Shown: positions 1 through 59,429 of the stretch, in pieces
How the letters are laid out: each line of letters opens with the position of its first letter
Numbering within the stretch: position 1 is the first letter of the stretch
Virus record (IMG/VR): IMGVR_UViG_3300005466_000030
Coordinates: 1-59,429 of that record
From: a virus
Length of the DNA: 59,429 bases
Strand: one strand, 5' to 3'
Notes under the pieces: generated by a model
The model's database searches: none
Told to the model about the DNA's origin: nothing
The model's input: only the letters and a program-made list of their open reading frames with translations
Program-made: the position numbers and the translations under genes

Positions 1-81
1 ATTGATGTTGTTGTAGAACGTAATTCTCTTTCCGACGGGTTCCTCAACAGGGCCCAGAAAGTACAACCTATAGGATGTATC

Positions 82-1731
82 ATGGGTTTGCGTGGGCCGG
101 GTGCCCGGCCGCTCCGATTGAGGGAAGAAAAGCGGCTCAAGGCTGAGAAGGTGTTGCGGGCCTATCATGCGGGGGACGTGAAGCGTGCTCCGCCGGTTGC
201 GCCGTGGTTAGCGCCGGACCTGACGCGGTCGCAGCGGGTCATCGTTTTCTGTGAGTCGTTCCAGATCACGAGCGGGCCCGACATCGGCAAGATGTTCAAG
301 CTGCGCGGCTGGCAGCGTCGCTTCATCGAGGACGTCTATCGCGAAGACGAGCACGGCGTGCGTCCGGTGCGAACCGCGATCCTGTCGCTGGCGAGAAAGA
401 ACGGCAAGACCGCGCTCGCCGCACTGCTCGCGCTTTGCCACACGTTCGGGCCCGAGAGCGAACCGCGCGGCGAAGCGTATAGCTGCGCCAACGATCGCAA
501 GCAGGCGACCAAGATTTTCGAAGAGGCAGTTGCCTCGATCCTGATGCATCCGCAACTCGCCGGGCGCTGCAACATCGTCAGCCACGAGAAGCGCATGACC
601 GACATGGTCACCGGCTCGACCTTTCAGGCGCTTTCCGCCGAAGCGCGCACCAAGATGGGCTTGTCGCCGAGCTTCGTGGTCTATGACGAGCTTGGTTCAG
701 CGCGCGATCGCAAGCTCTACGATGCGATGGACAGTGCGCAGGGTGCGCGCGCCAACCCGCTGATGCTGGTGATCTCGACGCAGGCGGCCGACGATCACGC
801 GCCGCTCTCGGTGCTGATCGACCACGGGCTGCGGATAAAGCACGGCGAGATCAGCGATCCGTCGTTTCATCTGACGCTGTATCAGGCGCCGGTCGATCTC
901 GACATCATGAGCGAGGACACGTGGCGGCTGGCCAACCCGGCGATCGGGGATTTCCGCAGCTACAGCGACGTCAAGCGCCAAGCCGAGCAGGCGCGCGCGA
1001 TGCCAAGCCACGAAAACTCGTTTCGCAATCTGATCCTGAACCAGCGGGTCGCGGCCGAAGCCAAGCTGTTCGAGCGCGAGCGCTGGAAGACCTGCGGCGG
1101 GCAAGCGCACATCCCTGACGGCGCCAAGGTGTTCGGTGCGGTCGATCTCGGCGCCACGCGCGACATGACGGCGCTGGTGCTGGTGTGGGCCGATGCTGCC
1201 GACGTGTTTCACGTGCAGCCGCACTTCTGGCTGCCCGGCAACATCATCGAGCGCTCGCACGAGGACATGGCGCCCTATGACGTGTGGGTAAAGCAAGGGC
1301 TGCTCTATCCCGCCGGCGAGGGCACCGATCCGAAGCTGGTGGCGCGCAAGATCGCCGAGTTGAACGGGCGCTATCGGATAACCTCGATCGCGTTCGATGC
1401 GTGGCGCATCACCGAGCTACAGCGCGCGCTCGACGAGATCGGTTGCCGCGTCCTGCTCACCCCGCACGGGCAGGGCTTCAAGGACATGAACGGCGCGATC
1501 GACGTGCTCGAACGGCTGATCTTTCAGCAGCGCATCCGCCACAGCGGCAATCAGATTTTGGCGTGGAACGTGGCCAACGCGGTCGCGACCAGAAACGCCG
1601 ACGGCTTCCGCAAGCTCGACAAGGTCAAGAGCAGCGGGCGCATCGACGGCGTGCAGGCGCTCGCGATGGCGTTCTCGCTGGCGCTGATCAAGAACGTCAA
1701 GCCGATCGATATTGAAGCGCTTATCGGGTGA
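82..1731 (+). CDS. terL: Phage terminase large subunit (TerL)
   Basis: This is the ATPase-nuclease motor that cuts concatemeric phage DNA and pumps it into the prohead through the portal. A Walker A-like motif (LARKNGKT, about residues 103-110) and a Walker B motif (VVYDE, 199-203) mark the N-terminal ATPase half. The C-terminal half carries acidic RNase H-like nuclease motifs (GAVDLGATRD and IDGVQALA). The length of 549 residues is normal for HK97-type TerL. The start at 82 gives the MGLRGPGARP N-terminus typical of the family and has AGGAT about 9 bases upstream. The same frame is open back to base 1, so a longer N-terminus cannot be strictly excluded. No small terminase subunit is visible; it may lie left of the window. 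Confidence 0.93.
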   Translation: MGLRGPGARPLRLREEKRLKAEKVLRAYHAGDVKRAPPVAPWLAPDLTRSQRVIVFCESFQITSGPDIGKMFKLRGWQRRFIEDVYREDEHGVRPVRTAILSLARKNGKTALAALLALCHTFGPESEPRGEAYSCANDRKQATKIFEEAVASILMHPQLAGRCNIVSHEKRMTDMVTGSTFQALSAEARTKMGLSPSFVVYDELGSARDRKLYDAMDSAQGARANPLMLVISTQAADDHAPLSVLIDHGLRIKHGEISDPSFHLTLYQAPVDLDIMSEDTWRLANPAIGDFRSYSDVKRQAEQARAMPSHENSFRNLILNQRVAAEAKLFERERWKTCGGQAHIPDGAKVFGAVDLGATRDMTALVLVWADAADVFHVQPHFWLPGNIIERSHEDMAPYDVWVKQGLLYPAGEGTDPKLVARKIAELNGRYRITSIAFDAWRITELQRALDEIGCRVLLTPHGQGFKDMNGAIDVLERLIFQQRIRHSGNQILAWNVANAVATRNADGFRKLDKVKSSGRIDGVQALAMAFSLALIKNVKPIDIEALIG

Positions 1732-1734
1732 AGC

Positions 1735-2010
1735 ATGCGCAAGGCGAAGGCAAGGAAGACCAAGATGCCGGGCCGCAGGGACCGGCCCGAAACGGTCAAG
1801 TTCACGATCGCCGCGATGGAGATCGCCAAGCTCGAACTGCAGCCGAACGACATCGTTGTGCTGCGCACTGATTTCATGCTCACGAAGGATCAGTGCTTCG
1901 AGCTTCGCGCGCGGGCGCAAGAGCAATTTCCCGCCGGCACCCACATCGTCATCCTCACCAGCGGGCTGAATCTGATGGTGCTGCGCGACGAGCGTGCGAA
2001 GGCCGCATGA
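1735..2010 (+). CDS. Small phage protein, paralogue A
   Basis: A 91-residue protein of unknown function starting 3 bases after terL. Its core (IAKLELQPNDIVVLRTD, then MLT and a helix, then a beta-rich LNLMVL end) matches the next gene along its length, so the two are tandem paralogues. The N-terminus is short and basic. No motif with a known function was recognised. It overlaps the next gene through ATGA, which suggests coupled translation and similar amounts of both proteins. Confidence 0.7.
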   Translation: MRKAKARKTKMPGRRDRPETVKFTIAAMEIAKLELQPNDIVVLRTDFMLTKDQCFELRARAQEQFPAGTHIVILTSGLNLMVLRDERAKAA

Positions 2011-2234
2011 GCACCAAGCCCGATCTCGAATATCGCATCGCCAAGCTGACACTGCAGCCGGGCGACGTGATCGTGTTCAAGACCGACAAGATGCTCACCG
2101 CCGAGACCGCGCATCGCATCCGTGAGTCGATCAAGGAGATCGTGCCGCACGTGCGCGCGCTGGTGCTCGATGGCGGCGCCGAGATCGAGATCATGACATC
2201 GCGCCAACTGCGCGAGCGGCTCGATGAGACCTGA
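2007..2234 (+). CDS. Small phage protein, paralogue B
   Basis: A 75-residue protein starting at the ATGA overlap with paralogue A. The core IAKLTLQPGDVIVFKTDKML aligns directly with its neighbour, followed by a helix and a beta-rich end (VRALVLDGGAEIEIM). An in-frame start at 1893 would overlap the previous gene heavily, so 2007 is preferred. The function is unknown. Its place between terminase and fibre genes suggests a virion or packaging accessory role, which is inference from position only. Confidence 0.7.
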   Translation: MSTKPDLEYRIAKLTLQPGDVIVFKTDKMLTAETAHRIRESIKEIVPHVRALVLDGGAEIEIMTSRQLRERLDET

Positions 2235-2263
2235 ACAAACACTGGCACAGCTTTGAGGACACC

Positions 2264-2470
2264 ATGCGCTTCACGGTGATCGACAACTTCTTTTGCGAAG
2301 AGCTTGGCAGTGAATACGTCGCCGGCCTGTCCTACGAGGCGCGCGAGGAAGATGTCGCGCTGCGCGCGCTGATTCCGCGCTGGATCGAGGAAGGCAAGGT
2401 GCGCGAGGGCGGGCCGCGCTCGGAAGTCATGGGCAGCGGCGACGTCGCCGACAATGCAGGGGAGAAATAA
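2264..2470 (+). CDS. Hypothetical acidic protein
   Basis: A 68-residue acidic protein preceded by GAGGA 7 bases before ATG. It has the pattern EEDVALRALIPRWIEEGKVREGG, stated here only as a helix-rich acidic segment around residues 29-50. No domain was recognised. It ends one base before the next start, within the same late transcription unit. Confidence 0.55.
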   Translation: MRFTVIDNFFCEELGSEYVAGLSYEAREEDVALRALIPRWIEEGKVREGGPRSEVMGSGDVADNAGEK

Positions 2471-2471
2471 C

Positions 2472-2849
2472 ATGGCGGTCACGCATCCCACGGCAATCCG
2501 CAACCTGATGTGCGATCTGGTGGTCGATCAACTCGATCTCAACACACCGCCCGGCAAGCTGGTGTTTCTGACGTCGGGCAACGTCCCGGTCGCCACGCTC
2601 ACCTTCGCCAACCCGGCATTCGGCGCGGCAGCGAACGGCACCGCCACCGCGAACGCGATCGCGCCAGACACCAACGCGGCCGGCGGCACCATCGCCAAGG
2701 CCGAGCTTCGGCAGGGCGCCGCCACGCCGGTCGTCCTGTGCTCGGTCACCGCGACCGGCGGCGGCGGCGACATCACGTTGAACAGCGTGGTGATCTCGGC
2801 CGGGCAGCAAGTCTCGCTCACCAGCCTCACCTACAGCGCGCCGGTCTGA
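2472..2849 (+). CDS. Beta-rich phage structural protein (hypothetical)
   Basis: A 125-residue protein rich in Ala, Thr, Val and Gly, with alternating beta-prone segments and almost no charged residues in the middle. The start at 2472 follows AGGGGAG at good spacing; an in-frame ATG at 2454 lies before that SD and would overlap the previous gene. The composition suggests a virion decoration or fibre-base protein, and it directly precedes a tail fibre gene. No family was recognised. Confidence 0.6.
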   Translation: MAVTHPTAIRNLMCDLVVDQLDLNTPPGKLVFLTSGNVPVATLTFANPAFGAAANGTATANAIAPDTNAAGGTIAKAELRQGAATPVVLCSVTATGGGGDITLNSVVISAGQQVSLTSLTYSAPV

Positions 2850-2852
2850 TCG

Positions 2853-5210
2853 ATGGCTGCGGCCAAGCTCTTCAATCTGGCGCGGATGACGACGCCGACG
2901 GCGGGCACGGGCGCGACCATCGCGCTCGGTGTCGCGGTCGCCGGCTATCTGAGCTTCGCGCTGTCCGGTGTCGCCAACGGCGATGTGATCTCCTACGGCA
3001 TCGCCGATGGGGCCAACAGCGAAGTCGGCACCGCGACCTATAGCTCGACCGGGCCGCAACTGACCGGGCGCACGGTGACCAAGTCGACCAACGGCGACGC
3101 ACCGATCGCGCTGTCGGGATCGGCGCAGGTCTTCATCACCATCCGCTCGGAAGATTACGTCTCGCGCAAGGGCGACACGGTCAACGGCAACATCGTCCTC
3201 GACAACGTCAACCCGACCATCGTGCTGCGCAAGCAGGCGAGCGGCGAGACGGCGCAAATCTACGGCACCACCACCGGCAATGCCATGCGCTGGCAGATGC
3301 AGCTTGGCAACCTCGACCCCGAGAGCAGCGGCAATGCCGGCTCGAACTTCACGCTCGGCCGCTACAGCGACGCCGGTGCATTGCTCGACGTGCCGCTCAC
3401 GATCAATCGCGCAACCGCTGCAATGGCGCTGACCGGCGACCTGACCATCGGCAAAGTGTCGCCGACGTTTTACCTGAACAGCACCGCGCCCGGGCAGAAC
3501 CACATCACTGGGCGCAAGGGCGGGATTGATCGCTGGACGATGCAGTTTGGCAATAATTCCGCCGAGAGCGGCGGCAATGCTGGAAGTGATTTTGCGCTCT
3601 ATCGCTATGACGATGCCGGCGGCGGCGCCGCCAGTGCGCTCGGCATCAACCGCGCGACCGGCGTCGCGACGTTCGGCAGTAATCTCGTGGTGACATCTCC
3701 CGGGCCCTACACGTCACTGCAAATTAAAGCCCCCGCCGGTGCCGGCTCGCCGATCGTGCAGGGTTACAAGGGCGGCTTGGTGCGCTGGGATTTCTTCATG
3801 GGCGACGGCAGCGCCGAGAGCGGCAGCAACGTCGGCTCGGACTTCATCATGCGCGCGTTTCGCGATGATGGCATCAACACCATCAACCCGTTCGGCATCA
3901 CGCGCTCGAACGGTCTGGTGACGTGTTATTACGGCCTCACCGTCAACGGCGGCGACGTCCGCATCACCAAGGTGCAGCCGTCGCTGATCCTGAACAAGAC
4001 CAGCATCGCCGGGGCAGCGATCTGGGGCCAATATAACGGCTTGAACCGCTGGCTGATCATGCCGGGCGCGGGCGATGGGGAAAGCGGCAGCAATGCCGGC
4101 TCGAATTTCTACATCACGCGCTATGACGATGCCGGCAACGTGCTCAGCGACGTGTTCAGCATCAACCGCGCCACCGGCGCTGCGACGTTCAACGCGACAG
4201 GTCTGTTCGATGTCAAGCGCAACGCTGGTGGGGCTGCGATTGCACGCTTCACCGATGACGCCGCCGACGCCAACGCCTTCATCGAAGTGAAGGGGCAATA
4301 CTCCGCTTATATTGGATCGTGCGGCGGCTACCCCGGATTTTTCAAGGACGCCGGGGTGACGCCCGCCGCATGGTACGACACGAATAACAGTTTGTGGAAC
4401 GTGTCGGGCAACATCCGCTGTTCCGGCATGTTCGATTTGCCCGGCAATATAATTTGCGGTGGGCAGGTCGTCGGTGGCTCGATGGCTGTCAGAGAAGCAA
4501 CCCAACCCTCTTTGTATCTTCAAGGCCCCGCAGGCTCTACAACTTACGTCCAAATATATCATTACATCCCCAATGGGCGCTCGGGGATGATCTATAATGA
4601 TCCTAACAAGCAATTTGCGATGGAGTATAACGGCTACGTTAATCTCGGCACCGGGATGAACAGCCGCGCCGGTGTTAACGGCGCGTTCAACACGCCAACC
4701 GCAGCCTTCAATACCTGTTGGACCGGCGGCGTGCTGCAAGTGTGGGTCGACGCCACGCTCATGGGCAACATGAGTTGGACATCGGACTACCGCATCAAGA
4801 AGGACGTGATCGATCTTGGTTCGATGTGGGAGCGCGTCAAGGCGCTGCGCCCGATCAGCTACACGCAAGCGCAGTACACACCGCAGTCCGAGAAGGTGCG
4901 CAAGCTGGAAGAGGCGCTGCAGGCGCGCGCGCGCGAACTCGACGTGCCGCAGGCGAAGCAAGGCTACGAGTTTGCGCCGATGTTTAACGCCAGCGATGCC
5001 GAGCAATGGGGCTTCATCGCGCACGAAGTACAGGCGACGCTACTGCCGACGGCGGCGGCCGGCGTCAAGGATCAAGCCGACGCGATCCAATCGCTGAACG
5101 TCGGGCCGATTATCGCCGCGCTCACCCGCGCACTGCAGGAATCGATGAGCCGCATTGAACAGCTTGAGGCGATGATTGCACCGCTTCTCGCCAAGCCGGC
5201 GAGTCACTGA
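2853..5210 (+). CDS. Tail fibre with S74 intramolecular chaperone domain
   Basis: A 785-residue fibre-like protein. Residues from about 140 to 450 contain four copies of a module with the pattern RW-x-GN/GD-x-ESG-x-NAGS-x-F-x-R-DDAG, a fibre-shaft repeat. The C-terminus (from about 643, SDYRIKKD, through GFIAHEVQ) is the endosialidase-type chaperone / peptidase S74 domain, which trimerises the fibre and then cleaves itself off. Cleavage in this family occurs at the serine before DYRIKK. The protein shares both its shaft module and its S74 end with the fibre at 32680-35010. It is odd that such a fibre gene lies between terminase and capsid genes. The receptor is unknown. Confidence 0.85.
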   Translation: MAAAKLFNLARMTTPTAGTGATIALGVAVAGYLSFALSGVANGDVISYGIADGANSEVGTATYSSTGPQLTGRTVTKSTNGDAPIALSGSAQVFITIRSEDYVSRKGDTVNGNIVLDNVNPTIVLRKQASGETAQIYGTTTGNAMRWQMQLGNLDPESSGNAGSNFTLGRYSDAGALLDVPLTINRATAAMALTGDLTIGKVSPTFYLNSTAPGQNHITGRKGGIDRWTMQFGNNSAESGGNAGSDFALYRYDDAGGGAASALGINRATGVATFGSNLVVTSPGPYTSLQIKAPAGAGSPIVQGYKGGLVRWDFFMGDGSAESGSNVGSDFIMRAFRDDGINTINPFGITRSNGLVTCYYGLTVNGGDVRITKVQPSLILNKTSIAGAAIWGQYNGLNRWLIMPGAGDGESGSNAGSNFYITRYDDAGNVLSDVFSINRATGAATFNATGLFDVKRNAGGAAIARFTDDAADANAFIEVKGQYSAYIGSCGGYPGFFKDAGVTPAAWYDTNNSLWNVSGNIRCSGMFDLPGNIICGGQVVGGSMAVREATQPSLYLQGPAGSTTYVQIYHYIPNGRSGMIYNDPNKQFAMEYNGYVNLGTGMNSRAGVNGAFNTPTAAFNTCWTGGVLQVWVDATLMGNMSWTSDYRIKKDVIDLGSMWERVKALRPISYTQAQYTPQSEKVRKLEEALQARARELDVPQAKQGYEFAPMFNASDAEQWGFIAHEVQATLLPTAAAGVKDQADAIQSLNVGPIIAALTRALQESMSRIEQLEAMIAPLLAKPASH

Positions 5211-5395
5211 TGGATGAAGCGACGATCACCCGGCAAGGCGCAGCGGCGCTGCTGACGTACATCCAGCGCGCGCTGCCGATCGTGCCGACCACCGCCGCCG
5301 ACTGGATGGCAGTGCTGCCGGCGATCAGCGCGCTGGAAGGCGTCGCCAACGGCAAGTTCGAACTGGAGCAAAAGCCGATCAAGCCAGCCGAGTAA
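5210..5395 (+). CDS. Small protein coupled to the tail fibre
   Basis: A 61-residue protein whose ATG overlaps the fibre stop by one base (TGATG). It has a predicted helical middle (LLTYIQRALPIVPTTAADW) and no cysteines. The tight coupling suggests production in a fixed ratio with the fibre, possibly as an assembly factor, but nothing in the sequence fixes a function. Confidence 0.6.
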   Translation: MDEATITRQGAAALLTYIQRALPIVPTTAADWMAVLPAISALEGVANGKFELEQKPIKPAE

Positions 5396-5408
5396 AAGGC
5401 GCGCTTAG

Positions 5409-8400
5409 ATGTTCGACGCACTAGGTCGCCTCGCGCTTGGACAATTGCCCGGTGCGCTCGGCGTCGCCGGCAACGGCGCGCTGACCGCAGGCAATGCGGC
5501 ACTCACCGGATCGGGCGTCTCGTCATCGCAAGCCACCGGCGCATTGCCGGCGCAACAGGCGGCGGTCGCCGGCGCCGGCATCGTCGCATCGCTCGGCACT
5601 GGTGCGCTGGCTGCATCATCCGCGAGCCTCGCGGGCGCCGGCATCGCACGCTGGATCGGCAGCGGCGCACTCGCCGCGCAGGGCGCGACGGTCGCCGGCG
5701 CTGGCCTCTCTCGCTCAATCGGTGTCGGCGCGTTCGCTGCAGGCACTGCGACGCTCAGTGGTGCAGGCAGCATCGCATCGGTTGGCGCCGGCGCACCACT
5801 CAGCGGTGCGAGTGCCGTCACCGGCGCCGGCGTCTCAAGTTCGCGCTCGACGTCGGCCACGCTGCTCGCTTCGCTGTCGACGATCACCGGCAGCGGCGCC
5901 GGCATCACGATCACGCTCGGCACCGGCGCGCTGTTCGCGCAGAGCAGCAAGGTCGCCGGCGTCGGCATCTCGGTATCGCTCGGCAGCGGCACGCTCGCCG
6001 CATCAGGCGCAACGCTTGCCGGCAGTGGCGCTGCAATCTGGCGCGCCGCCGGCGTGCTCGCTGCGCAGCCAAGCGCGCTTGCGGGCGCTGGTGTTGCGCG
6101 CTGGATCGGCAGCGGTGCGCTCGCGGTACAGGCCAGCGCGATCGCCGGCGTCGGCATCGCGCACTCAGTGGGGCTTGGCGCTCTTGGCGCTTCGGCCGCG
6201 ACACTGGCCGGCAGCGGGCTGACGCGCTGGTCTGCATCCGGGGCACTCGCGGCTCAGTCGGCGACGCTCGCCGGCGCGGGCATTTCGTTTTCGTTCGGCA
6301 GCGGCGCGCTTGTCACACCGCCCGCAACACTCTTCGGCTTCGGCGGGCAGGGGTTTGCCGGCACTGGCGCGCTCACGGCGCAGCCGAGCACGCTCGCCGG
6401 CGCCGGCATCTCGTCGTCGTCGGGCACTGGCGCGCTCGCGCCCGCGCGCGCGACGCTCGCCGGCAGCGGCATCGCGCAGGCATCCGGCGGCGGCGCGCTC
6501 GCCGCGCAGGGTGTCACGCTTAGCGGCGCGGGTCTCTCGCGCTCGATCGGCGCTGGCGCGCTGGTCGCGCAGCCGGCGACGATCTTCGGGGCTGGCCAGC
6601 CGGCTGCATACGGCAGCGGCGCACTGGTCGCGCCATCGTCGAGCCTCACCGGCAGCGGCGCTGCAGGATACGGCGGCAGCGGCACGCTCGCCGCACAGCC
6701 GGGCACGATCGTCGGTAGCGGCGTCTCGCGCTCGATCGGCACCGGCGCGCTTGCGAGCGGCGCCGGCAGCGTTGTCGGTGTCGGTGCTGTCGGCACCGGC
6801 GGCAACGGTGTGCTGGTCGCCGGCGCGTCCACGGTCGTCGGTGTTCAAGGCATCGAGATCGTCGCCGGGTCCGGCGCGCTGCAGGCGCAAAGCTGTGTCA
6901 TCGTTGGCACGGCTTTGGCCGAATGGCTCGGCGCCGGCGCGCTCGTCGCGCAGGGCGCGCGCGTCACCGGCGCTGGTGCGCAGAGTTGGGGCGGCACTGG
7001 CGCGCTCATCGCGCAGCCATCGAGCCTCACCGGCGCAGGTTTTGCGATCTGGCGCGCGGCCGGCGCGCTCGCCGCACAGCCGTCGGCCGTCAGCGGCGCC
7101 GGCACTGCCGCGCTCGCCGCGTCGGGCGCGCTCATCGCACAGCGTGCGAGCCTGTTCGGCATCGGCGTCTGGAGTTGGGGCGGCAGCGGCATTCTCATCG
7201 CGCAAGGCGCGCGCGTCGTCGGTCTCGGTTCTGCGTTCTGGTACGGTTCCGGCTCGCTCGCCGTTTCGGCATCGACCCTCACTGGCGCCGGCGTTGCGAG
7301 TTGGACGGCGTCGGGATCGCTGGTCGTTTCCTCCCCGTTTGTTGTCGGCGGTCTCGGCGTCGCTTTCTGGTCAGTCTCCGCTGCGCTGCAGGCGCAGCCG
7401 AGCACGATTACCGGCGCCGGCATCTCGGCCTCGACAGCCGCCGGCGTTCTGCAGGCGTCGCTCGCATCCGTCACCGGGTACGAAGGCGTCACCACGATCG
7501 CGGGCACCGGCGCGCCGCGCGCGCAGTCCGCAACGCTCAGCGGGCTCGGTCTCTCGCTCTCGATCGGCACGGGCGCGCTCGCGTGTGCGGGCGCCCACGT
7601 CACCGGCTTCGGTCTGAAGGATTGGGGCGCCGTCGGTGCGCTGCAGGCGCAAGCCGCGCGCCTGATCGGCACCGGCACTGCGCAATGGCTCGCCGCCGGC
7701 GCGTTGTCCGCTTCCGCGTCCAGCCTCAACGGCATCGGCGCTGCAAGCTGGGCCGCGTCCGGCACGCTTAACCCCGGGCAAGCCGCCGTCACCGGCGCCG
7801 GCCTTTCCGGTTCTGTCGGCAGCGCCGCGCTTGTCAGCCAAGCCACAGTTGTCGGCAGCGGCGCGTCGCTGTCACACGGCAGCGGCGCGCTTGCCGCGTC
7901 AGCCGCGATCGTCGTCGGCATCGAGGGTGTCAACGACGTCGCCGCACGCGGCGCGCTCGTCGCGCAGCCGCCAAGCCTTTCCGGCGTCGCGATCGGCGGG
8001 CTTGTCGGCAGCGGTGATCTTGCCGCAGGTAGTGCATCGATCGCAGGCGCCGGCGCGATCACGCAGACACCCGTCGGGCAGATTCTCTATCCCGACGTCG
8101 ACGATCGAAAGCTCGAAGTCGCAGCCGGTGATCGCGTGCTCGAACCGGCGACGGCGAGCAACACGATCGCAGCCACAGCGGCGAGCCGCGTGCTCGTGCC
8201 CGACAGTTTCAGCCGGGTGATCATGGCCGAGGGCGGTGCGCTCGCACTCGGTGTCGAAGCCGCAAGCAGGGCGATCGCAATGCCGGACGTCGGACGCATC
8301 ATCGTGGCCACGGCAACAGGGCGCACCATTTTCGTCGAGCGCAGCAACCGCGTGCTCGCAGCCGAACGCGACGACAGGACGATCGAGACGCCGCGCCGAT

Positions 8401-8420
8401 CGACAAAGCTGGCAGCATAA
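5409..8420 (+). CDS. Giant Gly/Ala/Ser tandem-repeat phage protein
   Basis: A 1003-residue protein. Residues from about 10 to 880 are roughly 40 copies of a 21-residue unit of the form GALAAQ-x-A-S/T-L-AGAGI-x-R/S-x-IGS, with small residues at fixed places and one hydrophobic cluster per repeat. The last 115 residues change to a different repeat of about 8-9 residues built on R-V/I-L/I (DRVLEPA, SRVLVPD, GRIIVAT, DRTIETP). The regular period suggests a beta-solenoid or glycine-rich stacked fibre. It is followed at once by a putative fibre-tail adaptor, which supports a role in the tail tip or whiskers. No enzymatic motif was seen. Confidence 0.75.
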   Translation: MFDALGRLALGQLPGALGVAGNGALTAGNAALTGSGVSSSQATGALPAQQAAVAGAGIVASLGTGALAASSASLAGAGIARWIGSGALAAQGATVAGAGLSRSIGVGAFAAGTATLSGAGSIASVGAGAPLSGASAVTGAGVSSSRSTSATLLASLSTITGSGAGITITLGTGALFAQSSKVAGVGISVSLGSGTLAASGATLAGSGAAIWRAAGVLAAQPSALAGAGVARWIGSGALAVQASAIAGVGIAHSVGLGALGASAATLAGSGLTRWSASGALAAQSATLAGAGISFSFGSGALVTPPATLFGFGGQGFAGTGALTAQPSTLAGAGISSSSGTGALAPARATLAGSGIAQASGGGALAAQGVTLSGAGLSRSIGAGALVAQPATIFGAGQPAAYGSGALVAPSSSLTGSGAAGYGGSGTLAAQPGTIVGSGVSRSIGTGALASGAGSVVGVGAVGTGGNGVLVAGASTVVGVQGIEIVAGSGALQAQSCVIVGTALAEWLGAGALVAQGARVTGAGAQSWGGTGALIAQPSSLTGAGFAIWRAAGALAAQPSAVSGAGTAALAASGALIAQRASLFGIGVWSWGGSGILIAQGARVVGLGSAFWYGSGSLAVSASTLTGAGVASWTASGSLVVSSPFVVGGLGVAFWSVSAALQAQPSTITGAGISASTAAGVLQASLASVTGYEGVTTIAGTGAPRAQSATLSGLGLSLSIGTGALACAGAHVTGFGLKDWGAVGALQAQAARLIGTGTAQWLAAGALSASASSLNGIGAASWAASGTLNPGQAAVTGAGLSGSVGSAALVSQATVVGSGASLSHGSGALAASAAIVVGIEGVNDVAARGALVAQPPSLSGVAIGGLVGSGDLAAGSASIAGAGAITQTPVGQILYPDVDDRKLEVAAGDRVLEPATASNTIAATAASRVLVPDSFSRVIMAEGGALALGVEAASRAIAMPDVGRIIVATATGRTIFVERSNRVLAAERDDRTIETPRRSTKLAA

Positions 8421-8421
8421 A

Positions 8422-8703
8422 ATGGCGAAGCCTTGGGACGATCCGAAAGACCCGGAAGAGGTTCTCGATTACGTCATCGATTGGACGTTGCCGCTTGCCG
8501 GCGACACCATCGTGTCGTCGGTGTGGACGCTGCCCGAGGACACCGATCTCATCGGCGGCGAAGAGACGTTCACGCCGACGACGGTGACGATCTGGCTGAG
8601 CGGTGGCACCGCCGGCAAGGACTACGCGCTGATCAACACCATCACCACCGCAGCCGGCCGCACGCGCGAGCAGACCGGCAAGCTGCGCTGCCGCACCAAG
8701 TAA
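8422..8703 (+). CDS. Putative phage fibre-tail adaptor protein
   Basis: A 93-residue protein starting one base after the previous stop. The order of motifs (KDPEEVLDYVIDW, LAGDTI, an Ig-like TIWLSGGTAGKDY stretch, then ITTAAGRTREQTGKLR) is what I know from small fibre-tail adaptor proteins of temperate phages. In that family it joins fibre or repeat proteins to the tail. Position directly behind the giant repeat protein agrees with this. The assignment is from memory of the family, without a search. Confidence 0.65.
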   Translation: MAKPWDDPKDPEEVLDYVIDWTLPLAGDTIVSSVWTLPEDTDLIGGEETFTPTTVTIWLSGGTAGKDYALINTITTAAGRTREQTGKLRCRTK

Positions 8704-8719
8704 CCAACGGAGAACGACC

Positions 8720-9112
8720 ATGACGCTGCAGATCGTAGACGGGCCGACCATTGCCGCCGGTGAATCGCTTTCCGACGGCGCCGATTGTTCGGCCGGCACC
8801 ATCGTCCGCATCACTGTGCCGCAGGAATTCACCGAAGCGAACCTGACCTTTCTGGTGTCGACCGACGGCAACTTCTACAATGATCTGCACGACTCGAAGG
8901 GTGACCCGATCACCATCACCGCCAAGCCCGACAGCGGCATCGTGGTCGCCGAGGCTTGGACGAAGTCGATCAACTTCATCAAGTTCAGGTCTGGCACGCG
9001 CGCACATCCGGTCAGTCAGAACGTCGATTGCCGCTTCGCGATCGCGGTCGAGGCGCCAGACGCGCCGGCGCTCGAAGGTGCCAGTGCCTCGCGCGCGGGC
9101 CCGCGCGGATAG
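8720..9112 (+). CDS. Hypothetical phage protein, beta-rich
   Basis: A 130-residue acidic protein preceded by GGAGAA 5 bases before ATG. It contains a predicted beta-sandwich-like core (IVRITVPQ, NLTFLVSTDGNFYNDL, NFIKFRSG) and a disordered Ala-rich C-terminus. Surface exposure as a decoration or adhesion subunit is possible but not shown. Confidence 0.6.
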   Translation: MTLQIVDGPTIAAGESLSDGADCSAGTIVRITVPQEFTEANLTFLVSTDGNFYNDLHDSKGDPITITAKPDSGIVVAEAWTKSINFIKFRSGTRAHPVSQNVDCRFAIAVEAPDAPALEGASASRAGPRG

Positions 9113-9121
9113 GAGGACGTC

Positions 9122-9301
9122 ATGAGTTTTCTAATCGCCGCTGCGGTTCTCATCATCATCGCATTCGTCATCAAGTGGTGGATGAACATCAACGTCGAGG
9201 AAGGCTTTCTCGGCAAGGGCCTCATGCTCATTGTCGTGGTGCTGGTGATCGTCGGCATTCTGGTGATCTTCGGTCTCGTGCCCTTTCGAGGCTGGGGCTG
9301 A
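9122..9301 (+). CDS. Small two-helix membrane protein
   Basis: A 59-residue reading frame behind a perfect AGGAGGA SD at 9111-9117. Residues 3-19 (FLIAAAVLIIIAFVIKW) and about 34-54 (LMLIVVVLVIVGILVIFGLV) are strongly hydrophobic, joined by a short polar turn (NINVEEGF). This predicts a hairpin-type inner-membrane protein. It resembles small class II holins in size and topology, but it is far from the amidase, so the role is open. Confidence 0.65.
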   Translation: MSFLIAAAVLIIIAFVIKWWMNINVEEGFLGKGLMLIVVVLVIVGILVIFGLVPFRGWG

Positions 9302-9364
9302 TCATCCGCTGCCGCGCCCGCGCCCGCCCGAAGCTGATCAACCTTCCATCATGGTGCCCGAGCG

Positions 9365-11248
9365 ATGACATCGATGGCCACCGGCTATCTGTGGGAGCAA
9401 GCCAAACGCAACGCGCTGGCGCGGTTGACGCCGACACAGCGCGCTGCGCTCGCGCGCGCCGAAGCTGAGAAAACACTGGCACGCCTTCGTCGCGAGTATG
9501 ACGAGAGCGAGCACCCGCGCGACGAGACCGGCAAGTGGACCGACGGCGGCGGTGGCGGTGGTGGTGCAGCGTCGAAGCCGGCGTCGTCGAAGGAAGGCGG
9601 TGACGAAGCCGTCAAGCTCGATCCGGTGGTGACCAATGTCGGCGGCGACGACTGGAACAAGAAAACCGCCGAGAAGCTCGAACGCGAGTTTCAGACCGCG
9701 CGTCCGAAGATCGAGCATCTCGAACAGCGCGCGATCGGCAACGTCGAAGACATGAGCGGCGGCGACGACGACGACGAAGACATGGTCTACATGCCGGAAG
9801 AATGGGAAGCGCTGTCGAGCGATGATCAGCAAGAGGCGCACGACGCCTTCATCGAAGCCGTCAAGGACGATTACTACAACAGCGAGGTTGATAACTGGCG
9901 CAGTGAGTACGCCGAGGACGAAGCGATGGCCAAGGTCGCCGGCGAGTTGACCGACAGCAACGGGAACGACTCCGACGACATCGTATGGGCGCAAGAGGCG
10001 CTCGACGAAATCCGCGACGCGCGCGAAGAGGAAGGCAAGGCGCCGATCCCGTTCGACAACAAGCAACTGATCAACGCGATGTCGATCGATTACGAAGCGC
10101 AGGGCGGCTCATGGCCGAAGAAAGATGCCGAGCTTTCGTTCGATGACGACGCGCTGAGCAAGCCGGAAGGTTTCGATCCGGATCAGCAGACGCTGCCCGG
10201 CATGGACCCGATCGCGCCGCACGAGATGCTCAGCGAGGACATGCGCGAAGAGATCGACAAAGCGCTGATGAAGGCGTTCGAGAAGCGTAGCGGGGACGTG
10301 GCCGGCGATCTTGAGCCGCCGGATTATCTGATGGAGAGCGCTAAGGAGTTCGCTGGCGAAAGCTGGGACCAAAAGGACGACAGCGAAAAGTTTGAGTTCG
10401 TCCAGAACAACACCAACATCCTCGAAAAATACGAAGAGACCAGCAGCGGCGCCATCAACGAAATGAAGCTCGATCGGCTGCCGTCGAAATATGATCCGCT
10501 CAACAACACCAGTGGCGACGATTACAAGCGCACGCAGGCGCTGGCGCGCTATCTCTCGCGTGAACGCTCGAAGGAAATCCTCGAAGAACGCGGCCTCGAT
10601 GTGCCATCGGATCAAGACCTGCGCCGCATCGACAACGAGCTTTGGTCAGCTTGGAAGGAAAGCTCGACGTCGAAGGAAGGCAAGCTGATCCAATTGGCGG
10701 CCGCCGAAGAGCTTGGCGGCCGGCTCAATGATCACACCCGCGCGGCGATCGAGCCGGAAGAGGCGAAGGTGCGCGCCGACAGAATCTTTTCCAGCATCGG
10801 CGGCTATGACGGCGTCAAGGCGCTGATCCGCGCGAAATGGGAAACGACGCAGCATCTGCTCGACAAGGCCGGCGAGAACGAACTGCAGCTTTATCGCGGG
10901 CTCACGCTCGACAAGGCACTGGTCGAGAAAATCTTCACCAAGCACGCAGCGGCCGGCAGGCGCGTCGGCAGCTTCACGCATCTCCCGACGATGGATGTGA
11001 AGCGCAACGGCGCCGCGTCGACCACGACAGCGCTCACCGTCGCCAACGGCTGGGGCGGTTCAGGTGGCGGCAAGGTCGTGCTTCGGGCGGTCGTGCCGCG
11101 CACCGCCGCGATCTCGATCCCGGCCTACGGCATCAACATCAAGAGCGAGCAGGAAGTCGTGATCGCCGGCACCGCGTGGAAGGGCTGGGACGTGTGGCAG
11201 GGGCAGGCGCCCGGGCTCGGCGGCACACCGTTGCAGAAGCACGACTGA
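9365..11248 (+). CDS. Putative phage ADP-ribosyltransferase, R-S-E type
   Basis: A 627-residue protein. The C-terminal 120 residues carry the three motifs of arginine-type ADP-ribosyltransferases in order: an Arg on a beta strand (LYRG, R511), an STT motif (552-554) and an ExE motif (E595-Q-E597 in IKSEQEVVIAG). In this family the last Glu is catalytic and the first directs transfer to arginine. The long N-terminal part is acidic and helical, and near residues 40-55 has HPRDETGKWTDGGGG, a motif often found in head- or portal-associated phage proteins. The gene directly precedes the capsid genes. By analogy with T4 Alt it could be packaged and injected to modify host proteins; that is inference. 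ATG 9374 is an alternative start. Confidence 0.72.
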   Translation: MTSMATGYLWEQAKRNALARLTPTQRAALARAEAEKTLARLRREYDESEHPRDETGKWTDGGGGGGGAASKPASSKEGGDEAVKLDPVVTNVGGDDWNKKTAEKLEREFQTARPKIEHLEQRAIGNVEDMSGGDDDDEDMVYMPEEWEALSSDDQQEAHDAFIEAVKDDYYNSEVDNWRSEYAEDEAMAKVAGELTDSNGNDSDDIVWAQEALDEIRDAREEEGKAPIPFDNKQLINAMSIDYEAQGGSWPKKDAELSFDDDALSKPEGFDPDQQTLPGMDPIAPHEMLSEDMREEIDKALMKAFEKRSGDVAGDLEPPDYLMESAKEFAGESWDQKDDSEKFEFVQNNTNILEKYEETSSGAINEMKLDRLPSKYDPLNNTSGDDYKRTQALARYLSRERSKEILEERGLDVPSDQDLRRIDNELWSAWKESSTSKEGKLIQLAAAEELGGRLNDHTRAAIEPEEAKVRADRIFSSIGGYDGVKALIRAKWETTQHLLDKAGENELQLYRGLTLDKALVEKIFTKHAAAGRRVGSFTHLPTMDVKRNGAASTTTALTVANGWGGSGGGKVVLRAVVPRTAAISIPAYGINIKSEQEVVIAGTAWKGWDVWQGQAPGLGGTPLQKHD

Positions 11249-11250
11249 TC

Positions 11251-11463
11251 ATGGCGAAAAAACCAGACAAGCACGAGATCGACATTCTCGCGCACGAGAT
11301 GGAAACCGGCGCGCCGCACTGGCTGAGCGCGCAAGGCAAGCGCACCAACGAGACCGAGGAAGAGCGCAAGAAGCGCATCCGCGACAAGCACTATCGCAAG
11401 CATCTCGCCACGCGCGCGCGGGCGAGAGCCGAGACGACACTGGCGCGCACCAAGCCGAAGTAG
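11251..11463 (+). CDS. Small Lys/Arg-rich protein
   Basis: A 70-residue, strongly charged protein starting 2 bases after the ADP-ribosyltransferase stop. The middle (TEEERKKRIRDKHYRKH) is a basic helix and the C-terminus is RA-rich. It could bind nucleic acid or act with the preceding enzyme. The close spacing suggests co-expression. No known domain was recognised. Confidence 0.55.
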   Translation: MAKKPDKHEIDILAHEMETGAPHWLSAQGKRTNETEEERKKRIRDKHYRKHLATRARARAETTLARTKPK

Positions 11464-11497
11464 CCGGCACCGACACCACCAAGACCTGAACGCTTCC

Positions 11498-11541
11498 ACG
11501 CGCGCGCACCCCCGCGCGCGCACACGCGCGCTCGCGCGCAC
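11498..11541. repeat. Alternating CG/CA tract before the capsid gene
   Basis: About 44 bases made almost only of CG and CA dinucleotides, broken by a CCCCC run. Such alternating purine-pyrimidine DNA can take a left-handed form under supercoiling. It lies in the only long spacer within the head genes and ends at the capsid gene's ribosome binding site. No inverted repeat with a U tract is present, so it is not a simple terminator. Confidence 0.6.
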
Positions 11542-11554
11542 GGAGGGCATGACC

Positions 11555-13810
11555 ATGCCGATGAAGCCGAACAAGGGCGAGAGCCAAGCCGATTTTATGA
11601 AGCGCTGCGTGCCCGACATGATGGGCGACGGCAAGCGCGACAACGAGCAGGCGACCGCTGCCTGCCTCACCATGTTCAGCGAGGGCGAGAAGGAAAAGCG
11701 CAAGTCGCTCACGCCCGAGGACGACGAAGAGTTCGCCGACTGGATGGATCGCTGCCAAGAGGGCGGCGAGGACGCGGACGAATGCCGCGTGATCTGGGCC
11801 GACACGCGCAGCGCCAAGATCAAGAGCAACGGCAACGTCGTGCGCAAGACGCACGCCGAGCCGGTGGTCGAGCGCGAATTCGTCATGTCCGATGAAACGC
11901 CCGATCGGATGAACGACATCATCATGTCGACCGGCTGGGATTTGGAGAACTTCAAGAAAAATCCGGTCGCGCTGTTCAACCACAACAGCAACTGGCCGAT
12001 CGGCACATGGTCGAACCTGCGCGTGGTCGACGGCAAGCTGCGCGGCAAGCTCGATCTCCTGCCCAAAGGAAAGATTCCGCGCGTCGATGAAATTCACGCG
12101 CTGATCGAGCACGGCATTCTCAAAGCCGTGAGCGTCGGCTTCGCGCCGAAAAAGCACGAACCGATCGTCAAGGGCGATCCCTTCGCGGGCTCGCGCTACC
12201 TCGCTCAAGAGTTGGTCGAGACATCACTGGTGACGGTGCCGGCCAATCCGAACGCACTCGCGGTCGCCAAGTCTCTCAGCATTTCCGACGACACGATCAA
12301 GCGCGTCTTTGCCAAGCCCGGCAGCCGGGACGCGCTCGAACACGATCGTCGGCTCACCGGCAAGCCCGCCGACACATCTCCCATAGTGGGCAAGTCAATG
12401 TCTGCCTTTGCACAACGTATCACTGACTCGCAGGCGCGCATCGTCGCCTACCGAGACAAGCTGACTGAGCATCTCAAGAACGTCGACGACAGCAATGTCA
12501 GCGACGCCGACCTTGAAGTGACCAACGAACTGAACGCGAGGATCAAGCAGGAAGAAAAGAGCCTCGCGTCGCTCAAGGAGTCCGAGAAGAGCCTGTTGCT
12601 TTCGAACGACGCCGACAACGGCAATGGCAACGGCCACGACAAGGGCAACGGCTCGGCGATCGCCGCCGCGTCGATGCGCTCGGCCCGGCCGTTCGGCTTC
12701 AAGCCGAAGACGATCGACCCGATCGAGTATCTGGTGCGTGACGGCGTGGTGCGGCTGTTCGCCCACCGCGAGAAGCGCAACGTCGACGAGATGCGCAAGC
12801 TGATCTACGGCGACGACGAAGCGACCAAGGTGTTCATCGACTTCACGTCAAAGGCGGCCAGTGCGCCGGCGATGACCAACGTCGTCGGATGGGCCGCTGA
12901 ACTGATCCAGCAAGTCAACGCCGACTTCCTTGAGCCGCTCTATCCCAACGTGGTGTTCCCGTCGCTTGCGGGGCAGGGGCTTTCCCTGTCGTTCGGTCGC
13001 AACGGTCGCATCTCGGTGCCGACGCGCTCGCTGACGCCGACGATCGCCGGTTCGTTCGTTGGTGAAGGCCAGCCGATCCCGGTGCGGCAGGGTGCGTTCA
13101 CGGCGGCGATCCTCACGCCGAAGAAAATGGCCGTGATCACCACGTGGACTCGCGAACTCGACGAGCATTCGATTCCTGCGATCGAAGGCTTGCTGCGTGA
13201 TGCGATCAAGCAGGACACGGCGGTGTCGATCGATGCCGTGCTGCTCGATTCCAACCCGGCGACGGCGGTTCGTCCCGCCGGCTTGCTCAACGGCGTTGCG
13301 TCTCTGACGCCGACGACGGGCGGCGGCTTCGCTGCGGTGGTGGGCGATCTGCAGAAGATCGCCGGCGCGCTGATGACCGGGACCAACGGCAACATCCGCA
13401 AGATGGTCTGGCTGATCAACCCGGCGCAGAAGCTGACGCTGTCGTTGACCAGCGCACCGGGCACTGGCGCGTTCCCGTTCAAGGAAGAGATCGGGCGCAA
13501 CCAGTTGCTGACCTACCCGGTGATCGCTGCGGGCACCGTGCCGGTTGGCACCGTGATCGCGGTCGATGCCGCCGACTTCGTGTCCGTCGGTGGCGAGGCG
13601 CCCCGGTTCGAGATTTCGGATCAGGCCACGCTGCACATGGAAGACACGCTGCCGCTCGCGATCGGCACGCCGGGCACGCCCGCCGTTGTCGCCGCGCCGG
13701 TGCGGTCGCTCTATCAGACCGACAGCTTGGCGCTGCGGCTGATCATGCCGCTGAACTGGACGCTGCGCCGCTCTGGCGTGGTGGCGTGGATGGCCGGCGT
13801 CACTTGGTGA
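11555..13810 (+). CDS. Prohead protease fused to HK97-type major capsid protein
   Basis: A 751-residue fusion. The N-terminal 60 residues contain the SQADFMKRCVPDM/ATAACLTMF motif often found ahead of prohead proteases. Next comes an S78-type protease with H143 (LFNHNSNWPIG), S193 (LKAVSVGF) and the LVETSLVTVPANPNA strand. A charged coiled-coil stretch (about 270-340) probably acts as scaffold. The rest, from about 370 (DPIEYLVRDG), is an HK97-fold capsid protein ending in GVVAWMAGVTW. The protease should cleave the scaffold during maturation and release capsid subunits. GGAGGG at 11542 is 7 bases from ATG 11555 but only one base from ATG 11549, so 11555 is preferred. Confidence 0.9.
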   Translation: MPMKPNKGESQADFMKRCVPDMMGDGKRDNEQATAACLTMFSEGEKEKRKSLTPEDDEEFADWMDRCQEGGEDADECRVIWADTRSAKIKSNGNVVRKTHAEPVVEREFVMSDETPDRMNDIIMSTGWDLENFKKNPVALFNHNSNWPIGTWSNLRVVDGKLRGKLDLLPKGKIPRVDEIHALIEHGILKAVSVGFAPKKHEPIVKGDPFAGSRYLAQELVETSLVTVPANPNALAVAKSLSISDDTIKRVFAKPGSRDALEHDRRLTGKPADTSPIVGKSMSAFAQRITDSQARIVAYRDKLTEHLKNVDDSNVSDADLEVTNELNARIKQEEKSLASLKESEKSLLLSNDADNGNGNGHDKGNGSAIAAASMRSARPFGFKPKTIDPIEYLVRDGVVRLFAHREKRNVDEMRKLIYGDDEATKVFIDFTSKAASAPAMTNVVGWAAELIQQVNADFLEPLYPNVVFPSLAGQGLSLSFGRNGRISVPTRSLTPTIAGSFVGEGQPIPVRQGAFTAAILTPKKMAVITTWTRELDEHSIPAIEGLLRDAIKQDTAVSIDAVLLDSNPATAVRPAGLLNGVASLTPTTGGGFAAVVGDLQKIAGALMTGTNGNIRKMVWLINPAQKLTLSLTSAPGTGAFPFKEEIGRNQLLTYPVIAAGTVPVGTVIAVDAADFVSVGGEAPRFEISDQATLHMEDTLPLAIGTPGTPAVVAAPVRSLYQTDSLALRLIMPLNWTLRRSGVVAWMAGVTW

Positions 13811-13831
13811 TCTCGCGCGTTGACGTCTGAG

Positions 13832-13860
13832 AGTCCCGCCAACTCTGGCGGGGCTTTCAA
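13832..13860 (+). terminator. Hairpin terminator after the capsid gene
   Basis: A 9-bp stem (one G-T pair) around a 6-base loop, arms 13832-13840 and 13847-13855, followed by TTTC. It lies 20 bases after the capsid stop. The T run is short, so it probably lowers rather than stops readthrough into the portal gene, setting capsid mRNA above portal mRNA. Confidence 0.6.
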
Positions 13861-13891
13861 CTCCCCCACCGTTGAAACAAGGAGGTCCATC

Positions 13892-14242
13892 GTGGCCGAT
13901 CATTCAAGCGACCAAGCAGTACAAGAACGGGCCAAGGCAACCGAGGCTCAGAAGGAAAACGCAAAGAAGGTCATCGCCGAGCAGCGCCAAGCTCGCGAGG
14001 CGCGGATGGCGGAAACGCCGGAAGCCGGCAAGCCGACTCCAACGCAGGAGGAAAACGATCTCGCTGCGATGGGTGTTCATCTCCCTGAGCACGAGCCCGA
14101 CGGCAGCCCGGAGCAAGACCCGAACTATCTGAGTCAGAATCCGCTCGACCGGCAGCGCAAGCAGAGCGAAGCGAAGCGGCCGGCAACGCAGCCGGGCGGG
14201 TATCAGACGCGTCAATCGAGGCCGGCCGAATCGACAAGCTGA
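13892..14242 (+). CDS. Hypothetical head-region protein
   Basis: A 116-residue protein. The start is GTG at 13892 because a perfect AAGGAGGT lies at 13879-13886; the in-frame ATG at 13820 lies inside the terminator region. The N-terminal half is one charged helix (QERAKATEAQKENAKKVIAE), and the C-terminus is polar, Pro/Gln-rich and probably disordered. Position between capsid and portal suggests a head accessory or scaffold role. No family was recognised. Confidence 0.7.
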   Translation: MADHSSDQAVQERAKATEAQKENAKKVIAEQRQAREARMAETPEAGKPTPTQEENDLAAMGVHLPEHEPDGSPEQDPNYLSQNPLDRQRKQSEAKRPATQPGGYQTRQSRPAESTS

Positions 14243-14244
14243 AC

Positions 14245-15699
14245 ATGAGGCACGTTCCGCTCGTAGGCCGTGCGCCCTCGCCCGTCACGAAGGGCGAGGG
14301 CGATTATCATCCCGGCCCGTGGCAGCTACCTGTCACGGGCGGGATTCTGCCTGCCTATGTCGGCGAGAACATCAACTGGTGGCAGCTTGGTTATGACCCG
14401 GTCGATATGTCCGGCTCGTCGGCGATGGTCGAAGCCGCGCTCTCGGCCTACAGCCAGACCGTGGCGATGTGCCCGGGCGATCACTGGCGACTGAACACCA
14501 AGAAGGGCCGCGATCGCGTCACCACGTCGGCGCTGTCGCGCATCCTGCGCAAGCCGAACCTGTATCAAACGATCAGCGATTTCATGCTGGCGCTGACGCG
14601 CTCGCTGTTTCTCGACGGCAACGCCTACGCGCTGGCATTGCGCAACGATCGCTACGAGATCGACGAGCTTCATCTGATGAGCCCGCGCCAGTCGGCGCCG
14701 CAGGTCGTGCGCTCGACCGGCGATGTGTTCTATCGGCTCGGCGGCAATGACGTGATGGAGCGCTTGGGCGAAGTGCTGGTGCCGCAGCGCGACGTGCTGC
14801 ACGTGCGCTTGCATCCTTCGCGGCGCTATCCGTTCCCGCTGATCGGCGCTTCACCGATCGAGGCGGCAGCGTCCGACATCGCGGCGGGCAACGCGATGCT
14901 GAAGCAACAGATCAATTTCTACATGAACCAAGCGCGGCCGAGCGCCGTGCTGTCGACCGACCTGCAGCTTGACAAGGATCAGGTGCAGGCGCTGCGCGAT
15001 CGCTGGAACGAACAGGTGCGTGGGCTGCAGCAAGGCGGCACGCCGATCCTCACCGCCGGCCTGAAGGTGCAGCCGTGGGCGATCGGCGCGAAGGACGCCG
15101 AGCTTGCCGAGATCATGAAGCTGTCGGGGCAGAACATCGCGCTGGCCTATCGCATCCCGCTCGCACTGCTCGGTCTCGGTGGCACCGGCGTCACGTCGAC
15201 CGAGGCGCTGATGCAGCAATGGATCGCCACCGGGCTCGGCTTCGCGCTCAACCACATCGAAGAGGCGTTCGGGTTGTTATTCCAATTGAAGGGACAGCCC
15301 GAAGAATATCTCGAATTCGAGACCAACGCGTTGCTGCGCTCGGCTTTCAAGGATCGCATCGATGCGCTCGCACGCGGTGTGCAGGGCGGCATCTTGGCGC
15401 CGAACGAAGCACGCGAGCGCGAAGGACTCGACAATGTCGAGTTCGGCGACGAGCCGCGCGTGCAACAGCAAGTCGTTCCGCTCTCGGCGGCCGGCGCGAT
15501 CCCGGCAGCGCCCGGTCCCGGCGCGCCGCCATCGGTGTCCGGCGCGCCGACTGCGCTGCTCGCCAAGCCCGACGAAAAGAAACCGTCCGAGCCGCCCGCG
15601 TCACCAGTCGAAGGCAAAGGCCATGACGACAACGTCCAACGGGAAGTCAGAAACATCCTACGCGCCGCCTCAAGGATTGGCCGCCGACGATCTGCTTGA
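14245..15699 (+). CDS. HK97-family portal protein
   Basis: A 484-residue portal. It forms the dodecameric ring at the head vertex through which DNA enters and leaves, and it docks TerL. Family features include AYSQTVAMCPGDHWRL, DFMLALTRSLFLDGNAYAL, ASPIEAAASDI, the stem region GKLSGQNIALAYRIPLALLG-like segment at about 292-311, and ILAPNEARE near the C-terminus. The start at 14245 is 2 bases after the previous stop but has a poor SD, and the first 20 codons overlap a perfect hairpin, so the true N-terminus may be later. The portal follows the capsid gene here, the reverse of the usual HK97 order. Confidence 0.92.
   Translation: MRHVPLVGRAPSPVTKGEGDYHPGPWQLPVTGGILPAYVGENINWWQLGYDPVDMSGSSAMVEAALSAYSQTVAMCPGDHWRLNTKKGRDRVTTSALSRILRKPNLYQTISDFMLALTRSLFLDGNAYALALRNDRYEIDELHLMSPRQSAPQVVRSTGDVFYRLGGNDVMERLGEVLVPQRDVLHVRLHPSRRYPFPLIGASPIEAAASDIAAGNAMLKQQINFYMNQARPSAVLSTDLQLDKDQVQALRDRWNEQVRGLQQGGTPILTAGLKVQPWAIGAKDAELAEIMKLSGQNIALAYRIPLALLGLGGTGVTSTEALMQQWIATGLGFALNHIEEAFGLLFQLKGQPEEYLEFETNALLRSAFKDRIDALARGVQGGILAPNEAREREGLDNVEFGDEPRVQQQVVPLSAAGAIPAAPGPGAPPSVSGAPTALLAKPDEKKPSEPPASPVEGKGHDDNVQREVRNILRAASRIGRRRSA
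14274..14301 (+). repeat. Perfect 10-bp stem hairpin at the portal gene start
   Basis: Arms GCCCTCGCCC (14274-14283) and GGGCGAGGGC (14292-14301) form a perfect stem around 8 bases. There is no T tract. It lies 30-57 bases into the portal reading frame, where it could slow ribosomes or expose a later start, or it could be a mobile intergenic repeat onto which the gene start has been extended. Confidence 0.7.
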
Positions 15700-17038
15700 T
15701 GCATGGCGCGAGGCGCTCGGCGAAGTGCTGGTGCAAGAACGCCGGCATTGGGAACGCGAGCGCGCGCTGATCGAGGCGCAGGCGCAAAGCGCGATCGCCA
15801 AGGCGCACGGCACGATCGACAAGATGCAGGCCGCGATCGTGACGCTGCGCGGTGAAGTGCTCGATATGGTGCGCGCGCGGCTCGCCGAAGTGAAAGACGG
15901 CGAGCGCGGACCCGCCGGCCCGGCTGGCGAGAAAGGATTGCAAGGTGAGCGCGGAATCATCGGACAGCCCGGCCCGGCCGGCGAGACCAGACCCGCCGGA
16001 CCAGCCGGCGAACGCGGCGAAAAAGGATTGCAGGGCGAGCGCGGAATCATCGGACAGCGCGGACCCGCAGGCGAGACCGGCGCCGCCGGTGCCGTCGGAC
16101 CTGCCGGACCCGCAGGCGAACGTGGCGCCGTCGGCGAAGTCGGTCCTGCCGGGCCAGCCGGCCCCACCGGCGAGCGTGGCGCCGCAGGCGACATCGGACC
16201 TGCCGGACCCGCCGGACCTGCCGGCGAGCGCGGCGCTGACGGCGGAACAGGTCCGCAAGGCGATATTGGGCTGAAGGGCGATCCCGGTCCTGCCGGCGAT
16301 CCGGGCCTCGCTGGCGAGCCCGGTGCTGTCGGTCCCTCCGGTCCTGCCGGCGAACGCGGCCCCACCGGCGAGCCCGGCGCGCGCGGCGAAATGGGCTTGA
16401 AGGGCGACATCGGCCCACGCGGAGAACGCGGCGAAAAAGGTGAGCAAGGGTTGGCTGGCCTTATCGGCAAAGCCGGCGACGTCGGCCCGCGTGGCGAGCC
16501 CGGCGAGAAGGGCGACAAGGGCGAGACCGGAGATCGCGGCGCGCCCGGGCTGTTGCCGATCGTCAAGCTCTACGCGCCCGGCGCGGTTCACTACGCGGCG
16601 CAGGTCGTCGCGCACGGCGGCGGGCTGTGGCAGGCGACCAAGGACACCGGACAGACGCCACCGCATGACGACTGGCTGTGCCTCGCGCGCGGCGGTCGCG
16701 ATGGCGCGTCGCCGGGCGTGCGCGGCACCTATAGCGAGCGCGAGAAATATCGCGCGCTCGACATCGTCGCGTTCAACAAGGGCAGCTTCGTCGCGCGCAA
16801 GGACAACCCGGGCCCGATCCCGGGCGACGACTGGCAACTGCTCGTGGCGCACGGCACCAAGGGCGAGAAGGGCGTGCAGGGTCCGCGCGGCGATCGCGGT
16901 CCCGCCGGTCCGGGCATCACGCGCTGGCTGATCGATCGGCGCAGCTATGAGGCCAAGCCGATGCTGAGCGACGGCACCGAAGGCGCCCCGCTCGATCTGC
17001 GCGAACTGTTCGAGCAATTCCAGACCGACGGCGGCTGA
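15623..17038 (+). CDS. Collagen-like trimeric fibre with carbohydrate-binding-like modules
   Basis: A 471-residue protein that overlaps the portal's last 77 bases. ATG 15623 follows AAGG and gives MTTTSNGKSE. Residues to about 90 form a coiled coil (ERERALIEAQAQSAIAKAHG), followed by about 215 residues of Gly-X-Y triplets (GPAGPAGE, GERGEKG) that should form a collagen triple helix. The C-terminal 150 residues contain two repeats of a CBM5/12-like pattern (VVAHGGGLWQATKDTG-x-W and IVAFNKGSFVARKDNPG-x-W), a fold that often binds polysaccharides. It may be a head or neck fibre that helps adhesion. The domain reading is inference from pattern. Confidence 0.8.
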   Translation: MTTTSNGKSETSYAPPQGLAADDLLDAWREALGEVLVQERRHWERERALIEAQAQSAIAKAHGTIDKMQAAIVTLRGEVLDMVRARLAEVKDGERGPAGPAGEKGLQGERGIIGQPGPAGETRPAGPAGERGEKGLQGERGIIGQRGPAGETGAAGAVGPAGPAGERGAVGEVGPAGPAGPTGERGAAGDIGPAGPAGPAGERGADGGTGPQGDIGLKGDPGPAGDPGLAGEPGAVGPSGPAGERGPTGEPGARGEMGLKGDIGPRGERGEKGEQGLAGLIGKAGDVGPRGEPGEKGDKGETGDRGAPGLLPIVKLYAPGAVHYAAQVVAHGGGLWQATKDTGQTPPHDDWLCLARGGRDGASPGVRGTYSEREKYRALDIVAFNKGSFVARKDNPGPIPGDDWQLLVAHGTKGEKGVQGPRGDRGPAGPGITRWLIDRRSYEAKPMLSDGTEGAPLDLRELFEQFQTDGG

Positions 17039-17042
17039 GACA

Positions 17043-17681
17043 ATGGCGGATCGCACCATCAAGATTCTCACGCCGGCCGACAGCTTCGCTTTGCTGTCGC
17101 TCGACGAATTGAAAGTCATGCTCGGCATCGGCGCCGCCGACGTGTCGAGCGATCCGCAACTGCGCCAGATGATCGACTGGTATTCGGCCTATGTGTCCGA
17201 GGTCACCAACCGCGTGTTCGCGCGCGAGCGCGTGCGCGAGACGTGGCGCGACACCAACGATCGGCGCGTGTTCCTGTCGCACTGGCCTGTGAAAGAAGAG
17301 GACATCGAGAGCGTCGAGTCACCGAGCGGCGCGCTGTTGCCGGTCACCGGCTACGAGCTTGAGGAAGCATCCGGCAAGCTCTCGATCTTCGGGCCGATCG
17401 GCGCGCAGATCGTCGTCACCTACACCGGCGGATTCGATCTGCCCTATGAGGCGCCGGCCGATCTGAAGAACGCCGCATCGCTGCTCGTGCGCAAGGGCCG
17501 CACCGAGGCGCAGCGCGAGGCCACCGCCGGCATCCGCTCGATCAGCCACAAGGACTCGCGCGTGATGTTCTTCGATCCGAACCAGTCAGCGGGCAGCGCC
17601 AACGAGAGCGGCGGCAGTAGCAGCGAAGCGATCCGCGCCGTGCATGCGCTGCTCTATCACTACAGCCGATTGGAAGTGTGA
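17043..17681 (+). CDS. Head-tail connector (HK97 gp6-like)
   Basis: A 212-residue protein with the features of connector proteins: LSLDELKVMLGI near the N-terminus, a helix around MIDWYSAYVSEVTNRVF, and the strand pair IVVTYTGGFDLP followed by DLKNAASLLVR. These form a ring under the portal and prepare the site for the tail. It starts 4 bases after the collagen-like gene and is followed by other neck genes in the usual order. Confidence 0.8.
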   Translation: MADRTIKILTPADSFALLSLDELKVMLGIGAADVSSDPQLRQMIDWYSAYVSEVTNRVFARERVRETWRDTNDRRVFLSHWPVKEEDIESVESPSGALLPVTGYELEEASGKLSIFGPIGAQIVVTYTGGFDLPYEAPADLKNAASLLVRKGRTEAQREATAGIRSISHKDSRVMFFDPNQSAGSANESGGSSSEAIRAVHALLYHYSRLEV

Positions 17682-18019
17682 TGGGTTTCGAAATCCTGAT
17701 CGAGACGTGGGCGATCGAAGAGCGCGTCGAGAAGATGATGGCGAAGCTGCAGGTCGTGCCGGTGCCGGCCGAACTGACGGCATGGCAGACCGAAGACATG
17801 AATCGCAAGCATCCGATCACCGAAGTGATCAACCCGACGACAGCCGAGACGCGGATATGGCCGCGCGGGCGCACGACGCGGCAGCTACGCACGCGCCAGC
17901 GCATCATCAGCCGCCGCGTGCAGCGGATGCCGGGCAAGCGTCCGATCCTGCGGCCCGAGCTTTTCAACGTGCTGCGTGCGCGCATGAACCTGATGATGAA
18001 GCGCGAGATCAAATGGTGA
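17681..18019 (+). CDS. Putative head-tail joining / neck protein
   Basis: A 112-residue basic protein whose ATG shares one base with the connector stop (TGATG). Its basic middle (TRQLRTRQRIISRRVQRMPGKRP) and small size recall HK97 gp10-like or tail completion proteins, and its position fits. The identification rests on synteny, so the exact role is uncertain. Confidence 0.6.
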   Translation: MGFEILIETWAIEERVEKMMAKLQVVPVPAELTAWQTEDMNRKHPITEVINPTTAETRIWPRGRTTRQLRTRQRIISRRVQRMPGKRPILRPELFNVLRARMNLMMKREIKW

Positions 18020-18023
18020 CGCG

Positions 18024-18383
18024 ATGTCGGTGAACTTCTCAACGATGGCGAAGCTGCCGTGTCAGGATATGTTCTCGGTGCCGATCACTGTGACGCCGCT
18101 CGCGTCGCAGCCGGGCGCGCCCGCGTATCCCGCGCGCGGCATCTTCAACACCGGCGACACCAACGTGACGATGGAAGATGGTTCGGTGTTCTCCGATCAG
18201 CGCACCATCCTCGACGTCCGCGATGCCGAATACACCGTGGTCCCGATGCAGGGCGATCGCGTCACCATCCCGTTCGACTGCAATGGCGCGCCGCTCGGCG
18301 AGTTCGAGATCACCGACACCGATCAGGATGGCGGCGGGCAGACCACGTGCGCGCTGCGCAAGTATGAGGCGGCCAAGCCGTGA
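18024..18383 (+). CDS. Putative head-tail joining protein (gpFII-like fold)
   Basis: A 119-residue, beta-rich protein. The sequence from about residue 30 (YPARGIFN, then SVFSDQRTILDVRDAEY, then PMQGDRVTIPF) resembles small head-tail joining proteins that bind between connector and tail. In the genome it sits exactly where that protein is expected. It has a short SD-poor start 4 bases after the previous stop, consistent with translational coupling. Confidence 0.65.
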   Translation: MSVNFSTMAKLPCQDMFSVPITVTPLASQPGAPAYPARGIFNTGDTNVTMEDGSVFSDQRTILDVRDAEYTVVPMQGDRVTIPFDCNGAPLGEFEITDTDQDGGGQTTCALRKYEAAKP

Positions 18384-19030
18384 TCACCGACACGCAAAGC
18401 TACGGCATGGTGATCGTCGACACGCTCTATGCGAAGACCGTGACGCTGCCGTTCTTCGTCGGCTTCAAGTCGCGGCGCACCAAGGCGCTGCCGCTGATCC
18501 CCGAAGTGCTGCCCTATCTCGGTGTCTACTTCGTGCGCCAGAGCATGAGCGCCGACGGCGACATCAATGCCGGCGACGTGCGCTTCATCAACGACATGAC
18601 CGTCGGCTTCTCGGTGGTGATCCAGAACAACGATCCGGTCGAGAGCCAGCGAAAACTTGACGCGGCTTTTTGGCAGATCATGAACGGGCTGTGGCGCGAT
18701 CAGTACATCATGAACCTGATCGACACGAGCGCGCCCGCCGGCGTGGTGACGCTGCCCGACGGCATCATCATCGAGGGCATCAAGGGCGGCAGTTACAAGA
18801 TCAATTGGGATCAGATCGGGGCGAATGAAACGCCGATCGCCGAACTGCAGTATGAGGCGGTCGTGGTCTTCCGCGCCGCTTTCCCGCCGATCATCACCGA
18901 CGACCTGTTGCGCATCCATCAGGAGACCGTGCCGCTGCGCCACGACGGCACCATCCCTCCGGTCGACGAAGTGCTGCGCATCATCACCGAATACGAGTTC
19001 ACGCCGGCCAAGCTGAAGGCCGCCGCTTAA
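18380..19030 (+). CDS. Putative tail terminator / completion protein
   Basis: A 216-residue protein starting at GTG in a GTGA overlap. It contains FKSRRTKALPLIPEVLPYLGVYF and DAAFWQIMNGLWRD, a pattern of small tail-end proteins that cap the tube and join it to the head. It lies between the neck genes and the sheath cassette, where Mu has gp37. Function is inferred from place and length. Confidence 0.6.
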   Translation: MITDTQSYGMVIVDTLYAKTVTLPFFVGFKSRRTKALPLIPEVLPYLGVYFVRQSMSADGDINAGDVRFINDMTVGFSVVIQNNDPVESQRKLDAAFWQIMNGLWRDQYIMNLIDTSAPAGVVTLPDGIIIEGIKGGSYKINWDQIGANETPIAELQYEAVVVFRAAFPPIITDDLLRIHQETVPLRHDGTIPPVDEVLRIITEYEFTPAKLKAAA

Positions 19031-19103
19031 TCCACCGACTGACTGCAAGACCCGAAGCGCGCCGGCGTCCTGTCGGCCCGCGAACCGCGTGAGGACACGA
19101 CCA

Positions 19104-19424
19104 ATGGCCAGCAACGAAGGCGAGAAGAGCTTGCGCGAACAGCAAGTCGCAGCGCGCAAGGAGCACATGGCGAAGATCAACCCGCCCGCACCGCGCGTGC
19201 GCGTCAATCCGGCGAGCGACGAACTGCGCCGTGCGCTCAAGCACCCGCAGGGCGGCATCGCGTTCCCGAAAGAGGGCTCGGTCGAATGGCCGCTCGATCA
19301 GTTCACCCGCCGCCGCATCAAGGAAGGCTCGGTGACCGCCGAACCGAAGCGTGAAGAGAAGCACGAGGAAGTCGACCGCCGTGGCGGCTCTCGCCGGGCG
19401 CAGGCGCACGAGCCGGCAGCCTAA
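19104..19424 (+). CDS. DUF2635-like protein (Mu gp38 position)
   Basis: A 106-residue basic protein. The middle (VRVNPASDELRRALKHPQ, GGIAFPKEGSVEWPLDQF, TRRRIKEG) resembles DUF2635, the short protein encoded directly before the sheath in Mu-like phages. GAGGA precedes ATG 19104; the in-frame ATG at 19089 lies before this SD. Compared with Mu gp38 it has N- and C-terminal charged extensions. The function in Mu is not known to me. Confidence 0.65.
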   Translation: MASNEGEKSLREQQVAARKEHMAKINPPAPRVRVNPASDELRRALKHPQGGIAFPKEGSVEWPLDQFTRRRIKEGSVTAEPKREEKHEEVDRRGGSRRAQAHEPAA

Positions 19425-19465
19425 AGGCCAGCCAGCATTCGCACAGCTTTCACAGGAGCACCGTC

Positions 19466-21025
19466 ATGCCTATTTCGTTCTCGCAAATCCCCGCTGAAAT
19501 CAAAGTGCCGCTATACTGGGTCGAAGTCGATCCGTCGAAGGCGGGCTTGCCGGTGCTCAAGCAGCCGGCCCTGCTCGTCGGCACCAAGATCACCGCCGGC
19601 GCCGCGCCGATCGACATCCCGCTCGCGATCGGTTCACAGGCGCAGGCCGATGAAGCGTTCGGGCCCGGCTCTGAACTGGCCCGCATGTTTCGCGCGTTCT
19701 ACAACAACAACACGTCGGGACTGGTCTACGGCTTGCCGCTCGCCGAGCCCGCCGCCGGCACCGCCGCAAGCGGCGTCATCACGGTGGCGACAGCGCCGAC
19801 CGAAGCCGGCACGATCCATCTCTACATCGGCGGCAATCACATCCCGGTCAACGTCGGCGCGAGCGACACGGTGAATGAAATCCATGTCGCGATCTCGGCC
19901 GCGATCAACGAGGAAATCGATCTGCCGGTGACGAGCGTCGGCGGGCCGACCGAAGTGACGCTCACCGCCGTGTGGAAGGGCGTCAACGGCAACGAGATCG
20001 CCGTCGGCGTGAACTACTTCGGTTCGATCGGCGGCGAGATCATGCCGCCCGGGATGTCGATCACACTGCCTGTCGGCGGCACGCTCACCGGCGGCGTCGG
20101 TGTGCCGGCGATGGATGACGCGATTGATAATCTCGGTGAGATGGAATTCGAGTATGTCGCGATGCCCTACAGCGACTCGACGTCGCTGCAGGCATGGGAG
20201 CTTGAATACGGCTTCTCGGATTCCGGACGGTGGGGCTGGCAGCGTCAGCTTTTCGGCCACATCTTCTCGGCCAAGCGCGGCATGTACGCCGATCTGCTCA
20301 CGTTCGGCGGCACGCGCAATTCGGGCGTAGTGTCGATTCTCGGCTTCGAAGTCGGCAGTCCGTCGCCGGCGTTCGAATGGGCGGCGGCCTATGCGGCGAA
20401 GGCGCAGCGCGCACTGATCAACGATCCGGCGCGCCCGCTGCAGTCGCTCTCGCTCAATCAGATCAAGCCGGCGGCGTTGCAAGAGCGCTTCAAGTTCGCC
20501 GAGCTTAACAGCCTCGCGCTCAGCGGCATCGCGATCCAGAAGACCGGATCGGACAATCAGCCGATGCTCGCCCGAGAGCAGACGACCTACCAGCGCAATC
20601 TCTATGGCAACCCCGACGATGCCTATGAGCTTGTCACCACGCTGGCGACTCTGGCGCGGCTGTTGCGCAATCAGCGCCACGCCATCACCAGCAAATTCCC
20701 GAGGCACAAGCTGGCCAACGATGGCACGCGCTTCGGCCCCGGGCAGGCGATCATCACCCCCGGCATCGCCAAGGCCGAACTGATCGCGCAGTACCGCATG
20801 GATGAGTACAACGGGCTCGTCGAAGACACGCGCAACTTCAAAAAGCATCTGATCGTCGAACGCGATCCGAATGACCCGAACCGGCTCAACGTGCTGTACC
20901 CGCCGGACCTGATCAACCAGCTTCGTGTGTTCGCGGTCCTGGCGCAATTCCGGCTGCAATACGATCGCGGCATCGACGCCGAGATCATCGGCCCCACCGT
21001 CGGCATCACCGGGCGCGCGGCCTGA
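19466..21025 (+). CDS. Contractile tail sheath protein (Mu gpL-like)
   Basis: A 519-residue sheath subunit, near the length of Mu gpL. The N-terminus MPISFSQIPAEIKVPLYWVE and the core YVAMPYSDSTSLQAW / HIFSAKRGMYADLLTFGGTRN / FEWAAAYAAKAQ, plus the C-terminal KKHLIVERDPNDPNRLNVLYPPDL-type segment (about 465-490), are family hallmarks. Sheath rings surround the tube and contract to drive it through the envelope. An SD (AGGAG) lies before ATG 19466. Confidence 0.93.
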   Translation: MPISFSQIPAEIKVPLYWVEVDPSKAGLPVLKQPALLVGTKITAGAAPIDIPLAIGSQAQADEAFGPGSELARMFRAFYNNNTSGLVYGLPLAEPAAGTAASGVITVATAPTEAGTIHLYIGGNHIPVNVGASDTVNEIHVAISAAINEEIDLPVTSVGGPTEVTLTAVWKGVNGNEIAVGVNYFGSIGGEIMPPGMSITLPVGGTLTGGVGVPAMDDAIDNLGEMEFEYVAMPYSDSTSLQAWELEYGFSDSGRWGWQRQLFGHIFSAKRGMYADLLTFGGTRNSGVVSILGFEVGSPSPAFEWAAAYAAKAQRALINDPARPLQSLSLNQIKPAALQERFKFAELNSLALSGIAIQKTGSDNQPMLAREQTTYQRNLYGNPDDAYELVTTLATLARLLRNQRHAITSKFPRHKLANDGTRFGPGQAIITPGIAKAELIAQYRMDEYNGLVEDTRNFKKHLIVERDPNDPNRLNVLYPPDLINQLRVFAVLAQFRLQYDRGIDAEIIGPTVGITGRAA

Positions 21026-21065
21026 TCCCCTCGCGCTCATCCCTCTCTAAAATCAGGAGACTAAA

Positions 21066-21431
21066 ATGGCACAGCGCTTTGCTGGCATTGCCTTCGTGAT
21101 GGTCGACGGCAACCAGCTTCCATTGCGAGGCAACTTCACCGTTTCGCCGAGCCCGACGGAACGCACGATGATCGCCGGACAGGACGGCGTCCACGGCTAT
21201 CAGGAATTGCCGCGCGTCCCGTACATCGAGGGCGACATCTCGCTCACGCCGGAAGTCAACCTCGAAGACCTAGATGCGCAGACGGATGTCACCGTCGTCG
21301 CACAGCTTGCCAACAACAAGCAGTACACGCTCGCCGGTGCGACTTGCAAAAGCGCGCTGGAGGGCAACACCCGCGACGGGCAGGCGCGCGTGCGATGGGA
21401 AGGTCTGTGGTGTGAGGAAATCCAGCTATGA
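21066..21431 (+). CDS. Tail tube protein (Mu gpM-like)
   Basis: A 121-residue tube subunit. It shows MVDGNQLPLRGNFTVSPSPTERTMIAGQDGVHGY, given here as the N-terminal tube signature, and the ending VRWEGLWCEEIQL-type strand typical of the family. It forms the rigid inner tube inside the sheath. AGGAGA precedes the start. It overlaps the chaperone gene by ATGA. Confidence 0.9.
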   Translation: MAQRFAGIAFVMVDGNQLPLRGNFTVSPSPTERTMIAGQDGVHGYQELPRVPYIEGDISLTPEVNLEDLDAQTDVTVVAQLANNKQYTLAGATCKSALEGNTRDGQARVRWEGLWCEEIQL

Positions 21432-21841
21432 ATAAGCCTGTCCGTGAGGGCTTCGTCGCCGTCGATGAGGCGGCGAAGCCAGAAATCGATGCTGTGGCCG
21501 AGTCGGCGGCGCCGTCCGCACCGCCCGAGCCCGAGCCGTATGTCGAGACGTGGCCGATCAAGGTTAAGCTGACGCGCAAGCCAATCCGCGACAACAAGGG
21601 CAACGAGATTCGCGAGTTGTCTTTCCGGCAGCCAACCGGCGCGGACATCAACCGCAACGGTCTGCCGGTTCGCATCGATGCTGGCGGCGATGTCATCATG
21701 GACGAACGCAAGATGACGTTGATGATGACCGCGCTGAGCGGCGTGATGTCTCCGTTTCTCGATACGATGGACCCGCGCGATTGGGCATCGTGCGCGTATC
21801 GGCTACGCAATTTTTTTCTTCCCGATCCGGACGCTTGGTAG
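21428..21841 (+). CDS. Tail assembly chaperone, zero-frame product (Mu gp41-like)
   Basis: A 137-residue protein corresponding to Mu gp41. The first 45 residues are acidic, Pro/Ala-rich and likely disordered; the core follows (WPIKVKLTRKPI, IRELSFRQPTGADI, MMTALSGV). In this class the short product coats the tape measure during tube assembly, together with a longer frameshifted form. Near its 3' end lies the slippery run T-TTT-TTT at 21811-21817, after which the zero frame stops at TAG 21839. Confidence 0.88.
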   Translation: MNKPVREGFVAVDEAAKPEIDAVAESAAPSAPPEPEPYVETWPIKVKLTRKPIRDNKGNEIRELSFRQPTGADINRNGLPVRIDAGGDVIMDERKMTLMMTALSGVMSPFLDTMDPRDWASCAYRLRNFFLPDPDAW

Positions 21842-22017
21842 GCGACGAGAAAGACTTGATTCTCGATTGCTACCGGCTCGCGCGCCACTACCACCAAGCG
21901 CCGGATGTTTTCCTGAACATGCCACTCGATGAAGTGCAGCTTCACTTGAGCCGCACGATCGAGCTTGCCGAGATCATGCGCCGGCAACAGCAAGCGGCTG
22001 ACAGCGACGATGCCTGA
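21428..22017 (+). CDS. Tail assembly chaperone, -1 frameshift fusion (gp41-gp42)
   Basis: Predicted second product of the same start. A -1 slip on T-TTT-TTT (zero-frame codons AAT TTT TTT) at 21811-21817 joins the first 130 residues to 66 residues of the overlapping frame, giving about 196 residues. The added part is helical and acidic (DEKDLILDCYRLARHYHQ, LHLSRTIELAEIMRRQQQ) and ends within the tape measure start. Conserved frameshifting between these two tail genes is well known across tailed phages. The downstream frame has no start of its own with an SD, which supports expression by slippage. Confidence 0.82.
21811..21817 (+). promoter_or_regulatory. -1 ribosomal frameshift slippery site
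   Basis: Seven T residues in phase T-TTT-TTT relative to the chaperone frame, so both tRNAs can re-pair perfectly after moving back one base. It is the only 7-T run noticed in the late block. I could not define a clear downstream pseudoknot by eye. Confidence 0.82.
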
Positions 22018-24826
22018 ATTCGAAGAACTGAGGCTGACAGTCACCCTGATCGACAATGCGTCGACCGGGCTGGCAACGCTGCGTCAGAACTTGCGCGCCT
22101 TGGGCGGGCAGGAGAACCGCGATGCGCTCGCGCGGATGCAAAAGGAGGTCGAAGCGCTGGGCGTCAAGATGGGCCAAACGCGCGAGCATGCGGCCAAGAC
22201 ATCGAGCGCGGTGCAGTCGATGGCGCGTTCGATGGGCGCCGCGATGGCGGCTTATGCGGGCGGCTTGATCAGCAACTTCATGATCGAAGGGCTGCGCAAG
22301 TTCACCGACGAAGTGATCCGGCTCGACAACACGGCGAAGACGTTCGGCATCGGCGGCGCAAACCTGAAGGCGATCGTCGAGCAGATGAAAATGGCGGGCG
22401 TCGATCCCAATGCCGCCTCGCAAGCCGTTGCGAACTTCCAGACGGCGCTGGCCGAAATCAGTCGGATCGGCAGCAAGGCGCGTGAAGACTTGCTGCGAAC
22501 GACCAGCGATCCGGCCGCGATGGAAGCGTTCCTCCGGAACATCACCGGCATGGCCGGCCGGGGCGAAACGGCCCAAGCGCTCACCGAAGCCCTGCGCGCT
22601 GCGCGCAGCGTCTACGCCGCAGAGATGGAGCGCACCAGAAAAGAGACCGGCACAGCCAACATGGCAATGGCCGCCGAATTGACCAATCGCTTCCTGAGCA
22701 CCCTGAAGCTCGATCCGAGCGTTGCCGCACAAATCATCAACGAGAACTTTGCGGGCGCGACCGCAGCCGAGGAAGCGGAATACAAAAAGCGGCTCGACAT
22801 CGCGAAGAGCTTCAACGCCGAAATGCGGAAGGTCGACCGCGAATATAACGAGTTCATCACCGCGCTGCAGGCCGGCCTGATCCCATTGCTGCAAGCGCTG
22901 AACCGCGAGCTTGGCACCACCGGCGAAAGTTGGGGCAAGGCGTTCGGCGAGAACGCATCGAAGGAAATCGCCAAGGTCGCGAAGGAAATCCTCTATATTT
23001 ATAAGCTGATCACGAATCCCAAGCAGACCATCGCCGAAGGCATGGACCCGCGATGGCAGAAGTTGATGGGCGTCGAGACTTCGGAAGAGAACAAGAAAAA
23101 GTGGGAAGAGAAATGGGCGTCCGGCGATTACAACGTCTTGGATACGTTTACCAAGCGGCCTGACTGGGGCACGCCGATGTTTCCCAAGTCAGACGCGCCA
23201 GCCGCACCGCCAGCGGCATCGTTCAACGAACGCTTCCCCACGTTGCCGCCCGGCGTCGGAAGCGATCCATCGCGACGCGATGCGCCCGGCAGCACGTCGC
23301 CGAACTTTCACCGCATGTCCTACAGCGGCGGCGACAGCGGCTACAGCAGTAGCAGCGGCGGCGCGTCGGCATTCACGCGCGCGATCCGCACCGGCGTGTT
23401 CGAGGGCATGGTCGACTTCAAGAATTATCTGAGCGGCGGTGGTGGCGGCGGCGGCGGTGGTGGTGGTGCGCCGGCCGGCTTCCAGCGCGCATCGTATTCA
23501 CCGGACGGTGGCGGCAGCAGCGGCTTCCAGATGCCGGGCGGCGGCGGTCTGCCGAGCAACATCAATATCCCGGGCGAAGGCGGTCGTGGTGGCGGCGGTG
23601 GTGGCGCTCCGAATGGCAGCAGCGTCGGACCCGGCACGGGCGCGGGCGCGGGCAACACGCCCGCAGGCGCGCGCGGTGGTGGCGCCGCTCCCGGCAGCCG
23701 CGCGCAGGAGGCGATCGAATACTTCAAGAGTCAGGGCTGGTCGCACGAACAGGCTGCCGGCATCGCAGCGAACCTGCACGCCGAAAGCAAATTCCAGACC
23801 GGGGCGAGAGGCGACGGCGGCCGAGCGAGCGGCATCGCGCAATGGCATCCGGATCGACAGCGCGCGATCGAGCGTCAGTTCGGCAAGCCGATCTCGCAGA
23901 TGTCCTATCAGGAGCAACTCGCCGCTGTTAATTGGGAATTGAACAACACCGAGAAGGGCGCCGGCGATAAATTGCGCGGCACGAAGACGGCGCGCGAAGC
24001 CGGCGCTGCAGTCAGCCGTTATTACGAACGGCCGCAACGCACCGGGCATGAGATGTCGGTGCGCGGTGCTCAGGCCGAACAGTTCGCCGCTCAGCCCGCC
24101 CCACCGCAAGCATCGAGCGTCGGACCCGGCACAGGCGCGGGCGCGGGCGATACGCCAGCGAGCGGCGGCGCTGCGGGACGCGATACAGGCCACGTCGACG
24201 AAGCGCAGGGAAAGGTTGCCGGGATTCGCAAGCTCGCGCTCGATCCAAGGCTGAGAAGCGCGCTCGATTATGCAGGAGCGCAAACCGGATTGACGGCGCG
24301 TGTCACGTCAGGCGGGCAAGACCCGCACGGCCCGCGCACCGGCAGCCATCGGCACAACTTCGGCAAGGCCGGCGACTTCAATCTGCTCGACGAGAAGGGC
24401 AACGTCGTCGGGCCGGATGATCCGCGTGCGTTGAAGTTCACCGAGGAAGCGGCGCGCGCCGGCGTGATCGGTGGTGGTGCCAGCTACATGAGCGACCCGA
24501 ACAAGATTCATCTCGACATCGCGGGCGGGCGCGGCGGCCAGAAAGGCGCCTATGCGGGCTCGCGCGCGTTTCGCTCAGCTATGGCGCGCGGGATCGAAGG
24601 GCAATCGTCGTTCGATCGCAGCGTGCTCGATAGCAATGCCAGCAACGAAACCCGCGTCACCGGCACCGGCAAGCTCAGCGTCGACGTGAAGGCGCCGCGT
24701 GGCACCAAGGTCGAAGCCGAAGGCGGCGGGCTGTTCAAGAAAACCGAGATCGATCGCCAGACGCAGATGGAACCGGCGCAATCAGCGCCGCGTCGCGGTG
24801 GTGACGACGAACAGCTTTCGATCTGA
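22010..24826 (+). CDS. Tape measure protein with lysozyme-like and M15-like domains
   Basis: A 938-residue tape measure that sets tail length and leaves the tube first. ATG 22010 overlaps the frameshift product by 8 bases. The N-terminal 440 residues are helical, with a hydrophobic segment at about 75-90 (MGAAMAAYAGGLISNFM). Poly-Gly linkers at about 475-555 follow. Residues 563-680 match the phage tail lysozyme family (EYFKSQGWSHEQAAGIAANL, likely catalytic E592 in HAESKF, GIAQWHPDR). Residues 738-845 carry HxxGxAxD (H782, G785, A787, D789) and HxD (H834, D836), the zinc signature of M15-type LD-peptidases. Near-identical VGPGTGAGAG linkers flank the lysozyme domain. Both domains probably open peptidoglycan during DNA entry. 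Confidence 0.85.
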   Translation: MPEFEELRLTVTLIDNASTGLATLRQNLRALGGQENRDALARMQKEVEALGVKMGQTREHAAKTSSAVQSMARSMGAAMAAYAGGLISNFMIEGLRKFTDEVIRLDNTAKTFGIGGANLKAIVEQMKMAGVDPNAASQAVANFQTALAEISRIGSKAREDLLRTTSDPAAMEAFLRNITGMAGRGETAQALTEALRAARSVYAAEMERTRKETGTANMAMAAELTNRFLSTLKLDPSVAAQIINENFAGATAAEEAEYKKRLDIAKSFNAEMRKVDREYNEFITALQAGLIPLLQALNRELGTTGESWGKAFGENASKEIAKVAKEILYIYKLITNPKQTIAEGMDPRWQKLMGVETSEENKKKWEEKWASGDYNVLDTFTKRPDWGTPMFPKSDAPAAPPAASFNERFPTLPPGVGSDPSRRDAPGSTSPNFHRMSYSGGDSGYSSSSGGASAFTRAIRTGVFEGMVDFKNYLSGGGGGGGGGGGAPAGFQRASYSPDGGGSSGFQMPGGGGLPSNINIPGEGGRGGGGGGAPNGSSVGPGTGAGAGNTPAGARGGGAAPGSRAQEAIEYFKSQGWSHEQAAGIAANLHAESKFQTGARGDGGRASGIAQWHPDRQRAIERQFGKPISQMSYQEQLAAVNWELNNTEKGAGDKLRGTKTAREAGAAVSRYYERPQRTGHEMSVRGAQAEQFAAQPAPPQASSVGPGTGAGAGDTPASGGAAGRDTGHVDEAQGKVAGIRKLALDPRLRSALDYAGAQTGLTARVTSGGQDPHGPRTGSHRHNFGKAGDFNLLDEKGNVVGPDDPRALKFTEEAARAGVIGGGASYMSDPNKIHLDIAGGRGGQKGAYAGSRAFRSAMARGIEGQSSFDRSVLDSNASNETRVTGTGKLSVDVKAPRGTKVEAEGGGLFKKTEIDRQTQMEPAQSAPRRGGDDEQLSI

Positions 24827-24833
24827 GGCAATC

Positions 24834-25448
24834 ATGCTGATCACCGAACTGGCTTATGACAGCGAAGGCAAAATCAAAAGCCCGTGGCGCGCCGCGCTAC
24901 AGCAGGCGCAGATCGGTGACGCCTATTTCTATTGCGAGGCGAACGCGATCGAGAACGGCCGACGCATCGTGATGCACGAATTCCCGAAAAAGAATCTGCC
25001 CTACGCAGAAGACATGGGACGGCGCGCGTTCGAGTTCACCGTGCGCGGCTACTGCATCCAGTATCCGCACGATCGCGTCGGCAACGATGGTCCGCAGCTT
25101 AAGCAGCGCGACTATCGCGTCGCGCGCGACATCCTGTCGGCGGCGCTGTCGAGCGGCGAACCGCTGCCGTTGAGACTGCCGACCGGCAGAGGCACAATGA
25201 CCAACGAGATGCTGGTGATGTGCCCGCGCTATCGGCTCACCGAGGAAGAACGCGCCGGCGGCCATTGTGTGTTCGACATGACGTTCGTCGAGCTTGGTGC
25301 GCCGCCAAAGCAGCCGGCCCCGAGCAGCCGCGATGAGATGCTTAAGTATTTTCAGGAACTGCGCGATCGCAACGTCGACATTCTCACGCGCGGCATTCAG
25401 CAGAGCCCGGGCGCGAGCGCGACCACCGACGCCGGCGCGGCGCCCTGA
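24834..25448 (+). CDS. DNA circularisation / baseplate protein, N-terminal part (Mu gpN-like)
   Basis: A 204-residue protein matching the N-terminal DNA_circ_N region of Mu gpN (SPWRAALQQAQIGDAYFYCE, GRRIVMHEFPKKNLPYAEDMG, RAFEFTVRGYCI). Mu gpN is about 490 residues and belongs to the tail tip; here the rest is encoded by the next gene. The product ends in an Ala-rich tail after a helix (DEMLKYFQELRDRNVDIL). The start follows a GAGGCA sequence 7 bases upstream. Confidence 0.82.
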   Translation: MLITELAYDSEGKIKSPWRAALQQAQIGDAYFYCEANAIENGRRIVMHEFPKKNLPYAEDMGRRAFEFTVRGYCIQYPHDRVGNDGPQLKQRDYRVARDILSAALSSGEPLPLRLPTGRGTMTNEMLVMCPRYRLTEEERAGGHCVFDMTFVELGAPPKQPAPSSRDEMLKYFQELRDRNVDILTRGIQQSPGASATTDAGAAP

Positions 25449-26116
25449 TGTTCAAGCATGATGCAGAGGAAGCCGAGCCGATCGTCGAACGGGCGATGAA
25501 AATCCTGTTGTCGACGGTGTCGGATCGCGGGCGCCCGGGCTCGGACGTGCGTGCGGCTGTCGGCTCACTGTTGGCCAACCTGAAGGCGCTGCTGCAAAAC
25601 GATGAGATCGGCGAGCCGCTCGCGGATTGTTTCGATCTGGCGCGCGAGGCTGGCGCCAAGCTCCCCGGCATCGTTCGCATCTATGATGGCGTTGCCGCCG
25701 AGACGCCGGTGACGCTCGGCGCAACGCTGATCAAGAACGGGCTGATCAACTTCTGCTTTGGCACTGGCGCGCGCATCATCGCCGATCTGACGTTCACCAG
25801 CCGGGAAGACGTCGAGGCGATCAGGCAGCGGGTGAACCAAGAGTTCGCCACGGTCGAAGAGATCGCCGCCGATGCGATGGACAGCGCGACCTATCTGGCG
25901 CTGGTGCGGCTGCACGCCGCGACCATGCGCTTCCTGATCGAGACCGCGCGCCCGTTGCCGCGCATGCTGATGTTTCGGTTTGCCGCGCCGCTGACCACGC
26001 TCGTGGCAGCGCATCGGCTCTATGACGACGCCGGCCGTGCCGATGAACTGCGCGATGAGAACAAGGTCGTGCATCCGGCCTTCATGAAAGCGAGCGGCTG
26101 GGCTTTGTCGGCATGA
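25448..26116 (+). CDS. DNA circularisation / baseplate protein, C-terminal part (Mu gpN-like)
   Basis: A 222-residue helical protein that starts in a TGATG overlap with the preceding gene. Its ending (PLTTLVAAHRLYDDAGRADE, LRDENKVVHPAFM) is the typical C-terminus of Mu gpN. Together the two genes cover about 426 residues, near full gpN length. The clean overlap and intact frames suggest a stable split into two subunits rather than a sequencing error, though an error is possible. Confidence 0.78.
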   Translation: MFKHDAEEAEPIVERAMKILLSTVSDRGRPGSDVRAAVGSLLANLKALLQNDEIGEPLADCFDLAREAGAKLPGIVRIYDGVAAETPVTLGATLIKNGLINFCFGTGARIIADLTFTSREDVEAIRQRVNQEFATVEEIAADAMDSATYLALVRLHAATMRFLIETARPLPRMLMFRFAAPLTTLVAAHRLYDDAGRADELRDENKVVHPAFMKASGWALSA

Positions 26117-27270
26117 CGATCAAGCCAGAAGAAACAGCAACGCTCGTGGTTCGCGGGCGCCGGTTCTACGATTGGGAATCGGTGTTCGTGCAACACCGCT
26201 GGGCGGAAGCCTTCCCGCTGTTTCGCTTCACCGCAGCCGAGCGCGATCGCCCGGCGACGCTGTGGGAGAAACTGCAATTCCAGCCGGGCGATGAATGCGC
26301 GATCTATCTCGGCGGCATCCTCGCGATCACCGGCGTGATCCTGTTGCGGCAGGCATCCTACGATGCCAACGCGCACGGCGTCATGCTGCAGGGCGTCGGC
26401 ATGACGTGGTATGCGTCACGCGGCAGCATCATCGACGAGAAGGGCAACTTCGACGGCAAGACGTTCGAGGAAGTTGCGCGCAAGGTGATCGCGCCGTTCG
26501 GTGTCGGCGTGAAGACGATCGGCAAGCTGAACGCCGAGCCGTTCGAGAAACTGCAGGTCGAGCACGGCGAGAACCTGTGGAATTTTCTGGAGCGCATCGC
26601 GCGCCCGCGCGGGATCGTGATGGGCAGCGATCATCTCGGCAATCTGCTGTTGATCGACAATCACAATTCGAACGTCGCGGCCGAGCTTGTCGAAGGCGAC
26701 AATATCCTGAAGTGTCAGGCGACGATCTCCAAAGAGCAGATGCACTCCGACTATATCGTCGACGGGCAGCCGCCACAGGGTGACGACCAGCACGGCCGGC
26801 AGGCGACCGAGATGCGCGCGCGGATCGCCGGCACCGCGTTGCGCTACAGCCCATTGCTCACGCCGGCCGAACAGCCGGTCAAGACGCAAGCCGAGCTTCA
26901 GGATCGCGCCAAGAATGAATCGGTCTGGCACGAGTACACCGATATTCGCGCGACCATCACCGTACAGGGCTGGATGATGCCGGGCGGCGGGCTGTGGCGC
27001 GCCGGCTCATTGATCGCAGTCAAGTCGCCGATGGCGATGCTCGACATGGGGCTGAAGATCGAGACCGCGACGTTCACGCAGGACAGCAACAGCGGCACGC
27101 TGACGACGCTCGAACTGGTGTCGCCGCGACTGCTCAAGGATCATAGCGACTTTAGGGTAGGGGCTGCCCCGGCACCGCCCGAGGAAGCCAAAGCCGACAC
27201 CAAGCCGCCGGCATCGCCATCGGCGGCCAAGGTGGCCGAGCCGCCGCCCGAACAACTGAGCAGCGCTTGA
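26113..27270 (+). CDS. Baseplate hub protein (Mu gpP / gp44-like)
   Basis: A 385-residue hub protein of the late-control D / gp27-like group. It starts by ATGA overlap with the split gpN. Typical segments are ESVFVQHRWAEAFPLFRF, LQFQPGDECAIYLGG, the GENLWNFLERIARPRGI strand-helix and HEYTDIRATITVQGW. The hub forms the trimeric platform to which the spike attaches. A Pro/Ala-rich tail follows after about residue 350. Confidence 0.88.
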   Translation: MTIKPEETATLVVRGRRFYDWESVFVQHRWAEAFPLFRFTAAERDRPATLWEKLQFQPGDECAIYLGGILAITGVILLRQASYDANAHGVMLQGVGMTWYASRGSIIDEKGNFDGKTFEEVARKVIAPFGVGVKTIGKLNAEPFEKLQVEHGENLWNFLERIARPRGIVMGSDHLGNLLLIDNHNSNVAAELVEGDNILKCQATISKEQMHSDYIVDGQPPQGDDQHGRQATEMRARIAGTALRYSPLLTPAEQPVKTQAELQDRAKNESVWHEYTDIRATITVQGWMMPGGGLWRAGSLIAVKSPMAMLDMGLKIETATFTQDSNSGTLTTLELVSPRLLKDHSDFRVGAAPAPPEEAKADTKPPASPSAAKVAEPPPEQLSSA

Positions 27271-27277
27271 GGACGCC

Positions 27278-28354
27278 ATGCATCGCTACACGCCACTGAT
27301 GACATCCTTCCGCGCCTTCAGCGCCGGCGGCGCGCGCTCGATCGTCGACAAGGTCGACGACGGCACGCTGATGCAGGAGATGGCCGGCAACTTCATGAAG
27401 GGCGAGACGCGCGACAAGGTCGAGGCGCCGCAGAACTATGGCTTTTCCAGCGTCGTGATGCCGGCGAAGAAAGGCAAGGACGGACAGATCGAGGAAAGCG
27501 CCGAAGCGATCATGTCGTTCATCGGCGGCAACCGCTCGCATCCGATCGCCGCCATGATGGATGATCGCCGCTTCCGCCCGCTCGGTCTCAAGCCGGGCGA
27601 GAATTCGCAGTATGACGACAACGGGCAGATGACGTTGATGCGCCGCACCGGGCTGTTCCTGTTGTCGCTCGACAGCGAAGAGGAAAGCAGCAGCGGCGGC
27701 GGTGGGGCGACAGCGACGCAGCACGCCGAGAGCGGCGGCAGCGGTGGCGAGAAGAAAAAAGTGGAGCGCATGGTCTCGCTGCGCCATGTCGAGAAGAAAA
27801 AGCAGGAACGCCAGAAGTCGCAGCAAAAGACCAACGAGGCGCGAGCGGCGCGAGGCGAGCCGCCGTTGAGCGTCGAACAATGGGCGGCGCAGGTCTCCGA
27901 GATCAAGAAGAAAAACGAAGACTTCAAGCACGAGGGCGAGACGGTCAACACCGAAATCCGCTGCACCAAGAACCGCATCGAGTTTCGCGCCGGCGACAAG
28001 GTCGTCGGCTATTACGACGTGCAGAAGGACGAATGGCAGCACAAGGCCAAGACCATCAAGAACGAAGCGAGCAGCATCAGCCACAAGGGCGTGCAGTATT
28101 TCGACGAAGACATCCACGTGATGAAGAAAGTGATCGCGATGGATGGCCTCAAGCCCGGCAACGGCGATTGGGGCACCGGCACGCCGAGCAGCGGGCCGTC
28201 GCTGTTGGACCCTGCAGTTGCCGGCGAGCCGGCTGAGCTTCCGCCTGATGTGCAGGCGTATGTCGCGCGCAAGCAGGCGCAGGCTGACGCGCTCGAAGCC
28301 CGTCTTGCGAAGATGGAAGCGCGCCTCGCCGAGCTTGAGGCGCGGATCGCATGA
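27278..28354 (+). CDS. Baseplate spike protein (Mu gp45 / gpV-like)
   Basis: A 358-residue spike. The N-terminal part (QEMAGNFMKGETRDKVEAPQ, YGFSSVVMPAKKG) is the Mu gp45 domain, followed by a glycine-rich and a lysine-rich insert, a beta-helix-like part (TEIRCTKNRIEFRAGDKVVG) and a C-terminal coiled coil (EARLAKMEARLAELEARIA). Mu gp45 is a needle that pierces the outer membrane. The long charged insert (about 150-230) makes this protein larger than Mu gp45 (about 197 residues). Confidence 0.85.
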   Translation: MHRYTPLMTSFRAFSAGGARSIVDKVDDGTLMQEMAGNFMKGETRDKVEAPQNYGFSSVVMPAKKGKDGQIEESAEAIMSFIGGNRSHPIAAMMDDRRFRPLGLKPGENSQYDDNGQMTLMRRTGLFLLSLDSEEESSSGGGGATATQHAESGGSGGEKKKVERMVSLRHVEKKKQERQKSQQKTNEARAARGEPPLSVEQWAAQVSEIKKKNEDFKHEGETVNTEIRCTKNRIEFRAGDKVVGYYDVQKDEWQHKAKTIKNEASSISHKGVQYFDEDIHVMKKVIAMDGLKPGNGDWGTGTPSSGPSLLDPAVAGEPAELPPDVQAYVARKQAQADALEARLAKMEARLAELEARIA

Positions 28355-28857
28355 CCGACATCCGGCTAGTTCAGCAGGGTATCTTTCCCTATCAGACCGA
28401 AGTGTCGGTCGACTGGCTGTTGCAGGACGACGGCACGCTCGACAGCAGCGAGGCGCTGGCCACCGCTGTGATCGTCGCGCTCGGCACCGATCGGCTGGCG
28501 ACGCGCAACGATCGCTTGCCCGATCCCGACTCCACCGATCGACGGGGCTGGTGGGGCGACTACGAAACCGAAACGATCTGGAACGGCTGGCCGATCGGCA
28601 CGCGACTGTGGCTGCTCAAGCGGGAAAAGATCACCGGCGCCAACGCTGAACAGGGCGCGACGATCGCGCGCGTCGATCACTACATTCGCGAGGCGATCCA
28701 GCCGTTCATTGATCGGCGCATCGCGTCGCGCATGGACATCAAAGTCGAGCAAGTCGGGCGCGAGCGCATACAGGCATTGATCCGTTTGTACCGGGGCCCC
28801 GATCTCGCTGTCGATCTTCGCTATCAGGTGCTGTGGGCCGGCATCATCGAAAGCTGA
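28351..28857 (+). CDS. Baseplate wedge protein (Mu gp46 / gpW-like)
   Basis: A 168-residue protein in ATGA overlap with the spike gene. It carries the GP46 family pattern: DIRLVQQG, ATAVIVALGTDRLA, DDRRGWWGDYE-like WWGD and IGTRLWLL. The protein links the baseplate centre to the wedge. Order and length match Mu. Confidence 0.88.
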   Translation: MTDIRLVQQGIFPYQTEVSVDWLLQDDGTLDSSEALATAVIVALGTDRLATRNDRLPDPDSTDRRGWWGDYETETIWNGWPIGTRLWLLKREKITGANAEQGATIARVDHYIREAIQPFIDRRIASRMDIKVEQVGRERIQALIRLYRGPDLAVDLRYQVLWAGIIES

Positions 28858-28883
28858 GCCAACACTTTCAGGACATTTGAAAT

Positions 28884-29993
28884 ATGCCTTGGGCAACACC
28901 CACGCTTCGGGAAGTGCGCGGCGTCGTGCGCGACTATATCCGCGCGTCGTTGCCGGGCGCCGATGCATCGATCCCCAACAGCGTGCTGCGCGTGCTCTCC
29001 GACAATCAGGGCGCGCTCTGTCATCTCACGCTGCAATATGTCGATTGGCTCGCGCTGCAGCTTCTGCCCGACACCGCTGAAACCGAATGGCTGGATCGCC
29101 ACGGTGAAATCTGGCTGGTGAACGCCGACGGCTCGATCGGCCGCAAGGTCGCAACGTTTGCCACCGGCACCGCAATCTTCGAGAGCATCGCCGCCGGCGT
29201 CACTGTGCCGGCCGGCACCGAACTGACCGCGACAGCGCCCGGGCTTGGTGCGAACGTCGGCTATGAGACGCTGACCGAGTTCATCATCGGGGCAGCGCCG
29301 ACGGAAGCGGCGGTGCGCGCGCTCGACGCCGGCACGATCGGCAACCTGCCGGCCGGCACTGCGATGACGCTGGTCAACCAGATCGGCGAATTCGAAGTCA
29401 CCGTGACGGCGGGCACGCTCGCCGGCGGCACCGACACCGAGACCGATGAGTATCTGCGCGCGCGCGTCCTGTTGCGCATCCAACAGCCGCCGATGGGCGG
29501 CGCCGCGCACGACTACGTCAACTGGACGCTGGCGGTCCCGGGCGTCACGCGCGCGTGGTGCTATCCGCTGGAGATGGGCATCGGCACGGTGACCGTGCGC
29601 TTCATGATGGATGAACTGCGCGCCGCCAACCAAGGCTTCCCGACCGGCGCGGACGTGCAAGCGGTTGCGGCCTATCTCGAAACGGTGCGCCCGGTCGCGG
29701 TGAAAGATGTGTTCGTCGTGGCGCCGATCCCGCGACGCGTCGACGTCTACATCAACGACCTGTCGCCCGACACGCCGGCGATCCGCGCCGGCATCGAGCA
29801 AAGCCTGATCGACATGATGTTTCGCTTGGCCGCGCCGGGGCAGACGATTTACGCGGCGTGGAAATATCAGGCGATCATGAACACGCCGGGAGTCGTGTCG
29901 TTCAATCTGCGCATCGCCACCGACGACGTGATGCCGAGCCCGGGCCACATGGGCGTGTTGGGGGACATCGTTTATGCCATCACCGCCCCCTGA
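28884..29993 (+). CDS. Baseplate J-like protein (Mu gp47)
   Basis: A 369-residue wedge protein. Family signatures include PTLREVRGVVRDYIRASLPGADA, TEWLDRHGEIWLVNADGS and EFEVTVTAGTLAGGTDTETDEYLRAR-type region with PPMGGAAHDYVNWTLAVPGVTRA. It forms the baseplate ring arms that carry fibres. The C-terminus overlaps the gp48 gene by 20 bases. Confidence 0.9.
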   Translation: MPWATPTLREVRGVVRDYIRASLPGADASIPNSVLRVLSDNQGALCHLTLQYVDWLALQLLPDTAETEWLDRHGEIWLVNADGSIGRKVATFATGTAIFESIAAGVTVPAGTELTATAPGLGANVGYETLTEFIIGAAPTEAAVRALDAGTIGNLPAGTAMTLVNQIGEFEVTVTAGTLAGGTDTETDEYLRARVLLRIQQPPMGGAAHDYVNWTLAVPGVTRAWCYPLEMGIGTVTVRFMMDELRAANQGFPTGADVQAVAAYLETVRPVAVKDVFVVAPIPRRVDVYINDLSPDTPAIRAGIEQSLIDMMFRLAAPGQTIYAAWKYQAIMNTPGVVSFNLRIATDDVMPSPGHMGVLGDIVYAITAP

Positions 29994-30663
29994 TCGGCAT
30001 GTGCGACGATCCGGTGATGATTACGCCGTTTCGTTTCTCAGCCTATTGCCACAAGGGCAAGCGTGGCCGCGATCGCCGGGCTCGACGCTGGAGCGCGCGT
30101 GCAACGGGCTGGCGCAGTATTGGGGTTATGTCGACGGACGCGCCGCCGATCTGCTCGAACGCGAGAGCGATCCGCGCAAGACGATCGAGCTTCTGCCCGA
30201 CTGGGAAAGAGCATGGGGGCTTCCTGATCCCTGCCTCGAAGGCGGGATGAGCATTGGCGAGCGGCAGCGCTTCCTCGTGTTCTGGATGACGCTGATCGGT
30301 GGTCAATCGGAAGCGTGGTTTCAGCAAGTCGCGTCATGGCTCGGCATCACCATCCACGTGAGCGAGCATTCGCCGTTCATGGTGGGCATCTCGCGCTGTG
30401 GCAACACGCCAGACGAAAACGGCAAGCCGCGCTGGGAGATCGGTCCTCCCGAGATGCGGTTCTATTGGGAAGTCTCGGTCGACAACGCGCGGCTCACTTG
30501 GTTTCGATGTGCTGAAGCCGAATGCGGCGTCGATCCGCATCTGCGCATCGGCATCGCCGAAGACTTGGAATGTCTGCTCGATCGCTGGAAGCCCGCGCAC
30601 ACCGACATCGTCTACGACTACAGCGGGCTGAGCGGCGACGATCCGATGGCAGGGACACCGTAA
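29974..30663 (+). CDS. Baseplate periphery protein (Mu gp48-like, DUF2313)
   Basis: A 229-residue protein of the gp48/YmfQ family (LSLLPQGQAWPR, LLPDWERAWGLPDPC, SEHSPFMVGISRCG). In Mu it follows gp47 and helps attach fibres. The start at 29974 gives a 20-base overlap with gp47; a later start is possible. It ends the Mu-like cassette. Confidence 0.87.
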   Translation: MPSPPPDRHVRRSGDDYAVSFLSLLPQGQAWPRSPGSTLERACNGLAQYWGYVDGRAADLLERESDPRKTIELLPDWERAWGLPDPCLEGGMSIGERQRFLVFWMTLIGGQSEAWFQQVASWLGITIHVSEHSPFMVGISRCGNTPDENGKPRWEIGPPEMRFYWEVSVDNARLTWFRCAEAECGVDPHLRIGIAEDLECLLDRWKPAHTDIVYDYSGLSGDDPMAGTP

Positions 30664-30677
30664 AGGGGAAGCACAAA

Positions 30678-32276
30678 ATGAAATATCAACCGCCATACGG
30701 TTCGCCCGGGGCCGATGATCCTTACATCAACGGCGATCCGTCGATCGGTCAGCAAGGCAGCATCCCGCCGGCAGCCTCGATCGAATATCCACAACGCGAG
30801 ATCGTCAATCTGATCAAGGCGAGCAGCCTTGTGCCGGATGATGCCGACCTGAAGCAACTGACGCGCGGCGTGCGCTCTCAGGGCGTCAACTTCTGCATCG
30901 ACACCGGCGCCGCGAACGCGCTGCAGACGATGCTCGATCCGTCGCTCACGGCATACCGACAGGGGCTGCCGCTGCGCGTGCTGGTGGCGCACAACAACAC
31001 GGGCCCGTCGACCATCAACGTCAACTCGCTCGGCAACCGCCCGATCAAGCGCGGCTCAGGTTCGCAGCTTGAAGCGAACGATATGCGCGCCGGCCAAGTC
31101 GCGGTGCTGGTCGACGACGGCACGTCGTTCCAGCTTACGAATTATCTCGGCGCGGTCGCCAGCACGGTCAACAATTACACCGTCGACATTCCCTATGCGC
31201 AGGACACTGGCGCGGCCAACGCGATGGTTGGCAACTTCGCACCCGCCGTCACCAGTTGGGTCACCGGCGATCTGTTTTTGATCCGCGTCGCCAGCAAGAA
31301 CACGGGGCCGGTCACGCTCAAGGTTGGCGCGAACACGCCCTACTATGTGATGCGCAATGACGGCACGCATCTGCAGTCGCAGGATTTGGTCGCCAACGAA
31401 ATCCTCTTGCTGAATTGGAACGTCAGCTATTTCCAAGTGATGCGTATGGTGCGCAGTCAGGTCTACATGAAGCTGACAGCGGACCTGACGCTGTACGTTC
31501 GCACCGACGGCAACGACGCGAACGATGGATCGGCGAACACCGCCGCGTCCGCGTTTCGCACGGTTCAGGCTGCAGTCACCTACGTTGCGAACAGCTTTCT
31601 GATCGGCGGTCGCACCGTCACGATCCAGCTTGGCACGCCCGGCACCTATCAGGGGCAAGTCGTCATCCAGAACATGCCGGGCAGTGTCGTCATTCGCGGC
31701 GATCCGGCGAACATGCTCTCCTATCTGCTGTTGGGGCCGACGCTGTCAAACAACCCGGTGTTTCCGCAATCGTCGTCCTATCCGGTCACGGTCAGCGTCT
31801 CCGGGTCCGGCGCGAACGTGACGCTCAGCGGGCTCTCGGTCGCTGGGCAGGCTTCGGCGTCCAACATCATCGAGTGCCATGATCAGGCGTCGCTCGGCAT
31901 CTCGGACATCGCCTTCACCGGCATTCCGATGGGCATCGGCATTGCGGTGTTCGGCGGCTCGGTGGTCACGGGAAATTATATCCACTGGTACAGCAACATC
32001 GGCAACTGCGTCGTGTGCTTTGGCGGTTCATTCGTCGCGCCGCTTTATTTCCATCTGTGGAATATGCACGGCATTTCGTTTGATGGCGCGTTCTGCCAAG
32101 CCTATGACGGCGGGCTGATCTCCATGTCCTATGGCTGGATGACGTTCACCGGCAGCGCCTACGGCAAGCGCTACAACGCCGCGTTCAATTCCATCATCAA
32201 GGTTGGCGGCGGCGGCTCCGACTTCCTGCCCGGCAATATCCCGGGGAGCATCGATGCCAGCAGCGTCTACGCGTGA
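30678..32276 (+). CDS. Tail fibre / receptor-binding protein with beta-helix
   Basis: A 532-residue protein. ATG 30678 follows AAGGGGAA at 30663-30670. The N-terminal 60 residues (PPAASIEYPQREIVNLIKAS) are typical of baseplate-attached fibres. Two modules starting with DTGAANA (about residues 75 and 175) follow. From about 275 (TLYVRTDGNDANDG, ASAFRTVQAAVTYV) the sequence looks like a right-handed beta-helix of the pectate-lyase type, which in other phages binds or cuts surface polysaccharide. No catalytic residues could be assigned. Confidence 0.78.
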   Translation: MKYQPPYGSPGADDPYINGDPSIGQQGSIPPAASIEYPQREIVNLIKASSLVPDDADLKQLTRGVRSQGVNFCIDTGAANALQTMLDPSLTAYRQGLPLRVLVAHNNTGPSTINVNSLGNRPIKRGSGSQLEANDMRAGQVAVLVDDGTSFQLTNYLGAVASTVNNYTVDIPYAQDTGAANAMVGNFAPAVTSWVTGDLFLIRVASKNTGPVTLKVGANTPYYVMRNDGTHLQSQDLVANEILLLNWNVSYFQVMRMVRSQVYMKLTADLTLYVRTDGNDANDGSANTAASAFRTVQAAVTYVANSFLIGGRTVTIQLGTPGTYQGQVVIQNMPGSVVIRGDPANMLSYLLLGPTLSNNPVFPQSSSYPVTVSVSGSGANVTLSGLSVAGQASASNIIECHDQASLGISDIAFTGIPMGIGIAVFGGSVVTGNYIHWYSNIGNCVVCFGGSFVAPLYFHLWNMHGISFDGAFCQAYDGGLISMSYGWMTFTGSAYGKRYNAAFNSIIKVGGGGSDFLPGNIPGSIDASSVYA

Positions 32277-32287
32277 GGCATTAACCG

Positions 32288-32689
32288 ATGCCGACGAACA
32301 TCCTCGCTATTCCGAAAGTCACCTTGGATGCGGTGACCGGCAACAACGAAGACTGGATCGACAGTCTCAAATATCTTGTCGAGGTCGACGGCGGTACGAT
32401 CGACACCTATCCGCAGCTTGATCTGCGCGGCATCCGCTTCGAGATGGAAGTGCGCCGCGAGGCTGACGATCACGAAGTCATCCTGAGTGCGTCGACCGAC
32501 GACGGCAGCCTGTCGATCGGCTCGGCGCCCGACTACGGCTTCCTGATCATCAACATTCCCTATGAGACGATGAAGGCAAAGTTCGCCGGCATCTATGTCG
32601 GCGACGTCGTGGCATCGGCCGACAACATCGATCGAGTCGTGATCCAGATGACGCTTGAGATCATCGAAGGGGTGACGAAGTGGCCATAA
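32288..32689 (+). CDS. Hypothetical fibre-associated protein
   Basis: A 133-residue acidic protein. The middle part ([35 protein letters not shown]) predicts a compact beta-sandwich of the kind found at the N-termini of receptor-binding proteins. It overlaps the following fibre gene by 10 bases, which suggests coupled synthesis. The function is unknown; an adaptor for the next fibre is a reasonable guess. Confidence 0.6.
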
Positions 32690-35010
32690 TCGCAATCAAC
32701 GATGTCGAGCTTCCGAGCGCAACGGTGGTCGCTGCGCCGTTCGCACCGCGTGGTCCGATCGTCGCCGGCACATCGCAGTCGACCGTGACGTTCTCGCTCG
32801 GCCCGAAGCTGTACGTGATGCAGCAATTTGGTCTCGGCTTCCTGCCCGGCGTGCGCGTGCGCGCGAGCCACGACGCGGCTTCGTGGCAGGAAGGCGTCGT
32901 CACGTCCTACGCGAATCAAGACCTGATCGTGAACATCGATCTGGTGCATGGCGTCGGCACGCTCGCGGGCTGGTCGATCAGTGTGGCGGGCGAACCGGGC
33001 ACGCAGGGGCCGGCAGGTCCGCAGGGCCCGCAGGGCATCGAGGGCGGCCCGATGGGACCGGCGGGGCCAGTCGGCCCGCAAGGCGCAACAGGCCAGACCG
33101 GAGCGCCGGGGCCGACGGGGCCGCAGGGCGTGAAGGGCGACACCGGCGTCACGGGCGCAACGGGTCCGGCCGGCACGCCCGGCACGCCCGGCGCAGCCGG
33201 CCCGGCTGGCTTGGTCTGGAAGGGCAACTGGAACGGCATCGACACCTATCAGACGCTCGACGGCGTCGCGCTCGCGGGCGCGAGCTACATCGCGAAGGCG
33301 GTCAACACCAACTCGCAGCCACCAAACGCGAACTGGGACTTGCTGGCGCAGTCCGGCAGCGCCACGATCGTCGACGACCAGATCACGCCGAACCTGCTCG
33401 ACGCCGACACGCCGGCGAAGCAATTGCTGATGCGCGATCGGCTCAACTTCGTTTCGCGCGGCGGCGACACGATGCAGGGCAACCTGATCGTCACCAAGCC
33501 GGGCGGGCAGCCCACGGTGATCGTGCAGGCGTCGTCGCCATCAGGCGCACCGTTGCTTCAAGGGATGATCGGCGCCACCGCGCGCTGGTCGCTGTTCTTG
33601 GGCGACGGCAGCGAAGAGACGGGCAACAATTCTGGATCAAACTTTGGCATCTTTCGTCACGCGGATGCCGGCGGGTTGATCGGCGGCGCCGCGCTCAACA
33701 TCAACCGCGCCACATCATTGATGCAGGTGAGGGGTGATGTCGAGATCATAAAGTCCGCGCCATCGCTGTTGCTCAACCGCGCCGACAACGTCGGTGCGGC
33801 GGTCGTCGGCACGAAGGGCGGATTGAAACGCTGGACGGTGACGTTCGGCGGATCGACGACGGAGACCGGCAATAACGTCGGCTCAGACTTCCACATCACA
33901 CGTCACACCGATGCGGGCGCAGTCGCGACGGATGTTCTGACGATTGCGCGCAGCACCGGCTTGATGACGGTGCAGGGCGATCCAACCGCGCCGCTCGGCG
34001 TGGCGACCAAGCAGATGGTCGACGGCAAGCTGCCGCTGACCGGCGGCACGGTCACAGGGAATGTTACGGTCAACGGGACTGTCGCTGTCTCTACATTGGG
34101 CGTCAACGCGCCGCAGTATCCCGGCATCACGATCCACGCCACGGGCGCGGCGCAAGGAATGGGCGACATCTGGTTTTATCAGACCAGCAAGGCGCAATGG
34201 CTACTGCGCAATGACACCAACAACTTCAGCTTCAACAACTACGACAACAACGGCAACGTCATCGGCACGCCGCTCACGATCAACCGCCTGACCGGCCTCG
34301 TCACGATCAACAACGGCCTGACCGCCAACGGCGCGACCATCGGCGGCCAGACGGTCTGCAATCAACTTACCAGCAACTACGAGATCACGGCCAACAACGG
34401 CGTCATCATCAGCAAGGCGCCATCCAACACAAGCGCCCACGTTTATTTGTCGGACACCAACGCTTCCAGAGCCATCTTCTACTGGAACGCGCCATCGGGC
34501 GAGGTCCGAGTACAGAACCAGAGCGGTGGGCCGGTCCATCTGCACAGCGGGCTTGGCTCTAAGCAGGGGGCGGCTGGTGGAACGAGTAACAACGCGGTTA
34601 ATTTCTGGTGGAGCGGGCAACTTGAGGCTTTTGTCGACGGCACCTATCTGGGCGTCATCGCGTACCAGTCAGACTATCGCATCAAGAAGGACGTCGCCGA
34701 TCTCTCCGACAAGTGGGAGACGGTCAAGGCGCTGCGCCCGGTCAAATTCACGCAGGCTGAATACACACCGCCGGGAGAAAGACTCCGCGCGGCCGAGGCA
34801 GGCAAGCCATTTATCCCTGCCGACGACATCGAGCGCTGGGGCTTCATCGCGCATGAACTTCAGGAAACCTTGACCGGAAGCGCCGCCACTGGCGTGAAGG
34901 ATGATCCAGCAACCGTCCAGCAGCCAAACCCGTGGACGGTGATCGCTGCGCTGACCAAGGCATTGCAGGAAGCACAGGCGCGCATCGAGGCGCTTGAGGC
35001 CAAGGCATAA
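32680..35010 (+). CDS. Tail fibre with collagen-like segment and S74 chaperone
   Basis: A 776-residue fibre. An N-terminal baseplate-binding-like region (1-105) is followed by about 75 residues of Gly-X-Y triplets, then a CBM5/12-like module ([20 protein letters not shown]) at about 185-225. Shaft repeats RW-x-G-x-ETGNN-x-GS-x-F occur twice. The end ([20 protein letters not shown], then GFIAHELQ) is an S74 self-cleaving chaperone. The shaft and chaperone are homologous to the fibre at 2853-5210, so the phage has two related fibres that differ in their N-terminal parts. Confidence 0.85.
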
Positions 35011-35021
35011 GGAGCATCATC

Positions 35022-35249
35022 ATGGCTGACGAAGACCTGCGCCCGCCGCCACCGCCGCCCGTGCCCGAGATGGCGGAATTCATCGCGCTCTATCCGGCGG
35101 CAGAGCAACAGCGCACGGCGTTGGTGACTCCGGAGAACATGAGGAACGCCGGCGTGTTCGCTGCGCCGTGGCGCGCGCACATGGAAGGCGTCGAGACGCG
35201 CCGGCGCGCGGAAGCCGAAGCGGCGAAGCGAGAGCAAGCGAAGACCTAA
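35022..35249 (+). CDS. Small Pro-rich protein
   Basis: A 75-residue protein behind a GGAG SD. It has PPPPPP near the N-terminus, a helix (FIALYPAAEQQRTALVTPE) and a charged C-terminal helix. It follows the fibre gene by 11 bases and may act in fibre assembly. No family was recognised. Confidence 0.55.
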   Translation: MADEDLRPPPPPPVPEMAEFIALYPAAEQQRTALVTPENMRNAGVFAAPWRAHMEGVETRRRAEAEAAKREQAKT

Positions 35250-35337
35250 ATGCCGTGCCGCGCCTGCGCTGAGAGACGCGCCAGACTTGCCGCAGCTTTG
35301 CGCGGCTTGTTTCAACCCCGAGCAGGAGGACATCACG

Positions 35338-35517
35338 ATGGCAAGCAGCCCCGGCCAGACACCCGGCCAAGCACCGACGCCGCGCGAGCGCCCGCCGATC
35401 ATGGACCCGCCGCAGCCCGGGCAACACCCGGTGCCGCCGAAGCCGAAGCCCGCCGACGACGATGAAGACGACGGCGATGACGACAACGGCAAAGAGCACG
35501 CCGCGCTCTACGCGTGA
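35338..35517 (+). CDS. Small Pro-rich acidic protein
   Basis: A 59-residue protein with a perfect AGGAGGA at 35324-35330 before ATG 35338. It is almost wholly disordered: Pro/Gln-rich first half, then an acidic DDDEDDGDDD run. Between fibre and lysis genes. The function is unknown. Confidence 0.55.
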   Translation: MASSPGQTPGQAPTPRERPPIMDPPQPGQHPVPPKPKPADDDEDDGDDDNGKEHAALYA

Positions 35518-35525
35518 GGGCTGCC

Positions 35526-35756
35526 ATGATGGTCATCGACACCACCGGGAAAGTCGCCACCGAAGCGCTGTCGGCGATGAAGTCCACGCCGCTCGCGATC
35601 GCGCTGCTGATTGTCAACGTCGGCTTTCTCGCCTTCGCGGCCTACCTGCTCGGCGAAGTCGCCACCAATAGCGCCGAGCGCAACAAGTCGCAGATCGAAC
35701 TCATCGGCAGGCTGGTGAGCGACATCCGCGACTGCCGACAAGGACCACGATCATGA
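35526..35756 (+). CDS. Single-pass membrane protein, holin candidate
   Basis: A 76-residue protein with one hydrophobic segment (PLAIALLIVNVGFLAFAAYLL, about 21-41) after a short polar N-terminus, and a charged C-terminal helix. It overlaps the amidase gene by ATGA. Position and size fit a holin or pinholin that releases the endolysin. ATG 35529 or the upstream GTG 35514 are alternative starts. No firm family match. Confidence 0.6.
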   Translation: MMVIDTTGKVATEALSAMKSTPLAIALLIVNVGFLAFAAYLLGEVATNSAERNKSQIELIGRLVSDIRDCRQGPRS

Positions 35757-36421
35757 GCTACAGCAAGGTTGTCATATCTTCCGGCCACGGGATGCACGTG
35801 CGCGGCGCGAGCGGCGTGCTCGATGAAGTCGATGAAGCGAGACGCGTGGTCGAGCATCTCGCCGATGAGCTTGAGGGGCGGGGCGTCGGCGTCGACATCT
35901 TCCACGACGACACGAGCCACGATCAGAGCACCAACCTTGCGACCATCACCAACTTCCACAATAGCCGCACGCGCGATCTCGACATCAGCGTCCACTTCAA
36001 CGCCTACGTCGAGACCGACAAGCCGATGGGCTGTGAGGTTCTCTATGTGACGCAGTCAGCGCTCGCGAGCGAACTGTCGGCTGCGATCGCGTCGTGCGGC
36101 TTCATCGATCGCGGCGGCAAGTATCGCGACGATCTTTATGTGCTGAACAACACCGAGATGCCGTGCGTGCTGCTCGAAGTGTGCTTCGTCGACAGCGAAG
36201 CCGATGCCGACATCTACGGGCAACAGTTCGATGCGATCTGCAACGCGCTCGCCGACGTGCTCGGCGGCAGGCAGGACACCACCGAGCCCGAGCCGCCGCC
36301 GGTGGGCGAGACGACACCGCCACCGCAGCCGGTGAAGCCGGCGATCGTCGCGCACGTCGACATCGAGATCAGCGGGCCGGTTATCGTGACGGTCAACCGG
36401 GTGCCGGTGACGATCGGCTAA
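35753..36421 (+). CDS. Endolysin: N-acetylmuramoyl-L-alanine amidase
   Basis: A 222-residue Amidase_3-type zinc enzyme that cuts the bond between MurNAc and the peptide stem. The expected ligands are visible: His in VVISSGHGMH, His in LDISVHFNAY and the catalytic Glu in CVLLEVCFVD. After about residue 165 comes a Pro-rich linker and a short beta-rich tail that may bind the wall. There is no signal peptide, so export would depend on the holin candidate upstream. It is the last gene of the rightward block. Confidence 0.92.
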   Translation: MSYSKVVISSGHGMHVRGASGVLDEVDEARRVVEHLADELEGRGVGVDIFHDDTSHDQSTNLATITNFHNSRTRDLDISVHFNAYVETDKPMGCEVLYVTQSALASELSAAIASCGFIDRGGKYRDDLYVLNNTEMPCVLLEVCFVDSEADADIYGQQFDAICNALADVLGGRQDTTEPEPPPVGETTPPPQPVKPAIVAHVDIEISGPVIVTVNRVPVTIG

Positions 36422-36448
36422 AGGCCAGCCACACCTTGCACGCCTTTG

Positions 36449-36476
36449 GGCGCCGGCTCACCCCGGCGCCTTTTTT
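36449..36476 (+). terminator. Rho-independent terminator of the late block
   Basis: An 8-bp GC-only stem (36449-36456 with 36463-36470) around a 6-base loop, followed directly by six T residues (36471-36476). It lies 28 bases after the amidase stop and separates the rightward late genes from the convergent leftward genes. It lacks a U tract in the opposite direction. Confidence 0.92.
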
Positions 36477-36483
36477 ATTGCCT

Positions 36484-36783
36484 TCAGTGCTGGCCTTTCT
36501 TCAGTTCGTCTATCGCCTCTGCAATCGCCGTCGGTGTCGCGATCATCTCGCTCGCGATGCCTTGCTCGGCCTTCTCGGCGATCATTTCCTTGACGCAGTC
36601 GACACACATCCGCGTCACCTTGCGCGGCGCGGTGGGGCGATACTGGATGCGCCGCCCGCACCGCGCGCAGTCGCCGACCTTGTTGTCGGGCAGCACCAGC
36701 GGCATCGACACCGGCACGCACACCAGCACGTCAGCGCTCGCCATTTCTTTCTTGTCGGTGGTGATCTTCAGTTTCGGCATCAT
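36484..36783 (-). CDS. Zinc-ribbon-like small protein
   Basis: A 99-residue protein with two CxxC pairs (CARC and CVDC, about 20 residues apart) that probably bind one zinc ion. A C-terminal helix follows (IAEAIDELKKG). It is the last gene of the leftward chain and starts 3 bases after its neighbour. It could bind nucleic acid or protein; no family was recognised. The next codon is also ATG, so the start could be 36780. Confidence 0.6.
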   Translation of the reverse strand: MMPKLKITTDKKEMASADVLVCVPVSMPLVLPDNKVGDCARCGRRIQYRPTAPRKVTRMCVDCVKEMIAEKAEQGIASEMIATPTAIAEAIDELKKGQH

Positions 36784-36785
36784 CT

Positions 36786-37049
36786 TTATTTCCCGATCAG
36801 GTCGCGCAGCTTGTGCAGCAAGCGCTTGGTGCGGTGGTGAGACAGCCGGCTGTTGACGAAGTTGTAGCCGTTCCAGAACGCGATGACGGTGAAGCACGCG
36901 CTGCGAAACGGATGCCCGGTCAGCCAGTCGTCGATCGCGGCCCACAGGCAAAGCGCGCCGCCGAGCGCGGCCATCGACTGCGCGGCATAGCCGAGCCAGA
37001 CCCACCGGCGCACGTCGCGCAGCATCTGCTCTGGTGTCGGCTGCATCAT
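36786..37049 (-). CDS. Two-helix membrane protein
   Basis: An 87-residue protein with hydrophobic stretches at about 16-39 (WVWLGYAAQSMAALGGALCL) and 50-62 (SACFTVIAFWNGY), and a basic C-terminus (HHRTKRLLHKLRD). An inner-membrane hairpin is predicted. It overlaps its upstream neighbour by ATGA. Function unknown. Confidence 0.6.
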   Translation of the reverse strand: MMQPTPEQMLRDVRRWVWLGYAAQSMAALGGALCLWAAIDDWLTGHPFRSACFTVIAFWNGYNFVNSRLSHHRTKRLLHKLRDLIGK

Positions 37050-37240
37050 CGCCTCTCGCGCCACCGGCGCAGCGCCTGCCGGACGTCGCGCGGCACGTCG
37101 CGCAGGATTAGCCACGCGCGCCACAGCCGCACGTGCGCGTCGTGTTGCTCGCTCATTCTGGCGCGACCTTCACATGCGCCACGAGCTTCTTGCAGGTCCG
37201 ACACACGATCGTCAGAAGCCCGGTGCGCTTGTTCGCTCAT
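37046..37240 (-). CDS. Small Arg-rich protein
   Basis: A 64-residue protein that starts in the ATGA overlap of the preceding gene. A second in-frame start gives a 36-residue form. The end (LRDVPRDVRQALRRWRERR) is a basic helix. It may be real because of its exact coupling at both ends, but composition is not decisive. Confidence 0.42.
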   Translation of the reverse strand: MSEQAHRASDDRVSDLQEARGACEGRARMSEQHDAHVRLWRAWLILRDVPRDVRQALRRWRERR

Positions 37241-38343
37241 GGCACAACCTCATATTCACGCCTTGGGACGCGGTGCGATTGATCGCCGCGTTCGTGCGGC
37301 GACCACCAGAACACGCCGGTCCTGCGCAGCTTGAAATGTCCGCGCACCAGCGTCCCGCGCGCCTGCGCGCGTGTCATGTGGCCAGCGCCGACGGCGCGAT
37401 CGAGATGCTGCGATAGCCGCAGCCGCGTCGTCGAATAGGCAAGGAATTCCGGCTTGCCGCCGCGCCGTCGCGACCGATTGAGCTTGTCGAGGTTGGCCGG
37501 TTCGTGGTCGACGCAATTGCGCGAGTTCATCATCGTGATCAGGGCCGCCGCGAACGGCTCTTCGCCTTGCAGGTCTGCTTGCCACGAAGCAAGCATATGC
37601 TTCGCCCGCTCGATCGGGATTGTCGCGAGAAGGCGCATCAGAAAGCTCTGCGCATGCGTCGAGACCCACGGCGTCGCATGCCTCATCAGTTCATGGACGG
37701 CTTCGACTTCGCGCGGGTTGTCCGCGAGCTTGTCCCAACCGCGCGTCATTGCGGCCGAGCGCATAATCTTGGCGGTCTGATCGAGCGAGCCTTCGCGCAG
37801 GAACGTGTCACGCAAGATTGCAAGGAAGGCCGTGAGCGAGTTCGGCCGTTCCTTGTGAATCTTGTCGAAGGCCGGGCCAAGCGTCTCCAGCAAATTACCG
37901 CCTTCGCGCCAGTCGAAGATGATCGAGAACGGGCAGATGGTGATGTTCGGCAGACCGGGCAGAACATTGTCGTCCGGACGATCGGCGTGGACCCACGCCC
38001 ACGTCATTTGCCCGACCTGCAATTGATCCCTGCTTAGCGCCTCGATCAGCACGCCCATCTTCTGTGGCGTCGGCGCGTCTTCGTCACGCTCGTTGCCGCG
38101 TGTCCCAAGCATCGACGCGCAGTCCCATTCGAGCCACATGACGGGATAGGGCAAGCGGCACAACGGCAGCGCGGCGACCAGCGAAGACGGCTTCGAGCGC
38201 ACCACGCCCACGGCTGCGCGCGCAACGTCGTCGTCGATCTTGAAGCGCTGCGCGCGCGCGATGCCCGACGCGAGCTTCGTCATGATGTTGTCGAGATCGA
38301 GATCGGTGCCGCACACCGCTGCGATCTGATCAGCAAGTCTCAT
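37237..38343 (-). CDS. Large hypothetical phage protein
   Basis: A 368-residue protein, the longest of this gene chain. It is helical with several Trp-rich sites (VMWLEWDCASML, QMTWAWVHADR). The C-terminus (RGHFKLRRTGVFWWSPHERGD, YEV) resembles the ending of a family of uncharacterised phage proteins that close with a basic RGH segment and an aromatic strand. I cannot name a function. A 27-codon open stretch with CRTC follows its stop in the same frame (see findings). Confidence 0.7.
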   Translation of the reverse strand: MRLADQIAAVCGTDLDLDNIMTKLASGIARAQRFKIDDDVARAAVGVVRSKPSSLVAALPLCRLPYPVMWLEWDCASMLGTRGNERDEDAPTPQKMGVLIEALSRDQLQVGQMTWAWVHADRPDDNVLPGLPNITICPFSIIFDWREGGNLLETLGPAFDKIHKERPNSLTAFLAILRDTFLREGSLDQTAKIMRSAAMTRGWDKLADNPREVEAVHELMRHATPWVSTHAQSFLMRLLATIPIERAKHMLASWQADLQGEEPFAAALITMMNSRNCVDHEPANLDKLNRSRRRGGKPEFLAYSTTRLRLSQHLDRAVGAGHMTRAQARGTLVRGHFKLRRTGVFWWSPHERGDQSHRVPRREYEVVP

Positions 38344-38668
38344 CGGTCTTCACCTTCTGTCCGATCGCCTCGCGTACCTTGCGCACCGAGACCGCGTGGC
38401 CGGTCTGCGCATCGTCCCATGACGCATAGCGCACGCACGCCTCATCGAGCGGCCCACCGAACACCATCGTTTCAAACAGGATCGGCGGGCCCTTGCCGAA
38501 GTGCCGGTGATCGAGCCCGAGAAACACAGTGCTCACCGTGATCTCACTGGTGACCTGCGTCCATGCGACAATGCGGTTGCTCAGGTTCTCGAATTGCTGC
38601 GCCCACGCGATCACGTCTCTGACGCGCACCGGGCGGTTCTCTTCGTCGAGCACGTAGTAACGCAGCAT
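38330..38668 (-). CDS. Conserved phage protein (LDHRHFGKGPP family)
   Basis: A 112-residue protein. The centre (STVFLGLDHRHFGKGPPILF, ETMVFGG) and the end (RYASWDDAQTGH) match a small family common in phage and bacterial genomes with no assigned function. ATG 38668 is chosen over 38695, which would overlap the preceding gene. It overlaps the next gene by 14 bases. Confidence 0.7.
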   Translation of the reverse strand: MLRYYVLDEENRPVRVRDVIAWAQQFENLSNRIVAWTQVTSEITVSTVFLGLDHRHFGKGPPILFETMVFGGPLDEACVRYASWDDAQTGHAVSVRKVREAIGQKVKTDETC

Positions 38669-38672
38669 GGCA

Positions 38673-38894
38673 TCACGTCCGCAGCCGCTCGGCATCGCGC
38701 AGCATCTCAGCGGCGACGTGCTGCAGCAAGGCGGCGACGCGCTCGACGGTGAGGCTGGCGCTGGCCATGACGTCGCCTTGGATCGAGAAGCCCGAGCCCT
38801 TGTTGCCGTTGAGGATGATCACGATCGCCGCTTCGGCTTGCGCCATCTCGCGCGCGGCGGTGCAGGCGTCGTCGTATTTCCCGGGGCCGATCAT
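38673..38894 (-). CDS. Small hypothetical protein, MIGPG start
   Basis: A 73-residue protein with a beta-alpha pattern (AIVIILNGNKGSGFSIQG, then two helices). It starts within ATGA and shares its first five residues, MIGPG, and 17 bases of DNA with the next gene upstream. Function unknown. Confidence 0.6.
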   Translation of the reverse strand: MIGPGKYDDACTAAREMAQAEAAIVIILNGNKGSGFSIQGDVMASASLTVERVAALLQHVAAEMLRDAERLRT

Positions 38895-39103
38895 ACTGAT
38901 GCCTCTTGCACGGCGAGATCGAGCCGCGCCGCATGCACTGTGTAAGCCGGATCGTAGGTGCCGCCGCCCTTCGCCTTGCAGGCATCACCAGCCAGTGAAC
39001 CGCATTTCGGACAGGCCACACTGGCAACCGCATGACGCCGCGCCGCCTTCGCGGTTCGACTATGGTCTCCATCAGTCGGGCGTCTGTTTCCCGGGCCGAT
39101 CAT
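38891..39103 (-). CDS. Zinc-finger-like small protein
   Basis: A 70-residue protein with VACPKCGSLAGDACKAKGG and HAARL, the layout of short phage zinc-ribbon proteins (C-x2-C-x7-C plus a distal His). It begins with MIGPG like its downstream neighbour. The basic N-terminus suggests nucleic-acid binding. Confidence 0.65.
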   Translation of the reverse strand: MIGPGNRRPTDGDHSRTAKAARRHAVASVACPKCGSLAGDACKAKGGGTYDPAYTVHAARLDLAVQEASV

Positions 39104-39297
39104 TGCTTCCTCATCACCGTGACGTTGTCGAATCCGGCGCTGGTCAGCAGCGCTTTGATCTCGGCCACGCCCTTGTCGGGCGTGTCGCCGGAAATCGTAA
39201 AGGCGCAGCCGGGGACCGCAAAATCGAACAGGCGGATGTGGCGCAGGAATAGTTGCGCATCCGCGTCGGGAATGTCGGCTTGGATCAAGAGCTTCAT
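39100..39297 (-). CDS. Small hypothetical protein
   Basis: A 65-residue protein with an alternating strand-helix pattern (LLIQADIP, FLRHIRLFDFAVPG, IKALLTSAGFDNVTVMR). It is joined to both neighbours by ATGA. No family recognised. Confidence 0.6.
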   Translation of the reverse strand: MKLLIQADIPDADAQLFLRHIRLFDFAVPGCAFTISGDTPDKGVAEIKALLTSAGFDNVTVMRKQ

Positions 39298-39590
39298 TGC
39301 TTCGTCTCCAGCCCGAGCCCTGCCGCCGTGGCGCCGTTGAGCAGAAACCAGTGCTTGCGATCGGCCGCGACGTTGCACGGATTCGGTGTGGGCTGGCCCA
39401 TGCTGATCTTCGATTTGTCGACCGCTTCCCAACCGCCGAACGGACGACCGAGCGTCGCGGTCGCGAAGGCTTCAACTTCATCCTTAGTGACAGCGCCCGG
39501 CGCGCAGATCGAGCACGACACCGCGCCAAGTTCTGCAAACACGAACATGCCCTTGCCGGGCGGGATCGGTGCGTTGCCGTGGCTGATCAT
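39294..39590 (-). CDS. Small hypothetical protein
   Basis: A 98-residue protein with CSIC near residue 26 and a Gly/Ala-rich end. The middle (EAFATATLGRPFGGWEAVDK) is helical. It starts in ATGA overlap with the preceding gene. Function unknown. Confidence 0.6.
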   Translation of the reverse strand: MISHGNAPIPPGKGMFVFAELGAVSCSICAPGAVTKDEVEAFATATLGRPFGGWEAVDKSKISMGQPTPNPCNVAADRKHWFLLNGATAAGLGLETKQ

Positions 39591-39808
39591 GAGAACAGCC
39601 CGCCCGTCAATTCGAGCCGGTGCTTTTCCGCCATCGCTTTCAATTCCTCGATCGTCCCGGTGCCGAGCCCGTAGACGTCTTCGTATCCGCAATGCAGCAG
39701 CGTCCAATAATCATCATCCGGCGCGATGATGTAGAGCGGGCGCCCGGCGATCCAGCCGGCGAGACAATCGCGCTGCGCCTTATCCTTGTACTCGCGCCAA
39801 TCGATCAC
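39587..39808 (-). CDS. Small hypothetical protein
   Basis: A 73-residue protein starting with GTG in a GTGA overlap. It has an aromatic beta centre (RPLYIIAPDDDYWTLLHCGY) and a C-terminal helix. No family was recognised. Confidence 0.6.
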   Translation of the reverse strand: MIDWREYKDKAQRDCLAGWIAGRPLYIIAPDDDYWTLLHCGYEDVYGLGTGTIEELKAMAEKHRLELTGGLFS

Positions 39809-40356
39809 GGCCCGATCTCCGCGCGCACGCTCGCGCCCGTGACGGCGAGGATGTCATCGAGCGCGTGTTGCTTCTCTCCGCTCTCGCGGCGAACGTCTTC
39901 GTACCAGACACCGCCGGCATTGACCGACGGCGGCGCGATGAAGAGCGCATCGCTGGCGCTGAACCGGATCAGCGCGCACGTGTGCTCGGCATCGAGCCAC
40001 GCACGCAGCGCCGGATCACGGTGCGCGTCCGGAAAATCCGGATCGCACCAGACCTGCACCACCGGGATGTTGATCGTCTCGTTGTCGAACACGGCGTTCA
40101 CATAGTCGGGGATCATGTCGACGACGTAGTGCGCGCGATCGGGCCGGCGCAGATCGCGCGGCAATTGCCCGATGATCCATTGGCAATTCCACAGCCGGCA
40201 CGATCCCGGCATGCGGCGAGAGTCGTGATAAACCTTGCAGCCCTTTGCCGCGCTCTGGTGCTGGCAGTGCTGGCCGGCGAGCTTGCCAAGCTCGTTGACG
40301 GCGAGCAACTTGCAGCACAGCGTGCAGCCGCCGCAGGATCGCGCGGGCGTGCTCAT
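39805..40356 (-). CDS. CxxCxxCC (YkgJ-type) cluster protein, copy 1
   Basis: A 183-residue protein. The N-terminal CGGCTLCCKLLAV plus later Cys (C32, C40, C53, C58 approximately) matches the zinc- or iron-chelating CxxCxxCC family (YkgJ-like). The rest (DFPDAHRDPALRAWLDAEHT) is conserved with uncharacterised bacterial homologues. A paralogue lies at 44076-44486. In phages the role is unknown; metal binding or redox sensing is likely from the cysteines. Confidence 0.75.
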   Translation of the reverse strand: MSTPARSCGGCTLCCKLLAVNELGKLAGQHCQHQSAAKGCKVYHDSRRMPGSCRLWNCQWIIGQLPRDLRRPDRAHYVVDMIPDYVNAVFDNETINIPVVQVWCDPDFPDAHRDPALRAWLDAEHTCALIRFSASDALFIAPPSVNAGGVWYEDVRRESGEKQHALDDILAVTGASVRAEIGP

Positions 40357-40634
40357 GAGAAGCTCCCGCTGTGGCCAGAGCCTTCACCGGCGGAAGCTGG
40401 CGCGCTTGGCCACACGCTGCCGCCTTGCGCCTCGCACTCGATCTCCTGCGCCATCAGGCAGCGCCCACCGAACATCACCACGTTGAAGCGCGCGCGGCAG
40501 TCGAGAAACGCGCATTCGATGTTGATCGCGGCACCACCCTGTGGGCCGATGATGAAGCCGCGCTGCTCGCACACGGGACAGTGCCCGCGCGTGAGGGTGT
40601 CGAGCGCGTGCTGCGGAAGCTGGTCGCCGGTCAT
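40353..40634 (-). CDS. Zinc-ribbon-like small protein
   Basis: A 93-residue protein with CPVC, then C-x4-C (CAFLDC) and a later Cys (GGRCL), a pattern like a treble-clef or zinc ribbon. The C-terminus is low-complexity Ser/Gly. ATGA-coupled at both ends. Likely a nucleic-acid or protein adaptor. Confidence 0.62.
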   Translation of the reverse strand: MTGDQLPQHALDTLTRGHCPVCEQRGFIIGPQGGAAINIECAFLDCRARFNVVMFGGRCLMAQEIECEAQGGSVWPSAPASAGEGSGHSGSFS

Positions 40635-40891
40635 GACCGCGCATCCCTCTGCTCGCGGAGGAACGCCGCGCACGCCTCCTGCGCCGCCTCCAGCGTCGTG
40701 AAATCGGCGCCGAGCTTGGTGTGCCCATTGCCATGCACGCGGCTGTCGTTGGCGCTCGCGGCGTAGGTGGCGCCGTTGAAGGTGACGACGCACGTCCACG
40801 GCCACACGCCGGCGCCCCACGATCGCGGCTGGCCGGCGACCAGCAATGGCGCAGCGATCCAGTCGAGATGCTTCGTGTCTGTATCGCTCAT
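40631..40891 (-). CDS. Small hypothetical protein, MSDTDT start
   Basis: An 86-residue protein with WPWTCVVTFNGATYAASAND, a beta-rich centre, and a C-terminal helix (EAAQEACAAFLREQ). Its first six residues, MSDTDT, and about 19 bases of DNA are shared with the preceding gene in the chain. Confidence 0.62.
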   Translation of the reverse strand: MSDTDTKHLDWIAAPLLVAGQPRSWGAGVWPWTCVVTFNGATYAASANDSRVHGNGHTKLGADFTTLEAAQEACAAFLREQRDARS

Positions 40892-41244
40892 CGCTTGAAC
40901 CTCTCCACCATGCGTCGCGCCAGATCGAGAACCGCCAGCCCGGCCTCGCGGTCGTTCGGCAGCAGCGCGATCACGTCGCGCATGACGATCTCGCGCGAGC
41001 GCGGCTCGGCCTCGTCGCGCACGCGGACCTGACCGCAGTTGTGGATGAACAACCGGCCGAAGCCATCCTCGACCATCACCCGAAACTCGCCGTGGCGCTT
41101 CTCGCCGCCGCCGATCAGCCAGCCGTCATAGGCGTAGTCGGTAGCCTTCACCGTCACCGGGATCGGGACGAACGCCACGTAATCGAGCAGACGCTTCATG
41201 TCGCCATCGGTCATTGGTGTTCGTCCCGTGTCTGTATCGCTCAT
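40888..41244 (-). CDS. Hypothetical protein, MSDTDT start
   Basis: A 118-residue protein. The middle (AFVPIPVTVKATDYAYDGWL, FRVMVEDGFGRLFIHNCG) predicts beta strands; the end is a helix (GLAVLDLARRMVERFKR). TGATG couples it to the upstream HTH gene. Function unknown. Confidence 0.62.
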   Translation of the reverse strand: MSDTDTGRTPMTDGDMKRLLDYVAFVPIPVTVKATDYAYDGWLIGGGEKRHGEFRVMVEDGFGRLFIHNCGQVRVRDEAEPRSREIVMRDVIALLPNDREAGLAVLDLARRMVERFKR

Positions 41245-41627
41245 CACCCGGCACCATTTTTCTTGCGCTTCGCCTTGCGCTTTTTCTTTTTCGTGCCGTA
41301 CTTCAACAGGAAGCTCGCTTGCTTCGCGGCTTCCTCTTTCCAGTCGAGCTTGCGCGCCTTCTCGAAGCCGACGTTGACGCTGCCATCCGGGTTGAGCGTA
41401 TCGCGGCGCACGTAGCCGAGCCCCGACGCAACCGCTGTCACCGTGACGTTCTGCGGCTTGCGCGTGCCGCCGTTGAACCATCCATCGAGCGTGGCTGTCG
41501 CGATCCCCGTGATTTCGTGGACCGCGTTGTTCTTCAGCTTCTCATCCTGCACGATCGTCTTCACCGCCCCTATGATCGGGTCTTTGTCGATCCATCGATA
41601 GGTCCGATACAGATGCACGCGGGCCAT
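41244..41627 (-). CDS. HTH DNA-binding protein with basic tail
   Basis: A 127-residue protein. Residues 30-65 (NNAVHEITGIATATLDGWFN, then GGTRKPQNVTVTAVA) look like a Cro/CI-type helix-turn-helix. The C-terminus is very basic (KKKKRKAKRKK). It lies directly after an AT-hook/winged-helix gene, so it is probably a regulator of phage or host transcription. Confidence 0.68.
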   Translation of the reverse strand: MARVHLYRTYRWIDKDPIIGAVKTIVQDEKLKNNAVHEITGIATATLDGWFNGGTRKPQNVTVTAVASGLGYVRRDTLNPDGSVNVGFEKARKLDWKEEAAKQASFLLKYGTKKKKRKAKRKKNGAG

Positions 41628-41630
41628 AGG

Positions 41631-42119
41631 TTACGCTCCCTCTGGTGCTGTCGTGGGCTTCGTCTTCGGTGTCTTCGGCTTCGGCTTGTTCTTCGGCTTG
41701 TTCTTCGGCTTGGGCTTCGGCTTCGTCTTGCTCTTCGTCTTCGCGAGCGCATAGGCGTTCGGGCCCGTGCGAACAACCGCGCCTTGCTTCTGAACTTTGA
41801 ACAGGCACGAGTTGACCGAGCCCGGCGCGCGGCCTTGTGCCGCGAACACATCCTTCATCTCGCCGATCGACATCGTCTTGCCCTTCAGCATGGCGATGAT
41901 TGCCTGCTCTCCGGTCATGTCGAAGGTTCGGTGCGGGCGGCCCGGCGGGCGTCCGCGTCGCTTGCCGTGCGGGTCCGTGCCGTTCGGCTTCGCCTTCGGT
42001 CCTATCAGGTCCAAGTCCATGTGCAGCTTGACGACGCCGGGCAGGCTGTTGAGCTTGCGCATCACCAGCCCGAGCGCGACTTCCTCGACTTCGATTCCGA
42101 TCAAGAAGGGTTTCGGCAT
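41631..42119 (-). CDS. AT-hook / winged-helix DNA-binding protein
   Basis: A 162-residue protein. It has an AT-hook-like GKRRGRPPGRP at about 53-63, then a winged-helix-like region (GEQAIIAMLKGKTMSIGEMK, SCLFKVQKQGAVVRTG), and a tail of KPKPKPKNKPK repeats like histone H1 tails. Such proteins bind AT-rich minor grooves and compact DNA. A good SD (AGAGAGGA) precedes ATG 42119. It may silence or organise DNA; the exact role is inference. Confidence 0.7.
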   Translation of the reverse strand: MPKPFLIGIEVEEVALGLVMRKLNSLPGVVKLHMDLDLIGPKAKPNGTDPHGKRRGRPPGRPHRTFDMTGEQAIIAMLKGKTMSIGEMKDVFAAQGRAPGSVNSCLFKVQKQGAVVRTGPNAYALAKTKSKTKPKPKPKNKPKNKPKPKTPKTKPTTAPEGA

Positions 42120-42210
42120 AATGGCTTTTGTCCTCTCTGAGACAGCGTTGTTCCGCGTCGCGCTTCAAGCGGTGAAGCACGGGCGGTTAGGTGAACGACA
42201 ATCAGGCGCG

Positions 42211-42471
42211 TTAGTCTTCCTTGGCGGTCGCTCGGTCTTTGGCTCTTTGCTTGTTGAGCTTATGACGTGAGACCAGATGCTTGATTGCGAAGTAAACCGT
42301 CGGAGGCAGAGGCTCGCCTTTCTCGTATCTTATGATGGTGCGGCGTTCGAGCCCGAGACGCTCAGCGAATTCACCCTGAGTCATCTGGAGCTTCGCACGC
42401 GCACGCTTCACGAAGCCTGCAGTGCTCTTCATCGGAGTCATCGTGTCGGTAGCGAAGTCCGTCGTAGTCAT
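42211..42471 (-). CDS. XRE-family regulator A
   Basis: An 86-residue HTH protein. The helix-turn-helix (LQMTQGEFAERLGLERRTII) and the conserved RYEKGEPLPPTVYFAIK are about 70% identical by eye to regulator B. AGAGG 5 bases before ATG 42471 supports this start; longer in-frame starts exist. It lies about 110 bases downstream of a perfect palindromic operator candidate (42583-42600). It may repress its own gene and the long chain that follows. Confidence 0.82.
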   Translation of the reverse strand: MTTTDFATDTMTPMKSTAGFVKRARAKLQMTQGEFAERLGLERRTIIRYEKGEPLPPTVYFAIKHLVSRHKLNKQRAKDRATAKED

Positions 42472-42569
42472 CTCGCCTCTTTTCATCGCAGGTATTTTTC
42501 CGGGGGCTCCCGGCATTTGCGAGTCATAAGATGTCACTAAGCCGCGTGAGTGCGCAAGGTCGCACCGCA

Positions 42570-42600
42570 ACACCTTTGAAGGTGTGCAAGTTCTTGCACA
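42570..42600. promoter_or_regulatory. Two overlapping palindromes, operator candidate for regulator A
   Basis: TGTGCAAG-TT-CTTGCACA (42583-42600) is a perfect palindrome with 8-base arms. A second one, ACACCTT-TG-AAGGTGT (42570-42585), overlaps its left end. Both lie in the spacer between regulators B and A. The TGT...ACA ends match the palindrome upstream of regulator B. Confidence 0.72.
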
Positions 42601-42646
42601 GCTTTGGGGAGGGGAAGGAAGCTAGAGAAGGGGAGGGCAGAGCGCT

Positions 42647-42871
42647 TTAATTGGCTCTTTTGTTGATCCGCTCTTTGGCTCGTTGCTTGTTGAGCCTGTC
42701 ACGCGCGACCAGAAATTTGATCGCGAAGTACACCGTCGGTGGCAACGGTTCGCCCTTCTCGTATCGCAAGATGCTGCGACGTTCGAGCCCAAGCCGTTTC
42801 GCAAATTCTGCTTGTGTCATCTTGAGCTTAGCGCGCGCGAGTCTAACAAATTGAGCCGTTCGTCTTCGCAT
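42647..42871 (-). CDS. XRE-family regulator B
   Basis: A 74-residue HTH protein, paralogue of regulator A (LKMTQAEFAKRLGLERRSIL, RYEKGEPLPPTVYFAIK). It is almost only the HTH plus a basic C-terminal helix. A 17-bp palindrome lies 69 bases upstream at 42940-42956. It may be a repressor like CI/Cro, or part of a two-regulator switch with A. Confidence 0.82.
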   Translation of the reverse strand: MRRRTAQFVRLARAKLKMTQAEFAKRLGLERRSILRYEKGEPLPPTVYFAIKFLVARDRLNKQRAKERINKRAN

Positions 42872-43139
42872 AGCCGCCTTGGGAAACTGTATTTTTTGCC
42901 TGTCGAAATTCTAACCTCCGTTGGGCGTTCGCAAAAATTTGTCACAACTTGTTACATGATGCTTCCAGCCCCAAGCTATTGAAGCAAAAGCGATGAAGAC
43001 CGCACGTGCCTTCGAAGCGGCCAAAAGTTGAAAAAAGTTCCAAGTGCGCTTAAATGACACCCACTCGCGAATCGGGGCTTTCTCCATTTGGTCCGATCGC
43101 GAGGCTCGTTGCCGAAGTTGCGATCGCACGAGCAAGAGT
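42872..43139. other. Intergenic control region beside regulator B
   Basis: About 270 bases with no convincing gene. It is AT-richer than its surroundings and holds the 42940-42956 palindrome. A -10-like TAGAAT lies on the minus strand near 42913. Rightward RNA starting here would end at the 43140-43176 terminator, so a short regulatory RNA is possible. Short frames in this stretch lack SD sequences and cross the control signals. Confidence 0.5.
42940..42956. promoter_or_regulatory. 17-bp palindrome, operator candidate for regulator B
   Basis: The sequence has the form TGT-n-ACAA-n-TTGT-n-ACA and is symmetric at 14 of 17 positions, with mismatches only at the centre and one symmetric pair. 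It lies 69 bases upstream of regulator B, in the expected promoter zone. This is the usual form of a binding site for an XRE-type dimer. Confidence 0.78.
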
Positions 43140-43176
43140 CCCCGGTCGAGCGTGAAGCTCGGCCGGGGATTTTTGA
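43140..43176. terminator. Strong hairpin terminator, mainly rightward
   Basis: A 12-bp stem with one G-T pair (43140-43151 with 43157-43168) around GTGAA, followed by ATTTTTG on the plus strand. It begins 9 bases after the stop of the leftward BtpA-like gene, so it may also end that transcript, although the minus-strand U tract is weak (ACTCTTG). Confidence 0.85.
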
Positions 43177-43177
43177 T

Positions 43178-43837
43178 TCAGGCAACAACAGAAGCGCCGG
43201 CAGTCTTGCCGATCAAGTATTGCAGCATCGCTTCATCGAACGTGTAGAAGTCCCGGCTGATGCACGTGGCGACAAGGAAGTGTGTCACCAGCGGGACCAG
43301 CCGATCAGCGTGCGGTGGATGCACACCGCTCATCGCGAGAGGCGCGGCGGGACCGATCGCCTTGCGCAGCCGCTCGATCTTCTCGAACGGCGCGGTGACG
43401 CCGGTGCCGCTGCCGCTCGTCATCGGAATAAATCCGCGCGCCACGGCCTCGCGCGCGCTCGCGTGCGGGTCCGGCTCGTTGTGCGTCTCTCCCTTGAACG
43501 CGACGGCGGCGAAGAACTTGTGATCGACGCCGGCCTTCTCGATGTAGGCATCAACGCCGGTGCCCTGCCACGCAAAATCGGACCATGTCGCGTCATAGCC
43601 TTGGTTCATGCTGTGACACACCGCCCACGATGGCGACTTGGTCAGCAGGTTGATGCCGATCTTGAGCCCCGGCACTTCGCGCCGGATCAGCGCCGCCGCA
43701 GGATCGACCGCGTCGTCGTTGCCGCTCATCGAGATGAGAAACACGCCGGGACAGCCGCAGCGCGCGGCAATCTGTGCGTTCTCGATCGTGCGGCTGTCGA
43801 CGTCAGAGAGATGGATCACGGGCCAAATGTCGGTCAT
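43178..43837 (-). CDS. BtpA-like TIM-barrel protein
   Basis: A 219-residue protein. The layout fits a beta/alpha barrel: PVIHLSDVDSRTIENAQIAA, CGCPGVFLISMSGND, LKIGINLLT, then FIPMTSGSGTGV and PLAMSGVHPPH near the C-terminus. The SGSGTG and SG-x-H segments resemble the phosphate-binding loops of the BtpA family, which is related to phosphoribosyl-binding barrels. BtpA itself is known from photosystem I biogenesis, so the phage role must differ. A nucleotide- or sugar-phosphate reaction is inferred. It overlaps the preceding gene by ATGA. Confidence 0.62.
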   Translation of the reverse strand: MTDIWPVIHLSDVDSRTIENAQIAARCGCPGVFLISMSGNDDAVDPAAALIRREVPGLKIGINLLTKSPSWAVCHSMNQGYDATWSDFAWQGTGVDAYIEKAGVDHKFFAAVAFKGETHNEPDPHASAREAVARGFIPMTSGSGTGVTAPFEKIERLRKAIGPAAPLAMSGVHPPHADRLVPLVTHFLVATCISRDFYTFDEAMLQYLIGKTAGASVVA

Positions 43838-44079
43838 GCCCGAGTCCTCATGTTACCCATGTCGCCGATCGACATCACCGGATCGCCGATCAGTGCCTGC
43901 AGGAGCATGGCGCACTGATCAGCGGCGTCGACGCCGCCGTGCGGCAGCGCCTTCACCAGCTTCGCCGGCGCGGCATCGCGCGCGTGCGCGGCGCCGCCTT
44001 GAATGCAGCCGAAGCGATTGCGCGGCTGTTGCAGCACCGTTGCGATCCGGCGCAGCAGGTCTTTCTCTTCGTTCGTCAC
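43834..44079 (-). CDS. Small hypothetical protein
   Basis: An 81-residue protein starting with GTG in a GTGA overlap. The sequence VTNEEKDLLRRIATVLQQPR is helical; GGVDAADQCAMLLQALIGDP forms a second helix. No domain recognised. An upstream in-frame extension exists but runs through the previous gene. Confidence 0.58.
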   Translation of the reverse strand: MTNEEKDLLRRIATVLQQPRNRFGCIQGGAAHARDAAPAKLVKALPHGGVDAADQCAMLLQALIGDPVMSIGDMGNMRTRA

Positions 44080-44486
44080 TTCGGTTCTCCATTTTGGTTT
44101 GAGATCATCCGGCGCTTGTCGCCACACACGACGAACACCTTCATGCCGTTCGCGATGATTTTGTCGATCGTCCGGTTGAGCGCAGGTTCGCGAAACGCTT
44201 CGGGCCGCGACGGATCGACATAGAGCACGAGGCTTTTGCCGTCCGACGTCATGCCCATGACGACCTTCGATTTGTCGGGCCGCATGTTGTCGTCGCCGTA
44301 GCCTTGCAGCCAGAGGCAATCGAACAGGCCGCAAGCCTCTGGTCGCTGCTCGCTGCCGTTGATCGCGCAGCCGACACCGATGGTGCAGTGCTTGCACCAC
44401 TTGTCTTGCGGCTTCTCGATCGCCGGCACAGCCAACAGCTTGCAGCACAAAGTGCAGCCGCCGCATTCGCGCTTGGTGGGTTTCAT
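44076..44486 (-). CDS. CxxCxxCC (YkgJ-type) cluster protein, copy 2
   Basis: A 136-residue protein with CGGCTLCCKLLAV at residues 8-20 and further Cys at about 31, 34, 40, 52 and 57 (CKHC, C-x6-C), the same arrangement as the protein at 39805-40356. The second half differs (KVVMGMTSDGKSLVLYVDPS). The likely role is metal binding; its target is unknown. Confidence 0.74.
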   Translation of the reverse strand: MKPTKRECGGCTLCCKLLAVPAIEKPQDKWCKHCTIGVGCAINGSEQRPEACGLFDCLWLQGYGDDNMRPDKSKVVMGMTSDGKSLVLYVDPSRPEAFREPALNRTIDKIIANGMKVFVVCGDKRRMISNQNGEPK

Positions 44487-44713
44487 CGGGTCACCTTCTT
44501 GCGCAAGCGCGCTTGTCGCTGTCGCTTCGGCTGCGCTGCCGTGCAGTTCTCGATCTTGATTTCGGCCAGAGGAAGATTGCAGAAGTAGACAACCTCGATC
44601 GGACTCCATTCGCGGGATGCGTCATCGGCCGCGCCCTTGGCGTCATCGGCGCGCAGCATGTGCGGGCCGGCGAGCAAGAGCGCCGCCGTCAGGATGAGGG
44701 ACTTTATCGTCAT
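44483..44713 (-). CDS. Small exported protein
   Basis: A 76-residue protein with an N-terminal signal peptide (MTIKSLILTAALLLAGPHML, cleavage likely after LRA). The mature part has two Cys and a very basic end (PKRQRQARLRKK). ATG 44713 lies 7 bases after GGAGAA in leader element 1; ATG 44728, inside the element, is in frame and would add five residues. Confidence 0.65.
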   Translation of the reverse strand: MTIKSLILTAALLLAGPHMLRADDAKGAADDASREWSPIEVVYFCNLPLAEIKIENCTAAQPKRQRQARLRKKVTR

Positions 44714-44720
44714 TGTAAGG

Positions 44721-44797
44721 TTCTCCATTTTTGCGCCCGGTTGCGGCGGGCGAGTGTTCGCATGAACACTGTCGAGCGGCGCTTGTGGCACGCCGCT
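44721..44797 (-). repeat. Start-associated hairpin element 1
   Basis: Leader of the gene at 44483-44713. In transcript order: stem AGCGGCG/CGCCGCT (44775-44797), palindrome AGTGTTC-n4-GAACACT (44753-44770), stem CGCCCG/CGGGCG with loop CCGCAAC (44734-44752), then AAAATGGAGAA at the ribosome binding site. Confidence 0.82.
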
Positions 44798-44812
44798 CTG
44801 CAGTGGTCACCT

Positions 44813-45466
44813 TTAGATGTCGTTGCGTTTGGCGCTGCCGCTCAGTGGTGGTGGCGCCACCGGCTCGGCCGGGGTGCTGTTGTGCGGCTGCGTGGCTCCG
44901 CCGCCGCCACCGCCCTTGTGCGGCTGCGTCTTGGGCGTCGCATATTTGGAATAGTCGATCACGCATTTCGCAAACGATCCGGCGATGATGCGCGAGCCTT
45001 CCATCGGTGCAGACCATAGCGTTTCGTTGCCGCCGGGAAAGATGAAGTACATCTTCACCGCCGATGCGAATTCCTCCATGAACGACCGGGGGGTCGTGCT
45101 GCCTTCCTCGTTTTTGAGAGACACTTCGATCATCTGCCCGTTGCCACCGGGAATCGATGTCGCGGTCCCCTTGAACGGCTCGGCGCGATCAAACTGGATC
45201 GTCATCGGCATCGTTGTGCCGATCGGGATATTCCAGCTTGACTTATAAACCTGCACGAACAGATTTTCGCTTCCCGCCTGCCACTTGATGAAGGCGGCGC
45301 GCTCTTTGTCTTGGATGCTCATCGAGCACATCGGCGTGCCGTCGTTGGCCGTGCCGGCATTCGCGGACCAAAGGCCGGATGTCTGGTAGGCCTTCATCGC
45401 AGCGTGCGCGCTCGAAGCACTGGCGAGCAGTGCGGCAGCGAGCGCGACGCGTTTCAGCGTCTTCAT
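44813..45466 (-). CDS. Periplasmic protein, hypothetical
   Basis: A 217-residue exported protein. The signal peptide is MKTLKRVALAAALLASASSA with cleavage after AHA. The mature core (MCSMSIQDKERAAFIKWQAG, NLFVQVYKSSWNIPIG) is beta-rich with two Cys (about 47 and 168) that may pair. After about 175 comes a Gly/Pro-rich tail. A start at ATG 45466 is set by GGAGAA 5 bases upstream. It resembles uncharacterised periplasmic proteins of Rhizobiales; function unknown. Confidence 0.65.
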   Translation of the reverse strand: MKTLKRVALAAALLASASSAHAAMKAYQTSGLWSANAGTANDGTPMCSMSIQDKERAAFIKWQAGSENLFVQVYKSSWNIPIGTTMPMTIQFDRAEPFKGTATSIPGGNGQMIEVSLKNEEGSTTPRSFMEEFASAVKMYFIFPGGNETLWSAPMEGSRIIAGSFAKCVIDYSKYATPKTQPHKGGGGGGATQPHNSTPAEPVAPPPLSGSAKRNDI

Positions 45467-45473
45467 TTCAGTT

Positions 45474-45539
45474 CTCCATTTGTTGAGCCGGGTTGCGACC
45501 GGCACGGGGTGAAAGCGGCGCCAAGGCTGGCGCCGCTTT
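45474..45539 (-). repeat. Start-associated hairpin element 2
   Basis: Leader of the gene at 44813-45466. It has a perfect 11-bp stem (AAAGCGGCGCC with GGCGCCGCTTT, 45512-45539) and the stem GCCGG/CCGGC with loop TCGCAAC (45487-45503), then AAATGGAGAA. The AGTG-CACT part is missing here. Confidence 0.8.
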
Positions 45540-45544
45540 GTGGG

Positions 45545-45889
45545 TTACTTCGGTTCGAAGCAATTGAACTTCGATCGCAGGCCAGCAAGCAGCACCGTGG
45601 CGGCGGGCGTCTCCGGTGTCGGCTTCTGCTGTTCAGCGAGCTTGATCATGTCGGCCGGAATAACGGTGAGACCGTGCGGGATGCAGATGTTCGCGATGAC
45701 TAGCTCTTTGTGAGTCCAAGCCAACGCCGCGAACGTGTCCCATGTGGCCGTCACATAGGCCGAGCAGACCGCTTTCTTCGAGTCGGTTCTGCAGTCCTTC
45801 AATAGCTCGCCGGCGGTGTAGCCGTTGGCGCCGGCGCCGGACGTCATCGCGAGCGCGATGGCAAGCGGCAGTAGAGACTTCATCGTCAT
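45545..45889 (-). CDS. Rap1a/Tai-like exported protein
   Basis: A 114-residue protein with a signal peptide (MTMKSLLPLAIALAMTSGAG). The mature part follows the Rap1a/Tai immunity pattern: GELLKDC, a helix with C (AVCSAYVTATWD), NICIPHGLTVIPADMIKLAE and a final FNC. In T6SS systems such periplasmic proteins protect against cell-wall amidase effectors. In a prophage it could protect the lysogen or act against peptidoglycan enzymes. The match is by pattern; ATG 45889 follows GGAGAA by 5 bases. Confidence 0.7.
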   Translation of the reverse strand: MTMKSLLPLAIALAMTSGAGANGYTAGELLKDCRTDSKKAVCSAYVTATWDTFAALAWTHKELVIANICIPHGLTVIPADMIKLAEQQKPTPETPAATVLLAGLRSKFNCFEPK

Positions 45890-45896
45890 GGTCATT

Positions 45897-45971
45897 CTCC
45901 ATTTTGATAGCCGGCGTTGCGGGCCGGCAGTGTCCGTCGTGGGCACTATGGAACGGCGCCGAAGCGCCGCT
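45897..45971 (-). repeat. Start-associated hairpin element 3
   Basis: Leader of the Rap1a-like gene. First stem (45952-45971) has a TTCG tetraloop, the AGTGCCC/GGACACT stem is at 45929-45947, and the third (45910-45928) is GCCGGC/GCCGGC with loop CCGCAAC. It shares 60 identical bases with element 5. Confidence 0.84.
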
Positions 45972-45980
45972 CGGTGGTGC

Positions 45981-46217
45981 TCAGTCTTTTATCGGCGGGT
46001 ACTCGCGCATCGATCCAAGGATGCGGTCCAGTGCTTCATCGACCGTCGGCGGCCCCGCATTCTTGATCTTGACTTCGGCTCTTGCGAGCGCCGGGAGCTT
46101 GCGCAGCACGTCGCGCAGTTCGTCGGCTTCTTCGCGCGTCTGCACCCTCTGGCTCGTGCTGTATTGAGCCTTCAGGTTTCCCAGTTGGGTCAGGTAGATC
46201 ACTTCGACTTCAAACAT
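45981..46217 (-). CDS. Small hypothetical protein
   Basis: A 78-residue protein, MFEVEVIYLTQLGN then a helix (TREEADELRDVLRKLPALAR) and a short end. It may be a small alpha/beta protein. Starts at ATG 46217 after GGAGAA and leader element 4. Confidence 0.6.
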   Translation of the reverse strand: MFEVEVIYLTQLGNLKAQYSTSQRVQTREEADELRDVLRKLPALARAEVKIKNAGPPTVDEALDRILGSMREYPPIKD

Positions 46218-46224
46218 TTTTTCT

Positions 46225-46310
46225 CCATTCGGGTTTGGCGCCGGCGTTGCGGCCGGCAGTGCTCGTCATGAACACTGTGAAGAGGCACGAGTTGTCCCGC
46301 GCCGCTCTGG
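46225..46310 (-). repeat. Start-associated hairpin element 4
   Basis: Leader of the gene at 45981-46217. It contains AGTGTTC-n5-GAGCACT (46258-46276) and GCCGGC/GCCGGC with loop CGCAAC (46240-46257), then GAATGGAGAA. The upstream stem (GAGCGGC/GCCTC) is imperfect here. Confidence 0.76.
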
Positions 46311-46316
46311 CAGCAC

Positions 46317-46733
46317 TCAGTCTTCTTGAACCTCGCTCGACAGCGCTTCGAACTCGTTGGCGTGTGCCGGGTCCGATGCTTCGAGATGCGCAAGCGGCTC
46401 GATGTCGTCGAGCGGGCTCATGTCGATGCCTTCCCATTCGTCCTTCCACGACGAATAGTTCGAGCCGGCATCGCTGTTGCTCCACTTCTCAGAGCGCGCG
46501 TTAACATAGTCGTCCATCTGGCCGACGATCTCATTGCGCAGTTCTTCGAGATCGCCGAGCGCGCCGTTGTAGTCGTCGATCGCGGGCTTGAGGTTCTCTT
46601 CGATCAGCACGTTGACTTCGTCGATCTTGTTGTTGATCTCGATGATGGCATCATCGATCGCCTTGTCTTTCCCGCGCAGCGCGGCGATCAGTTCGTCGCG
46701 CGTTGCTACCTGTGCCTTGGTCAGATGTTTCAT
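46317..46733 (-). CDS. Coiled-coil protein
   Basis: A 138-residue acidic protein. Residues 1-80 are one long helical heptad stretch (KDKAIDDAIIEINNKIDEVN, LEELRNEIVGQMDDYV). The C-terminal 50 residues are acidic with few helices. It is preceded by AGGAAGGA rather than by the hairpin element. Possibly an oligomerising partner; function unknown. Confidence 0.62.
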   Translation of the reverse strand: MKHLTKAQVATRDELIAALRGKDKAIDDAIIEINNKIDEVNVLIEENLKPAIDDYNGALGDLEELRNEIVGQMDDYVNARSEKWSNSDAGSNYSSWKDEWEGIDMSPLDDIEPLAHLEASDPAHANEFEALSSEVQED

Positions 46734-46736
46734 TTT

Positions 46737-46904
46737 TTATCCTTCCTCACTGTCTGCATCTTGCGCGCGGGCTTCAAGGATCGTGATCGCCAGCCACAGC
46801 GCCGCGTCGCGATCACGCGTGGTCACGCCGGGCACTGGCAGCTTGGCGTCGAAGACTTCGCGCAGCACGCGCGCGGCCTTCTTGCTTTCGGTCTTCCGGC
46901 TCAT
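46737..46904 (-). CDS. Small hypothetical protein (55 residues)
   Basis: A 55-residue frame, MSRKTESKKAARVLREVFDA then an Ala-rich helix (AALWLAITILEARAQDADSE). It is coupled by ATGA to the preceding gene, and its stop lies 3 bases before the next start. The clean coupling supports a real gene; function unknown. Confidence 0.55.
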   Translation of the reverse strand: MSRKTESKKAARVLREVFDAKLPVPGVTTRDRDAALWLAITILEARAQDADSEEG

Positions 46905-47110
46905 CGTGCTGCCCTCCGGGTTGCCTTGTCGGCCATCTCGGTATCATCGCAGCCGATCACGGTGTCGATCGTCGCGAGCATCGCGTCGACGCTCGGCAGC
47001 GCCTCGCGCATCGGCCACGCGCGGCAGTGCGGGCAATGCATGCTGTTGTCTTCGCGGAAGACTTGAGCGAAGCCGCAAGCGCGGCATTCGTAGGTGTAGA
47101 GATTCGCCAT
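46901..47110 (-). CDS. Rubredoxin-like zinc-ribbon protein
   Basis: A 69-residue protein with CRACGFAQVF and HCPHCRAWP, two CxxC knuckles about 20 residues apart, as in FmdB/rubredoxin-like zinc ribbons. The C-terminal half is helical. ATG 47110 follows the leader ATGGAGA by 7 bases; an in-frame ATG inside the leader would add METFK. Confidence 0.7.
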   Translation of the reverse strand: MANLYTYECRACGFAQVFREDNSMHCPHCRAWPMREALPSVDAMLATIDTVIGCDDTEMADKATRRAAR

Positions 47111-47117
47111 TTTGAAA

Positions 47118-47199
47118 GTCTCCATTTGATGCGCCGGTTGCGCCGGCAGTGTCCGTCGTGGGCACTATGGAACGGCGCCGAAGCGCCGCTCGGTGGTGC
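47118..47199 (-). repeat. Start-associated hairpin element 5
   Basis: Leader of the gene at 46901-47110. Bases 47143-47202 are identical to 45924-45983 of element 3, with the TTCG-looped stem and AGTGCCC/GGACACT stem. The last stem (47133-47147) is GCCGG/CCGGC with loop CGCAA, then AAATGGAGA. Confidence 0.84.
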
Positions 47200-47598
47200 T
47201 CATCGCGCGCTGATGTCGACGTTGGTCACCTTCTTGCTGCGCAGATCGTATTCACAGACCACGCGCGAGCGCACCATCGCGCCGAAGCCGTTCTGGAATT
47301 TGGCATCGGGCTCGATCACCGTGACGGTGCCGGTGCTGTAGTTGCTGCCGGGGCGGAAGGATGAGAAGGCGAACCACGGCCATTCTGGCGTGCCGTATTT
47401 GGCGAGTTCTTCCGCCTGTTTTTTGCAGTCATATTGCACGCCGGACCAGCCGCCGAAGTTGTTCGCCATGTCGGCGTTGTCGGTGCATTTTGTCCAATCG
47501 GATTTGCACGGCGATGCCGGCGTCGTGTCGGCGGGCTTGCCGTTGCTCAGCCAGATCAGGCCGACGATGATGATCAGAACTCCACCAAGCTTTTTCAT
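47200..47598 (-). CDS. Membrane-anchored protein, hypothetical
   Basis: A 132-residue protein with one N-terminal hydrophobic segment (LGGVLIIIVGLIWLSNG) and a periplasmic-type domain with four Cys (CKSDWTKC, YDCKK, VVCEY). The latter part (YSTGTVTVIEPDAKFQNGFG) is beta-rich and resembles uncharacterised bacterial proteins. ATG 47598 is chosen by analogy with the other leaders; ATG 47604 is also possible. Confidence 0.62.
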   Translation of the reverse strand: MKKLGGVLIIIVGLIWLSNGKPADTTPASPCKSDWTKCTDNADMANNFGGWSGVQYDCKKQAEELAKYGTPEWPWFAFSSFRPGSNYSTGTVTVIEPDAKFQNGFGAMVRSRVVCEYDLRSKKVTNVDISAR

Positions 47599-47606
47599 TG
47601 TCATTA

Positions 47607-47680
47607 CTCCATTTGTGATCCGGCGTTGCGGGCCGGGTGTTCGTCATGAACACTGTGAGGCGGCGCCTTGCGACGCCGCC
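47607..47680 (-). repeat. Start-associated hairpin element 6
   Basis: Leader of the gene at 47200-47598. Stem GGCGGCG/CGCCGCC (47659-47680), palindrome GTGTTC-n5-GAACAC (47637-47653) and CCGGC/GCCGG with loop CCGCAAC (47620-47636), then AAATGGAGT. Confidence 0.82.
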
Positions 47681-47689
47681 CTGCAGTGG

Positions 47690-49111
47690 TCAGTGCGATC
47701 CGACGTCGATCGCGGCGGCGTTCCACGGTGCGTTCGCGATGTAGTGGCGAACGTCCTGCGGGAAGCCGGTGATCGCGAACAGAACCGGGCAGGCCGGCTC
47801 ATCGTGCGCGCTGGTGATCTCGTGCTCACCGTCGGTGAAGCACACGATCAGCGAAGCGTCGATTTCGTTCGCCACGTGCTCGAACAGCGGCATCAACCGG
47901 GTGCCGCCACCGCCACGCGGATCGAACTCGATCTCGTCGCCGCCGCGATACGTGTCGACGCGCGTCACCCGCGTGTCGCCGTAGATCACGACAAGCTCGT
48001 CGATGATGTTCTCATCGAGCGCCGCTTGCACTTCGACGCCGATCGCCGCAAGCGCGACGTCATCCATCGAACCGGACGTGTCGACCAGCATGGCGACGCG
48101 GTTGACGCCGTCACGCTCGCGGCCGGGTAGATAGAGCCCGCCGCCGATGAAACGCCGGTTCGGACGCGACCACGTTTCGGTGGTCACCGCGCCGCCGTCG
48201 AAAAAGGCACGCAAAGTCTCGCGCCAGTCTTGCGGGGGATGATCGTTCCGCTCGATCTCGCGCGACACGTGCCCGGGAGCGTCGCCGCGCTTGCGTGCAA
48301 GGCTTGCGGCCTCGCGCACGACACGTTCCCATTTGGCGTCGACGTCGGCCCGCTCGGCGGCATCAACCGCCGCGTCGAGCACTTCGCCGCAGCGACCGGG
48401 ATCGCCCGAAGACGGGCCCGGCTTGGAACCGCCGGCATCGCTGCCAGCGTCCGAGCCTTCGCCGTCGCCAGAGCCCTCGCCGGTGCCCTCGCCGGGCTCG
48501 CCAGCGTCGCCGGCGCCGTCGCCGGTGCCAGTGTCGCCCGGCTCTTCGCCGGCCTCACCAGCGCCCTCGCCTGCGCCTTCGTCGCCGTCGGCATCGTCGC
48601 CGTCGGTTCCATCGGTTCCGTCCGCTTTGTCCGCTTTGTCCGCTTTGTCCGATTCGGGCTGCGGCTGTTGCGGCGGCTGCTCTTGCTTCCGTTCAAGCTC
48701 ACGCGTCCGATAGATGTCTTCCGCGCTCATGCCCTCGAAGCGCCAGTCGAGCAGGGCGCCTTCCGGCAGCTTGAAGCCCGCGCGGATCAGGTCAGGGTTG
48801 ATCGCGAGATCGCAGCACACGTTCCATTCTTGCGGATCGCGGTTACCGCGACGCGTGTGATGGCGGCGCGCGTCGTGCTCGGTCTCGTGCGCCTGCACGC
48901 CGAGCACTTCGACCTGCGACAGAGAGGCGATGAAGTCCGGATTGAAAAAGTGCGTCCGGCCGTTCGTCGCCATCGTCGGGAAGTCGCGCGACGGCTTGGC
49001 CTCGACTTGGCTGACCAGCACGCCGTAGAACGTGCGCTCAAGGATCAGTTCTTGGCGCGCCTTGCTCACGCGCTCGGCGGCTTGCGCCGTCACCGTGTCG
49101 ATCGTCTGCAT
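47690..49111 (-). CDS. VWA-domain protein with HExxH metallopeptidase-like domain (DUF2201-like)
   Basis: A 473-residue protein. The N-terminal domain has HETEH at 75-79, matching HExxH, followed by NVCCDLAINPDLI, as in DUF2201 putative metallopeptidases. A disordered acidic spacer (KADKADKADGTDGTDG and Gly/Glu repeats, about 165-255) leads to the C-terminal VWA-like domain with a MIDAS motif (VDTSGSM, about 342-349) and GGGGTRLMPLF. Such proteins pair with MoxR AAA+ ATPases, and one is encoded two genes upstream. ATG 49111 follows GGAGA by 5 bases. Confidence 0.85.
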   Translation of the reverse strand: MQTIDTVTAQAAERVSKARQELILERTFYGVLVSQVEAKPSRDFPTMATNGRTHFFNPDFIASLSQVEVLGVQAHETEHDARRHHTRRGNRDPQEWNVCCDLAINPDLIRAGFKLPEGALLDWRFEGMSAEDIYRTRELERKQEQPPQQPQPESDKADKADKADGTDGTDGDDADGDEGAGEGAGEAGEEPGDTGTGDGAGDAGEPGEGTGEGSGDGEGSDAGSDAGGSKPGPSSGDPGRCGEVLDAAVDAAERADVDAKWERVVREAASLARKRGDAPGHVSREIERNDHPPQDWRETLRAFFDGGAVTTETWSRPNRRFIGGGLYLPGRERDGVNRVAMLVDTSGSMDDVALAAIGVEVQAALDENIIDELVVIYGDTRVTRVDTYRGGDEIEFDPRGGGGTRLMPLFEHVANEIDASLIVCFTDGEHEITSAHDEPACPVLFAITGFPQDVRHYIANAPWNAAAIDVGSH

Positions 49112-49154
49112 TGTCATCTCCATTTTGAAAAGCGCCCGGGTTGCGGCCGGGCGC
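49112..49154 (-). repeat. Start-associated hairpin element 7 with terminator-like tail
   Basis: Leader of the VWA gene. A single strong 8-bp stem, GCGCCCGG/CCGGGCGC with loop CCGCAAC (49132-49154), is followed by TTTTC in the transcript and then AAATGGAGA. It can act as a weak terminator or attenuator between two module genes. Confidence 0.84.
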
Positions 49155-49158
49155 GCTC

Positions 49159-50055
49159 TCAGCCGAGCAGGCTTTCGACATCGCGCAGGATGTCGTCGGC
49201 GCTCTTGGCCACCGACTTCCGCGCGTTGTCGTCGTGTCTCAGTGTCTCTGCGTCTTCGACGCAAAGTTCTTTGTTGATGCGATCGGCGATCGCGTCGAGC
49301 GCCGGATCGTTGTCGAGATTGAAGGCCGGCAGAAGCTCGGCAAGCTGCCGCACGTTCTCGACCAGCGTGTGCGAGAAAAAGCTGCGCGAACCTTTGCCCG
49401 GCTTTTTGTACGCCTTCAGCTTCTCGGCCATGTGCCCGACGACTTCGGTGATCTGCTTGGCCGTGTGCTTCATCGCATCGGCAAGCACCGCTTCGTTCGT
49501 CTCGGCAAGCTCGCGCTTGATGTCTTCGACCGTGTCCGCGTCGAGCACGTCCGAGCGGAAGTCATCCGACTCAGGCAGCGGGAACGTCTTCGTCGTCAGC
49601 CTGAACTTGCTCCTGATCTCATCGGCCGGCGGATAGTCCGACGCGTTGAACAAGCCGTTGAGCGCTTTCTTGCGCTCGGCAATGAACGTCGGATATTCGC
49701 GGCAGAAGTCATCAGCAGCCACGTCGAACTCGCGCTTCAATTTGCGAAACTCGCTGGCGAACTTTTCGTGCAGCTTGTTCGGCAGGATGCGCAAGCCTTC
49801 GTCGGCCCACGGCTTGGTCATCGTGTAGTGCAGCCGGCGCGCCTGCGCGACCAGCGAGTTGATCGCTTCGAGCCGCTTGGCCTCGATCAGCAGCTTGTGA
49901 TAGCGGCCGGCGTCGTCGCTCGCGTTGTGCTCGCGGTTGACCTTGTCCGTCACCCGCTTGTCGAGCTTGCGAGCCGTCCATTGGCTGATGTCGACCGACA
50001 CCAGCGTTGCCTTCCGCGACAGCGGCGAGGCGATCACTTTCGTTTTCGCGTTCAT
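49159..50055 (-). CDS. Helical MoxR-VWA module protein (DUF3150-like)
   Basis: A 298-residue, mostly helical protein without cysteine-rich motifs. The N-terminus (LVSVDISQWTARKLDKRVTD) and long helices (LHEKFASEFRKLKREFDVAA) resemble DUF3150 proteins, which in phages and plasmids are found next to MoxR-type ATPases. It lies between the ATPase and the VWA gene and is probably the adaptor or substrate. The family call is tentative. Confidence 0.65.
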   Translation of the reverse strand: MNAKTKVIASPLSRKATLVSVDISQWTARKLDKRVTDKVNREHNASDDAGRYHKLLIEAKRLEAINSLVAQARRLHYTMTKPWADEGLRILPNKLHEKFASEFRKLKREFDVAADDFCREYPTFIAERKKALNGLFNASDYPPADEIRSKFRLTTKTFPLPESDDFRSDVLDADTVEDIKRELAETNEAVLADAMKHTAKQITEVVGHMAEKLKAYKKPGKGSRSFFSHTLVENVRQLAELLPAFNLDNDPALDAIADRINKELCVEDAETLRHDDNARKSVAKSADDILRDVESLLG

Positions 50056-50059
50056 TGGG

Positions 50060-50138
50060 AATCTCCATTTGAAAGGTTGGCGCCGGTTGCGGCGGCGCAG
50101 TGCATGGGCACTATGGGGCGGCGCACACGGCGCCGCCC
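50060..50138 (-). repeat. Start-associated hairpin element 8
   Basis: Leader of the gene at 49159-50055. It has the stem GGGCGGCGC/GCGCCGCCC (50116-50138), AGTGC-n4-GCACT and GCGCCG/CGGCGC with loop CCGCAAC (50080-50098), then AAATGGAGA. Confidence 0.83.
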
Positions 50139-50145
50139 TTACTGC

Positions 50146-51171
50146 TCACGATTGCAAGAGCGCGCCCTGATTGGCGACGGCCCACTTGCTATAGGCCGAC
50201 GTCTCTTTCAGCTTCGGGTCACGCATCACGGCGTCATGCACGAGCAGCACTTGATGCTCGCCGCGCAGCCGCTCGGCATAGGTCACGATCTGCGACCAGT
50301 TCTTTCGCGTCGCGAGACGCGCGAGCCCGGTGCAGACCGCGTAGAGTTGCGAAGGTTCGGTTGGCACCTTCGCATTGGCAGGATCGGCGACGATGTCGTC
50401 GAGTGAACCGAGCGATTGATAAAGCTCGATGAAGCCGTTCAACTCGCCGGCGACGTCATTGCCGACGTGCATGGCGAACAGCTTTTGCCGCAGCGCGATG
50501 CTCGGCTCGTCAACGAACTCCGCAGCCGCCGTCAGCGAGCGCGGCGTCGGGAATGCGTTCTCATCGCCGCGCGGCATCCGGTGGATCAGTTCGCGCCGCA
50601 AACGGACGAACGCCACCATCTCAGGCGCCACGCCGTTCGCGTTCGCCCATGCAGCCCACGCGTTGACATCGGGCAGCACGGTCAGATGCGAGAAGCGGTT
50701 GCGCAGCGCCGTCGGCATCCGCTGAGCCGCCGCGCGATCGCTCACGCGGTTGCCGGCAGCGATGATCTGCCAGCCAGCCGGCAGCACGTAGTCACCGATG
50801 CGCCGATCGAGCACGAGACCGAACAGCACCGCCATCATCTGCGGCGACGCCGTGTTGATCTCATCGAGGAAGAGATAACCGAACTCGCCATCGCGCTCGG
50901 CGTTCGGCAGGTCTTCCGGCACAAGCCAGCGTGTCGTGCCCGTCTTCAGGTCCGGCACCGGAATGCCGCGCACGTCGACCGGCTCGCGCAGGTTGGCGCG
51001 ATACTCGATGACCTTGCGGTTGTTCTTGGCGCCAAGCTGGAAGACGATCGCCGACTTGCCGAGCCCGGGCGCGCCCCACATCATCACGGGCTTGCCCTTG
51101 GCAAGTTGCCTTTCGAGCAGCACAGCCGCTTCAGCGATCGTGCATTCAACTTCGTTCAGAAGAGCAGTCAT
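50146..51171 (-). CDS. MoxR-like AAA+ ATPase
   Basis: A 341-residue ATPase. It has Walker A GAPGLGKS (33-40), Walker B LFLDEI (100-105), sensor 1 Asn in IIAAGN (141) and an Arg-finger region (RMPTALRNRF, 151-160), all typical of the MoxR branch. MoxR ATPases work as hexameric chaperones with VWA proteins in protein maturation and metal insertion; the archaeal virus ATV also encodes such a pair. It is the first gene of this module. ATG 51171 follows GGAGAA by 4 bases. Confidence 0.88.
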   Translation of the reverse strand: MTALLNEVECTIAEAAVLLERQLAKGKPVMMWGAPGLGKSAIVFQLGAKNNRKVIEYRANLREPVDVRGIPVPDLKTGTTRWLVPEDLPNAERDGEFGYLFLDEINTASPQMMAVLFGLVLDRRIGDYVLPAGWQIIAAGNRVSDRAAAQRMPTALRNRFSHLTVLPDVNAWAAWANANGVAPEMVAFVRLRRELIHRMPRGDENAFPTPRSLTAAAEFVDEPSIALRQKLFAMHVGNDVAGELNGFIELYQSLGSLDDIVADPANAKVPTEPSQLYAVCTGLARLATRKNWSQIVTYAERLRGEHQVLLVHDAVMRDPKLKETSAYSKWAVANQGALLQS

Positions 51172-51179
51172 TGCATTCT

Positions 51180-51290
51180 CCATTTGTTGGCGCGCCGTTG
51201 CGAGGCGCGAGTGCATGAACACTGTGAAGCGGCGCGCCTTCGTCTGGTCGCCGCTCTTCAGTGGTCACTGCGGCGCGTGGCGCCGCGCAG
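51180..51290 (-). repeat. Start-associated hairpin element 9
   Basis: Leader of the MoxR gene. It has an extra hairpin GCGGCGC/GCGCCGC (around 51271-51289), then AGCGGCG/CGCCGCT, AGTG-TTCATG-CACT and CGCGCC/GGCGCG with loop TCGCAAC (51191-51209), then AAATGGAGAA. It is the most upstream copy in this transcript. Confidence 0.8.
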
Positions 51291-51658
51291 TGTCAGCATC
51301 AACAGGGTCGCACCCTCGTGCTCTTGACCGTGTCGTCTTCGTTATGGCCGCGCCCTCGCGCTCTTGACCATTGCGTCGTCTGTCCTCGCACCGTGCGCGC
51401 ATCGTGCATGCGCGCCGCTATTCGTCGGGGAGGTGGCTGCAGTGTTCGCGCGACGCGTTGCGTCCGCATGTTCTGCAGTGAAATTGGTGTGGCCATTTTA
51501 CTGGTACCCCGGGCAGTGACTGAGCCGATCCTTCTGAGGGGAGCGGTGCGGCTGTGAGAGCGATGCTCATCAATCAACCGGGTCTGGTGCCGGACCCCCC
51601 TCGTCAAGTGAGCGCCCGAAGGCACCGCAGGGGAGCAACCAATCAAGTAACGAGAGAC
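51291..51658. other. Long non-coding leader region upstream of the MoxR module
   Basis: About 370 bases without a convincing gene. It contains two direct repeats of a roughly 32-base unit (from 51309 and 51352, core CCCTCG-n-GCTCTTGACC). A 115-residue minus-strand frame spans the region but has odd Arg-rich composition and no SD at its start. The region probably serves as a long 5' leader. Confidence 0.5.
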
Positions 51659-51688
51659 GTATATGGCATGTCACATGATATGACACAA
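51659..51688 (-). promoter_or_regulatory. Promoter with 17-bp operator candidate, MoxR module
   Basis: On the minus strand, TTGTGT and CATATA are spaced 17 bases and could be -35 and -10. Between and partly over them lies TGTCA-n-AT-n-AT-n-TGACA (51669-51685), a 17-bp palindrome of the same length and end type as the one near regulator B. It lies just downstream of a terminator, where a new leftward transcript would begin. Confidence 0.6.
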
Positions 51689-51735
51689 GAGGCCAGCCAC
51701 ATCTTTTTTGCCTTTGGCAAGCGGCTGAAAACACA

Positions 51736-51765
51736 CAAGAAAAAGCCGCCCCGAAGGGCGGCTTT
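51736..51765 (-). terminator. Rho-independent terminator
   Basis: A GC-rich stem with a TTCG loop, arms 51756-51765 and 51740-51751 in transcript order, ending in TTTTTC. It lies about 20 bases after the stop of the gene at 51786-52265 and ends that leftward transcript. Its symmetry gives some activity in the other direction as well (TTTGC). Confidence 0.9.
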
Positions 51766-51785
51766 GCTAGGGTAGCGCGGGTTTT

Positions 51786-52265
51786 TTATCCGCCCCGGAT
51801 CGCGGCGAGCGCGGCCTTGCCTTCGAGCGGCATCTGCTTGGTGGCGCCGCTTTTCTTGGCCTTCAGCGTCGCGATGCGTCCGTGCGCCTTGGCCTTGCGT
51901 TTCGCTTCCTGCTCAGCGGCGATCGCTTCACCGACGGCATCGGGCTTCGAGCGCCGAAGGAAGTCCGGCATGTCATCGTCGACGCTCGCCGGCGCAGGGG
52001 CTTGCGGCTGCGGCGCCGGCGGCTCGACGTTCGCCGATGCAGCGGGCGCATCCCTTGCCATCTCGCGGAAGACTGTCACCGCGAGAGACTCAGGCTTCAC
52101 CGGGAGCGCCGGCGTTCGTTCGTAGCGCTCGATCGATCGACGCACCGCCTTCAGCTTGGCGGCGATGCGGCTGAGCTTGTCGAGCGTGTCGTCGCGTTGT
52201 CGCTCCAGCCGGGCGCGATCCTTGAGCGCTTGCTGGTGACGTCGTTCGCGGAGTAGGGTCTGCAT
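51786..52265 (-). CDS. Coiled-coil, disordered basic protein
   Basis: A 159-residue protein. Residues 1-50 form a charged coiled coil (RLERQRDDTLDKLSRIAAKL), followed by a Pro/Ala-rich linker, a short DDDMPDFLRR motif and a basic tail with many Lys. The motif is found in several phage and chromosomal proteins as a short docking segment. Function unknown. ATG 52265 follows ATGGAGA by 7 bases. Confidence 0.66.
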   Translation of the reverse strand: MQTLLRERRHQQALKDRARLERQRDDTLDKLSRIAAKLKAVRRSIERYERTPALPVKPESLAVTVFREMARDAPAASANVEPPAPQPQAPAPASVDDDMPDFLRRSKPDAVGEAIAAEQEAKRKAKAHGRIATLKAKKSGATKQMPLEGKAALAAIRGG

Positions 52266-52326
52266 GTTAGGTCTCCATGTACTTGCGTTGCGAGTGAGGG
52301 GCCCGGGACGCGTCCACGTCCCGGGC
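52266..52326 (-). repeat. Divergent start-associated hairpin element 10
   Basis: Leader of the gene at 51786-52265. It has a perfect 10-bp stem (52301-52326) and keeps CGCAAC and ATGGAGA, but CGCAAC has lost its strong stem. It may be a decayed or specialised copy. Confidence 0.6.
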
Positions 52327-52334
52327 TCTTTGCT

Positions 52335-52595
52335 TTATGCCGCCTTGCGTTTGATCTTGTCGGTGAGCTTGATCGCCTTGTGACCGATCGGCGTCATCAC
52401 GTCGCCGTTGATTCCGCAGACCTCGAAGTCAGGATGGATGTGATAGGTGACCCATCCATACTTCGTGACCTGCTTTGATCCAGCGTGACCCCGAAGGGCT
52501 TTCACTGCGGCGTCTTCGCTCGCCTTCGACCACGCCCAAAAGTTCGCGGTCATTGCAAGGTAGACATAGTTCGTCGTGTCGATGGCTTGCGCCAT
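52335..52595 (-). CDS. Small hypothetical protein
   Basis: An 86-residue protein with aromatic-rich N-terminus (YVYLAMTANFWAWSKASEDA) and a beta part (YGWVTYHIHPDFEVCG), ending in a basic helix. ATG 52595 follows ATGGAGA by 5 bases, so it shares the start motif but not the hairpins. Function unknown. Confidence 0.64.
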   Translation of the reverse strand: MAQAIDTTNYVYLAMTANFWAWSKASEDAAVKALRGHAGSKQVTKYGWVTYHIHPDFEVCGINGDVMTPIGHKAIKLTDKIKRKAA

Positions 52596-52807
52596 GTTCG
52601 TCTCCATTTCAGATTTGCATTTCAAACAGCCCGTTCGCCGCTCTGACCAGCGAACACCAGCATTATAGAATATCGACTCTTCGATTTTTCGGAGTCAGCG
52701 CGAGTCACACGCAAGAAGTCCGCATGCCGCAATGCGTCGCGTCGCGATTTTGTAAACTTGACATCGATGGATTGGGCACAAGTGCCGCGTCGATCGCACG
52801 TTGCGAG
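52596..52807 (-). promoter_or_regulatory. Promoter region with consensus -10 (TATAAT)
   Basis: A 212-base non-coding spacer. TATAAT on the minus strand at 52667-52662 is a perfect -10, but no good -35 lies 17 bases upstream. A GACTC-n12-GAGTC inverted repeat occupies that place, as expected for an activator-dependent promoter. The LuxR-type gene just upstream is a candidate activator. Confidence 0.62.
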
Positions 52808-53056
52808 TCAAGAAGTGGCCGTCGTTAGCGGTGTCGGCTCGGCAAAAATAATTTTTGCGGGATCTTTTTTGGAATCGGCAAGCGCACACTGCATCACGAG
52901 CGCGGTGCGGTTGGCGGTGCCGGTTTTGGCGTAGAGAAGATGCAGCATCATTTTCACCGTGCCTTCGGTGACATTGAGGTTGCGCGCTATCGCTTTGTTC
53001 GACAGCCCCTTCGACAGTTCACACACCAGTTCGCTTTGGCGCTTGGTCAGCTTCAT
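52808..53056 (-). CDS. Stand-alone LuxR-type HTH regulator
   Basis: An 82-residue protein that is almost only a GerE/LuxR HTH domain (LTKRQSELVCELSKGLSNKA, IARNLNVTEGTVKMMLHLLY). It lacks any sensor domain. Such short forms activate phage or plasmid genes. It overlaps the preceding gene by 38 bases and lies directly before a TATAAT promoter without a -35. Confidence 0.83.
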   Translation of the reverse strand: MKLTKRQSELVCELSKGLSNKAIARNLNVTEGTVKMMLHLLYAKTGTANRTALVMQCALADSKKDPAKIIFAEPTPLTTATS

Positions 53057-53201
53057 GGATTGCCCTAGCCGCTGAAAGGATTTTCTCGATCTCGTTTTTC
53101 AGGTCGACGTTCGGCTCGTGTTTACCGTAGTCCGTCTCACGCCACCAGCGTTGCCGAAGTTTAAGCGGCAGCGCGAACCATTGCGCGCGCGTCAGGTCCA
53201 C
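53019..53201 (-). CDS. Small hypothetical protein
   Basis: A 60-residue helical protein, MDLTRAQWFALPLKLRQRWW followed by KNEIEKILSAARAIHEADQ. It overlaps both neighbours (38 and 10 bases), which is unusual in this block, so its status is somewhat uncertain. Confidence 0.5.
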   Translation of the reverse strand: MDLTRAQWFALPLKLRQRWWRETDYGKHEPNVDLKNEIEKILSAARAIHEADQAPKRTGV

Positions 53202-53431
53202 GGCACCAGCCGGCTGTGCTCCGGGCCAACGACCTGATAAATCGGCAGGCTCGCGTCGCCCATGCCGATCACGGTGGCTTCGGCTTCGACACTGTCCGTC
53301 AAGCGACGCGTCACACGGTAGCCTGTTTGACTCCAGCCGCGCTGATAGCCGTCGGGCCGGCCGTCAAAGTAGCGCCGGACAATGAACGTCGAGCCTTCGG
53401 CCAGACCTGTCACTTTGCCGGTGAAGATCAT
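53192..53431 (-). CDS. Small hypothetical protein
   Basis: A 79-residue beta-rich protein (MIFTGKVTGLAEGSTFIVRR, SLPIYQVVGPEH). It is ATGA-coupled to the preceding gene; a longer in-frame start at 53485 would overlap it. Function unknown. Confidence 0.58.
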   Translation of the reverse strand: MIFTGKVTGLAEGSTFIVRRYFDGRPDGYQRGWSQTGYRVTRRLTDSVEAEATVIGMGDASLPIYQVVGPEHSRLVPWT

Positions 53432-53709
53432 GAGCCCCTCATCAGCTTGCCGAATGCGTCCTGTCCTTCGGGACTCTGCGCCCATGCGTCGCTCTCTTCC
53501 TTGCTCGCATCGAACTCGCCGGTGAGATGGCGAGCCGCGAGCGCTTCGGCTGCCGGCGTGCCGATCGCGCGCAAATCTGCCAATAGCTGAAGCTCCGGTG
53601 TGTCGAGCGGCGAGAGGAAATCGTGATAGTACCCATCAGCCGCCTTGGCAGCCATTTCGTCGAGCCCGGCCTTCTGTAATTCCTGCGCGAGAAAATCTTT
53701 CGTGTGCAT
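53428..53709 (-). CDS. Small helical hypothetical protein
   Basis: A 93-residue protein of short helices (FLAQELQKAGLDEMAAKAAD, LQLLADLRAIGTPAAEALAA) with an acidic end. No domain recognised. It starts one base after its upstream neighbour ends. Confidence 0.58.
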   Translation of the reverse strand: MHTKDFLAQELQKAGLDEMAAKAADGYYHDFLSPLDTPELQLLADLRAIGTPAAEALAARHLTGEFDASKEESDAWAQSPEGQDAFGKLMRGS

Positions 53710-53710
53710 G

Positions 53711-53977
53711 TCAGTCTCCCTCGAACAGATCGGGATGCTTCGCCATGATCATGCGCGCAGCGGTGCAGAACAGCCGCGCGCTGGTCTCGGTCATCACGAC
53801 GCGGCCATCGGGAAGATCGAGGCGCAGCGTGATGCTCGGCCTGCCGCTGGTCATGCCGTTGTCGAGCAGCGCGACGCCGATCGGTGGCGCACCGTCGCCC
53901 ATCAACTCGATCACTTCCTTCTCGCGAAGATCGGGCCAGCAATTATCGCCGTTGAGGTGGAAGTCTAAGCTCGGCAT
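53711..53977 (-). CDS. Small hypothetical protein
   Basis: An 88-residue protein. GAGGGAG lies about 8 bases before ATG 53977. An in-frame ATG at 54007, in ATGA overlap with the preceding gene, could add 10 residues. The core has a strand pair (ITLRLDLPDGRVVMTETSAR) and a C-terminal helix. Function unknown. Confidence 0.58.
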   Translation of the reverse strand: MPSLDFHLNGDNCWPDLREKEVIELMGDGAPPIGVALLDNGMTSGRPSITLRLDLPDGRVVMTETSARLFCTAARMIMAKHPDLFEGD

Positions 53978-54003
53978 CACGGTCGCTCCCTCTCGTTGCC
54001 CGG

Positions 54004-54381
54004 TCATCGCTGTTCGTCCATGTGCGGCGCGGTCGGTCGCGGCATCCAGTGCGTGGCCTTGATGCCGTGGAGACGGCCGCCGTCGCTGCCGTTGGACTCG
54101 CACCGCCCACCCTGCGCATTGCGCCAGTCGCCATCCACGCGGCGGAAATCACAAGCACGCTGACCACGATCGATGCGGACGGCCTCGCCGTTGTAGTTGG
54201 CAACCCATAGGTCAACGTATTCATTGTCCGGCGCTGTCCCGATTGGTCGCCATGCAGCGGCGATCATCGCCTCGTAGACCTTGCGGACGGTTCCAGAGTG
54301 CAACTGGCCGTCGCAGGCTTCGATGCCAGCGCAGATCATCGTGGGCGTCGCGCTCTGCACTTTATTTTCCGACACGATCAT
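54004..54381 (-). CDS. DUF551-like phage protein
   Basis: A 125-residue protein. The WRPIGTAPDNEYVDLWV segment and the end ATHWMPRP are the hallmarks of the DUF551 family, widespread in phages and of unknown function. The N-terminal 40 residues are an added helix. The start is ATG 54381. Confidence 0.74.
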   Translation of the reverse strand: MIVSENKVQSATPTMICAGIEACDGQLHSGTVRKVYEAMIAAAWRPIGTAPDNEYVDLWVANYNGEAVRIDRGQRACDFRRVDGDWRNAQGGRCESNGSDGGRLHGIKATHWMPRPTAPHMDEQR

Positions 54382-54406
54382 GGGATCACCTCGCGGTCTC
54401 TCGGCA

Positions 54407-54619
54407 TCACGGTCGCCCCCGTTCAAGCTGATGAACCACCGAGACCTTCCATCCCTTGTCGGCGCAGTATGCCCGCACACGCGCACGTGTCCACTTGCCG
54501 CGCTTCATGTAGTTCACGATCGGCGCCGCCTCGACCACGACGTCGTCGAACAGCACGATGCCGGCGGTGACGTGCCCAAGCGTGTGCTCGTATTCGATGA
54601 CGGCGAGGGTCTCGATCAT
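54407..54619 (-). CDS. Small hypothetical protein
   Basis: A 70-residue protein with hydrophobic strands (HVTAGIVLFDDVVVEAAPIV) and a basic helix (MKRGKWTRARVRAYCADKGW). Coupled by ATGA to the preceding gene. It looks like a small alpha/beta protein; function unknown. Confidence 0.6.
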   Translation of the reverse strand: MIETLAVIEYEHTLGHVTAGIVLFDDVVVEAAPIVNYMKRGKWTRARVRAYCADKGWKVSVVHQLERGRP

Positions 54620-54804
54620 TCGAATACCTTGATCGGTCGCGAGCGTTTTCCAGAGACGATGATAACGGCCTTGCGGATTTCTTCGTCCGGCCGGCGCTCG
54701 ACGCTAGCCATGAGCATGCCCCACACGACACGACGCACATGGAAGCCGTTGCGCTTCTGCGTGCCGATCGCCCAAGCGTTTCGGTTCGAAGCATGCTTCA
54801 TCAC
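54616..54804 (-). CDS. Small basic hypothetical protein
   Basis: A 62-residue basic protein, ATGA-coupled on both sides. Its middle (NGFHVRRVVWGMLMASVERR) predicts a strand and a helix. No family recognised. Confidence 0.55.
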   Translation of the reverse strand: MMKHASNRNAWAIGTQKRNGFHVRRVVWGMLMASVERRPDEEIRKAVIIVSGKRSRPIKVFE

Positions 54805-55088
54805 AGGTTCTTCCTGATCACCGAACCATGATCGGCGGGCGGATCAGGTTTGCGCTTCAGCCGCTTCAGCAGCGTTTCCATTTCATCGTAGCGAAGTGAT
54901 TTGTCGCGCGTGTGCTGCAGCGCCTCGACCAGCACCGCGATCTCGTCTGGCGTGACGATCTTGTATCCCACCAGCGTCAACGCATGCTCGACGAAGCTCG
55001 CCTTCGCGCGCCTCTCAAGATCGTTGTCGCCGATCTTGAGGCCGAGAGCCTCAATCGCGAACACGATGGCGTCGATGTGATCCAACAT
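54801..55088 (-). CDS. Small hypothetical protein
   Basis: A 95-residue protein with helical first half (DHIDAIVFAIEALGLKIGDN) and a charged C-terminal helix (METLLKRLKRKP). It starts by sharing one base with the preceding stop. Function unknown. Confidence 0.6.
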   Translation of the reverse strand: MLDHIDAIVFAIEALGLKIGDNDLERRAKASFVEHALTLVGYKIVTPDEIAVLVEALQHTRDKSLRYDEMETLLKRLKRKPDPPADHGSVIRKNL

Positions 55089-55681
55089 CAGCTTTCCCCG
55101 TAGCGCAGCCGGCGCACTTCATCGCGCTTGCTGATCTCGCTCTCGATCGCCTTGAAATCGAGCGAGCCCATCGCTTCGCTCACCGGCGCGAGCGACTCCA
55201 GAAACATCTTCGCCTGCGGTGAGACGATCGCCATCGCGACGACCTGCGTGCGCAGATCGAGGCTCTGTTGCTCGATCTTGGTGGCGGCGCGGCGCTTCAT
55301 CGCCTCGATGCGCGTCATCGCAGCCGCGCGCAGTTCGGCGCGCCGGCTCGCCATCATGTTCTGACCACGGCCGGCCCATTGCAGCGAGAGCCCCGGGGCG
55401 AACGCCGCCGGGATGCCGAGCTTCTTGCATTGCGCCATGATCTTCTTATTCGCTTCGGCGACGACCTCTGCCGCCTTCTCGGCGGCTTCGCGCCAGACCT
55501 CATCCTCATCGAATTTATAGACCGTCGAGATGTGCTGCTCGAAGTCGGCGATGTGCCGCGCCGCTTCCTCTTCGATGTACGCCTTCAAAACTTTTGCGCG
55601 ATCCTTGATGATCATCGACAGATCGTGCGACTCGTTTCGGTTGAGCTTGCGGATCGGCTCGATGCTCGTGTCTTCAGCCAT
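55088..55681 (-). CDS. Helical hypothetical protein
   Basis: A 197-residue, almost wholly helical and charged protein (IKDRAKVLKAYIEEEAARHI, AAEKAAEVVAEANKKIMAQ, MKRRAATKIEQQSLDLRT). The layout suggests a coiled-coil oligomer. ATG 55681 is preferred over 55780, which would overlap its neighbour. No family recognised. Confidence 0.66.
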   Translation of the reverse strand: MAEDTSIEPIRKLNRNESHDLSMIIKDRAKVLKAYIEEEAARHIADFEQHISTVYKFDEDEVWREAAEKAAEVVAEANKKIMAQCKKLGIPAAFAPGLSLQWAGRGQNMMASRRAELRAAAMTRIEAMKRRAATKIEQQSLDLRTQVVAMAIVSPQAKMFLESLAPVSEAMGSLDFKAIESEISKRDEVRRLRYGES

Positions 55682-55686
55682 GTGGG

Positions 55687-55875
55687 CTAACCCTTTTGCT
55701 GCTCGGCTTCGATAGCTTTTATCGCTTCCTCGATTTTGACTCGCGCCCCGGCGACCGCTTGATGCAGATCGGTGCGACATTCTGCGTCATGAATGTCTTG
55801 CGACAACTGCCACAGCTTTCGCTCGGCCGTTTCGGCGCGGCGCTTCCAGCCTGCGAGTTGGTAGCCTCGTCTCAT
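55687..55875 (-). CDS. Small helical protein
   Basis: A 62-residue helical protein (AGWKRRAETAERKLWQLSQD, VKIEEAIKAIEAEQQ) with one Cys. It is coupled by ATGA to the zinc-ribbon gene upstream. Likely a coiled coil; function unknown. Confidence 0.58.
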   Translation of the reverse strand: MRRGYQLAGWKRRAETAERKLWQLSQDIHDAECRTDLHQAVAGARVKIEEAIKAIEAEQQKG

Positions 55876-56054
55876 TCCTCCGTCACCGGCTGCAGTGGCA
55901 CCGGCACGCCGCGCATCGTCTCGGGTCCGCGATTGTTTTCGAGCTTGCTGTAGTCGCGGATCGGCGGCGGCTTGCCATGCTCGCAGTCGCGCTTGTGATC
56001 CTCGCCGCGACCGCGACCGCAACCCGGGCAGATCGTCCATGATGCTTTAGCCAT
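55872..56054 (-). CDS. Small zinc-knuckle-like protein
   Basis: A 60-residue protein with CPGCGRGRGEDHKRDCEHG, a CxxC plus distal C/H pattern that could bind zinc. The remainder is Pro-rich. It overlaps the preceding gene by 8 bases. Confidence 0.6.
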   Translation of the reverse strand: MAKASWTICPGCGRGRGEDHKRDCEHGKPPPIRDYSKLENNRGPETMRGVPVPLQPVTEE

Positions 56055-56475
56055 TGGTGGACTCCCCTAGAGCCTCGCGCGCGATCTTGCCGACGCCCTC
56101 GACGACGTGGCGCATGCAGTGTGCGCTGATCGAGTCGAGTGTGATGCCACCGGCTTCGAGAAGCTCGCGCGCTTTCTTCAGGTCCGGTTCGGGAAACACG
56201 TCGAGTGGATAGGCGTCGGCCCATTGCGCGATCCGCTGCAGCGCTTCGGTGAGAACGGACAGCCTGTCGTCGAGCCGCTCGTAGTTATCAGCCATTACGA
56301 CCATGCGCTGCGAGTCGGTATGGCGAGCGTCGCGCAGCGCGTCACAGTCGCGCGAGAACGCGCGCAAGTGCGAGATGGCTTCGAGCACGAGCCGCTCGCT
56401 GTTGCCGTCATCGCGCCGGGTCAGCCGCTCGATGAAGCCTTCGACTTCCCATCCCGCCTTGGCGTCGGCGCTCAT
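56047..56475 (-). CDS. Hypothetical helical protein
   Basis: A 142-residue protein. Long helices (LVLEAISHLRAFSRDCDALR, LDDRLSVLTEALQRIAQWAD) dominate. The segment around ADNYERLDDR recalls small phage helical proteins of unknown role. ATGA overlap with the preceding gene sets ATG 56475. Confidence 0.62.
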   Translation of the reverse strand: MSADAKAGWEVEGFIERLTRRDDGNSERLVLEAISHLRAFSRDCDALRDARHTDSQRMVVMADNYERLDDRLSVLTEALQRIAQWADAYPLDVFPEPDLKKARELLEAGGITLDSISAHCMRHVVEGVGKIAREALGESTNG

Positions 56476-57056
56476 GCGATCCGCGCCGCCAGCGCCGCAC
56501 GCTCGATCTCGGTCAAGTCCCACATGGCCAGCACAACCCACATATCGCTTTTACCGATGCGGCGCAGCAGATACGGATCGCGCGGCGGCACGCGCGACCA
56601 TTCGGCCTCGAACAAGATGTGATAGTTCGCGAGCCCGCGCTTCGGCCGATGATCAATCGGGATCAGCGGCGTGATCGCGCGCCCGCCGTAGCGTGTGGCT
56701 GCACCGGTGAATGAGCCGCGCGGGAAATTGAACATGCACGAGTTGTTGAGCGCCGGCGTGCGCCACGGCCGGTTGGTGCCTTCGGCAAACATGGTGCAGG
56801 CGCCGTTGTCGTTCATGTCGACGCGGCACGCCTTCTTGTCGGCGCGCACGATCGCGAGCTTGGGGAAGCCGTCGGCGCCGAGCCCTGCCTTCGCGATGCT
56901 GTCGAGCGCCTTGATGATCAGCTTGCCCTGCGCGAGCTTCTGATAGGCCGCCATGATCTCGCGATCGATCGGCTCGCTGTAGTGCTGATGCTTGCGATAG
57001 GCACGCCAGAGTTCGCGCGCCTTTGACGGATCGAGGGTGATGCTCTGCGTGTCCAT
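56472..57056 (-). CDS. Hypothetical phage protein
   Basis: A 194-residue protein. The middle (LPKLAIVRADKKACRVDMND-like region, then NRPWRTPALNNSCMFNFPRG) looks like a globular domain with beta strands. The last residues, IERAALAARIA, nearly match the end of the preceding gene's product. Function unknown. Confidence 0.66.
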   Translation of the reverse strand: MDTQSITLDPSKARELWRAYRKHQHYSEPIDREIMAAYQKLAQGKLIIKALDSIAKAGLGADGFPKLAIVRADKKACRVDMNDNGACTMFAEGTNRPWRTPALNNSCMFNFPRGSFTGAATRYGGRAITPLIPIDHRPKRGLANYHILFEAEWSRVPPRDPYLLRRIGKSDMWVVLAMWDLTEIERAALAARIA

Positions 57057-57066
57057 GCTCTTGCTC

Positions 57067-57768
57067 CTATGATGCGATCCGCCCCGCCAGTGCAGCGCGA
57101 TCGGTCTCGGTGGCAACCGTCTTCAGCTTCAGTCTGAACACCGCTTCGGCGCGCTCCATCTGGCGCGCGAGCACGCGCCTGTCGTCTTCGTTGAAGCATT
57201 CAGCTTTGAGCAGCGGCAGGCCAGACGCGATCGACGCGTCGACCTCTGCGCGCGTCGCCAGCCCGCCGCCGGCATAGGCGACGATCTCCACCGGCTCGCC
57301 CATCTTGATGATCGGCCCGCCCTCCGTCTTGATCACCCGATAGTCGTGGCAAATCCACAGCAGCGTGCAGCCCGGGTTGCGCTCCAGCATGAGCCCGCCG
57401 GGCTTCTGGTGCTGCTCTGGCAGGTCCGTGTTGTTGCGGCGCATGCGCGGCTTGGTCAGGAACGGGCACGCCTTCACGGCATATTCGGCACAACCGCGAT
57501 GCGATGGCGGCTCGGCCGACGTCCTGTTGACGGCGCACATCGGCCCGGCCGTGAACACCTTGAAGCGGCCGAGCGTGTTGCCGCACAGCCAGCACAGATC
57601 GGAGCGCACCGCGCGCGCCCACTTCCGTGAATCCATCACGCGGAAGTCCGGCTTGTCGTCGATCCACTCGACGAACCACGGCACCGGGAATCCGGTGTCG
57701 CTCACCGGCAGATGGCGCAGCCGATCAGGCAGCGGGATGTCGGCGATCGCGGCGTTGAGCTTTCCCAT
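57067..57768 (-). CDS. Cys-rich conserved phage protein
   Basis: A 233-residue protein. Cysteines and His in CWLCGN, AGPMCAVN, HRGCAEYAVKACPF suggest a zinc-binding core (residues 60-105); W and P residues at FPVPWFVEW mark the N-terminal fold. Similar proteins occur in other high-GC phages, with no known function to me. GGAG lies 9 bases before ATG 57768. It is the first gene after the recombinase. Confidence 0.7.
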   Translation of the reverse strand: MGKLNAAIADIPLPDRLRHLPVSDTGFPVPWFVEWIDDKPDFRVMDSRKWARAVRSDLCWLCGNTLGRFKVFTAGPMCAVNRTSAEPPSHRGCAEYAVKACPFLTKPRMRRNNTDLPEQHQKPGGLMLERNPGCTLLWICHDYRVIKTEGGPIIKMGEPVEIVAYAGGGLATRAEVDASIASGLPLLKAECFNEDDRRVLARQMERAEAVFRLKLKTVATETDRAALAGRIAS

Positions 57769-57803
57769 TTTGGCTTGCTCCATTGCTTGGATGGTCGCAC
57801 GTA

Positions 57804-59429
57804 TCAGGCTGCCTTCGCTTGCCAGCGGCCCAAGAAAACAACGTCATTTGGATTGTGTGTTTGCGTGGGTCCCCCCTTCGCCGGACCCGCGCTATCACAC
57901 AATGCAGACCCTTGTGCCGCAGCGACTTTCTGCACGCGCTCGGCGGTGGGGAAGAGTTTCGTCCCGCCCATGATGGCGCTGAGCCGCCCGTACAGCGACA
58001 GATCATAAGGCTTGGCCCAGCCGGTCTGATGCACCACGACAGAGTCGATCAGCCGGCGGAACGCCATCCGCGCGGCATCGCGCTTGTCAGGATCGATATT
58101 CTCATTGGTCAGGTAGCCGTGCAGTTCCTCGACGATCTGCCGGTAGGCGTCGAGCATCTTCGGATGGAATTCGACGACGTTGCTGTCGGCTTGCAACAGT
58201 CGAAGTTGCTCCACCAGATTGGCCCGCTCGGTCTTCAGCGGCGGCAGGGCGGCGATCAACTCTTCGACCGGATCGTCGCTCTCGGTGATGGCATAGGTCA
58301 CGCGCGTGATCTTTAGCTCGACGCGAGCTAACAACTTTTCGAGCGATAGCTTGTCGGCGCGGTTCTGCTTTGCCTTCTCAGCAAACTTCGCAACGCCGAT
58401 CTTGGTTGCCTGCATGATGCGCGCCGGGTCAACGAGTTCGTCGCGCATGCGATCGATCACCGCGCGCTCCAGCTTGCCGACGTCATAGCTCTTCTTGTTC
58501 GCGCAGGTCCGATGAAGATATGCCGTCGTGCATGACACGCGCTGCCCGACGCCATTGTTGTGCGTGATCCGCATCGGACCATTGCACACGCCACATCGCA
58601 GTAGACCCGCGAGCAGGTGCTTACGCTGGCCGGGCGGCGTTGCATTCGGGGTGCCCTTGCGCCGAGCCTTGCTTGTTCGCAGAGTATTCGCAGCCTCCCA
58701 TAATTCCGGCTGGACGATCATGAGATCAGGGCGAGCCTTGCGCTGCCACTCACTTTCGCTGGTTTGCTGACGCGCCTTCCGTTGCGTTTGCCAATGGATG
58801 ATGTTCTTGCGCCGTCCCCACACCAACTCGCCCTTGTAGATCGGGTTGCCAAGCATGCTCCTGCTGCCGCCGCTGAGTATTGTGTAGAGACTCCACACTC
58901 CGCCACGCGGCGCGGGGATGCCATCAGCGTTCAAGCCTTCGACGATTTCGCGCGGCGTGCGCCCGCTCACATACTCGCGATAGACGCGCTGCACGACCTT
59001 GGCCTGCTCTTCGTTGATGACTTGAACACCGGGCTGATCGGGTAGGCGCTTGTAGCCGTAGGCGATCGATCCGGGGATTTTTCCGTTCTCGATCTTGGCG
59101 GCAAAATTGCGCCGCACGTTATCGGCCACATCCTTCAGAAACATCTTGCCCATCATGCCACGGAAGCCGATGTGCATGTCGTTCACCCAACCTTCTTTCG
59201 CGGTCAGAATTTTGATTTTGTAGTAGGCAAAGAACCTGTTCAGGAACGGCAGATCGACATCGCTACGCGATATGCGGTCGAGCCCTTCGGAAACCAACAC
59301 TTCGAAACCGCCAGCTTGTGCGAGTGACATCAACTCGCCCATGCCGGGACGATCTTCCAGCGTGGCGCTGGTCGCGGCTCGATCAGCAAACTGCCGCACG
59401 ATGCTAACGTTCTTCTCGCGGTCTGCGAG
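57804..59429 (-). CDS. Large serine recombinase / integrase, 5' end outside the window
   Basis: At least 541 residues of a large serine integrase. The visible part begins within the resolvase domain (DREKNVSIVRQFADRAATSA, SEGLDRISR, GFRGMMGKMFLKDVADNVRR), then the recombinase domain (GKIPGSIAYGYK, GGVWSLYTILSGG), a zinc ribbon (LRCGVCNGPM ... CANKK) and a coiled coil (about 370-410). The catalytic Ser near the N-terminus lies beyond base 59429, so activity cannot be judged. It should catalyse attP-attB integration and, with a directionality factor, excision. No such factor was recognised. Confidence 0.92.
   Translation of the reverse strand, partial: LADREKNVSIVRQFADRAATSATLEDRPGMGELMSLAQAGGFEVLVSEGLDRISRSDVDLPFLNRFFAYYKIKILTAKEGWVNDMHIGFRGMMGKMFLKDVADNVRRNFAAKIENGKIPGSIAYGYKRLPDQPGVQVINEEQAKVVQRVYREYVSGRTPREIVEGLNADGIPAPRGGVWSLYTILSGGSRSMLGNPIYKGELVWGRRKNIIHWQTQRKARQQTSESEWQRKARPDLMIVQPELWEAANTLRTSKARRKGTPNATPPGQRKHLLAGLLRCGVCNGPMRITHNNGVGQRVSCTTAYLHRTCANKKSYDVGKLERAVIDRMRDELVDPARIMQATKIGVAKFAEKAKQNRADKLSLEKLLARVELKITRVTYAITESDDPVEELIAALPPLKTERANLVEQLRLLQADSNVVEFHPKMLDAYRQIVEELHGYLTNENIDPDKRDAARMAFRRLIDSVVVHQTGWAKPYDLSLYGRLSAIMGGTKLFPTAERVQKVAAAQGSALCDSAGPAKGGPTQTHNPNDVVFLGRWQAKAA

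What the first reader, a model, noticed from the sequence alone, without database searches (positions are those of the whole stretch)
10895..11248. ADP-ribosyltransferase predicted to be carried in the phage head
R511, STT 552-554 and E595-x-E597 occur in the right order and spacing at the C-terminus of a large acidic protein. The gene sits just before the protease-capsid gene and has the HPRDETGKW motif known from head-associated proteins. T4 Alt is a known injected ADP-ribosyltransferase, so an Alt-like effector in a Mu-tailed temperate phage would be notable. The ExE pattern predicts arginine as target.
Basis: partly seen in the sequence, partly recalled or inferred. Interest (0 to 1): 0.75.

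Follow-up and report, generated by a model that had tools for sequence, protein, structure and literature searches.

The report
Head-borne phage ADP-ribosyltransferase, modular cargo
A bacterial virus gene next to the capsid genes encodes an enzyme of the kind that tags proteins with a piece of NAD; relatives of it are welded directly to the virus's portal protein, so it is probably carried in the virus head and delivered into the bacterium with the DNA.

Summary
The gene at 9365-11248 (+) encodes 627 aa with R511, S552-T-T and E595-Q-E597. No Pfam, PHROG, NCBIfam or PADLOC model names the domain, but about 60 relatives from viral contigs and Bradyrhizobium prophages do the work of a profile. 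In 40 diverse sequences (down to 42% identity) R, S and both E are invariant. Profile alignment to dinitrogenase reductase ADP-ribosyltransferase (DRAT) and T4 ModA/ModB puts the motifs in register above all controls. AlphaFold2 models match ART structures: the best 24 VIA-align rows are all ART-fold (best Z 6.0; Z is low, but the first non-ART row is at 3.3). Head carriage is predicted, not shown. The strongest evidence is that in relatives the same unit is fused to portal proteins of two unrelated families; in others it shares a polypeptide with the anti-CBASS enzyme Acb1. The window protein is the minimal form: N-terminal tag, PRDxxGKW/glycine linker, acidic helical domain, basic ART domain. 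It works like T4 Alt, but Alt-family membership is not shown; it is not a DRAT. Head-packaged ARTs fused to MuF or portal are published (PMC9503650). New here: an unnamed ART family, its constant acidic partner and the shared linker.

The parts
9365..11248 (+). Gene for the 627-aa ART protein
   Evidence: Open frame; relatives of the same layout in L002/L003/L004
9374..9493 (+). N-terminal basic tag, aa 4-43
   Evidence: 63% identical over 40 aa to the start of the small downstream protein of L004; weak phrog_4113 match to aa 16-48
9512..9565 (+). HPRDETGKW motif plus glycine-rich linker, aa 50-67
   Evidence: Motif occurs 50 times in the unique ART proteins against 0.16 in shuffles; 24 of 45 have it 27-50 aa before the acidic domain
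9614..10489 (+). Acidic helical VGGDxWN domain, aa 84-375
   Evidence: Directly N-terminal to the ART domain in practically every complete relative; predicted helical
10490..11245 (+). ART domain in the structural sense, aa 376-627 (core aa 454-627 at 10724-11245)
   Evidence: VIA-align rows cover model residues 293-544, i.e. aa 376-627, on ART structures; core model pLDDT 83
10895..10897 (+). R511, first catalytic motif (LYRGL), in a beta strand of the model
   Evidence: Invariant in 40/40; strand 53-61 of the model, residue 58
11018..11026 (+). S552-T-T motif (GAASTT)
   Evidence: S invariant in 40/40; 47/55 in the wider set
11147..11155 (+). E595-Q-E597 motif (SEQEVV)
   Evidence: Both E invariant in 40/40, 54/55 in the wider set
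11251..11463 (+). Small downstream ORF, 70 aa; a related sequence in L072 is joined by the same linker to a second ART-like domain
11549..13810 (+). Prohead protease S78 fused to major capsid protein
   Evidence: Pfam and PHROGs
14245..15699 (+). Portal protein
   Evidence: Pfam PF04860 E 8e-67

Best explanation
The gene encodes a head-packaged mono-ADP-ribosyltransferase effector. The protein is made with the late head proteins and enters the prohead (inferred; N-terminal tag, linker and acidic domain are the candidate signals). It is injected with the DNA (inferred), and the C-terminal R-S-E domain (supported by conservation and predicted fold) uses NAD to ADP-ribosylate arginine on one or more host proteins early in infection (inferred from ExE and from the DRAT/Mod relationship). 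The purpose is takeover of the host or suppression of its defences. In relatives the same unit is one cargo among others on modular head-linked polypeptides.
For: R, S and ExE invariant in 40 sequences. Purifying selection on the ART part: dN/dS about 0.19 and 0.24, from the dN and dS. hhalign to DRAT score 34.2 (P 2.8e-4) and to T4 Mod 24.9 (P 4.9e-3), against at most 21.4 for reversed and shuffled controls; all three motifs in register with DRAT, the first two with Mod. One member reaches Pfam DRAT at E 2e-4. Foldseek and VIA-align rows are almost all ART-fold for the core model, and the best 24 VIA-align rows for the long model. Fusion to two unrelated portal families, placement next to protease-capsid and portal, and a PRD-led module fused to the S78-capsid polyprotein. 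Acb1 in the same polypeptide in L072, L051, L052, and a similar stretch in L033.
Against: No virion or activity data. Foldseek E-values against PDB are weak (best 7e-3) and Z stays at or below 6.0; Foldseek of the long model against PDB alone did not rank ARTs first. In a divergent subgroup (L062-L071, L075, L078) the STT segment is not recognisable although ExE remains. Portal fusions are in relatives, not in the window. The acidic domain has no recognised fold.
Confidence: 0.58

Rival explanations
1. An active ART that is made late but not packaged; it acts inside the producing cell (for example on host or phage proteins during assembly or lysis) or in the lysogen.
For: No direct virion evidence; the gene is in a late region, so late action in the same cell is possible.
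Against: Portal-ART fusions of two families make head association hard to avoid in the relatives; the small carrier-like gene and the shared linker also point to cargo.
Confidence: 0.15
2. A head-packaged ART-fold enzyme whose product is not protein-arginine ADP-ribose: NAD hydrolysis, or modification of another residue, of nucleic acid or of a defence signal.
For: ART folds also include NADases and nucleic-acid modifiers (PMC9503650); Acb1, which degrades defence nucleotides, shares the polypeptide in some relatives. The window's ART part is basic, pI 9.6.
Against: ExE with R and S is the arrangement of protein-arginine modifiers, and the closest profiles found, DRAT and T4 Mod, modify protein (general knowledge).
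Confidence: 0.17
3. A toxin with immunity gene (polymorphic-toxin type, as for MuF toxins) used against competitor bacteria rather than in infection.
For: MuF-linked ART toxins of temperate phages are known (PMC5576092); Zeta toxin modules carry the same linker in L032 and L040.
Against: No MuF domain in the window, no ADP-ribosylglycohydrolase in 32 records, and the small downstream ORF is found only in the closest relatives and in a fusion, not as a constant partner.
Confidence: 0.06
4. A catalytically dead ART-fold domain kept as a structural head part.
For: A subgroup has lost the STT segment.
Against: R, S and ExE are invariant in 40 sequences while most columns vary.
Confidence: 0.04

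Closest known systems
T4 Alt (head-packaged ADP-ribosyltransferase)
   Same: R / S / ExE arrangement (T4 Alt: TLYRS, FVSTSL, SNEMEVIL, read from L089), ART near the end of a large protein, predicted head packaging and injection, contractile-tailed phage
   Different: No detectable sequence-profile relation (hhalign score 17.3, a single sequence; PHROG matches carry no function name); constant acidic VGGDxWN partner and PRDxxGxW linker; portal fusions
DRAT, dinitrogenase reductase ADP-ribosyltransferase (PF07357)
   Same: Closest sequence profile found: LYRG/LHRG, STT/SFT, SEQEVV/GEGEYLV in register over 92 columns
   Different: Only the ART core is shared; below the Pfam cut-off (19.6 against 25 bits, one member); no DraG-type partner; phage head context instead of nitrogenase control
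T4 ModA/ModB
   Same: LYRG and the S motif align
   Different: Weaker than DRAT, and the aligned stretch stops before ExE; Mod proteins are small, and unlike Alt are not injected from the head (PMC5512222)
MuF-ART and portal-ART fusions, polyvalent proteins (PMC9503650, PMC5512222)
   Same: ART joined to head proteins and to other effector domains; predicted injection
   Different: No MuF in the window; whether this family falls within one of the viral ART families named there (N4-like, PART, ORF28, p0068, Alt/VIP2, Mod) was not settled; acidic partner and linker not described in the passages read

Membership tests
ART superfamily, R-S-E clade | R on first core strand, S motif, ExE or QxE on a later strand | tested here: met
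   Invariant in 40 sequences; positions fall on or at the start of strands in the model
ART superfamily, R-S-E clade | ART fold | tested here: met
   VIA-align 24 best rows all ART-fold, Z 6.0 to 3.5, first unrelated row Z 3.3; Foldseek rows for the core model mostly ART. Scores are low, so this rests on consistency across two models.
ART superfamily, R-S-E clade | NAD-dependent transfer activity | not testable with these tools
   Needs biochemistry
T4 Alt family | Sequence-profile similarity to Alt | tested here: inconclusive
   hhalign to single T4 Alt score 17.3, within control range; PHROG matches weak and unnamed
T4 Alt family | Present in virion and injected | not testable with these tools
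   Predicted only
DRAT (PF07357) | Match over curated cut-off along the whole protein | tested here: not met
   Best 19.6 bits against 25, positions 188-250 only, one member
DRAT (PF07357) | DraG-type glycohydrolase partner | tested here: not met
   No PF03747 match in 32 records, many of them fragments
MuF toxins | MuF domain N-terminal to the effector | tested here: not met
   No PF04233 in the window record
Polyvalent head-linked effectors | Several effector domains in one polypeptide linked to virion proteins | tested here: met
   Met in relatives (portal, Acb1, DUF7178, acetyltransferase-like, redox modules); the window protein itself is a minimal form

The most novel reading that the evidence does not exclude
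The PRDxxGx[WF]-glycine leader marks interchangeable head cargo: a phage family delivers a variable kit of modules (ART, Acb1, Zeta toxin, acetyltransferase and others), attached to portal, to the protease-capsid polyprotein or to a small carrier, cut apart or sorted at this linker by the head protease, with the ART plus its acidic partner as the core item.
Probability: 0.3. Interest if true: 0.75.

Novelty: new variant of a known kind. Interest (0 to 1): 0.55.

Why it matters
It adds an ART family that none of the four profile libraries names to the short list of enzymes that phages probably inject with their DNA. Its co-occurrence with Acb1 in one polypeptide suggests pre-made counter-defence, acting before any phage gene is expressed. 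The relatives integrated in Bradyrhizobium give a laboratory route. If the shared linker is a loading or cutting signal, it would let one predict head cargo from sequence.

Tried and rejected
Direct hmmscan of the window protein against Pfam and PHROGs and tblastn against phages and plasmids gave nothing usable; NCBIfam and PADLOC scans of the relatives' alignments gave nothing either; phmmer and hmmsearch against PDB gave only chance matches. A search of 392 genomes of the family of the Bradyrhizobium host found only the place already known, so the domain is rare in held genomes. The DRAT relation as a sign of nitrogenase control was considered and set aside: only the catalytic core is shared and no DraG partner is present. 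A toxin-immunity reading was set aside for lack of a constant partner gene. Promoter and terminator scan was uninformative. Foldseek of the long model against PDB was dominated by helical chance matches; in BFVD it matched phage proteins, one named as a head morphogenesis protein, not read further.

Full report
What is there. The frame 9365-11248 (+) is open and encodes 627 aa. HPRDETGKW is aa 50-58. The protein has three unlike parts: a basic start, an acidic stretch aa 84-453 of pI 4.2 and a basic end aa 454-627 of pI 9.6. Upstream lie the large terminase gene and a tail-fibre-like gene; downstream come a 70-aa ORF, the S78 protease-capsid gene and the portal gene. The tail genes are Mu-like and contractile, and a serine recombinase lies at the right end. 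The window is a virus record.

Relatives. No library named the domain (also 42 and 79 for the alignments). Closer viral relatives, two Bradyrhizobium prophages and then 66 viral loci gave a family. In 40 sequences with 42-94% identity to the window, 30 of 174 columns are invariant and R511, S552, E595 and E597 are all among them. In the wider set of 55, which contains mis-cut rows, R is kept in 52, E595 and E597 in 54 each, S in 47. In a divergent subgroup the S segment cannot be recognised.

Is it an ART? Profile alignment with DRAT gives score 34.2 over 92 columns with the three motifs in register; T4 Mod gives 24.9, with the first two motifs in register; reversed and column-shuffled controls reach at most 21.4. 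A model of aa 454-627 (pLDDT 83, pTM 0.77) retrieves cholera toxin A1, Rhs toxins TreX and TreTu, PARPs and KptA. A model of aa 84-627 (pLDDT 86, pTM 0.60) aligns from aa 376 on with ART-ARH effector, Certhrax, Plx2A, iota toxin, Vis, ART2.2, C2I, ExoS, C3 and others; the best 24 rows are all ART-fold, down to Z 3.5, and the first other fold is at 3.3. Each score is low, but two models agree and there is no competing fold.

Is it carried in the head? Three lines of indirect evidence. First, L041, L048 and L036 carry Phage_portal_3, and L054 and L058 the lambda-family portal, in the same polypeptide as the acidic-ART unit. Second, the gene lies among terminase, capsid and portal genes in many relatives. 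Third, the PRDxxGx[WF] linker occurs 50 times in the ART proteins against 0.16 expected from shuffles, 24 of 45 times 27-50 aa before the acidic domain. It also leads a module fused to the S78-capsid polyprotein in L021, and Zeta toxin modules in L032 and L040. In L072 the neighbour related to the window's small ORF carries, behind the same linker, a second ART-like domain (by reading). Nothing here shows the protein in a virion.

What it does. The acidic domain precedes the ART domain in practically every complete relative while other modules come and go: DUF7178 in the Bradyrhizobium prophages, Acb1 in L072, L051 and L052 with a similar stretch in L033, acetyltransferase-like and redox modules. 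Acb1 is an anti-CBASS enzyme, so an injected kit against host defence, or for takeover as with T4 Alt, is the most likely role. Arginine as target follows from ExE and from the DRAT and Mod relation and is inference. The basic ART beside an acidic partner suggests charge pairing or restraint before delivery; this is speculation.

Known or new. Head-packaged phage ARTs fused to MuF or portal, and polyvalent proteins, are published (PMC9503650, PMC5512222), as are MuF toxins (PMC5576092). This is therefore a new variant of a known kind: a family unnamed in the libraries searched, with a constant acidic partner and a shared linker. It is not DRAT by the Pfam cut-off, has no DraG-type partner in 32 records and no MuF in the window. 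Alt-family membership is undecided.

Noticed in passing
L072:6371-7246: Protein related to the window's small ORF 11251-11463 is joined through HPRDDRGRF to a second ART-like domain (FWRGT ... SSSSS ... ENEVIL). Read by eye; no Pfam match.
   Followed up: partly
L072, L051, L052, L033: Anti-CBASS protein Acb1 shares a polypeptide with the ART (Pfam E down to 5.5e-44; L033 by similarity only).
   Followed up: partly
L021:6510-9881; also L027, L029, L031: A PRD-led module with a DGHHxW-type sequence is fused to the S78 protease-capsid protein (Pfam shown for L021 only).
   Followed up: partly
window 9374-9493 and L004 small gene: The same N-terminal 40 aa begins the ART protein in the window and the small downstream protein in L004: a swapped tag.
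   Followed up: partly
window 5409-8420: 1003-aa alanine-glycine repeat protein without any family match; related genes in the closest phages.
   Followed up: no
L032:11194-12522, L040:6030-7688: Zeta toxin domains behind the same PRDxxGRW linker.
   Followed up: no
L074, L075, L078: Large insertions inside the ART domain between the R strand and the ExE strand.
   Followed up: no
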